Below, piece after piece: positions 1 to 64,000 of a DNA stretch of 64,000 bases (position 1 is its first letter; each line of letters begins with the position of its first letter). Location of the stretch: NCBI RefSeq assembly GCF_964204645.1, contig NC_134025.1, forward strand, positions 24,830,001 to 24,894,000, given 5' to 3'. The DNA is from Tubulanus polymorphus (lineage: Eukaryota; Nemertea; Palaeonemertea; Tubulaniformes; Tubulanidae). The notes under the pieces are model-generated. The model did not search any database. It saw only the letters and a program-made list of their open reading frames with translations, and was not told the DNA's origin. A program made the position numbers and the translations under genes.

Positions 1-90
1 CTAGCGAAAATATCAAGTTTCAAGTGTGAACAACATTACAGAGAGAGAACTATTGATTTTTCAGATCTAATAAGGACAAAGAATATGAAC

Positions 91-1160
91 CTTGAAATGC
101 TATTAACCAACTTGTTTGCAAAATCCGATGATGGGTACCATTCATACTTCCTCAATAATCTAAAAGCATGTTCCACATGTTGCATGTCTTTGATTTGCAA
201 GGCTGATTCTAGTAATGTCAATAGTACGTTTGACCTCAAATAAATGCCATCAGTGGCCATTTGTTCCATCAGATCAAAACCTGAAAACGAAAATTAGCGT
301 GGTTCAACATAAATAAGTACACGCACAATATTGGCTTGATCAGTCTAAATTCATAAAATTAAGTGGTATTGGATGGATACAGAGGCTTACAAGATATCAA
401 TTGCATTATTCCAATAACAATACAAACCTATTTTGAAATCGTTTTCTCTGAAAGCACTGTCTATTATTTCATGGTATTGAGATGCAGTCGGCGTACTTGA
501 AAATCGCACCATTTCCAATATGCTTAAACAGTCTTTCCAGCGCACAGTTTTTGAAAGTCCTTTGATAACGTCAGATGCCGTATTTATATCGAAAACTTGT
601 GTCTTTTCTTTGAGAAGTTCATAACTTTCTAAAATTTCATCTACTTCGTTCAACTTTGATATACTTAATAGCACCATATATTTACTGAGGAATGTTATGT
701 GCACATCGGGCAAATCGGTTTGCGCCATTACGAATTCCTTCAAAGATTTCCCTCTCGCAATATGCCTCAGGGATCCGAAATACATCATAAATGTAGTGGG
801 CCAAATAGTACGAAGTATTTCAGGGATTCTTTGCGATTTGACCAAATTCTGAATGCTAGTCCATTCATCAATTGTCATATATTTATCCCCCTCATCAGCC
901 ATGCTGATTGACAGATTTGTAAATTCTTCATTACGAAATGCTGATGCTAGAAGATTTGGTGGAGATGACTTGCGATGAGATGCACTTCCATAGCCTTTTT
1001 TTCTTGAATTTTCACGTAGGACACTGTTTGTTGCGTACCATCTAGGCCTTAGCCGAGCGATGCTGAATTGAACAGTTAAGGGCATCGTTTTCTTGCAGAA
1101 TCTCGTCAGAGGCACACCCTGCCTTAGAATCCATGTTGAGATCTGTCTGGTAAGGAACAT
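91..1160 (-). CDS. PRORP: PRORP (MRPP3), mitochondrial RNase P catalytic subunit, 5' part
   Basis: Protein-only nuclease of animal mitochondrial RNase P, which cuts the 5' leader from mitochondrial tRNA precursors. Two coding exons are visible: 428-1160 (start codon at 1160) and 91-280, joined across intron 281-427. The junction leaves DFKI-G-FDLMEQM in frame. A donor at 90/89 (AAG|gttcat) sends the transcript on past the left edge. The N-terminus is basic and poor in acidic residues (MFLTRQISTWILRQG), fitting a mitochondrial presequence. The remainder is helical PPR-type sequence. Order and motifs match human MRPP3 as I recall it: an EEW/DEW start of the PPR domain, RGL/KGLSKTVRWKD, TPTASQYHEII, and YPSSDFANKL against YPGESFAHSI. 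The metallonuclease (NYN/PIN-like) domain would lie outside the window. Family call is strong; a PTCD-type PPR protein is the less likely alternative. Confidence 0.8.
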
Positions 1161-1723
1161 TGTAACAATGCCCTAGAAAAAAATCTTTTAAACGTATATA
1201 ATATTACTATTAGACATTATTGGTATTGTTTGGTAATTAGCACAATTTTCAGGCACAATCAAAAATTACGAATAAAATGCATTTCCATACTTTATTCACT
1301 GTTGTTCCATCGATAAACTAATTAAATTAGATAGTTTGTATGTATAACTTACCAATGATACGCCTTAGATAACTGGCTTACTCAGCAAATGAATATTATT
1401 AGAAGAAATTCCGAAATTCCATGCATGTGTTGTGTTGACTGCTACGACGACGGCTCCACATACTTTCAGTATCGCGCGCTGATTGGTCGCGGTTAAACTC
1501 ATGTTTTTCTTATTCTTATAAATCTATTTCGCTATTTTGTCATCTATTGTTTGTCTCTGCCGTTACTCTCTCCTCTGTTTAAATCACTATGTATAATACT
1601 TTAATAAACAACAGCTGATTAATTAGTCCAATAAAGTACTGAATTGAATTTGGTAAGTGGGCGTGTGCTACTGTGCTTGTAAACACAATACACGTGCTTA
1701 ATCCCATTGACAGTTGGTGGATC
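1161..1723. other. PRORP upstream region
   Basis: AT-rich non-coding DNA upstream of the PRORP start codon. The stretch around 1440-1495 has CpG-containing sequence (tatcgcgcgctgattggtcg) that includes an inverted CCAAT box (ATTGG), so the promoter probably lies here, but no transcription start can be fixed by eye. I see no other gene. Confidence 0.4.
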
Positions 1724-1842
1724 AACAGGGACTTGACACAAAAGGATTTTGACCCCAGTATCCTAGGTACTATATAGAAAGTCTTTTTATATATAGTACC
1801 TTGGATACTGGGGTCAAAATCCTTTTGTGTCAAGTCCCTGTG
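1724..1842. mobile_element. hAT-like MITE (foldback), copy 1
   Basis: A 119-bp foldback. Arms 1725-1776 and 1790-1841 are complementary over about 52 bp with one or two mismatches and a ~13-bp loop; the ends read ACAGGGACTTGACAC and GTGTCAAGTCCCTGT. An 8-bp direct repeat GGTGGATC flanks it (1716-1723 and 1843-1850), as expected of a target-site duplication made by a hAT transposase. It has no coding capacity. A second member with the same termini lies at 30339-30444. Confidence 0.75.
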
Positions 1843-2099
1843 GGTGGATCACTTTGACAGGCATTTGACATCCCATTCATTGACAGTTGAGTGCACGTCA
1901 TAAGACATTGTCATAAGTAATGTAGGCTCCTCTGATAAACGCCACCTGCTGTAACTACTAATATTAACGAGATGAGTTTTGAAGGATTTTGTAGTGCAGA
2001 ATATTTGGTGGGACATCTGGCTCATAGGAACGGTTCTAGATTCGAATCTATGACATTCACTTATTTCGGGGCATAAAGGAACGAAATAGAAAAGAAACA

Positions 2100-3769
2100 A
2101 TTTATAAGCACAATATTTTCCTTTTATTGAAAATGAGACTTCTTGTTCGACAATCTATCACAAACATATTTAATAAGTACGATAAAACAGCACCTTAAAA
2201 TTATTATATAAGTACATACATTAAAACTTTACACAGTACACATGTATATGAGCCAAATTTCTATGCTATGCAGAAAGGCTAGCTTTTCTAACTATAGATT
2301 ATAATTAAGTATTTACATTTTTAGGCAAATTTTGCAATACACTGTGCAATACAAACACTGTGCTCATTGCATCCATCTATGAATGATGTTAAAGGTTACC
2401 GCTTTAGTACATTAGTTGATTATTTGATCAAAATTTGAAATAAATCAAAAAGTCTTGATATTATCCTAAACAAATTTTAACTAACGGATTCAAATTTGTC
2501 CACATGAATATTTAATTTGATGAATGATTAATGTGTCGCATACACCATCAACAGTCAAATGACTAGATAAAGCTATAATGTGAAGTCATAATTCTTATAT
2601 AATAATAGAATATTCAGGAATTGTTGCAAAACAATTTACCGGGATACAGAAAACTAATTTGTAGATTTTGTGCGAGTACAACAGGAAAATAATATTAGTG
2701 ATAACAAAAATACATAAAGATCTTTACATTTTTATGTATTTTTGGTGATAACCATAGAGGTAACTGCATATAGTCTCAAATCATACTCTATTATAAACTC
2801 TTAAATATTTTGAAGTGGTAGATTGAATCAATCAATCTTTGCAACTTTGTCATGATTTAGATAATATATAAACAATTATTTCAAATTACGAACAACAGCA
2901 TAGTCAAAATTGTTATTTGCTAACAAAATTTAACATTTTCAAGATTACCCCCTTAGAGCACAGCCCAGTAAACTAAGAAAAATGCATAAGACGTTCATTG
3001 CTATAGGATGTTATAAATAATCAGAATTGAAATTCAATTTTCAAAATAAGCTTTCACTTAAACAAAGAGTAAATAACAAGTATCTTTTACGGGTACTGAA
3101 ATTGATAACCCATTGTCACAATGCTTTACATGCTTTACGAATTCAAATGATGTACATGCCTATAAAAAATATATAGATGGTCATTTAATCACATTATTCG
3201 CAACTCGTCCATAGATTATGATAATATCTTCATTATTGATACAGTTATCTAATATGGAAAAACCGTGCTTACATACAGTACAATGCTCACTAATGTTCAG
3301 ACATATTCTGATCAGCCATATTTCAGTTAGTTCACAATGTATACCAAATGAAAGTACCGGTATGCAGTGGAAAACATACACATACACGTTTGAAAGAGGT
3401 AAAATTACCTATGTCAATTCAAACTAAGTTGCATAAGGAAGAATAAACATGTAAGTTTGATGTACAGCAGTAATCAAAGTCAATGCAAGCATACACAGTT
3501 ACAAAGAATGATGGCACATAATTTAAAAAAATTTGTATTTATTCTCATAATAAAGTGATTGTATAATCTGCTGTAACAGCTTTTCTGAATCATCTCAGTA
3601 GATGTCATTGCTTTAAAATAAAAATAAATAACCTACAAACTCTTTTTTTTCGATGTATGATTGTCTTATCTAAATACACTATATTGTAATGACTTCATCA
3701 ATTGTTGGGTAATAAAAAATGCAACTTGAGAACGAATCAAAAACTTCGAAGATTACGAAAAAGTTTTGT
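2100..3769 (-). other. Probable 3' UTR of the PLEKHG gene
   Basis: AT-rich sequence without a coding exon directly downstream of the PLEKHG stop codon. Several AATAAA hexamers occur on the minus strand (TTTATT on plus, e.g. near 3537 and near 2122); the last of these would end the transcript near 2105. The UTR extent is inference. Short open frames on both strands here (3181-3427) are chance. Confidence 0.45.
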
Positions 3770-6700
3770 TTAACATTCTTCGTCAGTTTGAGGAGGTTTA
3801 TCTGACTGAAATTTCGTCACCAACTGCTTGACTAATCCGCGCATATTAGCGAGCGTTTCGGCGTCGAGTTCTTGACTGTCACGATTCGTCCCCGGATCAG
3901 ACATCATTCCCGGATCTTCGGACGCATCACTTGAGTGTCCGTCGTATCCACCGCAGTCGCTCATCGCACCACTCGTGAATCGGATTCCATAGTCTCTGTA
4001 TTTCGCTCTGCTTAACCGAGGACTACCAGACAGCGTTGATTGGCTACTCTTTTCTAAAGACTTCAACCTTTCAGCTATCATCGATCCCCTTTCTCTGCGC
4101 AGCGTTCCCGATTTCTCACAAACGGGCAAAGGCGGCTTGGCCGTGTTTACCTTAGTTGTATAATTTCGTTGCTCGATCATTCTTACGGTGTCGCGTATCG
4201 TTATGCCCTGATACTTTCCCACTACCTGACCATTGCTACATCCGGCGTCGTGAGGACTGAAATCTGGGTCATCATCATGGCGACTCATTTCGTCGCCAGC
4301 ATCTGAACCGCTAGAATTATGACATGCCAGATTCTGCAATCCTTTTATGTACTCTTCTCCAGTTTCCTTACACGAATCAACATCCGAATAAGAGTTGGAT
4401 GATTCAGCATTTTTGCAAGACATTTCCGCTATTCTTTCACAGGTCAATTCAACGCAAGAAGCTAATGGGGAGTTATTAGCATACGATCTTTGCGGTCTAG
4501 GTGGCCGCTGACGTGTCAGTGATGTTGAACCCAGTTCAATTGGTTTGGACTTTTTCGAATCTTTATTCATCATCGAATTTATATGTTTTGTTAATGCATC
4601 TTTTGGTAGAACTTTGTCCTTTTTTATTCGACTGCTATAAGAGCGTGCTAATTGAAATACAAATTTTCGTTGTTGTTCGGAAGTTTCTTCTTCATTTGGT
4701 TCAACTATTGGTCCATCAGTATCTGTACAGTCAGATATACCAGCGACATTTGGCTCCTCAGCGCTGGTCAAACTATCGGAGTTGACCTTATCTAGTTCTT
4801 CAGTCGACTTATTATCAGAACGTTTGTGAAATTGACTAGGTGGATTTGATGACTTGCGAGAAATTTTAGTTTTAATGTTCGTGACCGCGTGTTTAAGAGT
4901 GCCCATTAAATTCTCGGTAGATGGCAAATGACTAGGACTGCTAACATCACTGGATGGAGTTGATACAGCACTCGATGTTGTTACGCAATCTGATTCACCC
5001 GGCTGAATGTCAACAGGAAATTTTGGAAGTAACGGCGGCGTATCCGGAGTGTTCGCTATATATTCTTCTAAATCGTTCCACAGTTCGCTTTTCGTTTTAG
5101 GCACTGATTTATTATCATTGTCATTCCTCCACGACAGACTAAACGGTGACGTTTTACTGAGTCTCAAACCGATGTGTGGTTTATGTATAGGACTAGACTG
5201 GGCACTGAGCACCATTCGGTCAGTAAGTTTAGCACTGGGAACCGGTAAATCTTCCGATAAACTTTCCGATCGCGAAGACGACAAAGATTCGCAAATGTGG
5301 TCGTCGGAGAAACTAGCATTAATGTTACCAACATCTAACCTGTCTTTAGAAGACGTTAACATATTATACAACACATCACGAGGAGAAGTTGGTGAATGAA
5401 CTCCTAGTTGTTTTTTCGGATGATTTTCACCGTATTTTCCCGATAAAGATTCGCGACTATGATTCAACGAACCTCGTCCAAACAGTTCGGCTAATCCACT
5501 GAGCGAAGTAATCGAGTTTTTACGTCGCGGTTTCGCCGGTTTGCTTTCCTGTTCGCTCGAATCACGTTTACCGGAAAATGAATGTGAGCGATTAACACTT
5601 TGTTTTGTCGGGGATTTCAGGTCGCTGTTCGGTGACGATTTATTGTTTATTCGCATACTTCCTATTTTTAACCATGGTAGATCTTTTTCATCAAAACTAA
5701 CCGATCGCCGACAACCGGGTTTAAACTTATCGTCATCTGTATCCAACGGATCAGTGTCCTCTGTGTCTGCACGCTTGCCTTTGCTCAAAATTTGCATCAT
5801 ATGTTCGCGATAAGCAGCACCAAACAACAGATTGTCGTAAATTCCGCAGGGATTCGTATTTTTCGGAAGAGTTAATGACTTGCATTCTTCCTCCAACAAC
5901 GCGAAGCCATCCTCATCATTTTCATCGTCATCATCATCGATATCACTGTAAGAAATGTCTTTTGATTCGAACTGATCAACAGCATCACCATACTGACCAT
6001 TAGTGCGAGTTTTATTATACGAAGGCAGTGAACTCGAACTACAATGCTCCCGTAATATTTCACGGGCTTCGCTCAGATCGATATAATCGCCGAGATTTTC
6101 TTCCGATTTCGCGCCGCTCTTTTTCGATCGCGCGAACTGAACGTTTAAATACAACGATTCGTCGTCGGAATCCGGCGGATTCACTAGTTCGCAATGGCCA
6201 TCTTTATAAGCCAGCGTTACGTAGTCATCGTCGAAGCGCTGCTTCGATTGATTCGAATTCGATGAGTTTTCAGTATTATCATCGGAATCTAAGTCCATGC
6301 TCTCCGATGAACTGTGGTGTTGCTGATCGCGTTTCGGCATCGAGCGATGCTTCGTACGAGATTTTCGATCGGCGATTGATTTCGAGTCGACGCGATTCAG
6401 TTCTGTCGCGATTCGAAAACTCTCGCGTCTGGCGAATTGAGCCAAACGTCTTTTCAGAGTACTGTACATTCCATTTTCAGCTGTGTCTTCATTTTCAGCT
6501 CGTGCTGGAAGATTACAGGCTTCGTAGACGGTTTCATTATCCATTTCTTTCAAAGTTTCAATTTGGTCTTCGTTTTCCTCCTCTTCCTGATGTTTTTCCA
6601 TGAGATTCGTGAGTTCACCGCCATAATCGACGCTACGACTTCGAGGGCGGGGCTGACGAACTTTCCTAGTACGGCCTGGAGTTCCATTGCTTAGTTCCTG

Positions 6701-9700
6701 CAATAATAAAATAAATTTATTTTAATCAGAAAATAAAAATTACGAATTCATACTTTAAACCCAACATAACTGCATGCAAACTGAAGAGGTTTTTTCCACG
6801 AAATTCGATTCATTTCAACCGGTGAAAAGGTTTTTCACATCATATTAAACTTATTCTTTCGTCAAAATGATCAAATGAAACGAGTACAACCGAGAACAAT
6901 GTGGAATTGGTGAAAGCCAAGCAAGTGTACATGCACATACCCTAACAAATTCGCCATTAGAAAGTTTCACTTGGATATCTCCAGTGCTAAGTTTCCGACG
7001 TATTGGTGGTGACTGAAACAATGAGAATGATGTGACAGCATGCTTTACACATAATGGTACAAAAACAACTTTACTCGAACCACACAAAATGATGAAAACA
7101 TATTCGAGGGGTTACAATTTACGGGGAACTACCCATCAAACTTAACAACAGTGACAAAATTTGTAGTAAATCATCGAGTGAAATATACTAAATCAGTTTC
7201 CACTCAGGACGAGGTAAATATGGAGAAAATATAAATGGCTCTCAGAGCCTATAAAGGAAAATGTGCATGTGCAAGCTGCTTTCAGACTTGCGAAGCGAAA
7301 AAATTAATTGATTGGAATAGAACGTTCCAATTACTAATGATTGTACTTCAGATGGTGGTTGTAGTAAAAACTGAATGTGGGTTAAGTAGATAAGTGTACT
7401 TGGAGAGAAAAATTATGTTAACTTGTTATTTTTCTTAATATGGCTGATAGAATTAATGAGTCACAATTAGAAAAATAACATTAAGTGTATTACTCGGACA
7501 TGCTTTTAACAAAAATCAAGTTCGATGACTTTTAAAGTCAAAACTTAGATGTTGCTTTGAGAACGTGCATGAAATTCAATTAATGAACGGATATAAAATA
7601 CCACCAAATTTGAGTTCTTATTTCAGTGCTTAATGCAGAAATTTAGAAGGCTGGATTACTAACGATTAAATGGTACCTTCAGCAAATATGAGCAAAAATA
7701 GAATGGCAACTGCAATTCATAAGATATACAAATTGAAAAAATCTCAAATATTCCAACTGCTTTCATTTTTATACAATCGAATCTCTCAGATAAAAGTTAA
7801 CTACCGGTATAATATAATTGAATACTGTGCATATGGCTATAATATGATCGCGTTTCCCACAGTAAACATCAAGCACACTTCAAAATTACGATCTACAGGA
7901 TGAATAAGCTACGTGATACTCTTATGAATGAGAATGAATTACAAGGTACAGGTTCACAGGTGCAAGCATATTGACGAAGGGGAAAAAAATACTTACAGCT
8001 TTTGGACTTGAAAAAACATCGGACTGAAAGGGAACAGGTATTGAAGATAAACAGAATGTATAAGATTTAAACGTATGATGATCAACTGATGCTTATCGTA
8101 AAAGACTTACCTTCCTGTTTAGCACCTTCTTCGTTCGTTGCGATCGTAAAATATGAAAATCTGGAAGCAAGGAGAAACAGAATTGAAAATTCTATAATGG
8201 AAAATGTGGGTGCAAATCCTTTATAAAAGCTTACCTGGAATGAATGTACCCGACTTTCTCCTGCCTTTGCGTTTGTCTAAATATTCAGGCGCGTTGTGTT
8301 GCCTGTGTTTAGATGGATCAATATTCTCCATGTTTCGGTTATCTAAAACGAACAAGCAACATTCATTTCAAAGAAGCTTAGCAATAAGATTATATTCTCC
8401 ACAACGACTACTGGATGAAATGGAAATATTTTTTACGAACCTCCATCTATGTCACCCAACATCATGACTAACTTCTTTGCCTTGTCAGGTATGATTGCGT
8501 TGTAATTTTCAAGTATAAGACGTTTAATTTCTTGACACCAGCGACGTTTCTGGTCTAGCGTCTTAGCTTGTAGCGTATACTGGTTTTTAGGATTATTAAA
8601 TGGAATGACATGGAAGCTCAAGGGTTCTTTTGGAATGCTTTCGATCAACATAAGATTTGAACACTGAAAAAAGAAGAAAGTGATACAATACTACTTTCAG
8701 TTTTAAAAGTGCCTAGCACTGCCCTTTTACTACTGCTGTAAATGGATAGACCAGATTATGAAAGCATCGGCCAAGAAACTACTATGATTCAAACCCATGA
8801 ATCTTGGTGACATTAATGAAAATTGATGGCTCAAACCAATGCCTTTCACTCAGTACAAGTTGATGACACTTCTATCATGAATCCATTCTTTTTCAAGTGG
8901 CAGGTGGCAAAACATAGTGAAACCCACCATACATACGGTATGAATATTCAACGAGCCACAGATCGACGCGTGAAGTTTCATTAGAAAAATCTTGAAAACT
9001 AGCTAGCAAACAATACAGAACAAAGCACCAGCAAATTAATTACTTTCAACTGCAATGACTCATGTACCGCACAATTATCTGGGGGCGACATGTTTGGGTG
9101 CAAATAGAACATGTAGTAGTAGACAGCCAATAGCGATAAGAAAGTCAGTCAAACATCTTCACGTTCGAATCTATCTATACCCTGATTTACTGTAATGGAG
9201 AAAATTCTCTAAGTATAAAAAATCTCCGACAAGCATCAATACATACATTAAAAGTACGATGATTTAGGAGCAAAGTTTATTTACGGTTATGTGTTTTCAT
9301 TTTTTTCCGGCGTACAAGTTTACAAGAGCGCTGAAGCGACGCATTCTATTTTAGGAACTTAGAGCGGAAGATATTGCTAAGTAGCTATTTATACATTTAG
9401 AGAGAGAGAGAGAGATCGGTGAAGATATCGAACAAACAGTTTTTTGAAGTCTCAAGTGAGAGAAAGAAGAATAGGAAATCATGTTCATTAATCATTAATT
9501 TCAGAGCCTTCTTTGACAAACATTTTTTTATTTTCACAACACTGAAGCGATATCAATAACTAGAGTTTTAAAACGGTCAGTACAGGTAGTAATGTTACAA
9601 AAACTGCCAAGATCGAGCAAATATATTCATGAATGTTTCGATAGCTCAGCACTTTATGACTGTTAATAGTCGATTATCAGTGTTAAAACTGTAAGAAAAG

Positions 9701-12700
9701 CTGCAAAACCCACATCGATGAAGTGTTCAGGTTTCTGAATGAAGATTTCATCAATCGCCAGGTGAGAAGATAACAGAACGTTATACTAGTCCATCAAATT
9801 TATCCACTCTTACAGAATCTTACTGATATATCTGAGAGGGAGTCAGCCTGAGTATTTTGAAACATCTACTACTAACTGCACTGGTGAAGGGGTGATGATT
9901 CATTATGCAACGTTACAGATAGTGCTTATGTCATGCACGCGCCATAAGTTAGAAAACTGATACGCTTTTTTTTAAGGGCCTGATCATCTGAAGTGTTTGA
10001 TTTTTTTTTATTGAACAACTGTGCGGTGTTCAAACCTGAGGCAAGACTGATAGTTCAAAGGTATATGGTTCACCAGAGGGTTGGTGTGGTTATGTAATCT
10101 GTAAAAACAGCTGTGGCAGTTCAGTACTACAAATACAGTTTATCGGAAAAATAAATATTTCCAAGTTTCACATGTATGCAGCAGTTGAGTAGGTCAATGT
10201 AGTCCAAGTAGTGCATAAATTGTTTTTTTCTTGTAAAATGTTATATACAAGGATGTAAAAACTGAGAAATGGCTTCCTTATTGACTTTACTTGTTGGAGT
10301 TCATAACAGTTCTTTGAAAGGTTCTGTATCGCCTAATGCAAGGCCATGTTCAAAAGAAGAACTCAAGGGGTTCCGTAATATCTAATCATTCCAACGATCA
10401 ACTTCTTCAGGGTAAAAAAACAAACAATAAATACACTTAAATCCCTTTCGATAAAAGATATTAAGGACGTTTCAAAAATACCTACCATAATGCAAGCCTT
10501 ACAGCTCAACGATCCATCTTCTTTCCTTTTTGTGATAAGCAGAGTTTTCTCAAATAGAAACAGGTGGCGATAAGCTTTGGCTCCGTACATTCGGAATGTA
10601 TCCTGTAACATGGGAACAATTAACCATGTTATCGATGATAGACCAAACAGTGACAGTGATACCTTCAAGGATATGCCTTAGCGAAATTGGCAATAACCGG
10701 AGCACTAAAAGAAATATCGCTTGCTTGGGTGGTGGTTAACATTTTTTCTTCGTAACAAGAGAGTGCAGTTTTTATCTATGGTCAAACAGCAGCTACTTTC
10801 GATCAGTGAAGCATGCTTTTTAGAGCACTTAAATGTATTCATAACTCTTAACTAATTACGGCACATATGCAGACAAGTAGACTTCATACTGCACCTAAAC
10901 AAACGTTTTATAGAGGCGGCCCTGCTTTGCGATTAAACATACTGGTATTTCATATCGGTTTCATTCGAAGTGTGATCAATTACGGATTGAATAAACAAAA
11001 TATTTGGCGTTAACTGATCGCTCGAAAAATTTACTACGGAAAATTTCCACTTGATGTATGAAGAACGAATGAATGAGTCAGGTAACAACAACACAGGGAA
11101 TCATATCTGATAGAAATTATCAAGAAATGCTATCAACTAGAAAGGGTATGGCAGGTATGGGGTTTCTTTTGTTCGAGATTGCTGGTAAAGGATAAAATCC
11201 TTGGTTAACAGTTACCAAAAGGGTATCATAAATTTCAGATATTATCAAGGAACCTTATCGTCTAGATGGGGTATTTCTTGTTATTGGTGAATGAATGAAT
11301 CTGTACCTCAGCTAATAGTTCCCCGTAGGTGGTTAAATCCTCTCCCTGCCATTGATAAAGAATACTTTGAATTTCTTGAATTCGCACGGCGTGCTCATGT
11401 TTACGTTTCATTTCATTTATATGCCGAGCCATGTTCGTCATGCCCGACAAAGCTTCGCTGATCGTTTCGTATCCGTCCATACTTTCATCTACATTGTTCA
11501 GCATATTCTAGAGAGCGAGAGAAAGAAAAAAAATTACAGACGAAAAACATCAGAGCGAATTCTTTTCAAACAATATCTCATCATGCCGTCGTGTTATTCG
11601 ATATCTTTTTGATCCCGTATGGGAGGATAGAGTTAGCAGATAACATTGATCTTTGCGCGCATTCATTCATAAATATACATTAAGAATTTTTTTAATCTAT
11701 TTTCGGCGACCATCCTATATTTCCAGCACGCCTCAATTTTATGTATTTTTATGTACGCAGTTATTGCTGTATGATGAATATAGATGGTGTGCATATCCTG
11801 CAGCTATTGAACGAAGAAACATCGATAAAAGTGCAATCAATGTTTGATATCATATAGCTTATATACGAATAATTGTCGAAGTAACTGCGGTAATGCGTAG
11901 GCAATATTTGGAATAACATTTGCAGTTCGTATAAAAGTCAATAGATTGTGTAACAAACGTCAACCCTTTAGACAATTATATGATAAACGATCAAATCTCG
12001 AAGAGACAAAATGACAAATTTATGTCGCGATAGAAAATCGATGGCGATATGAATCAAATAAGCGCGAAACGAGACAGGTCTTGAAAAAAATCGAGATGTG
12101 TATATCCTACGGTGGGTAGTTCAGTCTTAAAGCATACCTGCAGCAATAAATGGTATTTAAGAATACGCTGAACAGGTTTTAGGAGGTATGAGCCGAGTGG
12201 AAGAGCGTGGCTCAGAGCTATTTGTCGTTGTTTAAAAGCGTCACCGATCTCCGGCTGTCTCATGCAAGTCGTCAACATCGCCATAGACCTGGAAAAAACA
12301 TAGATCAAGAATCAGTAAATTTACAAATATCTGAATTGTTGATCATCTGAATTCTGCAATCAGTATAAACAAATCAATGCTTTTTCCATAGATCAGTATA
12401 AAATGTGTGGTATATCATGTTGAATGTGTGGGGGGTGAATGATGGCGTGAAATCAAATACTTTGAACATTAATAGTATCGCCTCCACTGTATTAATCAAT
12501 GAATGTACCACCAATGCGCATACATTTGTACACTTTAAAACCGGTCAATTGACTTCATTGATTTCTACAATCGATAAACAAGATCAGCAGCGGGCTGAAA
12601 CATTCCTCTAACTCGTGTTTTTCCGTGTATTTACACCACACTGAGTTCGAGATGAATATTTCATCTAATTAAAAGCATAGCTGTTCTGGCTGATAATACA

Positions 12701-15700
12701 TACATCGGATAATTCGTACAGTAGTCGGCGTAAATTGAGAAGCCATTTTGATGATCGACGAAACAATTAGCCACCTTGACCGGGTCAATTTCGCATAGCT
12801 CCAAATTCTCCAGAAATCCACTGCAAATAGAAACGAATATCAGAACCTAGTACTGTAGGGAATAAAAATCGAAGCGTTCATCGAGCAATTCAAATATCTT
12901 TTACCTGTTAAAGTTATGCAATTCTCTTATGTTTCCGAATAATTCCTGTAAGGTTTCGGCCGGGAACAGGTCGTTCCCAGACTCCGTGAAAAAATTCAAA
13001 TATCCCTGAAAAATATGTAGACATCTGACTATCGGTATTCCTTTCTGCAGCAGTAAGTACTACAGTCTAGTTATCGGGTGCCTTCTATCGATCACAAAAT
13101 TCGTTTAATTCTCCTCCACCGACTGCATCAGTTATTAAGAATAGAGAATAAAGGGAGGATATTTTGCTGTGCGCATTTTTCTGTTTGCACTAATGGTTGG
13201 AAGTCATTCCCGGATCTGCAACCGGACTGAAACTAAAAATCAATGATTATAAATTCAATTACTTCGATTATTTCTTGTAAATCTCTGACGTAGGTGCGTT
13301 CAGTGTCCAGCACTTCAGCGACCACTCGGTCCATGATACTCTGCGTTGATTCGGAGTTTTCGAGTTTCTGCGGCGAGACGAGTATCGAATCGGATTCGTC
13401 GAGTAGCGCCGCATCTTCATTTTGTCCTTCGAGTAAATCATCGTCGGATTGCATGTCCTCGAAAGATTCGCAATCTTTCCGTTCAAACGGAGGCGACAGT
13501 TGACATCTGGAACTGGGATCACCTGAAAATAATCATCACAGTTATTACGACACCCAGCTATTGATATTTGATGTAGGTTCCCTTCCATTAGATAAGTGTG
13601 TCATATTTACACGATAGTATTGCATTAATGCATATATTCCCTCCTATAAATTTTGACTTTGGCCTTATGTACATGATTCATGTGCAAAGTGTTCCATACA
13701 TATTGTCCAGGTATAATAACTTTGATGGGATAGATCTCCAGGATGGTTTTAATCATAAGATAATGCAGCAAAGTGATAATAATGCTAAATGGGCATTTTC
13801 CCTATCAAATTCACACCTGAGTAATGAATGGTGGCCACCCTAACTAGAGACAGCCAACTGATTAGGTACAGATGGAATATATGTGGACTTTCCAGGGGGT
13901 GATGGTGACAATAAGGTTATGGGTACCTAACGTAGAAACCATATATCTGAGTAATAGCTGATGTTAGCTTGTTGGTGATATGATGATATTGCTTGGAGTG
14001 ATTTACCACTTGGAGTAATCATTCAGATGATAACTCCAAGGTTGACGTTTAAGTGGAAAAAGGCACTAATGAATGATTAGGGAGTCCATACTCCTCTATA
14101 TTCACCCATAATAGTAACAAGTTTGGTATAACCATGGACCCTTAGAGTCCACGGTATAACACATCTGATATGACAACCAGGCAACTTCTTTTTTCAGAAG
14201 CAGCTGGATGTGTGTTCTTTTACACTTTACAAGTGTTTCAAAAGAAAACAGAAACAGTTGAAAACAAACCCGCAGTAGTGTTTGTAAGTGGGTCAGCTCT
14301 AGTGCTGCGGTTACTCCGTTACAGCAGCGGATCCATTTTTTATTCTTCATAAAATTCTGGTAAACACTTCATCTCGAATAATGCTCCTCGATCAAATAAC
14401 GTTACGTCGTCAAATCCCGGCCATGAATGCGGGAAAATTGATGGCCCACATTTCCAGGGCAGTATTGAATGAACTTGACTATGCAAAGGAAGTTTTTTTT
14501 ATTTGATATTCCTAATTTTCCATATTGTCTGTCTGTATATAGACATAGACACACATACACACTTATCAGGAGAAATCAAAACAAAGAATTGACACTTGTC
14601 ACATTTTGTATCGAAAAATAAATATCAACACGATTTAGTACTTGATATAGGAAATAAAGAATTCAGCTCTGCCAAATGGTTGTCAAGACCTCGAGATCTC
14701 GGATATTTGTGATTTTATGATGAGGTCTGTGATATATTACTGGAATAGTATTGATTGAATATCAAGTCTACTACAACATAATCAATATTGCATAAATGCA
14801 TGAAGCTGATGAACGATAGATATATTTCCGGCAAAGGATGAACATTTTCAATGAGTTTCTTCTTCAGAAATATATTCATCATTCGTCGAGCATGGTTTCC
14901 CTCACTGTTCCCTTACTTGTTTGAATAAAAAATATCCCCCGACTATTCCCCCAATTTCCAGGTAAGTGACGCCACTGTGGTCCTTCATCGAGCATAGTTC
15001 GAAGATCGAGAGTAAACCGAAAAAGTGAACCTACCTGCCATTTTCTTGCATGACGATCGATTGAGCGACGATGTGGAAGAAGTCGACGAAGAAGTCGAAC
15101 TGATACTCAGAGGACGCTTCGCCGTGCTAACTAACGCGACCGCTGGATCTGTGACCTTCACCGGTGACGGGACGCTGACTTTACTCGACAAAGATTCACC
15201 ATTAGTCCGTGTCGTCGTCGTCGTTGTCGAGGACGACGGTTTTATCAGAGCCGAAGACGTCGAAGTTAACACACCCGTTTCACTCATATTCCGATTTTCG
15301 ACCAAACATAAATCCGCATTATAATTCGCAGGCGCCCGAGACAGAAATGAGCTGTTATCCGGCGGCGGCGGCGGAGGAGGCGAGTTTTTTATTCCATGGT
15401 TGTGATTGTGTAATCCGTAGTCATCGTACAAAGTCAGCAGGGAAGGAGCCAAATCAACTGAGGAACCTGTAATTAGAGAAAAAGCTTTTGTTAACAATCT
15501 TCAGTCAATAACGATAAGATGTATTTTTTCCAACGATCCACCTGTCCAAATATGTCTCAACTGCGGCCATCATCGAGACTCATTGTTCTTATTTGAGACA
15601 GGCCAGTAGCTTCACTGTGATGCTTTATGTAAACTGGTGTTTAAATACAAATTCAATTGTCCACCAAGATATTCAAACACTGAGGCCGGGTGCACAGCCA

Positions 15701-18700
15701 TTTTTCGATTTGCTGTACCCTGCCCCGATTAACGGCGAGCATCTTGTTAGAGAAACCGGGCAAATTACGGCGCAGAACATCGTACGCACTGCTTCCAATG
15801 AACCTACATATATCCTACTGATAAAGAAGAAAAAATTCTTCATCGATATTGATTTAGAATACCGAAAACAAAACCCCACGGTGTCGATCACAAAGAGCGA
15901 TTGATGGAAAAAATACCTTGTTTCCATGCCAGCAAACAACTGCAACATGAGCATTCCATTTTTACACAACAGCCTACGATTACATTTGGGACAAATACAA
16001 GCCAATTTTTGCCCACGGACTTTGAGCCTTCACCGGTACTATAACGTGCTGGCTCAGAATCATCCCCAGGGGAGAATTCTAAAAGCATTTTATAGAATCG
16101 GGATGATAATCTTACCATTTCAAATATAGAGGATGAAATTCTAAACTCGTCGTTCGTAAAAGAACCGAACCAAATGTTAATCCAATAATTAGTGACGTGA
16201 ACTCACAAATGTAATCACATAATGAGCTGTTCTCGGTGAAGAAAAATTTTCATCCGAATTTGACATCCGAGCATTTAATGCGCAACAGATGAAAAATGGT
16301 GCATCAGAGGCTCATGGTTTAGTATTGGTTGGCGATGACGCATAGCTTTAATGGACTCGGGGTGCTTTCAATGTAGTCTTTTAGTTATATTTGTTGAACG
16401 TGGTGAAGCTAACAGTTTGAACAACATATATGAACTGGTGTATGGTGACATTTGCCTCATGTCAAGTTAGAATTATAGCGTATGTTTTGGGAAATGAAAG
16501 CTGTGATGATAAGATAAACTGCAATGTGGCATTATAAAAACTAATGCCCTGTTCATGATAAATCTGGCAACAGAAACTATGGTAAATGTCAGGGGGTGCA
16601 GTGTTCTCCAAATGCTAGAATCTTAAACAGCTGCATTCATTATTAGGTGTATGACATCATGGCTGCTGAAGTAGCACGGATATTAATCCCCCAAAAAAAT
16701 ATAGAAAATTAAGCTTAATTTTGGTGTAATCTTCTTTTTCAAACATTAGCTCAATACATTTCAAAGCAATTATCAGCAATTATACAATATTGACACCCAC
16801 TCTGTTAAGGGGCAGAAGATATTCTGTAATGGGTGGCTTATTTTCAGAGGGGTGGATGTGAAAATGAAAGGGCTAGCCATCACGTGGGTTCTATGGAAGT
16901 TGAGGGCCAAATGGAAAAATACTATTGGTTACATCTTTAAGCAACCTTTCAGACTACCAGAAGTAGTAAGAAGCAGTGCCATCAATACGATTAATCACAG
17001 CAATCAATTGTGTAAATTCGAACAGGATTCACTAATAACAATTACTAACCACAGACTTCTAGATGAAGAAGTCGGCACAAATGTAGATAAGACATTCGCA
17101 TTCACAAATAAATCCTGACAAGTTACAGACATCTCAGACTATTTGCCCCAATAATTACAGGGACTAATGCACATATCGCCATGAAATATCATTATTAAAA
17201 CAAAGAGAACAGTGTCTGAATATGAGACTCTCAATTTTGAAGTCCCCTGCTGGTTTATATTAAATGCCAATACTGCAATAGATGAAAGCAGATACTGTGA
17301 TTAAACTAATTACTCATGTAACATTACACTGAACACGAGTAGGGGACCTACTCTAGTCGGAGGCATACGAGTTCTAAGCAGAATTCAGAAGACTAAACAA
17401 AAACAACTTTTAAAAAAAATAAAAAGTGAATCATCCGGCAGAACAGAGATAACGGGGACATTTTACATTTGAAATTATTATTACCCGCACTCCTGAAAAT
17501 CACTACTGATGCATCACGAACACAAAGCCTCATAAATTTCCAGCCGAGAAATTAACATTCATTTATCTGTAGAATCACGGTTAATGACTGACGATGCGCT
17601 GACGGACTCCAGGCGAAATTACCTAAATCATTTGATAGACAAAAAATTCTGACGAACAACTATCAATTATCAAGCGAGCACGGACGAAGTTCAGCGGCAC
17701 AGTTAATGTGACCAGGTCACGACAAGTTGAGTTAAAAGTTCTCGATATTTTGGCCACACACGATCACAGACCTGAGTTACCTACAGGGTACTTGCTCCAC
17801 TATGATTCAATGGATTTTCAAATGGGATGAGAATCTCAACATACATCTACAAGATGTGTGAGGAAGCCAAGAACAAGTGATTCGTCACACCTGCAAATAA
17901 CACTCATTCAGTGTATACATTTGCAATGCATTATAGGAACTTTCCCAGAAAATCGCCACCACTCTTTGAAAGAGAACATAAAGGTCGATTTAAGAAAAGA
18001 AAAAATACAAATTCTAGCAACCACGGTAAACGGCACCTGGATGGCGTCTAACGTTATTCTTACACAGTACTTTGTAACCACAAATTCATAATGGCTGCCA
18101 TAATTCGAGCTACATACACGAAAACCCGAGGAAAATGTAATCTTTCAATACGATCTGGAGCCACAAATCTGAGACGATCGCATGCATTAATCAGAAATGC
18201 ATTTACAAAATTAGCGAGACAAAGAAATATTCCGGTTTGAAGTAAGATTACCTTGAATGTATCTAATCCCGAGCCTAAAGCAGCTTCCATACGCACCATG
18301 CACTCCTCCTTACACTGTAGATGTGTGCAGCTGTACGCAGACAACTCAGAATCTGGCTGCTGCTGCTCACAGCGGGGATGAGAAAATCAATAGCAACGTT
18401 GCTGCTGCTAGTGCTATGTGTATTATACCTTTTTCCAAGCCCCGAAGCCCCAGACTCCATCTCATTACAAAATATAGAGCATTAACCCGTTCATAGCTGA
18501 ATCACTCGAAAAGACGTGCCCCGAAAATGCAGCGTCATGACTCCCGGAATAAAAGGAGATGGAAATAAGGTCACAACGATAAATTCTAAAATAGGAAAGA
18601 ATGAAAAAGTTTCAAAACACGCGATCGCGATATTTTATGAGATTTTAGTTACCGGAAAGAGATAACAATATAAACATACTATTTCGCTGTCAAATGAAGT

Positions 18701-21700
18701 TATAGTTGCGATATATAATATTGATAAATTGGGCATTATGCAACGGTTGGCGAAAATTACCCATTTTTGATAATAGACCGGGGTAATGCATAAAACCATT
18801 ATCATAAAATTACATAGAGGATACAGACCGAGTGACAGACCATGTTAAAAAAAATGAAACGACTGTATATACTCAGTGCAACCAATAGGCAAAAAAGACT
18901 GAAAGGGCTACGAGAAATTACCGTAGTTTATCAATGTTACCATGGAAATACTGTCAAATATCACTACAGTTTAAGGTAATAAGAGTCAAGAGCCTCCAGC
19001 GGCAAGTTTCATTAATATCTTAACTCTAGGCCCAGTTCCAGTGTTACAGACACGATCAGCCTTTATCCCTAGACTATCCCTACATATCAGGGTATCGTAA
19101 AGATGGTTTTTACGCCAAAATTATAGATTTTCTTTTCACAGATATACATTAATCAGGCAAAAAGAAATTTTCTCATCAATCAACACCATTTCTAATTGCT
19201 CAACAACGTCTCGTTAACCTAAAACAACAGACGATTTTTATAGAAAGAAAGAATGTTAATGAAAAAAACAAATCAAGTCTCATGAGAAAGCTCAAAGAGA
19301 ATTTCGTAATTTGTATGCGAATGTATACATTGAAAGGCAAATTAACGAAGAATCAAAAAAGCATAAATATTCCTGTGTTAGTTTAAGAATGTTATTGAGT
19401 ATCAAGATGAACGTAGACAATCTCCGAAATATAAAACTAATTTTGTGAAAACACATAGGAGCTAACTGAAGTTCACTAAGTACTTGGTGATATCTTTTTG
19501 ATTAAAAGTCCTAGGTTTTTAGGGCAAGACTGATGGAGAAAAAATCCAGATACACTTATCACAACATGTGCAGAGTTTTGTCAGAAAAAAAGTTGATGTG
19601 CCAATCATGCATTTAGATTTCGAACAAAAACCCTGCATCTAAAAAAAGCAACGCACGGAAGGTCAGAAAAGAAAAATTGAGGTCGTTACCTCAATCTTAG
19701 AGAAGTTCAACTGCTTTTGTGACAGGATGCGAAGCCAGACAGCAAGGCAGAATGTTGTAAGTGTTTGAAAGGGCAATCTTTCACCATGGTGATATACTAA
19801 ACACCGAAACCATGAACCCAAAAACTGAGGTCCTAGTTTCTAAGAACTCTTGAAGTTATGAGATGAAATCCATCATTATATCTTTTTCGAAGATGTAGTT
19901 GGCTCCACAATAAGGACATTTCATAGCTCTGCTGATGGACTGAGTTTATACAGGAATCAGAAGCCCAATTCCAGAATGCAAGAGCTGGAACGCTTTTAGC
20001 TAAAGGTGTTCAGACAAGTGACAGATGGCCTATCTCAGAAACTATTCTATCAAGGGACACCGCTTCTTACTAAATGCTAAACGCGCGGTGCTGAAACTAA
20101 TTGCCCGTTACAAAAAGTTAATAATTGACTGCTGTGAGTAGAATCGATCATACCAACGTATTACGTAAACGTAATCCAGCGCAAACTACAAAAATACCAT
20201 TAATCTTTTAAGTAGGTATTTACTAAAATAAGTATACAGCATGAATAAAAAAAGTGGATTAACCGCATAAAATGATGAATACCATACATATCATATTGTC
20301 ATACACCTAATGTATCTATACATGAAAACAATAGGAATAAAACTGCCAAAGTTAAAAATCATTTCAAAATATTTCGACTTTTCACTGACCAAAATCTTAT
20401 TGCATGAAACAAAAAGAATTTTTGAAACCAATTATTGTATTGTATTTCGTTTGCTATCATCGGTTTATGGAATAAAAGAAATTCATACCAAAGAATTCCT
20501 CCCATCGTAAGGCTCCAGGAACGAATGCGTTATCCTCAGGCGAATTATCCATCTTCATATTTCATATATGTACATCACGATTTAGCAAAAAGTTTCATTT
20601 CTTAAAACAATCGTGCGAAAATAAACACGACGATACCGCAGCGTTTATCCATGGGTGAACGTTAGTTGTCGAAGAGTTTGCGCGAAGTTATGAGATCCGC
20701 GCGGTGAGTGAAACTGACTCTCCTGTATAGTCGAGCAATTATTAGATCGAGTAAAAATAAATCCCACTTCGTATCACTTCAAAGTGTTTTATGCAACAAA
20801 GCCGAGGATATTACTGCCTATTTTCAGGTCATATACGAGCGACTATCAAAGTGCCAATCAAGGTTAAACATCCCTCCCACTTAATAGCCCTGCAACAGCG
20901 TCTATTTCCTGATTTGGCAGTAACCTTATCCCGACTAATCCAACTTCCTGACGAACATATCGTGCCGGACAGAGCTCTCGAGGAGGAGGCATGATCCGAT
21001 GAGGATGGTCTTTACCGCTTCCGTAAGACCGCAAATAAATGATTCAGATCGTAACGCGAAATACCGATGCTTATATTGTGACAATCCGGGCTAACACTGA
21101 CTGACCTACCTACACTGTCAGCAGCAGTACTGTGCACACATTTCTCTGTCAGTGGGGCAAAGCCTGCAGTGAATGACATCACTAATATTTATAGCCATCT
21201 GACAATTCGTCCGATGATGTCAACGAATAATGATCTCAGATACTATTGTTTTGATAATCCAGCGACGACTCCAATCTTCAACTGAATGACACAATTTTGA
21301 ATCTCCACAGTCCACGGTGAAAATGAATCACACAACAAACAAACTTTCCAGAGGTAGATAGATCCCTCTGACTGCAGCACCTCTGAATAGAACAGCTGGT
21401 GAACGCTGAAATTATGTTACTTTCATATCCCCAGAGAGAAGAGAGATTGAGGTGGTTGTAATATACTGGTTTCTATCCTCAGCGTTACAGACCACTTCGA
21501 ATTTCTCTCAAGTAAAAACTCTGGCGTAGATACACTTGAAGAGCTCAATTAAAGGTGGTACAACATCAACGTGTGATGAACTGAGCGAGCATTGAATCGC
21601 AAGAAAAAGCGTTCCTGACAACAAGTATATGATATAAGAATAATTGCCATCATTATTCTACATAACATCCAATGATATTTTTTCTTCGCCTTTGCACCGA

Positions 21701-24700
21701 GGAAGTAAATAAATAACGCACAGATAGCAGATCAACGCGAGAACAATAGTGTATCGAGCTAAGTTGATATACAGATGAGCCCGATGTAGGTACTTCGTCT
21801 GGATTGGAAGATGATAAAACATTATCGGAAAAATGTACGCAAAGGATAAAGCCTATTGGCCAAAACAACGAGCATGCACTAAGAATATATTGACCAAATT
21901 GTCTTGATATACATGGATACCATGAACTGACCAATTTGAATAGAAATCAGGACAACCGTATTTACGAATTTTGAGATTATAAACAATGTAGCAATGATGA
22001 TTTTATCATCTGCTGCTGAGTCTGAGTTCTGAATTTCCTTTGTTACGAATTCTGGAATTTCACGATCTCAGAGATATGACAATAGTGCGGCGCATAATGG
22101 GACTCTTCAACTGCATACATGCGATATTCCAAATCGATATTCTCAAACTCACACACATGTGCACATAAAACTCCCGGTACTGACAATCCTGACAATGAGA
22201 TCAAGTGATTGTTATGCTTATGAGCTGTGAGTTCATACTCGCAATAATGTTTAGATTCTTTGAGTTGTTTTGTACGTAACGCGAACACATCTGCATATAG
22301 TAAAAACATCGATATTTTTTACAAATTCATTACGTGTAGACGCAGCACTTGTTCTACACGTAACAACGTTTTGTTCGATCAATTGTCTATGAATATCTCA
22401 CATAATCTCGAATAATGTAAATACTGCCATGAAAGTTTCAGCCACAATTGATCAAGGGATAAAACATTTTCAGCATCACCACCGCTCCTCGAAAAAATTA
22501 TACTTTACAATCCATTTATAAAAGTGATTGGTTTCAAAACACATAGTGAAGCATGAAGTTAAAGACCAAAGCAATTGAGTGACTTCTTTTGACCAACTTC
22601 TTTATTGGGCCTACAATTCATTGGTTTCATTGACATCCTAAATATCGAGATCCTGGTAGGCGGGTCAGAAAATAACTTTTCGTAATTACCTTTTGTTCAT
22701 GAATATACACTGACACTGATAATCCTGAGAAAATGAAGTTTTAGTAAGACAGTTTCGACATCAAGTAGTTAGCTATAGCCTACTACTGACTGACCACAAC
22801 AAACATCACTCAATCTGTTACCTATAGTCCATCTGTTCATATGATGTTCTATCCCTGACCACTTCAATATTTCACAAAGCTATCATTGTGCCCGGGAACA
22901 TTTGTGGACTTTGCTTGACCTGCACCTACCTTTTCCAAATGAACAAAACCTCTTCAGATGGATTTATGGTAACATTTAAGGCGCATTTAAGTTTGGGAGA
23001 TTCATCTCTTTTGTGTTCAAAATCACAGAAGCAAGCAGACTAAAGGCACAAATAAAACCTCAGACACCTTTGACTTGTAAATAGGAAGCCTTGACCCAAA
23101 GTAAAAATGGTAATGTCTGTCTAGAGGTGAAAACCAATTACGTATGATTAGGTACTACTTACACCTAAACTCTTTAGGAAGAGAACAATTACATGAAGTG
23201 AAAAATGTAGAATTCTACAATTCTCAACAATAGGAGCACCATTATATGCCTTATACCCCTTAAACAAGGTCTCAACTCTTTCCAAATGTATCTGCTGGCA
23301 TTTTCTGAACACTATATCTATAAGAAATACCCTGTGTAAACTGCATAACCCATGAATGGGCCTCAAAGGGCAAAGGCAGCTCTGATGAGAACCAGGCCAC
23401 AATTTCACAAACTATTCTTAGCTCAAAAATCTTCGTAGGAAAATAAACAATGGAAATGCATTTCATAAAAAACTGTCATTTGCGAAAAGTACTTCCTTGT
23501 TTAGTTAGGAAATATTGTAAAGATCAAATAGCCCTTTATAATCCTAGTTATAAACCACATCAATGCCTAATTCAAATAAACTACAAATCCAAACTTCTTC
23601 CAATGCAAATATTGAGCATTGAGTACATTGGATGAATCAGCTGACCAATTATACAATGTATTCCGATACTTCCTCGAATGAATTCTGATTTCCCTGAAAA
23701 ATGAATACCGCAATACCAACATGACCTTACATTGATTGTTACATGTAGAAACAAGAGACTAACTAAATAAATATCTCAATACATTTATGAAGCCTTTTTA
23801 GCAGATAACAATTACTATTCTCATTCAATCAACTTCTCTTGAACTTTTTGGCGATATAAAGATCATTCTATATCGTCATCGTCCCTGTAAATGGAGAGCA
23901 ACAATTCTAATTTCAGGTTATCCATGGACTCTTAGAATCCATGGTTCATCTTACTGAAATATGTAGGCCTTTTACAGCGGGTGAAACTGTCATTGGGTTA
24001 AATTCATGCAGCATTGTTAAAAACCCATCAAAAACCTATCAACAAACCAGCCACAAAAACCACACCATATTTTCTTTTTGCTGCACTTCACGCATTTAAA
24101 AACCTCAAGTTTGGTTTAAGTTTATGAAGGATTGGTTTTGGTGTAAATATAAAAGGGTTCGTGAGTCATAAGTTGAAGAGAGATCGAGTGAGTGAAGGTA
24201 AAGCCTACTCATCACTGTTTTCGACTTTACATGTGCTAAACTGCTTTTACGACTTGTTAAATCCACATTGAAACCAGACATATGATCAATATCTGAAACC
24301 GTAAATGATTTATGAAAACATCCATCTTGATTGCGAACGCCATACTCTCAAATAAGTGATTTTGAATAGTTGAATTCTCAGAAACTAGCCGACCGTAAAA
24401 GTAATCCATTAGTTAGAGAAAGTACCTGTACTTTTGACTCGAATCTGAACTGGTGAAAATCAGCTAATTACGTCTAGAACATATACATACTCACAGAGAA
24501 CGCTACTGCAGAACTGTTAGTAGGAACTTATTTTAGGGTTTCCATTACTATCACAACCAAACCGCAGGTAAAACTAGAAGTGTTTTGTTAAAAAAAAGCT
24601 AATTTCTATGTGTAGAACATGACTAATACACGTGTTTTACTAAATGCAAAAACTACACTAAGTCATTTCTATAAACCGCACTAGAAATTAGGAGATGATT

Positions 24701-27426
24701 TAATATTCCTCCCTTACAAACTACTGGGATATTTTTGCCAAAATTATGTGATTTAGGTGCTTCTTTTTTGTACCATTAGTAATTGACAATAAGATGTGAA
24801 TTTTCTAGAAATGATGGCTACAAGCTGATCAGAAAATTGGGATTCCTATTTTCCATCGTCAAATTAGTAATCAACTCAAGGCACAGCAACTTAGTGCGGA
24901 GTTTAGACACCATGTGGCGATACATTCTAGAGATGAACAATTGCTATATGATGCAAAGAGGTCTCTTAGGTTGCGCCTTGCGGTCAAAATAGAAAAACAG
25001 TCAAAACATAAACATATATCGATGTCAAAGAAACAGATATTACATAATAGGAGCCTTGATAAGCAGACATATTTTTCAAACTAATTTACTCGGAAACTAG
25101 AACAATATTTACTTATACGCTGTCAATATTTTGATAATGAACACGCTGTGATTCTGGATTCAAGCCATAAAAATTACGAATATTCATTTTACAACATATA
25201 GATAACATAGCTTTGAGATAAAATTAGACACAAATAATGGAAAACCTCTCAAGAAAGAGAGATTTGTTAAAAGATATAAATGAAAACTTGAATAGTAATA
25301 TGATGCAGGCTTACAGTTTCTTAACTAAAGTCCAAACAAATACGCGGTAGAATGTCTCAAAGTCCTTTTCAAATAACTTCGAACTGAGCTCAGTCATAAA
25401 AATAAAAAAGACCGGATTTAAGAACAAAACATCGACTTAATTGAACATCTAAAATCTTTAAAAAAACATGCAAACCATGAATATAATCAGAAAAAAAAAA
25501 CGTTTCAAATCTTACCCTCAATATATCCTTCGTTTAAAGAGTACGAGAAAGACTTAGATTATGACTTAGGGATATAAACAGTTATGCACTTGGTGTAGTC
25601 CGATTGCTCCGAATCATCAAACGTGGTTAACGGCGCTGAAGTCCGTGTTCTTGTGGATGTTATATCATAGGCACTATTATAACAGCTGGACCTTTTTACC
25701 AACGCTATACATACACGCAGTATACTCCTGCCGATCTTATGTAAAAATGTTTACCCCGCGACTTGTTAAACTTCAAGAAAGTTTTCAAATTCATCGTTCA
25801 CTTGCTTCGAGGAATTCAAAACTTCAGTCCGAACTATACAGGCTTATTAACCGTTCAATGCAAATCAATTGCGCATGTGAACTGTACTTGGATTTATAAA
25901 AGGCGACGTTGAACATCAATTATGATTTAAATTTATGACATAAAGACACATCAAAGAGGGAAATTTTAGTCTTCAATAACTCGATTTCGCTAGATTTTAT
26001 CTAAAGGCACTAACCTTTGTCATTATTTATTTGACGTCTTTGTTCGGAGGGTTTTACACCATTTCTCCTTGATTTTCCATCCATAAGTTTCGACCAGGCC
26101 TACGAAGAAAGAAAAGCGATTTCTCGATATAAATCAGCAACAAATCAGCACCGGAATGAAAACTAACGTATAGGGGAAGCATTGTAACGCGCGACAGTTA
26201 TGAATTTATGCAAATATGATTGATTAACAAATAAAAGGGTACAGGTTTAAGGCAACAGGTTGACGCCGGGCAACCGACGATGATGGACGTCACAAAGGCA
26301 AAAAAGTCACATCACATCGCGAGGAGGACTATTGAGGATCGCATGTCAGATGAATAGTTTTGTGACGTGATGGTGTCAACGACACGAGTAACGTAGCGTA
26401 GAACAAGCCAATAAAAACAAGAGCTCTCATCACAAGCTGAGACCAACATTGTTGAGAAACAATTGTCGAGAAACAAGATACTCATATTTTTAAAAGATAG
26501 TAACAGTCCTACCTTTTTCGCTTTAAAAATTAGCGACATGAAACCTTTTGTCGGTTTTTTCGTCTCAATACTTTCACAAGATACAATATGATGATTAGGG
26601 ATATTGTCATTTTCGTCGCGCATCCTTGATGGCTCATCTTCACGAAGAGATATCATGTTCAAGACGGTCTCCTCTTAATATTCAGAGAGATGTAATAGCA
26701 TAAATCCTGCCATATAGCCGTATTCTAACTGAATGCATGGCATGTTATGAATTATAAAATAAATCAATTACATTCAGGACCGTTCTAGGGATAGACAGCG
26801 AAAACATCTGTTGTGCTGCTTTTCGTTTTTCACCACGCGTACAATTTGCGAAATATGATTAAAAAATTTTTTTCATGGCGGTATTTTTCAACTTATACAT
26901 TGATAATTTCATTCCAATTTTTCAATATTTCAAATTTACGCAGGTATACTTAGATTACAGAAATACGTAGGCAATATTTGAATTCATAATTTTAGATAAA
27001 ACCCACCCACACAACACATATATTAATTTTTGACAGGGATTTTCAAACTAAACCATTAACTGAGTTCGCCTCTAACTAAAATCGGCTGATGTAAATTCTG
27101 CCACATGTACAAAACGAATGAGTCATCGTTTTGACAACAACACAACGCACATGCGCGACTAAAAATAATGATAAATCGATAGAGACCTTGATTAAAACCG
27201 TCCCATTAATCTCAATACGCGCCAGATGACATCGAGCTAGCAGCGCGAATTAGAATTCGGAACATTGAGGAATAGAGAACTAATCTCGTAATCAAATCGA
27301 TTATACATGTAACGTATTCATTACCTTAGTAAGACTACTGCGCAATCGACTGCCCTTTTCAAATCGTAAACTGGGCATGCTTTTTGATTTGAAAACACCC
27401 TTCAAATTAGATCCATTCTCGGCCAT
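3770..27426 (-). CDS. PLEKHG: PLEKHG1/2/3-family Rho guanine nucleotide exchange factor (DH-PH)
   Basis: Exchange factor that loads GTP onto Rho-family GTPases at the actin cortex. Coding exons: 27325-27426, 26015-26099, 15035-15466, 13263-13522, 12905-13005, 12704-12820, 12138-12288, 11307-11507, 10486-10602, 8441-8663, 8235-8342, 8111-8160, 7997-8023, 6941-7012, 3770-6697. All junctions are GT-AG, phases agree, and the sum is 4974 nt (1657 aa). The N-terminus is Ser/Thr-rich with a seven-proline run. The DH domain starts at about residue 268 ([18 protein letters not shown]) and contains [20 protein letters not shown]. The PH domain spans about 470-590 ([30 protein letters not shown]), very close to human PLEKHG1/3. 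The last exon encodes about 975 residues of Ser/Asp/Glu-rich, mostly disordered tail. Which vertebrate paralogue it matches best cannot be settled by eye; the synteny favours PLEKHG3. Confidence 0.92.
8664..10485 (-). other. PLEKHG intron
   Basis: Intron between the two PH-domain exons. It contains a short GA run (9401-9414) and otherwise AT-rich unique-looking sequence; I see no exon, RNA gene or clear transposon in it. Confidence 0.6.
14009..14040. repeat. Palindromic repeat, GGAGTAATCATT family, copy 1
   Basis: The sequence reads CTTGGAGTAATCATT, a short spacer, then the near-exact reverse complement (one substitution per arm). A second, cleaner copy is at 36549-36577. Such dispersed palindromes are usually cores of decayed MITEs; the element's ends were not found. 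Confidence 0.5.
14132..14154. repeat. Palindromic repeat, CCATGGACNCTTAGA family, copy 1
   Basis: CCATGGACCC-TTAGA-GTCCACGG, matching CCATGGACTC-TTAGA-ATCCATGG at 23922-23944 in order and spacing. The shared 5-base TTAGA centre shows common descent rather than two chance palindromes. Probably a decayed foldback element. Confidence 0.45.
20489..20558 (-). CDS. PLEKHG internal alternative first exon
   Basis: A 70-nt open exon starting [15 protein letters not shown] and ending WEEFF plus one base, with donor TTTG|gtatga in phase 1. Exon 15035-15466 requires exactly phase 1 on its 5' side, so a transcript starting here would read [29 protein letters not shown] in frame. It would skip the two upstream coding exons. 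An in-frame TGA occurs two codons before the ATG. It would imply a second promoter inside the 10.5-kb intron. Confidence 0.4.
23922..23944. repeat. Palindromic repeat, CCATGGACNCTTAGA family, copy 2
   Basis: Second copy of the motif at 14132-14154: CCATGGA arms around a TTAGA centre. It lies in the large PLEKHG intron. Confidence 0.45.
26513..26656 (-). CDS. PLEKHG alternative first (or cassette) exon
   Basis: An open exon of 48 codons starting [16 protein letters not shown] and ending SLIFKAKK with a good donor (AAAAG|gtagga) in phase 0. That is the same phase as the 27325-27426 exon, so both can splice to the shared exon 26015-26099. An in-frame TAA lies seven codons upstream of the ATG, which supports a start here. 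A weak AG seven codons before the ATG (aagag|GAG) would also let it be a cassette exon. Inferred from sequence alone. Confidence 0.5.
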
Positions 27427-29987
27427 TGCGTCGATGGATTTTACGTATGTGGTTAAGTAGCTCTAGTCAAACTTTGACATGTCCTTGAATCTCTATATTG
27501 TTGTGGCCGTCATCGTAATAAGATGCATGGTTCCATGTATCAGTCTCAGGCAGATCAATATTTATCATATAATCCAAGGCACAGTAGAAGAAGTAAACTA
27601 AGTATTTGTATTGTTATCCGGCTACATCGTCGAATTCCCCTGGTAACACGTGTTAGCTAATTTGCACTGATAATAATCGGCAGAAAATTTCGAACTATCA
27701 CATCTCCAATAACAATCCTCATCGTTCGCTTGCTACACAATTCAAAACAGTATCACAACATTCTCAAATTGCAGTCCACACTAAATAGAAATAGTTCGAG
27801 TACAAACATATAGTTAGGAATGCAAGTTCATCAACGACGCTACCAATCAATACGCAGATAAATGAGTACAATTAGTTCCATAAATATTTAAAGTTTCCAG
27901 CTTCAGTTGATATTCATGATTCAGTATATCCTAAAATAGTCTCCACAGTCGCATACTAACTATTACACAGAAGACTAGCTATTTCAATGACATGTTTGTT
28001 ATAGCTGATATATCGACGAGATGCCCGCAACTGCCGCGGCAATTTATCCCCGAGTGATATTTCGGTTATACTCAGCTGCACACAGCTTCAAAATCCAACT
28101 GAATCCAGTCAATATTCCCACATACACCACTGTGACACTGTGACAGCGTCACTGCAGATACCCTCATCTATGCATACGACAAGCCCTACCTAATATACTC
28201 CTACATTATTCCAGGTAAACGGCATTCCATAACACAAGCGCACAATACACTTCTCAATACTTCAGGTTGACATATAAGTCCAACTCTCACTTTCGTTTAA
28301 CCCAATTTCATTTCAAACCTGAATATCCGATCACAAAATATCTTTGATGTTAAATAACATTAGTTGTTGTAAGTCGATGAAATCAATCCTGCTTAAATCT
28401 GAACGGAAATATTGAGGTGTTAGTTCTATGAACGGTATTGCCGTGGATCACTGACACTGGTCCGTCATTCTAGTAGCATGCATTGAATGTTTATAATAGA
28501 TTCCATTCCATGAGTGTGAAGTAACTGCATATGATTAATTAAGAATACGATTTAGCCTACGTACAACAACCGGGAACTTCTAGGAATAACTATTCAGTAA
28601 CATTTCAATTAGTACGCATACTTACGGTGTGATAAACTTTTCCCCACAGTTTGTTAAAACACAAATATCCCCTGAGGAGGCTTTGTCAATTTCCTGAATA
28701 AACTTTAAAGTATGTTGCGCCAAGCAGGAAATATGAGTCAAATGGGGCAGGAGAAAGTTCATTTTAATGCCGAATGAGATTCGGTTACAGGTCAAAGAAT
28801 AAGGCCGTGAGTCAGACTAACTGCAATTATATATGATTTAATGCACGATCAGTAACCTTTCGAAATTGCCTACAAACTATACGTATTAGGCCTAGGGTAG
28901 GTAGGCCCTATGGCTTATAACAGCATCATTTCTTCAGCCGACTATAAGAATCGAATTTATCTTGGTTTAAATCATAGGTTGGTTATAATAATATTATAAT
29001 TCTGGCCCAATGTGGCTATAGGGTCTACCACGAAGATTGAATTGTTTGATTGACTGTGCATAAGCTACAAGTGACCGTCCACCACATTGAGATTCTAAAC
29101 CCACCAAGTAGACCACTTTAAGTGAGTGGTCATGGCGGAGAGATCATAATCCATTATACAGGCACGTTGGAAGCATTTTTGATTGCCAGACCGATTGCCG
29201 ATTTTTGACAGTATCTAATCTTCTGCGGCGAATTTACTTCAATTCCGTAAAAAAAACAGCAGAAAGGAACATTCTGTAAAAATAATTGCTGTGGGCGTGG
29301 CCTTTTTGCCACGTCGCTACAGTTCCAACACCACCACGTTATCAACATGCCTATGGAATGGCATCAGTGCAGCCACACAACAGGTCGTTATTCAAATATT
29401 TCGTATTCTTAGCCGGAGTCTCAGGACAGAGTCAGAGAGGAGATCGGATATGGATGGAATGGAGACTGGAGTGACTGACTGCGGTCCCATGATATGGTTA
29501 CCTAACTTGGGATTGATTCTTACGGATTTGTTTTACAATAAGAACCGGCCGGGTAGAGATTGACTGGAGAATCTTTTCAGCACAGCATAAGTTGTTTTTC
29601 TAATTCTAGTTCGATCTTGGCTTGTTATGTTAAATTGTGAGGCACTGTGCTAACGACTCCACAATCAATGACAACCGAATTTTTACCTTTCGTGTTCGAA
29701 TCCCAGATTTATTTTTCACACGCCTGAGTAGTCATGCGAATCAACAACCTCGAACTTATCATATTAACGATGGAATTCACTACATAATTCTTTTAAGGCC
29801 TTTAAATTAATTTGATAATCAAAAAGTTAAGTTTAATAATTTTCAGTATTAACAACGTAAGGTCTTAAATTGACGTGAGGGAGATCATACGCCATCTAAC
29901 GGAATCTCACAGCTCTTCAAATTCATCGATTCATTCTTGTGCAATTTTCTCGTCTCACTTCAATCTGTCTCTATCGTTTTTGACAAA
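27427..29987. other. Divergent intergenic region, PLEKHG / BPNT1
   Basis: A 2.5-kb spacer between the upstream PLEKHG coding start (minus) and the BPNT1 start (plus). It should contain both promoters and the 5' UTRs. Sequence is AT-rich and no coding exon with acceptable splice sites was found. Open frames at 29154-29563 on both strands have no recognisable product. Confidence 0.5.
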
Positions 29988-32900
29988 ATGTCGACGTCAT
30001 CTCTCGTTCTCCGCATTGTGTCGGCTTCGGTCGCTATTTCACACCGAGCTGGTAAAATTATCAGAGATGTCATGAGCAAAGGGCAGCTGGGTATCGTAGA
30101 AAAGGTGAGTAAAATATGAAAGACGAATCTCATCTGTCAAGTCTAATTCAAAAATAATTTATTCATCTCCGTTTCTGCTATCACTTGACTTCATTTATTC
30201 ATTGTAAACGTATGAGCTATACATATACAAAAACTCAAGATTTTTTCATTGGTCAAAAATCAATTTTTTTACATTGTATTTGTACCCAATCAAGATATGC
30301 CATTTTTTATTTTTCAAGTTTATTGGCCTACATTTTTGCACAGGGATTTGTCACAGGGTTTTTTTTTTTATTATACAGGGATACTGGAGTTGGTCATTGA
30401 TACTGGTTTTATTCATTTACTATCAATTGTGACAAGTCCCTGTGCATATTTGTGTATTTTTCATTATTTGATACTGATAATGTTTTTTTATATTTTCTAG
30501 GGTGTTAATGATGTTCAAACTGAAGCGGATAGATCTGCACAGAGATGTATAATCGCTTCACTTAATAAACAGTTCCCAGGAATGTGTGTATTTGGTGAGG
30601 AGGTAGGACTATCTTATATATTTGGATTGTCAATGTATACTACTTTGAAAATTTCCTCTGTAATCGTCAAAACCCCTGGACACAGTTCTATTACATTTGA
30701 ATTAAGGAATCTGTTTATAAAATAGAAATATAGTATTCTAATTCTAACGCTGGATCCCAATTTGCATGTCTGATCAGTTCTGAAATTAATTATGATAACA
30801 CTTAAGAGTTGTTCCTTGATTAAAAATATATTGCTTGGATCATCTGTAACAAAATCTCTTCTTTGATATTCTAGCAAGACTTGGAAGGTGATGTCAATCC
30901 AGATTGGATAGAAACGAGTCAGGATGATTCTGTTCTCACTTCATCATGTCCAGACAATTTGAAAGATGTTGCGCAGGATGATGTAAGTTGGACTAGATTT
31001 TTGATTTTACAAAAAAGGAAGATTTACAAAGAATAGTAAATTCAAGAGGCACTAGGCCTATATGGAGACAATAATTGGGCTATATTTTCAACATAACTTG
31101 TCTGTTCTATGGTGTTTGTAGGTTGTTGTGTGGGTCGATCCTCTTGATGGAACATCGGAATATACTCAAGGTAAGGTATAATTTTATTCATGGAAATCAT
31201 TCCGTTATTGGGTCCGAGATAAATCATATCAAAATATGTGATTTAAAGTTTGGCCTACAGTATATGTGCTAAATGAATTAAGAAAATACTTTATTTTACA
31301 GTTGATATTGTACCGGTATCCAAAAAATGATATTTTGTTCTTTCATCTCTAACTGAAAAATCATAATCTTTACTGAAGATAAATCGATGTAATACATGAA
31401 TCTGGCGGTTATTAATAGATATCTTAATCATCAGTTTCACTTCTACTATAAGCAAAATCCTCATAATCTGACTGATCAAATATCTATTGAACCCTTTCTC
31501 TATCCCCATCATTCGCGACGCTAATATCAGTTCACAGCAGACGCATATTTAACATGCATCACTGAGTGAGTTATTGATCAGCTGCTGAGGCCGAGCTTCA
31601 CGAGCAACGGTTTCCGACAGTTTTGATCGATGTTCGACACAAGTTTGTGCGACATCAATAATGCATTAACGTGCGATCTTCAATGATAACTTTGCAATGA
31701 TTATTTTGCCCAGTACAGATATATCGGTATTAACTTGAGTTGGTATCTTTTCATTCAAAAAACTCTGCCATTCATCCTCTGATAGTCAGGAGCTACTAAA
31801 ATTTAACTCGAGGCTATAGTATTTAGGCTTACGTCCATTTTTGTCTGGGTTTATTTTCAATTTTCAACTTGAAAGAGTCAACTGTTGAACTTGGTAGTCC
31901 TCTGTTGCTTCAATTCACAAATAAATGAAACTTGATGATTGAACTGACCGTAATATGACATTATTTATTTTTTGTGTACCGGGTATGTTGAGTAAAATTT
32001 GAAATCTGAAGAAAAAACTGACACATGATGCAATGTTTTTCATTGATAGCTTACATCAACCATATATGATTTAGAACATTATGATGGAGAGCAAAGAGAA
32101 ATATATATTTCTTTCATTTTTCATGAAGTTTCTTTTGAAGAGCCATCTCTTCTAAATACATCAGTCTCATACGTTGTTTATGCTCTTTACGCGCGTATTT
32201 CATTTCTTTACGGATTTTCATCACTTGCATTTCGTGTAGTTCGTGTTTCTGGAAGCCGTACACGTGTTTCGGCGATGAAACGATCGTCTTTTTACCGCGT
32301 TTGAAATATTGTTCCGCCGGAAACAACGATGGCTGTTTGGTAGTCGTGTATTGCAGATTTATCGGGTATGGGGTCTTCACGTGTCCTTTCGTCATTCGTT
32401 TGAATTGTTTTTCGGAGCAAACGTACGTTTGTTGTCCAGCGAAACCGGACGAAATCAAAGTCGACTGCGATATTTCGTTGTTGTTCAAATGGTCGTACTT
32501 GATTCCTTGCGACTGATGATCATCCATCGAGTAGACAGAATTATTATCTTTTCGGTTGATGCTCGAATCGTTTGGCTGCTGTTCTGTGCAGTCTTCCATG
32601 AATATGTCATTTTCGGTTGGTTCAAGTTTGATTCTGGATGATGATGATGATGATGATACTCCAAATACTGTTGGGAAACACGTTGCCATAGCTACCGGGA
32701 TATCTGTTGCTGTGGATGTGTCAATCGTGTCTTGAACTGTAAATATACAAAACCGACTTTGTCACCTAGACGTTTGCTATTAATCATACTTTTACATGTA
32801 AATGGTTAACTGAAATATTTTGAGTACAGTTTTATGGTGATGGAACTGCTTACAAATTTTTATGAAATTCAAAAAATCCAGTTTTCTTGAAAACTATAAG

Positions 32901-35900
32901 GCAAAAATTTATTGTCTCGTTTGGTCTTAGTGCGATTGTCATTGTTGGCGTTAATGTACTTTTTGTACTTCAGATTTTTACTTCAGAATTTTTAGTATAT
33001 TTTTTTAAGAGTTGAATTATGAACTTTTATGAACTTCAACTTTATAAGTGGGTATTTCAGTTTCAGATGACTTCGAATAATTTAGGGTTTACATCTGTAA
33101 TTATTGAATGTATGCAAAAATGAGGAAAAATTCATCCGTTTTCCAGTGGGGTTAATTTAATATATGTCGAAATATATAGAATACCTTGTAATGGATTGAG
33201 TAGATCATTTACTTCATCCTGTTGTTCTGTAGATTGTTCAACTGGTGTCGATAACATTTCTAGTATTTTGCGTCCGATCGGATCGTGACCGGTCGTCGCC
33301 GATTTCTTCTCCGCCGCGTCCGCTACCGCAGGAGTGGCAGTCGGCGCTGTCTGATTCAACGAATCCAACTCGACCGCGTACAGCTTCTTCGTGCGAGTTT
33401 TCATGTTATCCCAGCATTTTTTTAATTGTTTGCTGTCTCTTGTTGTGACGAACGGTTGATTGTTATATTCGATCGTCACGAGATCCCAGGCTTGGTTTTT
33501 CTTGCGCAACGTCGAGCCATCGTTTTTTCGACATTCGAGAATCCAGCGACGTTTGTCGATCAGTTCGATGAGAATCCTTTTTTCGTGGTCGGTAAAACTC
33601 GCCTTTTTGCCAGTGTAAACTGGAGTTGTTTGAAACAATTCCATTCAACAGGTTTTGCTTTATGATTGGAAATAGATGTACAGCGTAGAGTTGCATCTGC
33701 TATGATTCCTGTCACACAGAATTGGATAGACTGAAGGCTTCCTTCTTGACGTAGTTCATGTATTCTGTAGCGGTGTCTGAGCTATACATTGATTTTACCG
33801 AGGCTACCTCTTGTTAAGGAGCTTTCTGTCTCGAGGGTTGCCAGGGAAATGTATCAAGCAGTTTAACCCATTCGCCATGTTGTAGATACTAAAACTTGTA
33901 TGCTTCTATAATCTCTGGATGAAATCCCAGACTGAGAGGTGTAGACCTTGGCATTGTATTCATCTTACTAATTTATTTGAGTACTTGTGTATGGAATCCG
34001 CTTTTCCCCTACATCATGGTTTTAGATAAAATTCTATAACTATTTTTTTGACAAAAAATCTCTTTGCAGAATTAGAGATTACCGCTGATTTCATTTAACA
34101 GATTAAATTTTCGATGATTTAAACATTTTTGACGGTTTGAGTATCTATTTGTTAACATAAGTACGGGCTATTTCAGGCTACATTTGAAACTAATGTTCTA
34201 AACAGCCAAAAGTTTTAAAGCAAAATGGAATTATTTGTTCACGCACGGAAGATAGAAAGCTTTAAATGCCACATATTTAGGACTTCTGAAATCATATTTT
34301 GCAGGATTGTTGGATCATGTGACAGTACTGATAGGTGTAGCAGTGAAGGGTAAAGCAGTTGGTGGAGTTATATATCAACCATTTTACAAATTCCAGAAAG
34401 AATCAGTCACTAATGCTACTGGTCGATGTATATGGGCAGTTGTTGGTTTAGGTAAGTTATTGCTATACCGGTGTTTAACTTGTCATCGTCTTTTTTGCGG
34501 GGCAGTTCTATTTCAAGAAAAAGAGCACTTTTTATCATGATATAGAGCACTTTCCTATTGCAAAGAGGACATCTTTTTTTGAAGTGCCCGGGCACCTGAA
34601 TAAATCATTTCAGAATGGATTACTTTTCATTTTCCAAAAAAATTGTATCCAAATTCCGAAAAATCTTGACAAAAAATCTTCTACACTGACGTTTTGAAGA
34701 GCACTTAAATAAACATAGGGGGGTCATTCGATGCCTGGAACTTTGCCTCGGCACGGGCCTGTAGTGTACCTGGTGCATGCTTAGCGTGCGGGTAAATGCG
34801 GGCACTTCCTCGAAATTGAAATTTTTCTCATCCAGGAATGACTGATCTGATGGGACCCTGTAGATAGTATTGGGTTAATGATCAATACTGATGTATTAAT
34901 ATTACGTATCATCATTACACTATATTGTGTATGTTAGTACCAGGAATAGGCTTCTGTTATAGAACCGACACTGAAGATACCCCATAGTAAATTAATCGCT
35001 CATTTTGACGTGTTATTCATTGTAGATTGCGGTGAAAAAGGTTATTTCTCATTTATGCGGATATTTCACGTCCGCGTGTATTATATTTTAACATTCTCTT
35101 TTATCGTTCCTCAAAAGATTTAGATTTCAGTTGCCATCTCATGCTTGGTCAGTTGCTTTGATAATAAAAGCGATTTCAATACTAACGCATTGTGGTTGGC
35201 TCCTGTTCAACAATTAATTAGCAAAAATTAAGTGATGAAGGATTAATGCTTCTGTCAGAAAATTTACTGTTATTCATTTAATATGCATGTGATATGAAAA
35301 TTACTCTATATTTTTTGGTTCATATGCATGTCAGCTCTAAAAAAAATTTATAGCTACATGTTATGTTACTTATTTGATGTATGAATCAGTTACATCATTA
35401 AGTGATCACGCTCTAATCTTTTTGAAAGGTTACATTACTTAAATACCAAAAATAGACAATCTGTGTGTTCACTTGAATACTCTTAAGTTTTCCAATTAAA
35501 ACCAAGTTCACCATATTTTATCTTCTTCAAAAGGTAGTAATTCTGTTCTATTGCCTAATTTGCTTTGTCTGTGTTTGCAGGTGCTTTTGGATTTGAGCGG
35601 AATTCTCCACCAGAAGGACAAAACATAATCACGACCACGCGATCGCATTCAAATAAAAATGTTGTCGACTCGATTGAAGCGTGTAACCCTACGCAAGTAG
35701 TCAGGGTTGGAGGCGCTGGTCATAAGGTATTCATTCGTAAAAATCGGCTTTTGAAAAAATTGAAGTAATCAGTAGGTCTTCTGGTATTTCGATAATCTAT
35801 GAATTACTTTTCCCAGGTTCTTCTATTGATCGAAGGAAAGGTAAACGCTTACATATTCGCTAGTCCGGGATGTAAGAAGTGGGATACTTGCGCCCCGGAG

Positions 35901-36089
35901 GCCGTACTTCACGCCATCGGCGGCAAACTGACTGATGTTCACGGCAACGATATCGAATATCACAAAGAAATTCAGCATGTAAATTCAGGGGGAGTTTTGG
36001 CAACACTTGATGCTGATAAACACCAATGGTATCAGGACCGTATACCGCAACACGTCAGAGACAACCTACCAGTAATAACGTCGGTATAA
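29988..36089 (+). CDS. BPNT1: BPNT1, 3'(2'),5'-bisphosphate nucleotidase 1
   Basis: Cytosolic Mg2+-dependent, lithium-sensitive phosphatase that converts PAP, the by-product of sulfotransferases, to AMP. Seven exons: 29988-30104, 30501-30602, 30875-30982, 31122-31170, 34305-34451, 35581-35726, 35817-36089, totalling 942 nt (313 aa; human about 308). All introns are GT-AG with matching phases. The metal-binding signature of the lithium-sensitive phosphatase fold is present: GEE (around residues 71-73), [12 protein letters not shown] (around 114-125) and [20 protein letters not shown] in the C-terminal half. The start [19 protein letters not shown] aligns well with vertebrate BPNT1. Intron 4 (31171-34304) contains a complete gene on the opposite strand, and intron 1 contains a MITE. 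No missing catalytic residue was seen. Confidence 0.95.
30339..30444. mobile_element. hAT-like MITE, copy 2 (in BPNT1 intron 1)
   Basis: Termini CACAGGGATTTGTCAC (30339-30354) and GTGACAAGTCCCTGTG (30429-30444) are inverted repeats. They match those of the MITE at 1724-1842. Flanking octamers CATTTTTG (30331-30338) and CATATTTG (30445-30452) agree at 7 of 8 positions, consistent with an old 8-bp target duplication. The 106-bp element is non-coding. Confidence 0.7.
32114..33644 (-). CDS. MSANTD3-like Myb/SANT DNA-binding protein, nested in BPNT1 intron 4
   Basis: Two coding exons, 33185-33644 and 32114-32736, joined in phase 1 ([14 protein letters not shown]) to give 360 aa. Residues about 14-85 form a Myb/SANT-like domain: [43 protein letters not shown], and [18 protein letters not shown]. 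These match human MSANTD3 nearly block for block (LECKKSDARTI, RDFKQLKKCWENIKARTKK). The middle is Ser/Thr/Gln-rich. The C-terminus is a basic, probably coiled-coil helix ([19 protein letters not shown]), as in MSANTD3. The protein is likely nuclear; its targets are unknown. It runs antisense to its BPNT1 host and must have its own promoter near 33650-34300. The full orthology to MSANTD3, rather than another zeste-type SANT protein, is inference from the domain. Confidence 0.85.
34452..35580 (+). other. BPNT1 intron 5
   Basis: AT-rich intron. Positions 34581-34590 and 34799-34808 carry a 10-bp inverted pair (GAAGTGCCCG / CGGGCACTTC) that may bound a decayed MITE, but no target duplication was found. 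No exon was seen. Confidence 0.4.
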
Positions 36090-37045
36090 TGTAGGCCTGA
36101 AATCGAAGCAATTAATGTTAGTTAGAGGATTAGCATTTTTCAACTGTATCTAAGTCCACTCATTTTGCGTGCCTGTAAAGATCCCATTTATTATATGAAA
36201 TGGGCACAAATGATGATGTTCATAATTAGCAACAAATCGTTCTAACAGCTGAAAAAATGTTCCGTTTTTTAGAACTGTGCAATGAATTAAATGTACATGT
36301 GCTAAGTTTGCTATGGCATTTTGACTAACGTACTTTGTATGTGATGATGTATAATTTGGCAAAAAGAACATACATGTATACATGTATAGCTGAATGAAGA
36401 TTGCCAGAAGTAGGCGGTACCCTGCTTTTCATTGATCGGTACAATTACTATTGTACATCTATTAACCAAGAAACCATGGCCAAAAGGCTTTAAGATTAGA
36501 TTGAAGCGTATAATTTTTAAAAAGGCCTCGGCTTGAACGATTGAAGCGTGGAGTAATCATTTCAAATGATTACTCCAAGATTGAAGGCTGGTTTTCCACT
36601 CACTGTCTTAAAGTGTCTGCTTTCTTCTATAATGATCATAAATAAGTGTCAGTCTGTTGCCATACTATGTATTGTTATTTAAAATGGTGCTTCCAACAGA
36701 TTGCTCGAATATTCTGATGATAGTTAAGAATTTACTTAATAGCGCTGTATAGCAGTATATTCATTGTCTTTAATTTGATTAATTTATTAAGCGAGGTATG
36801 TGTTGGAAATAAGGAAAATTCATGGAAAGTGATTTTAACTATATTTATAGTGAATTGCTATGTGAGACTCGTAAGCGTAGATTTTGCCATAGACAAATTT
36901 TTGAAAAAAATATGAAATTGTTTACTGAATGAATCCCCATTCAGATTTTTAGTTATTATTATGTAAAGACGACTAAACACTAGATTTTAGATCAATTTAC
37001 ATTCCATGTATCTAGAGTAAAATAAAGATAAATCAAATAGTACGC
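36090..37045 (+). other. BPNT1 3' UTR with poly(A) signal
   Basis: Downstream of the BPNT1 stop, AT-rich non-coding sequence runs to a canonical AATAAA at 37021-37026, which is the likely end of the transcript about 15-30 bases later. It contains the palindromic repeat at 36549-36577. Confidence 0.55.
36549..36577. repeat. Palindromic repeat, GGAGTAATCATT family, copy 2
   Basis: TGGAGTAATCATTT-C-AAATGATTACTCCA, a perfect 29-bp palindrome around a central C. It is related to 14009-14040 and lies in the BPNT1 3' UTR, so it would form a hairpin in that mRNA. Confidence 0.55.
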
Positions 37046-37259
37046 ATGTTGGAGTTAAGTTATGTGCTATTGTTTTTGTGGTTTCGTGTTGAAGCAGACT
37101 TAAATTAATTGAGAAAAATTTAGCCAATTCGTATCTCGCCGGGCCCGCAACCAAGCATTCCGTCCGGTGCTGCCCCCGTGCAGCTCCACACTTAAGCGCG
37201 CCCTGTAAATTTCTTTTTGTTTATTTTTGTTCATTATTCGCGTTATATTTTAAGAAATT

Positions 37260-39372
37260 ATGCCTAGACCGTCTCTAAAATCGGCTCAAATAAATTTCGA
37301 AAACAGGTAAGTGATAACTTAGTTATGGATAGAAACATTTTTTGGCACTTTCCTCCCGCGGCCGGACGACGTCGTCGACGATCTGGATCTGCTGGTTGGT
37401 ACTGACCACCACACTATGACTAGAGTCGGACACACACACAGGCTGGGCAGGGCCACCTTCGCACTCTTTTGTAATTGCTTTATTATTTGTATACCTATAT
37501 AACTTGTATTATCTGGTCAATAAAGCTAATCGTAATCGTTCACCGTTCGGTTATCTGAGTTAGTCGATTATAGTCGAACTAAACGAAACCGAATGTCCGT
37601 TAGTCGGAACTATATTCCGGAAATGATTCGAAAGTCGAGCGCATTCGGTTATCAGTTCCGACACGGCGACAGTCTAGTCGACTAGATACGAAAACCGAAT
37701 TTGGCCCTGCTGACAGTGACTAACTAGTAACTGCGCGCGCGGAAACTGGCGCACCAGTCACCGAGTCAGACCAGTCCACATTTTATCGATATCCCTCATT
37801 TCTTCGTTTCGTGGGCACTTGCCACTTTTCCAGACTCAGTCCCCTGAAAAGTCAAGAAGTAACCAGTAGTCATCTTACTTACTGTAGGAGACCTTATTTA
37901 CACAGGCGGCGTCACACGTATTGTTCACATGTTGTGTCCATTGGCGTCCACAAATGGCAGTCAGCAGGGTGACTAATGTCTATTTATTAATTGATGAGAC
38001 CTGTTTTTCTGGGATATTTTGCTTACTTTTTGGGGCACATACCTCATTTATGTCTTAACAGAATGCCAAAAATCGCGGACAACAACTGAATATCCGATAT
38101 TATTCCAGTTCTGTACCAATTAGATGGATTGGCAAAAAGACTCCTTAAGTCCAGTTGAATGAGAGAGAAAATCCTCCATTTTGTGAAATTTCTTGGATTT
38201 GAACATTGTTACCATGCCTACGCCACCCTGATTAGTTGTTGAGACCCCACAAGAAAAATAACTTCATTTCCGTAGGCATGGTGACAATGTAAAAATTCAA
38301 GAAATTTCACAAAATGGAGGATTTTCTCTCTCATTCAACTGGACTTAAGGAGTCTTTTTGCCAATCCATCTAATTGGTACAGAACTGGAATAATATCGGA
38401 TATTCAGTTGTTGTCCGCGATTTTTGGCATTCTGTTAAGACATAAATGAGGTATGTATCCTAAAAAGTAAGCAAAATATCCCAGAAAAACAGCTCTCATC
38501 AATTAATAAATAGACATTAGTCACTGTAGAAGCTCTCGGGTGCCATTACTTGATTACTCCTGATTGTAATAGGTTGCTGTCACATTTTGTCTCCAGCTCC
38601 ACATACAAAATATTCATTTTGTTGAAATACTTGATTTTGTAGGTTTAGTTGTATGATTTGTTTGAGTCCTCGTCTGAGAATGGTATTTGGCTTATGTCAG
38701 CACAAGATTTGCGATGAATGTTTGTACAATCACAGTGGCTCGAGAAAGAGGGGATTAGGAAAATGCCCTTCATGTCAAATGGAAGATGCTTTTCCTATAT
38801 CAAGGTTAGTGTAATGAAAGAAATGAGATCGAAAGACTCGAATTTTGCCCATTTAGGCCTTCCTTAATTCCTTTTATCTTAAGAGGCAGTCTGACCTGAA
38901 CTTGCCAGTATATCATTATAATTACCGCTGTTATAATAGCGCTCAATTATGTACAGAATTATCCATTGTTCTATGTTTCAGACCAGACATTCCAGAAGAT
39001 AATATTGAATTACAGATCCAGCTCGGTGTGAGGGCGTGTCCTAATAGCGGTTGTTGCGTGGAAATGTGGGAATGGGAAGTGAAAGATCATTTGAGGTGAG
39101 TTTATAGAATGTCATTCAAGTAGTTCTATTTAATTGAATGTTTGATACAGAATTCTACTTAGGCTGATAGATTCCATTTGTTGCAGTTCAGGAATGTAAT
39201 TCTTGAGTCAGGTATTTTGTGTAATTGTAGGGTTTGTCCTTGTAAAGCGAACACACCGCAATCCAAAGCAACTTTGAAAAGAAAATCCAGTCAAAGTAGC
39301 AAATGTGATAAGAATTCGTTGCTAGAAAAAGATAAACCTAAAAGACGACGAAGCTCAAGAATTTTAACCTAA
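37260..39372 (+). CDS. Small RING-HC plus TRAF-like zinc-finger protein
   Basis: Four exons, 37260-37306, 38643-38804, 38982-39095 and 39231-39372, give 465 nt (154 aa); phases 2/2/2 agree and all introns are GT-AG. Residues 19-60 form a textbook C3HC4 RING: C19-x2-C22-x11-C34-x-H36-x2-C39-x2-C42-x14-C57-x2-C60. A second zinc-finger-like motif follows (C89-x4-C94-x11-H106-x3-C110), resembling a single TRAF-type finger. The C-terminal 40 residues are Lys/Arg/Ser-rich and probably a nuclear localisation signal (KPKRRRSSR). The first exon alone supplies the start MPRPSLKSAQINFENR and is needed to complete the RING's first cysteine pair. The RING predicts E3 ubiquitin ligase activity. I do not recognise a named vertebrate orthologue. 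Confidence 0.8.
37335..37545 (+). repeat. Possible 3' end of a non-LTR retrotransposon
   Basis: Inside intron 1 of the RING gene, GC-rich sequence abruptly different from its surroundings (gacgacgtcgtcgacg, cagggccaccttcgcac) is followed by an AT-rich tail. The tail ends with AATAAA and a short tandem repeat (TAATCGTAATCGT). That layout is typical of a 5'-truncated LINE. No reverse-transcriptase frame remains, so the call is tentative. Confidence 0.3.
37969..38524. repeat. Long near-perfect inverted repeat (254-bp arms, 48-bp loop)
   Basis: Left arm 37969-38222 runs from GTGACTAATGTCTATT to ACCATGCCTACG. Right arm 38271-38524 runs from CGTAGGCATGGT to AATAGACATTAGTCAC and is its reverse complement with only a few substitutions. 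The loop is 38223-38270. No convincing target duplication is visible. It lies in intron 1 of the RING gene, so the pre-mRNA would contain a very long double-stranded hairpin. Confidence 0.9.
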
Positions 39373-40280
39373 CAGTGCTCTTATATATTAGCCGCAATCA
39401 TACGGACATTTTTTTTACCCTTGCCACCACTGTTCATTCACACTAGACTGGTGCCAAATGGGTCCGTGTCTGTCCAGATTTAACTTGACCAAAAATATCA
39501 GACAAGGCACGAGCCAAATTTTAGCGCGGGTCAAATTTTCCCTGCAAATGCTAGTTAGTTGGTTCTGGAACTAAGTGACTCCCTTCTCTTACCTCTGTAT
39601 CTAGCATTGTAGTGATTTACGTGTGAACGCTCTGATACGGCATGGGCCAAATTTGACTTTGGTTTGGTCCGGGAAAGTTTGACCTAGGCCAAATTGACTT
39701 TGTGTGATCATGGCTATTGTTTGAATTTGCAAGTCTCATTTAACATCTTGAAGTGCTTTATATACTATTTTTGAATAGTTTGCATCACTGCATTTAGCCA
39801 TTAGTGCTGTATTTTTTATTAATCTTTCAATAATGCTCAAATTTGAGCTACAGAGACAAAAAAGAGGTTGATGTAACGATAGCTCCATCTGTGATTTCAG
39901 TGTTCTTGTATTTGTACAAAACGTGTTTACTTAGAAAATTGAATGTATTGTATCAAATATGTTTAGTTACTAAGAAATTTAAATGAATTGTATTGAATGT
40001 TTAGTTACTTAGTTTATTTGATTGAATTGTGTAAAATGTATTTATTTAATGGTCCTGGTATATTTAGTAACTTAGGAATAAGAAAGTTACCTGGTACTTA
40101 GAAATTTGAATGAATTTTCACTATGAATGTATTTGGCATAATCATGCTCATATTGTAAATATTTTTTATTTTTACCAGTTTGCTTCACGTTTGGAATATG
40201 ATAATGGATTATTGCAATTACCTTTATAATATATTTTCAACATTTCTTGTACATCAAGCCATGAATAATAAAAACTTAAG
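39373..40280 (+). other. 3' UTR of the RING gene
   Basis: AT-rich sequence after the stop codon, ending with AATAAA near 40267. It includes a probable MITE at 39389-39716. The gene is convergent with TRAPPC6B. Confidence 0.5.
39389..39716. mobile_element. Probable MITE in the RING-gene 3' UTR
   Basis: The ends TAGCCGCAATCATACGGA (39389 on) and the reverse complement of the right end, TAGCCATGATCACACAAA, form an imperfect inverted repeat. Subterminal sequence contains repeated CCAAATTTGACTTTG / GGCCAAATTGACTTTG motifs. TA at the outer ends would suit a Tc1/mariner-type element. About 330 bp and non-coding. Confidence 0.4.
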
Positions 40281-40509
40281 TAAATTATATTGAATTGTGT
40301 TTTCAATTGTTGGGTTGGTCATGTCGACATTCTGATTATTGCAGGGTTAATTTTTTATGATCTAAGGGGCACTTCATTTTGCATGAATAATGGACTTTGG
40401 AGAACTAAGAAAACAGGATCACAAGAAAGTTGTCTATCACTATTTGGTTTGTTTTATCTTGCTTTACGCCATTCGGATCTTGGTTTCCTTATTGGATTGT
40501 TCATTAAAC

Positions 40510-40600
40510 ATAGCAGGGAGGTGGCCTTTAAAGTGTTGCCCGCGCACTAGGTAGCCAACTGGACTGAACCCACTAGTCTCTTGGCACTGGTAGTGAATCC
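40510..40600 (-). repeat. tRNA-derived SINE remnant
   Basis: Read on the minus strand, the sequence ACCAGTGCCAAGAGAC..GTGGGTTCAGTCCAGTTGGC contains a B-box-like GGTTCAGTCC (40561-40570). It matches a second degenerate copy at 55205-55280 in order and spacing. Confidence 0.4.
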
Positions 40601-40848
40601 AACAGTATCAGTGAGCTACCAAGTAAGTTATAGGTAACAAAACAAAAAGCGATTTCATTCATCATTTTACATATGGATTTATCTTTATTTACACAAGATT
40701 TCATTAAATAATATTTACATTTAAAGTAACAGAAAGAGTAACGAATCGATGCAATGGATTTACGCCAAGGACTTGTGAAGAAGGCACACATGCATTGTTT
40801 TGCATACAGATTCTTAACACTCGGCTATTTCACCATAAACTATCTTCC

Positions 40849-43208
40849 CTATATCTTTTGAATCTGTATCTGGAATTTACCTACAAAAATTAAGACATAA
40901 ATTAAAAATAATATATATATACCCTACCAATAACAGAGGGAAAAGAAGTTATTTCTCTAAAGAAATCACTCAATTTTATTGTACCATATGAAAAAATTTA
41001 GTTCTGTTTCTATAGTCGAGTTAGATGTTTTATTTGATGTTTTTGAAAATATTTGTTATTTGAAAATTAATATAATTCCTTCTAAATCAATATATTTTCT
41101 CAAAAGAAGAACAAAATCTTTTAAAATGCAAAAAATCATCGCCCGGTATGGGACTCGAACCCAGGACCCTCAGGTTAAAAGCCTGATGCTCTACCGACTG
41201 AGCTAACCGGGCTCATAGTGAAGCGTCATTGATAGTTATCAATAGCGTTGACGTCAGGGTTAAGCGACACATGTTGGCAAAGTGTCAAGTATACATAATC
41301 CATAAGTACAATCCACAATACAAGCCACATCCACAATACAAGTCACTAGAGTGGGCAAATGACTGCCATACAAAGACTCTAAAATGAATTCCATGGTTCA
41401 AGCATTTATTCCCAAGTCTTCGAAAGGAGGTTTGATTAATCATAGGATGGTGAAATTTTTGGTTAAGTTACTGAAATAATGGTCAACATGACACTCATTC
41501 TGATAAGGCCCAAAATAGTTTTTATTCTAGGGTATTTTTTCATATCTCAATCGTATTTCTGTTTATGACTAATAAACAACGTGCATGTCACTTAAATAAA
41601 CATAATTTGAAATCTTGAAAACAAAACTTATTTATAGGTATAATATTCAGCTTCTGTTCATGATGGTAAATCTATTTCATTGTGTAGGGACAAATCCATC
41701 AATATCATTTCATATTCTGCTAAATTATTTTCTTGAAGAGATATAATCTAAAACTTACAAGCAGGCATGGTCGTCACATCTGCAGTCACCACACAATGTA
41801 TTCCAAGATTAGCTAGTGCCCCACGTATTAAACCACATGGAAAAGCCAAATACTGAAAAATTATGAAAATTTCATTATACATGGTTCGTTAAGCATATAA
41901 CCCTCACTGGATACATGGATCTTTAAAATGTACCTTTGGTGCCATTTCCAAATATTGTTTTCCATTTGATATTTGAGTAAGTAATCTAAATTTGTTATCT
42001 TGTAATACATAAACACCCTAGAAACAGTAAAAGAAAGTCATTACACCAACTTGCAACAGAAACAACAAGCCTTATATTCAAATAGAATAGGTAGGTAGAA
42101 TCACCTGATGGTTTGTTCTTAAATTATCAATTTGTTTCTTATAAAGGGCAGTCCAGAAGTCTTTACATATAAATTTCATAGTATCGAGTTCATCTTTATA
42201 TCTGGGACAATCCTTAGTAAATCTGTGCACAGAAAAGATATAATATTAATGTCAGTGAAGTTGAATAGCTAATAGTTAATTCATTATCATCAGCAAACAC
42301 TTTGGGGAATCTAATTTTTCTATTTACCTTTCGACAAGTCTTTGTCCGACTTGATAGCCCATAGATTCAAGTTTCGAAATGTACACATCCTATTAAGGGA
42401 AAAGTACATGAATTACAAAACTAAACCTAATAACACCATAAGTTCAAAACTTAAGCCCTTTAGGCTCTTTTAGATCACTCCAGCTCTGGGAATTCTGGGA
42501 AAAACATAATTTAGTTAAAATCATGCGGTCTCAATTATTGATCTAGTTATTTATTTTTCTGCAATCCTTCCAACCCAAACCCAATATGGGAAAAACTTGA
42601 AAAAAAAATAGTTTTTTCATTTCTATTCACTGTTCTTTCCTTCCCTATTAAAATGCTGGCATGGAAAACATTTCTTTTTATTCATTATTTTTTCCCATCA
42701 CCTTTCCATTTTTTTTGGAAAACATCTATCCTAATAAATGGGCGTCCATGATGCCCACTTGGCAGTTTGAAACCAATTAGGCTAACAGATTAGCAGATTA
42801 TCGATTTTACATAAATCTATTACTTTGATACGGAGCCCCTGTGGTTGAAACATATCACTCTTTAAGTACTCTTCATGTAAGAGAGGGCCTATCCTGTTTG
42901 ACAATTTAATTTATCTTAAGAAATTAATGGTACAAAATAATAATTAACTTTATTCAAATACGGTACACACCGCATATACGTACTGTCAAACCGTATCCTA
43001 CTGTCTGTCAGGTGCTGCCACCATCTCAAATACTGGTCGGTTCATACAGTATTATTTGGGGGTTCAGCGATTAAATTCACCATTGCAACAACTTATATCG
43101 ATAAATAACTAATCTACATACCTTTTCATCTTTCCGAACAGTACGTAGCACGTGTGATACTATCTCCATGTGAAGATATTCATAAATCGCATCGCTATTT
43201 TCACCCAT
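40849..43208 (-). CDS. TRAPPC6B: TRAPPC6B, TRAPP complex subunit 6B
   Basis: Core subunit of the TRAPP tethering complexes, which activate Rab1/Ypt1 for ER-Golgi traffic. Six exons: 43122-43208, 42328-42389, 42105-42222, 41934-42017, 41759-41852 and 40849-40880, summing to 477 nt (158 aa, the same length as human TRAPPC6B). All introns are GT-AG with matching phases. Blocks nearly identical to human: RFTKD, YKDELDTMKFICKDFW, KKQIDNLRTNHQG, YVLQDNKFRLLTQ and YLAFPCGLIRGALANLG. The final exon codes only ten codons and restores the conserved C-terminus (MPACKFQIQIQKI). Reading through the preceding donor gives MPACKF-stop, which a simple ORF search would report. A tRNA gene lies in the last intron. 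The gene is divergent with VTI1B, separated by a large repeat element. Confidence 0.95.
41140..41212 (-). tRNA. tRNA-Lys (anticodon UUU)
   Basis: A 73-nt cloverleaf on the minus strand. Acceptor stem GCCCGGT pairs with ACCGGGC, discriminator G; A box TAGCTCAGTCGG; anticodon stem TCAGG/CCTGA around loop CTTTTAA giving UUU; B box GGTTCGAGTCC. A T-run (TTTTTT) just 3' on the same strand (around 41131-41136) suits a Pol III terminator. It sits in the last intron of TRAPPC6B, on the same strand. Confidence 0.95.
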
Positions 43209-43283
43209 TTTCCCTCTTGTTTTCGGTGGTAGGCACACTTATTCCAAGGCGCGCGACCTCGAACCCGGAAGTAAATCATTTAG
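43209..43283. promoter_or_regulatory. TRAPPC6B-side half of a split bidirectional promoter
   Basis: Only 75 bp separate the TRAPPC6B start codon from the outer edge of the repeat element. It includes CCGGAAGT (43266-43273), a consensus ETS/GABP site common in animal bidirectional promoters, and a CpG-rich GGCGCGCGACC block. Its partner half is 47082-47157, next to VTI1B. Function is inferred. Confidence 0.45.
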
Positions 43284-46200
43284 GTCTGTCTGCAGAGTTT
43301 CCAGAACCTGTCATGTCAGGGCCCAAGACCTGACATGACAGGTGGGACCTCAGGTGACAGGTCGATTCGCTAAAATGAAAATTGTTATGACTGAACCGAT
43401 GATAGGCGATTAGAAGATATGATAGGCGCGGATTTACAACAAATCATAGCCGATAAGAACACAAAGAACATATCGTAGTGCTTTCTGAATATATTATTCA
43501 AAAACAAAAAACAAACTATGATGTGTTATAAATTCATTTAAGAATTTATGTTTGTCCGTTTATAAATAGTTGTTGAACTATATCGCCTTATAATAATAAA
43601 GATGGAATGATTGTGAATTATTGGAGAACATTGAACGAATTGTTTACAATTAATTTATTTTTTTGTAACACGAAACATAAAAATATCAAGATCAGGCAAA
43701 ATGATACCAGTAGTGCCTTATGTAATCATAATCAGTATTAATAACAATCATTATACTCATTAAGATTAGGCCCTATATTATTATATATTATTATTAATTA
43801 CTCGCAATATAATTAATTAACCAAGTGTACATACAATTTAAAAACATTTAGGTCCAAGCTTATAAGTTGACATAGATAAATTAGACATAACACTGATTAA
43901 TTAGTGAGGCCTCACACGGCAACGCGCGCCATTTTGCAGAGCTTCGGGACCTGAGGTGACAGGTCTGCATTAAAACTGATGAAATGAAGGAAAACTTTAA
44001 TTTTTATGGTCTCTTTATAGCAATGAATATAATATAAATTGCTAACCATGGATATAGTTAATCTTAAGTTACTATAAAACAATAATTTTGAAGCGAGACC
44101 TCACACGGCAGCTCGCGCCATTTTGCAGAGCTTCTCGGGACCTGTGGTGACAGGTCTGCACTAAAACTGATGAAATGGAAAAAACTTTACTTTTTATAAC
44201 CTTTATATAGTAATAAGTATAATAAATTGCTAACCATTGATAGAGTTAATCTTAAGTTACCATAAAACAATAATTTTGAAGCGAGACCTCACACGGCAAC
44301 GCGCGCCATTTTGCAGAGGTTCTCGAGACCTGTGGTGACAGGTCTGCATTTAAACTGATGAAATGGGAAAAACTTCTCTTTTTATGGTATCTTTATAGTA
44401 ATAAATATAATATAGATTGCTAACCATGGATATAGTTAATCTTAAGTTATTATAAAACAATAATTTTGAAGCGAGACCTCACACGGCAGCTCGCGCCATT
44501 TTGCAGAGCTTCTCGGGACCTGAGGTGACAGGTCTGCATTAAAACTGATGAAATGAAGGAAAACTTTAATTTTTATGGTCTCTTTATAGTAAAGAGTATA
44601 ATATAAATTGGTAACCATGGATAGAATTAATCTTAGGTTACTATAAAAGAATAATTTTGAAGCGAGACCTCACACGGCAGTTCGTGCCATTTTGCAGAGC
44701 TTCTCGAGACCTGTGGTGACAGGTCTGCGTTAAAACTGATGAAATGTAAAAAACTTCACTTTTTATGGTATCTTTATAGTAATGAATATAATATAAATTG
44801 CTAACCATGGATATAGGTAATCTTAAGTTACTATAAAACAATAATTATGAAGCGAGACCTCACACGGCAGCTCGCGCCATTTTGCAGAGCTTCTCGGGAC
44901 CTGTGGTGACAGGTCTGCATTAAAACTGATGAAATGAAGGAAAACTTTAATTTTTATGGTCTCTTTATAGCAATGAATATAATATAAATTGCTAACCATG
45001 GATATAGGTAATCTTAAGTTACTATAAAACAATAATTTTGAAGCGAGACCTCACACGGCAGCTCGCGCCATTTTGCAGAGTCGTCGGGACCTGTGGTGAC
45101 AGGTCTGCATTAAAACTGATGAAATGGAAAAAACTTCACTTTTTATGGTATCTTTATAGTAATGAATATAATATAAATTGCTAACCATGGATATAGGTAA
45201 TCTTAAGTTACTATAAAACAATAATTTTGAAGCGAGACCTCACACGGCAGCTCGCGCCATTTTGCAGAGCTTCAAGGGACCTGTGGTGACAGGTCTGCGT
45301 TAAAACTGATGAAATGAAGGAAAACTTTAATTTTTATGGTCTCTTTATAGTAAAGAGTATAATATAGATTGCTAAACATGGATAGAATTAATCTTAAGTT
45401 ACTATAAAACAATAATTATGAAGCGAGACCTCACACGGCAGCTCGCGCCATTTTGCAGAGCTTCTCGGGACCTGTGGTGACAGGTCTGCGTTAAAACTGA
45501 TGAAATGAAGGAAAACTTTAATTTTTATGGTCTCTTTATAGCAATGAATATAATATAAATTGCGAACCATGGATATAGGTAATCTTAAGTTACTATAAAA
45601 CAATAATTATGAAGCGAGACCTCACACGGCAGCTCGCGCCATTTTGCAGAGCTTCTCGGGACCTGTGGTGACAGGTCTGCATTAAAACTGATGAAATGAA
45701 GGAAAACTTTAATTTTTATGGTCTCTATTATAGTAAAGAGTATAATATAGATTGCTAAACATGGACATAGTTAATCTTAAGTTACTATAAAACAATAATT
45801 TTGAAGCGAGACCTCACACGGCAGCTCGCGCCATTTTGCAGAGTCTTCGGGACCTGTGGTGACAGGTCTGCATTAAAACTGATGAAATGAAGGAAAACTT
45901 TAATTTTCATGGTCTCTTTATAGTAAAGAGTATAATATAGATTGCTAAACATGGATATAGTTAATCTTAAGTTACTATAAAACAATAATTATGAAGCGAG
46001 ACCTCACACGGCAGCTCGCGCCATTTTGCAGAGCTTCTCGGGACCTGTGGTGACAGGTCTGCATTAAAACTGATGAAATGGAAAAAACTTCACTTTTTAT
46101 GGTATCTTTATAGTAATGAATATAATATAAATTGCTAACCATGGATATAGGTAATCTTAAGTTACTATAAAACAATAATTTTGAAGCGAGACCTCACACG

Positions 46201-47081
46201 GCAGCTCGCGCCATTTTGCAGAGCTTCTCGGGACCTGTGGTGACAGGTCTGCATTAAAACTGATGAAATGAAGGAAAACTTTATTTTTTATGGTCTCTTT
46301 ATAGTAAAGAGTATAATATAAATTGCTTACCATGGATATAGGTAATCTTAAGTTACTATAAAACAATAATTATGAAGTGAGACCTCACACGGCAGCTCGC
46401 GCCATTTTGCAGAGCTTCTCGGGACCTGAGGTGACAGGTCTGCATTAAAACTGGTATAAATTGAAAAAAAACTTCATGCTTTAAATTGATGAGTAGATTT
46501 AAAATCAGTCTCAATAAAATCAGTTTCTATATTGCATTCGGCTCTTTTACATGTACATCATAAAGACAATGAATATAAATAGTGAGACTTCATGACTGAT
46601 GACAGTGAGGAGTGTTGCCGAACTGTGATATAGTGAGCAGATAATTTTCAGTGTCTTATTGCGGAAACGAAATATCAAGACCTCGATTCATCTGGCGAAA
46701 ATATTCTCTTATAATGTGCTCTTACTTCTACATTAATTAATTCATCTACTAAATTAAAACTTATTTTTTTCCCTTAAATAAAGAAATAAGTCATAGTTTA
46801 CACATAAATATTTTCTTCTTATAAATCAACCTTTCAAATGAATTATTTGTCAGAACATTTTCCTTATCGTTATTGTTGAATCATTTTCGATATTAACGAC
46901 GGGTCAGAATATTCATTCAACTCAAAATGTTCTTCCATTCGTCTAGCACGTCGATATTTCGCTGTTTCGTCAAATATTGTCATGAGTTTGGGTTTTTTCG
47001 GGACCTGACATGACAGGTCAGACCTGTCATGTCAGGTCTTGGGCCCTGACATGACAGGTTCTGGAAACTCTGCAGACAGAC
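43284..47081. mobile_element. Satellite-bearing TIR element between TRAPPC6B and VTI1B
   Basis: The outer 60 bp at the left (43284-43343) are the exact reverse complement of the right end (47022-47081), starting GTCTGTCTGCAGAGTTTCCA. Each terminal repeat is itself a foldback: ACCTGTCATGTCAGG, a short centre, then CCTGACATGACAGGT. Between them lie ~570 bp of AT-rich unique sequence, a 14-copy satellite array (43914-46454), and ~570 bp more unique sequence. No transposase frame exists, so it is non-autonomous. No clear target duplication is seen. Superfamily unknown. Confidence 0.75.
43914..46454. repeat. Tandem satellite array, ~190-bp monomer, 14 copies
   Basis: The landmark CCTCACACGG recurs at about 43920, 44099, 44287, 44477, 44668, 44858, 45049, 45239, 45428, 45620, 45811, 46001, 46192 and 46383, a period of 188-191 bp (179 for the first interval). 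Each monomer has a GC-rich head (GCAGCTCGCGCCATTTTGCAGAG), an 18-bp palindrome-like GACCTGTGGTGACAGGTC, then an AT-rich body. Two monomer subtypes differ near ATGAAGGAAAACTTTAA versus ATGGAAAAAACTTCAC and partly alternate. Confidence 0.95.
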
Positions 47082-47157
47082 ATCAATCAAATTGTTAGAT
47101 ACTATTTGCAACTCTCTGGATTAAAACGAACGCTAATCCCCCCAAAATACAACGAAA
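47082..47157. promoter_or_regulatory. VTI1B-side half of a split bidirectional promoter
   Basis: The 76 bp between the right edge of the repeat element and the VTI1B start codon. It must hold the VTI1B 5' UTR and perhaps the start site. With 43209-43283 it would form a ~150-bp divergent promoter if the element were absent. No TATA box is evident. Confidence 0.35.
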
Positions 47158-49062
47158 ATGTCATCGCATAAGCTCGAAGAGCTAGAAGATGATTTCAATC
47201 TCTTGAGGAATACACTGAACCACAAAATAAATGAGAAATTACCAAACGCATCCGGAGGTGAGTTTACATTTCCGGGTTTCCCCGCCATCGCTTGCCAGAG
47301 GATGATCTGTCAAACGTCAAATAGATTTTGATGAATATATTTATTTGATATTACAGAGGAGAGAAAGAAATTATGTAGAGAAGCTGAAAATCTATTGGAA
47401 GATGCTGCATTACATGTGAGAGAAGGCCTTTATTGATGACATTTCATTTCCACTTTACCAAAAAAGTCTTTCAAATGAAAAACCGTGAAAAGCATACCGA
47501 ATTGAACATATACATTTCGGATTACTGAAAAAAGATAAAAGAAGGAAATCAACAATAAGCAATGAATTGTGCAATGTCGATGTCATAAACAGTTTTGCAT
47601 TAATAGTTGCATGAAACTACCCTTGGCCCTAGTCAGTAACCTGACTGTGGTTTAGTTTCACGATCGGATATTTTCACAAACCACATATAAGCCCATCCGA
47701 TTATAAAAAGCTTACCACCAACAATTAGGTAACTAACTACCTTGGCCCTACCTTAGTGAGTGACCAAATCATTGGTGGTAAGCTCCAAAATCAGATAGGT
47801 TTGTGATTTGTGATTACTGATTTATCCCCTACCTATTCTCCTGAATACCAGACAATCATGTGTTGCATGCCCTAGCTATCCTTACAATTTACTCTAAAAT
47901 CATCTCCCAACTTGATCATATTTAGAGCTTGGCCTAGCCTATAGAATGCTTGCATTGGGTGTGGAAGGGTTTGTAAATTCAAGCAATGATTACTGGTATT
48001 TCACACAGATCCAGTCGATGGAAACAGAATTAAAGAAGGCACCAGCTGTATACAGGAACCAAATGATGAGTCGATTGCGCGGCTACAGACGAGATATTGA
48101 TCAAACCTCCAGACAGTTGGTAAACATCTAACAACAGCAGAAAACAACACCCATCTTTCCGCTTTTGATGCGATAATTGTATTTGATACATTATTTTTTG
48201 TTTTTTAGCGAGAAGCAAAGAGCAACTTCGGTAGTTCTGACAGAACAAATTTATTCGGAGATAGTTCAGAAACTGATCGTTGGGAGGTATGTTCATGAGT
48301 GACAGTTCACAGTCCGATTCAGCCAACATAACCTTCTAAAAACTTGAATATATGTTAAAAAGTTGTTGACCCTTCATGTCTATACCATCCAACACAAATA
48401 TCACTCAAATTTTCCTGGTCCAAATAGATCGTAACTGAGTGGATGAATATAAATTATCTCTGCTTGATTGTTCAATCTATTCCATTCTAAGTCAGAAGAA
48501 CGAAGACAACGTGCCCATTTAATGCAAGGGACTCACGCGTTGAGTCGTGCATCAGATGGAATCCGGAGAGCTCAGGTTATATCAGCTGAAACTGATCAGA
48601 TAGGCGTCGATATCATCGATGAATTAGGCAATCAAAGAGAATCACTGATGCGTACGAAAGATAGGGTAGGCCTAAATGTGTGAAAATATCTCTGCCCAAT
48701 CACAATGTAGTCAGGATGAATTTCCACTGTATCGGCTAGATTCAAATTTAACTCTCTAAATGACTGTGGGACTGGGTGCTGTATTACATGTCTTGTTACC
48801 TATAAATTTGTTTTCTCCATTTTTCAGCTCCATGAAACCGATGAAGGTTTATCTAAAAGTAGAAGAATTTTAAGAAAAATGGCCATGGGGTGAGTTGTGC
48901 GGTATAAAAAATATCCACACAATCAGTTTTATCTGTTTTCTTTCATTTCCAAATTTTTTGTTTTTCAGAATCATCACCAATAAGGTTATACTCGTCATAT
49001 TGATAGTTTTAGAAGTAGCTATCTTAGGAGGATTAGTCTACTACAAGTGGTTCAGCAAATAA
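47158..49062 (+). CDS. VTI1B: VTI1B, Qb-SNARE
   Basis: Tail-anchored Qb-SNARE acting in late endosome/lysosome and trans-Golgi fusion. Seven exons: 47158-47257, 47357-47415, 48009-48119, 48209-48286, 48492-48665, 48828-48889 and 48969-49062, summing to 678 nt (225 aa; human about 232). All junctions are GT-AG and in phase. An N-terminal helical Habc-type region (residues about 1-95) contains APAVYRNQMMSRLRGYRRD. The SNARE motif spans about 130-193 (AETDQIGVDIIDELGNQRES), with the zero-layer glutamine probably Q164. A C-terminal membrane anchor lies at 201-220 (VILVILIVLEVAILGGLVYY), almost identical to human VTI1B. It is divergent from TRAPPC6B. A poly(A) signal lies near 49320. Confidence 0.95.
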
Positions 49063-51265
49063 ACATATCTCTACGCATCCTTCTTTTGTGATAACAAGAC
49101 AAAACTGATTGTGAACACTAATTAGATCAGTTAAACCTGATATATGACCGAATGATAAAACACATGTTCGGAACTATTTATTTTGGGACCACTGGAGACA
49201 ATTCATGAAAGCTGAAGTTGTTTGTATATGGGCTAATCAAATGAAGTTTGGTGCTAAATTGTATAAACTGGGAAAAATTGATGTTATGGAATAGTCATTC
49301 ATTTGTATAGATTTATGTAAATAAATAAATCAACAAAATCAGATATGTTCTCTTATTATTTAATGGATGGAGACATTATATTTGTCAGGGCCCAGTTTTA
49401 TAGACTGTATTAACTTTAACCTGGGGACTAACTCGACAGGTGTTTTTGTTTCTTCAAGTTAACCCCTGTGAACCCGGTCTTAAAAAGCTAATCAACCCCA
49501 AATTCAAAGTGGTTGCCAGTTGAATCGATACAGTCTCATTTTGCTGAGGATTTATGGCTTATCTGGTGATCTATGGACAACTTGCGCGTATCAATAGAAA
49601 TTGACCAGTCAAAACCTCTTAGTAATTCATGTTGAATGAATATAATCTTCAGGTATACATAAACCAGGAGTGGAATTGATTGCTGGATAGCAGAGTAAGT
49701 TGGATCTGCATAAAATAGTATGCAATGCTCAAAGAAGAAAAAAAAAATTCTTGGGTTTGTGTTAATGTATTTGCATAAAATATTTTCATCTTGTCATCAA
49801 TTGTGACACATTAATAGGATAGATCAATACATTCAAACATTATGCTAGTATGTAAACAAATATATCTTAAACAATCTAGCTATATCTATATTCCATACAT
49901 TATCTACCAATAGGTTACTTTTATGAACTGAAAATTTTAAGAAAATAAATACGTATAATTGACATTGTGTGGTAGATTAAATAACTGTACATACTTGAAA
50001 TGAAAAGCCTGCATATAAATGATTTGCCCTCCATACACAATCAACATTAGCTTCATACTTGGCTAGTTTCAAATGGGCACGCGATGCAGAATAAATAGAT
50101 ACTAAGTTTTTAGAAAATAAATGAAAAGCCATGCAAATAATTCACACTATCACCAATATCTATCCGATATCAACAACTTTCAATCAGAGCAATAACATAG
50201 CAAATAGTTTGTTAAATAACTATGAAATATGCGCTAAAATATCGGTATTACTGCTACAATCCATTTTCCACGTCCCAAACTATGAATTTGAGAATAATCA
50301 ATTCTTGTCACTAAAACATGACGTACATGTGCTTGAGTACATGCGCATAAACTAAACAAAATATTCTTGATTTTTAGAAGAAAATGGAGTAGACCGCATA
50401 CATTCTTATGAAGACATTCTTATTTATACACACATCAGAAAAGAGATTTCTCCAAAAAATAAGTTTTTCAGATTATTTCCTCATGATCTCTTGCTTCGAT
50501 ATATGTGGAGGACATACCTGGTACCTCACATACCTGGTATATGTACATCTTATCTATTCGTCATAGTTTCAAATATTAGTAGTTTAAATAAAACATCAAT
50601 TAAGACTTTGAGAACTGAGCAACAGCAGTATGTTTGTCATATCTTGCACAATATGGACATGAACTTAATTGGTTTTTATGCTTCCATGATCAAAAAGAAA
50701 CAGTACCTAATAAGGTAACACAGAATAATAATAAGAGCATAGAGTAGTCCTCAAACAAAATCTAATTATGTTAACCTATCGAAATCTTTGTTATATATTC
50801 AATTAAGCATGGAGTGCTCAAAGAGTGATACACTGCTTAAAGGTATCGATCCTGAACTTGTTTTTCAGACTTACTCCATTTCTGATCCTTAACCTAGCTC
50901 TCAACCTGGACCCAGTGAGAGCATGGTCTGTCTATGAATTTTGGATGAATCACGCACCGGGTATGAAAAGACAATACTTTAAAAATTTCATATTCAACAT
51001 AACTAAAAGATAAATATCTATCTGCTTCGTATATCTAACTACAGTGTTGATTTTCTATCAAATAATTCGAGTAAATTTCTACAACCGGTATATCATCGGA
51101 TCCCATCGAGTCATATTTCAGGTATTCAAATACCAGTATATTCCGCATTAATTTTTATATACACGTCCAAATGCAAAACAGTTGCAATGTTAAGACATAC
51201 AGGGATTGAACATTATTATGAATTCCAACTGACACACCGTCAGCAAAAACCGTCTGAGATTTTGA
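49063..51265. other. Convergent 3' region, VTI1B / KLHDC3
   Basis: Holds the 3' UTRs of VTI1B (plus; AATAAA around 49320-49328) and KLHDC3 (minus). The segment from 49386 (GGGCCCAGTTTTATAGAC) to about 49490 resembles a MITE end but lacks a clear partner. No coding exon was found; the small frames at 50131-51013 have no recognisable product. Confidence 0.5.
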
Positions 51266-53972
51266 TCAACCAGATGAATTGAGTGGACGACTAATTGTAT
51301 TATTCGTAGTCATAGCAGTCAGTTCCCACCTGAAGAGAAATTTCACACAATCATTTGTTTTTTATAAGTCTGATGTCGATTCATATTCAGTCAATGTCTC
51401 CATTTATTATAATGAAAAAATATTCTGACTGAAACATACTATGAAACGGTCAACAGCATCAAATATAATACCTTGTGGTACCATTTCATTCTAATTGTGC
51501 AATTTTCTAGATTTAATAAGTGATCTTTATCAAATAGCATCCATTCTGACAGAAGATATTAAAATATACCAGTACCTGATATCATGAGGTAAGTTGGAAG
51601 TATCTAGATTATGCTCTAAAACAACTAGCTGGCATAAAGTTTTGAGACTGGGGGCTGAAAGATAAACGAAGAACTATCAAGTGATTTGAATCATGAATTG
51701 GATTGATAAAGACTTCCTAAGTTTCACTGTAAGAACTTACCCATATCTAAAACGTACAGATCCGAATGATCCATCAGATTAAATTCTGTACCTTCAGACG
51801 AGTCAGTACATGGACTGAAAATAATTTTTTGTAAAAATAAGTTTCAGCCACGAAATTATGAGAATTAACTAAATTTTGAAAATGATATACATACCTCGTT
51901 CCACCAAACAGAAAGACTCTGTCCTTAATAACACAACAACACTGACGTCTACGAGGACAAGGGCCTTGTCCTTTTACTTTAACTAAGCTCCATTCACTGG
52001 TTTCTAAATAGATATACAAGACATAAATGTAAAAGTAAAGAGTATATATTCAGGTTTATTTATTCAATGAGTACGCCGTTGTATTTCGCGAAAAAAATGT
52101 ATTAAATCGATACAAATGAATCACACTAACCAGCATTATAGCGATAAAGATCATTGAAATGCAAATCATGCAAGCCGTTATAACCACCAAATATATAAAT
52201 CATTCCATTATGGACAACTGTAAAACAAAACCATAAGTGTGAATACGGATGAATGTACCATAATAAACTCATCATTATTTGAGTGCAAGTTTGGCAGCAA
52301 TATTTTAAAAATTCAACTACTCACAGGCGGAATGACTTCTTCGACCGAAAGGAGCTTGTCCGGTCGTCTCCGGTTCGAACCAGTTTTGACTTAAAGATCG
52401 AAACGCCTGTATCTTATTGCAGTAGACCTCATTGTTTGTATGCCACGGTCCGGCTCTATCGCTTCGTCCACCGAATATATACATAGTGTCACCGATTGCT
52501 GAACCAGATTGAAAATCTCGCCATTGCGCTGGGGATCCCTGTAATGAAAGAGCCTTCATCATCCATCTTGGTAATTGAACTACAGTAAAATATGTTTTTC
52601 ATGAGAATTACAGTGATTCCTTTATAATTTTACTGTTGGGATCAGTGAAAACTATAACAAACTTGTCATAAAGAATGGTATTTTCATTGAAGTCTAATTA
52701 GATTGAGCAAATTAGTTGATCAAATTCCCTAACAGAAAATCGATTTTTGCCTTTGGACTTTCGATTGCAGTCAAATGAACTAAGGTACCACAAAAACTCA
52801 ACACTTATGTCAATATCCATGCAACAGCTCCGTATTCAAGTACAAGAAATAATGTCTAAATACATCAAAATTTTAGTAATATGTCAATAGAACTTACCGC
52901 AGAGTGTAGGTTCATCCAAGTTTTTGTGGCAAAATCAAATGAATGTACTTCGTTGGAAAAACGATCAAGCTGAAAAAAATGACAAACTACGAATAAACAA
53001 ATCAACTGATATCCATCTCAGAATGTTTGGCCTATTGCATGTACATTCATACTTACCCATTCTTCATAGCCTCCAAATATGTACATTTTATGATTAAGAA
53101 TGCACGCAGAATGGCCGTCCCTAGCACCAGGTATAGTGCCGGACACTGAAACTTTACTCCACTTTAAAGCAACTGCAAATGAGTAATTCATTGAACAAAA
53201 CAACCAAAATCGTGACTGGAAGTGTTACATGAAATGACTGGATATAGCGACACCTAACGAAATTTTCGAGGGGACGTTCACAATTTTTTTTTGTTCTGAT
53301 ACACACAATTTTTTCAACTTATATCACATTTGGGTCAACATGGTAAAAATGAGGCAATGTCGTACGCTACTGTTTTATCGCTTACCTGTATCAAAACAAT
53401 AAAGGATATTACAAGCACCCTGGCTGTCATTTCTACCACCCCAAACGTATGCGCATTCTTTGTATGCAACAGCAGTATGGCCATATCTCTGGTACGGTAC
53501 ATCTGAATAGTGGGGATCTTTTCTGTTTGGTATCGGTAAACTTTTCCAACGATACGAAACTGGAATGAGAGTAAAACCTTATTAATCTACATTTTCATCT
53601 GGCTTACACTGACACAGCCCTGAAAATGAATTTCCCAAATATCCGAACTCTCAAATTGGAAATTAAAAAACCTATCCGGAAAGTCGAGAAAAGCGGCAAC
53701 TCTGAGCTGATAATCTGTTCCAAATGAGCCGACTTAATTGGGTGTTTCAACAATAGGCCTATAATGTTAGCTTCTTTTGTCAATCAATCTACAATATCCA
53801 AATCAGATCAAAACAAACCAGAGTCTAAAATATGGATGTCCATCGGTCGGGTTTTTTCATAATCTTCTCCAGTGCAATAACCTCCGAATGAATATATTTT
53901 TTCTTCGATAGCAACAGCCGCATGATTGACCCTTCGCGGGCCACCTTCTAGATGCACTGTCCAGACAAACAT
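51266..53972 (-). CDS. KLHDC3: KLHDC3, kelch-repeat substrate receptor of CUL2 ubiquitin ligase
   Basis: Kelch beta-propeller receptor of CRL2 ligases, recognising proteins that end in glycine (C-degrons). Ten exons: 53819-53972, 53386-53559, 53057-53172, 52898-52969, 52325-52538, 52131-52217, 51895-52003, 51741-51814, 51576-51654 and 51266-51329, totalling 1143 nt (380 aa; human about 382), all GT-AG and in phase. The start MFVWTVHLEGGPRRVNHAAV is nearly the human one. Kelch blades carry GG pairs (YSFGGYCTGEDYE, VWGGRNDSQGACN, YIFGGYEEW, YIFGGRSDRAGPWH, YIFGGYNG, LFGGTSPC) and PCPRRRQCCC. The C-terminus carries a BC box (SLKTLCQLVVL) and a CUL2-box core (LPHDIRWEL). The protein ends in ..NSSG, so its own last residue is glycine. 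The two smallest C-terminal exons were assigned by splice phase plus homology. Confidence 0.96.
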
Positions 53973-54253
53973 TTTACTCTAGGCTACTAGAATACGGTGA
54001 AATTTACTACTGCCTGCAATAGAAATAAAGTATGCGTATATGAGTGATATAGTTCAGACAGGTTCAGGTACAGGTTCTCTATGCTACGTCTGATGCCAAA
54101 CTGCCATGATTATTCCTGTTTCTTGCAGTAAAACCACAGACTTTTGTCCACAATCGAAGCTATTTTATCTAATAAACTAAATAAATACGAAGTGGATATT
54201 TAACCGTACACGGCAAAGTATTTACTTATATTTTACCGTACATTCAATAAAAT

Positions 54254-54360
54254 CATTATATTGGGTTTAGGGTTAGGGTTTCGATAGGGTTAGTGTCGAG
54301 AGGGTGAGAAGAGGGTCCAGAGGGTTCCATTTCACCCCTAGGGATAGGATTAGGGTAAGG
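54254..54360 (+). repeat. Degenerate telomere-like TTAGGG cluster
   Basis: GGGTTTAGGGTTAGGGTTTC, then GATAGGGTTAG and GATTAGGGTAAG within about 100 bp. A short interstitial patch of TTAGGG-like units just upstream of KLHDC3 and immediately before a tRNA-like element. Confidence 0.5.
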
Positions 54361-54399
54361 CGAGGTACTATAGATAGTTAAAACATGCTGGTGGTTTTC

Positions 54400-54461
54400 A
54401 GCGAGCTCGGTGGTCTAGTGGTATGACCCTGACCTTTACTGGCCCGGGTTCGAGTCTCGCT
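54400..54461 (+). repeat. tRNA-like pseudogene or SINE head
   Basis: AGCGAG at the 5' end pairs with CTCGCT at the 3' end. In between are an A box (TGGTCTAGTGG) and a perfect B box (GGTTCGAGTC). The total is about 62 nt and no 5-bp anticodon stem forms, so it is not a functional tRNA. More likely a tRNA-derived SINE head or a decayed tRNA-Glu/Asp copy. Confidence 0.5.
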
Positions 54462-55028
54462 CAATCCGCTATATTTTCTCTAACTCTGTTCTCCACACTT
54501 TCCTTGAATTTTCAAAGTCGCGCACCTCTGTGTGCATGCGTGGCGCAAACCAGCCAATCAGTGACGATGTACTAAAAAAGCAAAATACTTAGCCGTATAT
54601 GGTAAAATATCCACTGTGCGATAAATAATTAAATTGCCTTGCCTTGGGCTTGAAATCGTCAACTCAACAGACAATTATTCAAATTTAGCGACACTCATGA
54701 AATTCCAATTTCAGAGTTTTCAATGTTCAGGCATTTAAATATCAGAAAAAAGCAAGAATGGGCACAAAATTCTAAATCAGTGAAATATCAATATTTTGTT
54801 TACATCTTTTTGGAAGTTGGACTGCTGGCACGCTGAATTGAAATTGAATTGATGGAAGTCAAGACGAATTGACATCGCACTCAAACCCGAAACATTGGTT
54901 CCTACTCTTTCTAGACGCCAAAATCTCTACTGTTTTACTATATCCGTAAACATATTACTTCATATTCCAAATATAAACCATAAAATCAAACCTTTTCTCC
55001 GTTTCTTCATGATAGTGGGAACATTTTT

Positions 55029-55115
55029 GACAGCTCGGGTGTCAGCACTGGTCTTACACTCATATGCCAAAGGCTGTTTGCTAGTCAATCAGGTTCGAGT
55101 CCCAATAATTGTTAC
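55029..55115 (+). repeat. tRNA-derived SINE remnant
   Basis: CAGCTCGGGTGTCAGCACTGG resembles an A-box region and GGTTCGAGTCC (55092-55102) is a consensus B box, spaced as in a tRNA promoter. No cloverleaf is complete. Confidence 0.4.
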
Positions 55116-55204
55116 TGATCACCGTCAAAGAAGTGTTAGATTTTGCTTTACTTCGTTTGGATCTTAGGACCCTAAGACTAATCCGATTGGATTACTGACG
55201 ATGG

Positions 55205-55280
55205 GACGGCCTTTTGAAGTTTTGCCGGCCACTGTAAGCAGCCAACAGGACTTGAACTCACTTGTCACTCAGCACTGGTA
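55205..55280 (-). repeat. tRNA-derived SINE remnant
   Basis: On the minus strand: ACCAGTGCTGAGTGAC..GAGTTCAAGTCCTGTTGGC, the same arrangement as the remnant at 40510-40600, with a B-box-like GTTCAAGTCC. It lies in opposite orientation to the copy at 55029-55115. Confidence 0.4.
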
Positions 55281-55289
55281 AATGCAAAT

Positions 55290-58200
55290 GGGTACTAATT
55301 ATAATTGCATATGTGTTATGTCCTTGGATATTCATATATTAATTTTCATGTAATTTCATTTTTCCATATTTGTCATCCTCTCCTATATCAGCTTCGATGA
55401 ACTTTTTTATCAGGAGAAAAATTAAAGTCTTAAGACATTTTTAAGGATACAAGGTAAATTTATTTCACTTTTACTTCATTTTCCCTATAGGATCATCATT
55501 GTATATCATTTTCAATTTTTAGCACACAAATATATATTTGCTTACATTGTTAACCTCAATGGCAAAATCTATCATTACACTAAATTCGAAGAATTGAAAT
55601 CAACTATCTATAATATATTCACATTCAAGCCAATGATTCATAGCCCGCATCAAGCAAGAAAATATATATACCAAAACTCGTCACAAGCATGGACCAGTTG
55701 GCACACATGATAAAATGCTTTTTATACCTCACTGTCACAAGCAATCAATTGATGTCTAAAATTGTATAGTAGTTTATACATGCACCCAAACTAATGTTAT
55801 CCAGTAGTTCCCTGAGTACACACATCTCCATTCATTTTATATTTCAGTGTACGATAAAAAAGGCTCTCCGTGATTTCAAAGACGCAAAATTATAAAACGT
55901 TCTCTTTTATTTGTTGAACCGTCAAAATAGCAAGCGTAGATGTACCTGGAAGTACGGTTTACATTAATCAATTTCTTTGAATTATTCACATCATCCATGG
56001 CCATTTTATACTTATAAGGGTGAATCTATAATCGAATTAGAAATCATATCAATCTGTTGCAGAAAATAGATGAATAAGCTTTCCTCACTCTGTAACAGTC
56101 AACTGGGAAAACCTCTTAATTCTATGAATTTCACAAAGATATTTTTGGAAAGACATTCACCTTTCTTCTGTTAACTATGTGTAGGATGTTAATTTCAGCC
56201 AATCATTCAATTTAAAGTCATTTGGAACTAACTACCACACACTTGGCATTTTCGTGAGTTTTTAAAATAACACCTCGGTACCGTCGGTCTGTAGGCACAT
56301 GAATACACCTGGCTAGCTATTTCAGGGCTGTTCAAGATTGGTGTTCATTCACAGAATGCAGCAGTGAAAACACTTCGCAACGTTGTGTATAAACAACGGT
56401 GTATCTTTTGGTGTGCCTCAGTTCATTATTCCAAGACTGAAATGTGCGAATACTTTTGTTCCTAAAAAATATCTGAACATTGCTTTCGTGCAAAAGTAAG
56501 ATTCCTACCAAGACGACATATATTCACCCTTTAATTTCCCTTATGAATGAGGGAAGCACCAAACATTGCATTGAAAGTGGCTTTTACAATTTTCAACATA
56601 CAATAATTATATACCAGTAATTACAATAAAGTTATATTTAATGATGACAAACTGGCCGTAAATAATGCATTATAACACCAAATGCAATAGAATTAACACT
56701 AACTAATGATGATCTTTAGTAAAGCTTAACAGAGAATAGAATTAAACTTTCTATCAATGCAGAGAAAACATATACATGTACACTTTATATCAATTCAGTT
56801 GTTAAAATTTGCGTTGCAATGGTGCACGAAAAAAAATCATCAATTGATTATCAATGGAAAAATGGCATCATTGATTACATGTGGTGTACATATGTATCAA
56901 AATCAAAGGAATTGATCAGAACCATCCAAGGTCTTTCCAAAATGGATTCCCAATATTTCAGTGGGAATTTTTAAAAGATTCATTTAGAAATCTGACTTTG
57001 ACCTATCCATAATTCGAATGAAAGAATTAAGTTCTTAGTCATTTTTTTGTGTATTTGTTGAATCCTCATGCAATGAAGAGTGCTTGATCCAGAGTAGCTC
57101 TTAATATAACATATCATTTCAAGTGCTAATACAAATAATGGTTTTTCGATGAAAAGGTTTTCCATGCAAAGTATATGAAATACCGTGTCATAAACTAAAG
57201 TAAATAAATTTCAACCTACCGGTATTCAAAAGAGACTGCATGACAAAATAACTTAATTTTCTTTTACAATAATAAATGCTATCAAAATAGGTTAAAGTGA
57301 ACAAAAATGACAACAATTTTTTTCACAAAGTCCACAATATGCACGCACCTGTATCACAGATAGAGTACTTTTTTTTATTATGTAGAAAAAATTCAACACT
57401 TTTGGGGATTTCTAGAATAGATAATAATACAAGTGATGTAATTATTTGGTTATCGACGATAACCTTGATTATGTAGCTGAGGTCATAGGATGATAATGAT
57501 AGACAAAGCTTCCAACATTTAATAACTACTCTTTCTCATTAAATTCAATTGATATGAATATCTGATGTACGTTATTGTTAGTAATTACATTACAGAATTG
57601 CCACAAGAATTGATGACATATCAAAAACAAGTTTAGGAATCTGACTGTTTACGAATCTTAGTAATCAAACCAAAAGCAAGACAAAGTTTTTACAACATGC
57701 CATAATGAGGCAAATATATCATCAGTATTTACTGATAAAATCATGTACATATTTTACAAGGTGCAACCACAAAACTGAACGCCATAATTTTATATGTTTC
57801 TACTTTCAAAGACGCTCTCCTATCTTGACATCACAACATCACGACCACTGCACATAAGCCCTGTTTGACATTTTGATGGCAAAAATGACCAGCTCAGTGG
57901 GAGCCGATATTGGCATTATCAATATTTCCCATGACCAAGTCAATCGAAAAACCTCTGTGAGTTGATGTACTTGAAGGCTTCATGCGTCGTCAATTAATTT
58001 GGTTTTAAAAATGTGTGCACTCCCTAAAGAATGCACCAGATGCATCGTACTGGTACATACTTTTTCTCCAGCAATTTTCATACACAAAAATACAAATATT
58101 TTTCAGTTTGTATACTCTTTCTTTAGTCTGCATAATATGATATACACCCTTTGTGAATGGACAAGCAATGACTCATACACACCTTCACGGTACTGTGTGA

Positions 58201-61152
58201 TAAACTAATTATCGCTTGCACGACAAAAATACCATCATATCTCTAGTAAGACATCTAAAACATAAGTAACAGTTACAAACTTTTAATGTAACACGTAGTA
58301 GACAAAAGAATTGTAAATAATTAATCCTAAGAAAAAACTATCAGTAGCCAAGACACAACTACACACAGACTAAAGCCACATGTAAGTGGTTTATCGTTCA
58401 ACACATCGATAATTCTACGTATGAAAAGACATTAAATGAATTTTTGATTGGACTGGTTGATAGCGACTTGTAGCACTCAGCAGGGTTAAAAACACCCATG
58501 GTTTTTATTTATACAGATCAGGCTGAACAACACGACCTCGGGTACAGAACCATTAGTCTTTAGTGGAAAACATTAATGAAAAGCATGAAATTTGATCATT
58601 CGTGACAAAATAATTTCTCTCCCTGCAGAGTTATCTTGAACAACATATAGTTTTAAAGTAATAAAGCCACCATTCTCTAAACTGAATACCAGATCTAATT
58701 TCATATTTCATATATCAAAGAGAAGTCCTTCGGGCTCGTACAAAGCACGGGGGCGCAACCATTCCAGTTCCTTTGATTGCCAGAAATAGCTCAAAAAGCA
58801 TTACTAAGCAATGATTTTCAAAATTTGCATGTTTTCCCAACAATCATCGACCCATTTCAAACTACAACCTCACCCCTCCTAAGTTAGCCCACACAACAGA
58901 GCGCTGTCATCCAATAATCTATAGGCGTTTATGCTCTCATTGATGTGATAATTATTTCTGGATCGCAGATAAGTCTTGATAATAAGATCTAATTGCTACA
59001 TTAACAAAGTGATAAAAGCTACTGCTATCTGGGTGGCTGAATGAGGTTATTTCGGAGACATCGGTGGCCAATTTCTAATATAGCACAACGCTCTAGCGAT
59101 TGTATGAATTCCAATTATTACTCATTAATGACAATTCCAGCAACTAAAATACAAAACGCGCTTAGTACACATCGGAGCGATTAATCTAGATATGATAATC
59201 TATTCTTGATAACGTTTTCGCGAGTTGATTGACCACAAATACCATTACAGATGATCAACGAACGATGTAATAATCATTTAGAACATTACACAAGCTAGAT
59301 ATGAATTATGGAAGTATTTAATTGGGAAGGTTTTATTGGTTTATCCCCTAGAGATGATCTCTAAAGCGTATACATCGCCCTTTGAGTGAATAATATTCAT
59401 TTCTTTAGTCCATATTTGCTATATTGTCATGAGTCAAATGGGCGGCTTTGTCTGGTTTCCATGACAACGCTGCAATTTTGCAAATTACCGTTAAGCAGCG
59501 CGCGATAGTGAATCATTTCAAGGAACACTCCCTATCGCCATGGAAACCTATGCCGGGTTGAGAGTTGTGATTACAAATCAATCTTTACAGGGATTAACCG
59601 TACAATTTCAGCAACACATGAATCTGAACGAACTTTCCGTTTTTATCAACGACTGACACTCCCATGATGGGGCATAGATCGATAAAATAAAACACAACAC
59701 AACATTGTATAAGAACAATCCCCATCAGCTATTATTCATTATGCATTACACAATTTCATCACGCCATCCCTAGGTATAGGTTTTTTCAACAGTATTTTAT
59801 CAATGAATACTTTGCCCGGCACGATCACTTATATATATACATACATATATACGTACTAAAATACATTTGCCAATGTGTGCAAAATAATGAAATAAGACCA
59901 ACCAGAAAGTGCTGAAAATATTCATGGCAAGTTTCATCATTTTGGAACTACTGATATCTTGAAATTCTCACCAACGCCAAATAAAGGTATTCAAAAGTGT
60001 CTACCAATCTTTAAACGAATGTACATTAAATCTTCTAACTCTAATAAGATTTTATAGCAATTCAAGTAAATTGAAAAGGATTCATGAACGTCATCTAAAC
60101 AATGGTTTGAAACGTCTTTGTGGATTCGATAAATTCATGATTAGGTTTCCTTCTTAAGATGTCCCTATTCCACAGTGAATATCTACGTACACATCATAGT
60201 CGAGATGAAACTTACACGAGGACTTTTAATAAGTAGAAGGTACTAGCATCATTATGCGTAACAATGATTATCAAGCTAATAAACAGATATACCGGTATGT
60301 AATATGTTAATAGGCCTGCCTGCTACAAGGGACACATTAAATAAGGGAAAGTCAACGGACTCATTTGAGGTAGTTTCGAAGCAACATTCATGACCACGGA
60401 TGGATAAGGAAATAAGTGCACGATGTGCAGCATTTCTAAAACAGTATTTAACATGTGTGGGCGATTCTGTGAACTGCAAGTTGCTGCTGTGTGGCAATCA
60501 ATAAAACCCAGTCACAAGACAACGAATAGACTTGCCATAAAAAAGCCAGCATTGGCGTAGTATTGCACCATCAGTCTGAGGCGCTCCTTTCACGGTGGCA
60601 ACATCGAGATGCGTTACTTAAGAGAGAATGACACGAAAAACCACATTCGTAGCTTTGTATCACAAGTGCTTTGTAATCGAAATAAACCGACTTTTAAAAA
60701 TTCATGATATTTGAACGAATTAACATACAAAGAAGGGAGAACATGCCAAAGAAGATTATTTCATTTGTCATATCAATGATTAAAACTGAAAATTCAAACT
60801 TACTAAGTGAGGTGTCTAGTTTTCAAAAATTTGGTTAGGATTTTTCTTACACCGGTTGAATATATCATAAACAACAATGCACATACAATACTTGTAAGAC
60901 GCAATGCTACAAAATGAGATATTTTTGGCTCGACTACTAACTGTACTACCGGTAGATTGCGCAACTATACAACGGTAAAATTATACACAATTCCAGGGAA
61001 TTTTTTATGCGACGTGTCATCTGAATTTAAGAGAAAATTTCACAAATGCAATTGCTGAACGATAGATCAATACAAATCTAAGAAAATAAATTCCGAACAA
61101 TCCTACTTAAAGCCATACATACCATATACTCTATACAATAAACTACACGTGG
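55290..61152 (-). other. Non-coding stretch, probably SOCS 3' UTR plus intergenic DNA
   Basis: Nearly 6 kb downstream of the SOCS stop with no recognisable exon on either strand. Sequence is AT-rich with a short TA/CA-rich microsatellite at 59829-59853. Vertebrate SOCS4/5 mRNAs have long 3' UTRs, so part of this is probably UTR, but I cannot place its end. Confidence 0.45.
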
Positions 61153-62562
61153 TTATGAATGAACCTCGAATCGGCGAACGCGAACCTTCTGCTTGTAATG
61201 ATAATATTTCAGGTATTCCTTCAACTTTTTCGGCAACGGCAGAAAATTAATGGCGTCGTACGTTATATGCGTGCCGATCACCGCGCGACACAGGTGCTGC
61301 AGCGGAAACGGGAAAGTCCGGTTCATCGGAAGCGTGAGCATCGGCTCGAAGAACATACAACAGCTCGGGTCCTTGTAATGTTCGATCAATTCGCACACGG
61401 TGTCCGACGAGAACACGCCGGGATCGTGCGAGTCGAAACTGAATTTATGATTCCACTGTTCGATGCGCGCATGCAACGACCGCGCGTAACGCCGAAAACT
61501 CACCGAGAACAGGAACTCCTCCTGCGCACTGTCACGCAATAAAAACGTGCCCTCCGGTTTGTTTTCGAGCAGTTTTTCGGCTTCGTACCGATCCATGACT
61601 CCCCAGTAGAAACTACAACTACTGATATTCTGTAGATCGGGCACCAGGCAGTGTATATAGTCTACTTGGGTGTGAACGGTATGCGGAATATAGGTGCCTT
61701 GCGGGGTTAAACTGCCGTACTCGCTAATCTGAGATTCGCTGCTGTAAGCCGCCCCGTGTAAAGGGCTACCATTGTTCGGATATGTAGTTGTCATGACGCA
61801 CTGTCTCTGAAACGCCGAGCCGAGACTAGAATCGTGCGCGCCGGCTAGAGCGCTATGATACGGGATATTCGGCGGTATTTCGACGCCGTTTTCTAAATCT
61901 CGGGCGCGAACGGCGCATAAATGATCGGATGAATCATCCGCGGGGCAATTCGCGATTTCTAACAGTCTACTCGTCGAGGCTTTAGATTTTGATTTTGATT
62001 TTTTCATTTTGCTCGCTTTCTTGAGTTTAACCTTCGGGGTGTGAACCGGCGATTCTTCGTCCGAGGAACGAGATTCGAGCGCGTCGGACGACGTGGCTGT
62101 GAATAAAATACCGGAGCCCGGAAAATGTTCATCTACTTTTTTAATGCCCATACATGTCGATACGCAGCCGGCGTCCAAACTCAACTGAGAATCGGCGCTC
62201 GCTAAATCACACGGAGCGCTTTTCGAGCCGCTACTTCGCCGCAATCGATTGGTCCATCTTTTTCGAAATTTAAAAGAAAACCAGTATTTGCGCCCGCCGC
62301 TTCCGCTCGAAGAGTTCGACGACGATTTCTTTTCTTTAATTTCGCCGCGGTTTTTTTTACGCTTTTGAGACATCGTGAAACGATACATTTTTTTCGACCT
62401 AGTCTCCGAAGCGATGGCGTTATCGTCGGAATTCGACGCCTCATCGCCGGCGGAACTTTCTTCGTCGATATCCGCGAACATTCTTCGCGATATTATCTGA
62501 TCACGTAACGAATCGATGGAGCTTCCCGAATCGGGATCCTTTTCTGGTTTGTTCGTAGACAT
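61153..62562 (-). CDS. SOCS: SOCS4/5-type suppressor of cytokine signalling
   Basis: Adaptor that binds phosphotyrosine proteins through its SH2 domain and recruits Elongin B/C-CUL5 through its SOCS box, damping EGFR and JAK-STAT signalling. One intronless coding exon of 469 aa, as in vertebrate SOCS4 and SOCS5. The N-terminal half is Ser-rich with a basic block (RKYWFSFKFRKRW). The SH2 domain starts around W320 (YWGVMDRYEAEKLLENKPEG) with the phosphotyrosine-binding arginine in FLLRDS (R343) and continues through SFRRYARSLHARIEQWNHKF. The SOCS box is about 420-460 (PLQHLCRAVI, YLKYYHYKQK). The motifs match human SOCS4/5 closely, not SOCS1-3. An acceptor (attatag|GTTAGC) 25 bases upstream of the ATG and a donor near 62945 suggest a non-coding first exon. 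The coding exon is visibly GC- and CpG-richer than its surroundings. Confidence 0.93.
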   Translation of the reverse strand: MSTNKPEKDPDSGSSIDSLRDQIISRRMFADIDEESSAGDEASNSDDNAIASETRSKKMYRFTMSQKRKKNRGEIKEKKSSSNSSSGSGGRKYWFSFKFRKRWTNRLRRSSGSKSAPCDLASADSQLSLDAGCVSTCMGIKKVDEHFPGSGILFTATSSDALESRSSDEESPVHTPKVKLKKASKMKKSKSKSKASTSRLLEIANCPADDSSDHLCAVRARDLENGVEIPPNIPYHSALAGAHDSSLGSAFQRQCVMTTTYPNNGSPLHGAAYSSESQISEYGSLTPQGTYIPHTVHTQVDYIHCLVPDLQNISSCSFYWGVMDRYEAEKLLENKPEGTFLLRDSAQEEFLFSVSFRRYARSLHARIEQWNHKFSFDSHDPGVFSSDTVCELIEHYKDPSCCMFFEPMLTLPMNRTFPFPLQHLCRAVIGTHITYDAINFLPLPKKLKEYLKYYHYKQKVRVRRFEVHS

Positions 62563-63269
62563 TTCTAAGCAATAGTAGTGCTAACCTATAATATAAACAG
62601 AAAGTAAATAAACGGGAAAAGTTAAAACTGGCGCTGGATGAGACAAGTCCGGGCAGATCACTGCTGCATGACTCATCTGTTTACGCAACTCAGCACACAC
62701 CAAATCTATACATGACACAAATGCACCACACGTACTCTAGGCCTACATTACACAATTTATTAGGCTATCTTCATAACACACTTTTTGAAGATATTCCATC
62801 AAGCTAGAAAAATCGTTATCCAAAGAGATAAATACCGTTAAATCACTGTTCATTGCACATTACAGACACTTATTTCTCACGCTAAGCGAAATATGTCGCA
62901 ATCTCTGGCGCGCCGAACTGTTACAAGCGCTAAATAAATACTACTCACGATATTTCTCCATGAACGACCGATCCCTGATTCATGAATGAAATGTTGAGTG
63001 CCGGATGTGACACGTGATGCGGTAACTAATCAACATTTTCATGAATTAAGAACGCTCAGAAAATACAGGCTAAAATAAAGAAAATTAATAAAACCGTTGT
63101 AAAATAATGGAAAGAATTGAAATCTTTGATTCATCGCGCGTTGGAGGATTTACCGAATTAGAAAATCTATTATCTATTTATTCATTTACTGCGGAGATTT
63201 TTAGTTGCGGGAAATTTGGATGAGATTTTCGTTCGAATTCTGTCACTAAAACGATAAAAAAAAGATCAG
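62563..63269. promoter_or_regulatory. Head-to-head SOCS / WDHD1 promoter region
   Basis: About 700 bp between the divergent SOCS and WDHD1 coding starts. It holds the SOCS 5' UTR intron (about 62588-62947) and non-coding first exon, so the two transcription starts are probably within 300 bp of each other. No TATA box stands out. The same divergent pair exists in human. Confidence 0.5.
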
Positions 63270-63914
63270 ATGGCAGCGACGAAAAAGCCTCTTCGGTTTG
63301 CCCACAGCGAAGGCCACACAGATTTATGTTATAACGACCCGGGAAGGTTTGTAGTTTGATTTCAATGCTTTAATTGATCATAATTCAATGATTTTTCAAA
63401 CCCGGAAGTGATTTCAAATAAAATTCAAATTAAATATTTATTCTGCAGGAAGTTTTAAAAATCCGTATGTATCCTATTTGAATGATCAGCCCTGAATAAT
63501 TGAATTTTTGAATCGTAAATTTCTTGCAGTCATATTTTTACTTGTGGCGCTGATGGAGATGTGCGAGTATGGGCTGGTATCGAAGACGATGATGCTGAAT
63601 CGTACAGAGTTGGTGATAAAGCTTTCGCCGTTGCGTTTAAAGTATGACGTTCCTCAACAACTGATGTTTTGCGAAAGAGAGGATGAAATCCAATTGATAA
63701 TCTCAATCTTTATTAGGCCTACTGAGTTTCTAATTTATTTACGTGAATTGTTGCCGTTTCAGGATAAACATTTTTATGCAGCTACTGAATCTAATGTCAT
63801 CCAAGCACATACATTCCCAGATGGAAATCCTGATGGCACCATAGCCAGATTTACTTCACCTGTTACGCAAATTTGCATAAATAAAGATGGAACAAAACTG
63901 GTGGCTGGTGCAAG
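63270..63914 (+). CDS. WDHD1: WDHD1 (AND-1/Ctf4), N-terminal part
   Basis: Replisome hub linking the CMG helicase to DNA polymerase alpha. Three exons are visible: 63270-63346, 63530-63641 and 63763-63914, joined in phase; the donor at 63915 (GCAAG|gtatgg) leads out of the window. The 113 residues present match the first WD40 repeats of human WDHD1: KKPLRFAHSEGHTDLCYND, FTCGADGDVRVW, IEDDDAESYRVGDKAFAVAFK, and NVIQAHTFPDGNPDGTIARF (human NTIQVHTFPEGVPDGILTRF). The rest of the WD40 domain, the SepB domain and the HMG box would lie to the right. Confidence 0.95.
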
Positions 63915-64000
63915 GTATGGGGCTGTGAATTAGTTGTTTTTTAAAAGGATGTTTTTTGTCGGTTACGATGAGATGAACTCAATACATTTCAATCAAATTT

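Follow-up and report, generated by a model that had tools for sequence, protein, structure and literature searches.

An ETS site is the preferred insertion target of a DNA transposon family in the nemertean Tubulanus polymorphus. The family is young and non-autonomous and comprises about 50 copies, each carrying a short satellite array; one copy lies in the window, i.e., the 64,000-nucleotide stretch analysed here (G000:C1:24830001-24894000 of a 267.8-Mb assembly). Cut-and-paste transposons usually have weak, short target preferences; in this family, almost half of the young copies are found at the same base position in ACCCGGAAGT, which suggests an element homing on gene promoters. The reading that joins these observations, to which a probability of roughly 0.8 is assigned, is that of a young cut-and-paste-type family with terminal inverted repeats (TIRs) and an internal array, mobilised in trans and preferring an ETS-type promoter motif. 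That such a family addresses Pol II promoters via a host ETS motif at base-pair register, either through recognition of the motif by the transposase or through tethering by an ETS protein, is probable. Searches of an open-access literature collection returned no report of ETS-directed transposon insertion and, as far as they show, the ETS-register target preference is a newly described feature.

The element, its host promoter and its copies

The window copy separates two divergent genes, which an earlier note on this DNA had named correctly: on stitched exons, Pfam finds TRAPP (PF04051, E 3.8e-34) in TRAPPC6B and both V-SNARE (PF05008, E 1.8e-16) and V-SNARE_C (E 1.9e-13) in VTI1B. The locus is composed as follows:

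41751..43208, minus strand: TRAPPC6B; start codon at 43208, exons read to about 41751; Pfam TRAPP
43263..43272, plus strand: ETS-type target motif ACCCGGAAGT, with the insertion cut inside the motif (CCCGG/AAGT), placed by the target register
43277..47088, plus strand: complete non-autonomous TIR transposon, 3,812 bp; ends common to all aligned copies, with an 8-bp duplication (TSD) immediately outside in other copies
43277..43283, plus strand: left 7-bp tip CATTTAG; 40 copies with 0 mismatches
43284..43343, plus strand: left TIR, 60 bp; at least 40 genomic left-end copies at 98-100%
47022..47081, minus strand: right TIR, 60/60 identical to the left TIR in the window copy
47082..47088, plus strand: right 7-bp tip ATCAATC, from the end alignment and the end-pattern search
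47158..49059, plus strand: VTI1B; start codon at 47158; Pfam V-SNARE and V-SNARE_C

The 3.8-kb element reported earlier exists, as do its exact 60-bp TIRs, but its borders had been set too far inward, at 43284-47081. In an alignment of the ends of 30 copies, the left end reads CATTTAG-GTCTGTCTGCAGAG and the right end CTCTGCAGACAGAC-ATCAATC, each 7 bp outward of the reported one. CATTTAG precedes the left TIR in every copy, ATCAATC follows the right TIR in young copies, and the TSD lies beyond these tips; the element thus spans 43277-47088, with the 60-bp TIR inside two tips that differ in sequence. From the corrected edges, the start codons of TRAPPC6B and VTI1B are 68 and 69 bp away, in place of the 75 and 76 bp given before. 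The window element contains no ORF of 130 aa or more.

Ends confined to this locus would have refuted the earlier proposal of a mobile satellite carrier; instead, the same ends (GATTTAGGTCTGTCTGCAGAG) are present at about 50 loci in the 268-Mb genome. The best 40 candidates for a 66-bp left-end query, located on nearly all large contigs, are all 98-100% identical (34 copies at 100% and 6 at 98% among the matches listed), and end-pattern searches at the 21-mer level recover about 50 left and 45 right ends. Among 40 paired copies, 33 are bordered by a perfect 8-bp TSD just beyond the corrected ends; most are 1.2-6.6 kb long, two measure 11.4 and 12.2 kb, and one further paired copy is a 17.7-kb span without a matching duplication. 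Together with a variable monomer number, these common ends and 8-bp duplications bear out the mobile carrier.

The window copy itself is damaged on its right side. Two further features concern its duplication, the left one being placed by the register of other copies:

43269..43276, plus strand: expected left TSD AAGTAAAT (half of the ETS motif)
47089..47092, plus strand: AAAT, possible remnant of the right TSD

Where AAGTAAAT is expected on both sides, the flanks have only AAAT in common, i.e., 4 bp of the 8-bp TSD. The right TIR reads GGGCCCAAG, in place of the GGTCTTAAG of other copies; it has the left-TIR-like GGGCCC where comparable copies have GGTCTT and, judged by its sequence, looks converted. 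The 60/60 TIR match is peculiar to this copy: 13 of the 20 other short copies read (L065-L084) show 3-4 mismatches over 60 bp, and the remainder differ in the structure of the right end or in other ways. The missing half of the TSD and the left-like right TIR both fall at the right junction, suggesting a single event, in which repair or conversion of the right end would have brought in left-TIR sequence at the cost of half the duplication. The loss of an intact TSD is also what would be seen if a satellite array with inverted repeats had formed in situ at this promoter and never moved; given about 50 loci with common ends and monomers and 33 copies with perfect TSDs, this origin is refuted, its probability being next to nil.

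Whether, as the earlier note offered as an alternative, the TRAPPC6B and VTI1B promoters now derive from a co-opted element is a separate matter. Its edges lie 68-69 bp from both start codons and the ETS motif is now left on the TRAPPC6B side only, as befits such a candidate role; the window copy, however, is young and nearly identical to other copies, and the remaining flanks could drive the downstream genes, making co-option unlikely.

The two long relatives, L061+L062 (C11, 11.4 kb) and L063+L064 (C3, 12.2 kb), have GATTTAG and ATCATTC ends, intact 8-bp TSDs, and 1-2 monomers plus several unrelated tandem repeats each; the short family possibly descends from them. The insertion site of the 12.2-kb relative is ACTT/CCGGGT. 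Two other arrangements were observed. At one locus, L083 (G000:C3:12916799-12921091), two left ends accompany nine inverted monomers, and the flanks (GAAAAACC and GAAAAATC) look like an 8-bp duplication but for a single mismatch. Ends reading CTCTGCAGACAGACCCCACTC are present at G000:C1:2262022, C1:24576479 and C3:2181937 and possibly constitute a third subfamily of related ends.

An ETS-type motif hit in register

When the flanks of the 33 copies with perfect TSDs are joined, the empty sites yield the consensus AACCCGG/AAGTNNNN, the last eight bases of which are duplicated. GGAA is present at one offset (-2, with GG/AA at the edge of the duplication) in 15 of these 33 sites, and at every other offset in at most two. 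One or both flanks were read for 71 insertion sites. The GGAA core is in register at 23 of these, most of them contributed by the young class (21/49, vs 2/22 in the older class). The single-offset GGAA has a binomial p of about 8e-24 with the window's own GGAA frequency as background, and exact ACCCGGAAGT stands in register at 9 of the 71 sites where genome frequency predicts about 0.0004 (p about 6e-37), values that assume a uniform background and independent insertions, so that their exact size is not meaningful and the concentration at a single offset is the robust part. The preference is strong, not strict: over half of the insertion sites lie off an in-register ETS core. In 13 cases the motif adjoins the left end and in 10 the right, which fits free orientation of the element. 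Homology among the insertion flanks does not extend beyond short words around the motif, arguing that the family does not insert into another repeat.

The ETS site that the earlier note had seen in the divergent promoter is indeed there; its position is the insertion point itself, and the cut falls within the motif. Genome-wide, ACCCGGAAGT occurs 1,477 times vs 190 for a reversed control, a 7.8-fold excess which indicates that the decamer is likely a functional motif; its binding by ETS proteins in this animal is an assumption based on the sequence. It occurs twice in the window, in the TRAPPC6B/VTI1B promoter and at 63402-63417, about 100 bp before an ORF at 63508, and the closeness of this second site to the ORF start supports a core-promoter role of the motif in this genome. 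Some insertion flanks have genes nearby (a dynamin-family gene, an MFS transporter and an eIF-1A exon within 0.8 kb), and several start a gene that reads outward from the insertion.

Accessibility alone could bring insertions to such places: a transposase devoid of motif specificity would hit open promoter DNA, where ETS sites simply happen to be frequent. General promoter targeting would predict ETS cores that are close but out of register, and six further copies have one within about 40 bp. However, accessibility is unable to set a base-pair register, and the motif is found at one exact offset in 15 of 33 empty sites and at no other offset more than twice; this explanation is therefore disfavoured and very improbable. 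Tethering, in which a promoter-bound host ETS factor docks the transposase and the register reflects a rigid protein-protein-DNA complex, is a more serious possibility, if still a doubtful one. It would account for copies that lie near the motif yet off it, and for a preferred sequence that is a full ETS-type consensus (AACCCGGAAGT) rather than a short palindrome. Against it, half of the motif is duplicated, and occupancy by an ETS protein should block strand transfer at that point; direct DNA recognition is also simpler.

Under the joint reading of a trans-mobilised family with an ETS preference, a transposase would mobilise the copies with the 8-bp duplications that the family shows. The target complex favours AACCCGG/AAGTNNNN, the last 8 bases being duplicated, and this preference brings copies into core promoters or next to them, in the present case the short divergent promoter of TRAPPC6B and VTI1B. 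Insertion of the family accounts for the presence of a satellite array in the middle of a housekeeping divergent promoter. More generally, in-register landing of nearly half of the young copies in a promoter motif offers a natural promoter-directed integration system and a means of bringing satellite arrays into compact promoters; the family also allows a test of whether the transposase copies or borrows ETS recognition.

The internal array and its subterminal palindrome

The array and a related palindrome near the left tip are located as follows:

43346..43363, plus strand: subterminal imperfect palindrome GACCTCAGGTGACAGGTC (putative transposase site), 70-87 bp from the tip, read from the sequence and its 20-bp match to the monomer
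43906..46453, plus strand: tandem array with GACCTG(T/A)GGTGACAGGTC in every one of its 14 monomers (about 191 bp), from TRF and the anchor count

The earlier count of 14 monomers of about 190 bp holds: TRF gives a period of 191 and 13.4 copies, and anchors count 14. Across the family, the monomer number ranges from 1 to 21 in the 22 copies read; for some copies, reading covered just the ends. For 119 of 204 monomers, the nearest relative is in another element, a pattern which implies that arrays are carried around by transposition; length differences among copies probably arise by unequal exchange or repair.

The monomer and the subterminal region have GGGACCT..GGTGACAGGTC in common (20 bp; score 30, vs a maximum of 23 in 2000 shuffles), and this palindromic 20-mer is, by a modest margin, the most conserved stretch of the monomer (204 monomers across copies). 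In Galileo, a member of the P superfamily, an 18-bp THAP-transposase site occupies positions +63 to +80, counted from the end, and tandem repeats contain further sites (PMC3688188). The palindrome of the window family is similar in length, lies at 70-87 bp and recurs in each monomer; Galileo differs in its long foldback TIRs and its identified transposase, none having been found for the window family. By this analogy, GACCTG..GACAGGTC is a candidate transposase-binding motif of the array, with GACCTGTGGTGACAGGTC as the candidate site in the monomer and the TIR version 70-87 bp from the tip as its counterpart. Since the palindrome is repeated in each monomer, the array most likely amounts to a series of additional, putative transposase-binding sites that would travel with the element.

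Relation to known elements and the source of transposase

Donax tandem-repeat MITEs and Xenopus Xstir and miDNA4 are reportedly MITE-like elements with variable numbers of internal tandem repeats, and no ETS target is known to us for any of them. The window family is like them in its variable internal repeats and has the traits of a tandem-repeat MITE: dispersed common TIR ends, an 8-bp TSD, a variable array and no transposase coding capacity. Tetris of Drosophila virilis, in the part of its report drawn on here, is a non-autonomous TIR element with tandem repeats of about 220 bp, an autonomous source that is unknown, 8-9-bp TSDs in complete copies and a 37-bp stretch common to TIR and repeat unit (Genome Biol Evol 2014, PMC4079207). 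The window family shares its non-autonomy, tandem repeats, similar TSD length and a stretch common to TIR region and repeat. In Tetris, long foldback TIRs contain the repeats, which expand into heterochromatic satellites, whereas the window family has one central array between 60-bp TIRs; nor does that part of the report mention a target such as the ETS promoter motif.

The satellite carrier is thus of an already known kind, described in Tetris, Galileo and the tandem-repeat MITEs, and the earlier suggestion of a distinct class is not upheld. Helitron/Helentron pearl elements have no TSD and no long TIR, in contrast to the 8-bp TSD and 60-bp TIR found here; because TIR elements with arrays were known before, this contrast is no ground for novelty.

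The Drosophila P element makes 8-bp TSDs and inserts near promoters, though we know of no ETS-site register for it; it resembles the window family in both traits, but no P transposase has been linked to the latter. Anopheles P elements and P-MITEs also have an 8-bp TSD (PMC1562414). Dada elements have 6-7-bp TSDs and target snRNA or tRNA genes (PMC3706591). Like the window family, these DNA transposons have insertion targets defined by sequence, and outermost tips that are unlike each other, with subterminal inverted repeats; they differ from it, with its 8-bp TSD at ETS-type sites of Pol II promoters, in TSD length and in targeting small-RNA genes.

The 8-bp duplication fits both the P superfamily (7-8 bp) and hAT; the family is assigned here to neither. 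No transposase-coding relative emerged when P, hAT and KDZ domains were sought near complete copies. P domains (PF12017, PF21787) are present in the genome, none of them near any listed end, and the family is therefore not filed as a P element. Genome matches to the hAT domain PF05699 are not near complete copies, except for one fragment that also occurs elsewhere and sits inside the 17.7-kb span without a TSD; those to the KDZ (Zisupton-like) domain PF18758 are not near listed ends. The 11.4- and 12.2-kb relatives were considered as the autonomous partner and rejected, having no ORF longer than 142 aa between stops.

A sample of unpaired ends (L125-L134) yielded a C2H2 zinc-finger ORF in L132, which was rejected as the family transposase because it belongs to a separate, very abundant element inserted there. 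This AT-rich element, inserted in a family copy at L132:1-653 (G000:C4:17577932-17578584), has 1,958 first-look candidates at 97-99% identity, apparently the product of a recent large burst unrelated to the TIR family.
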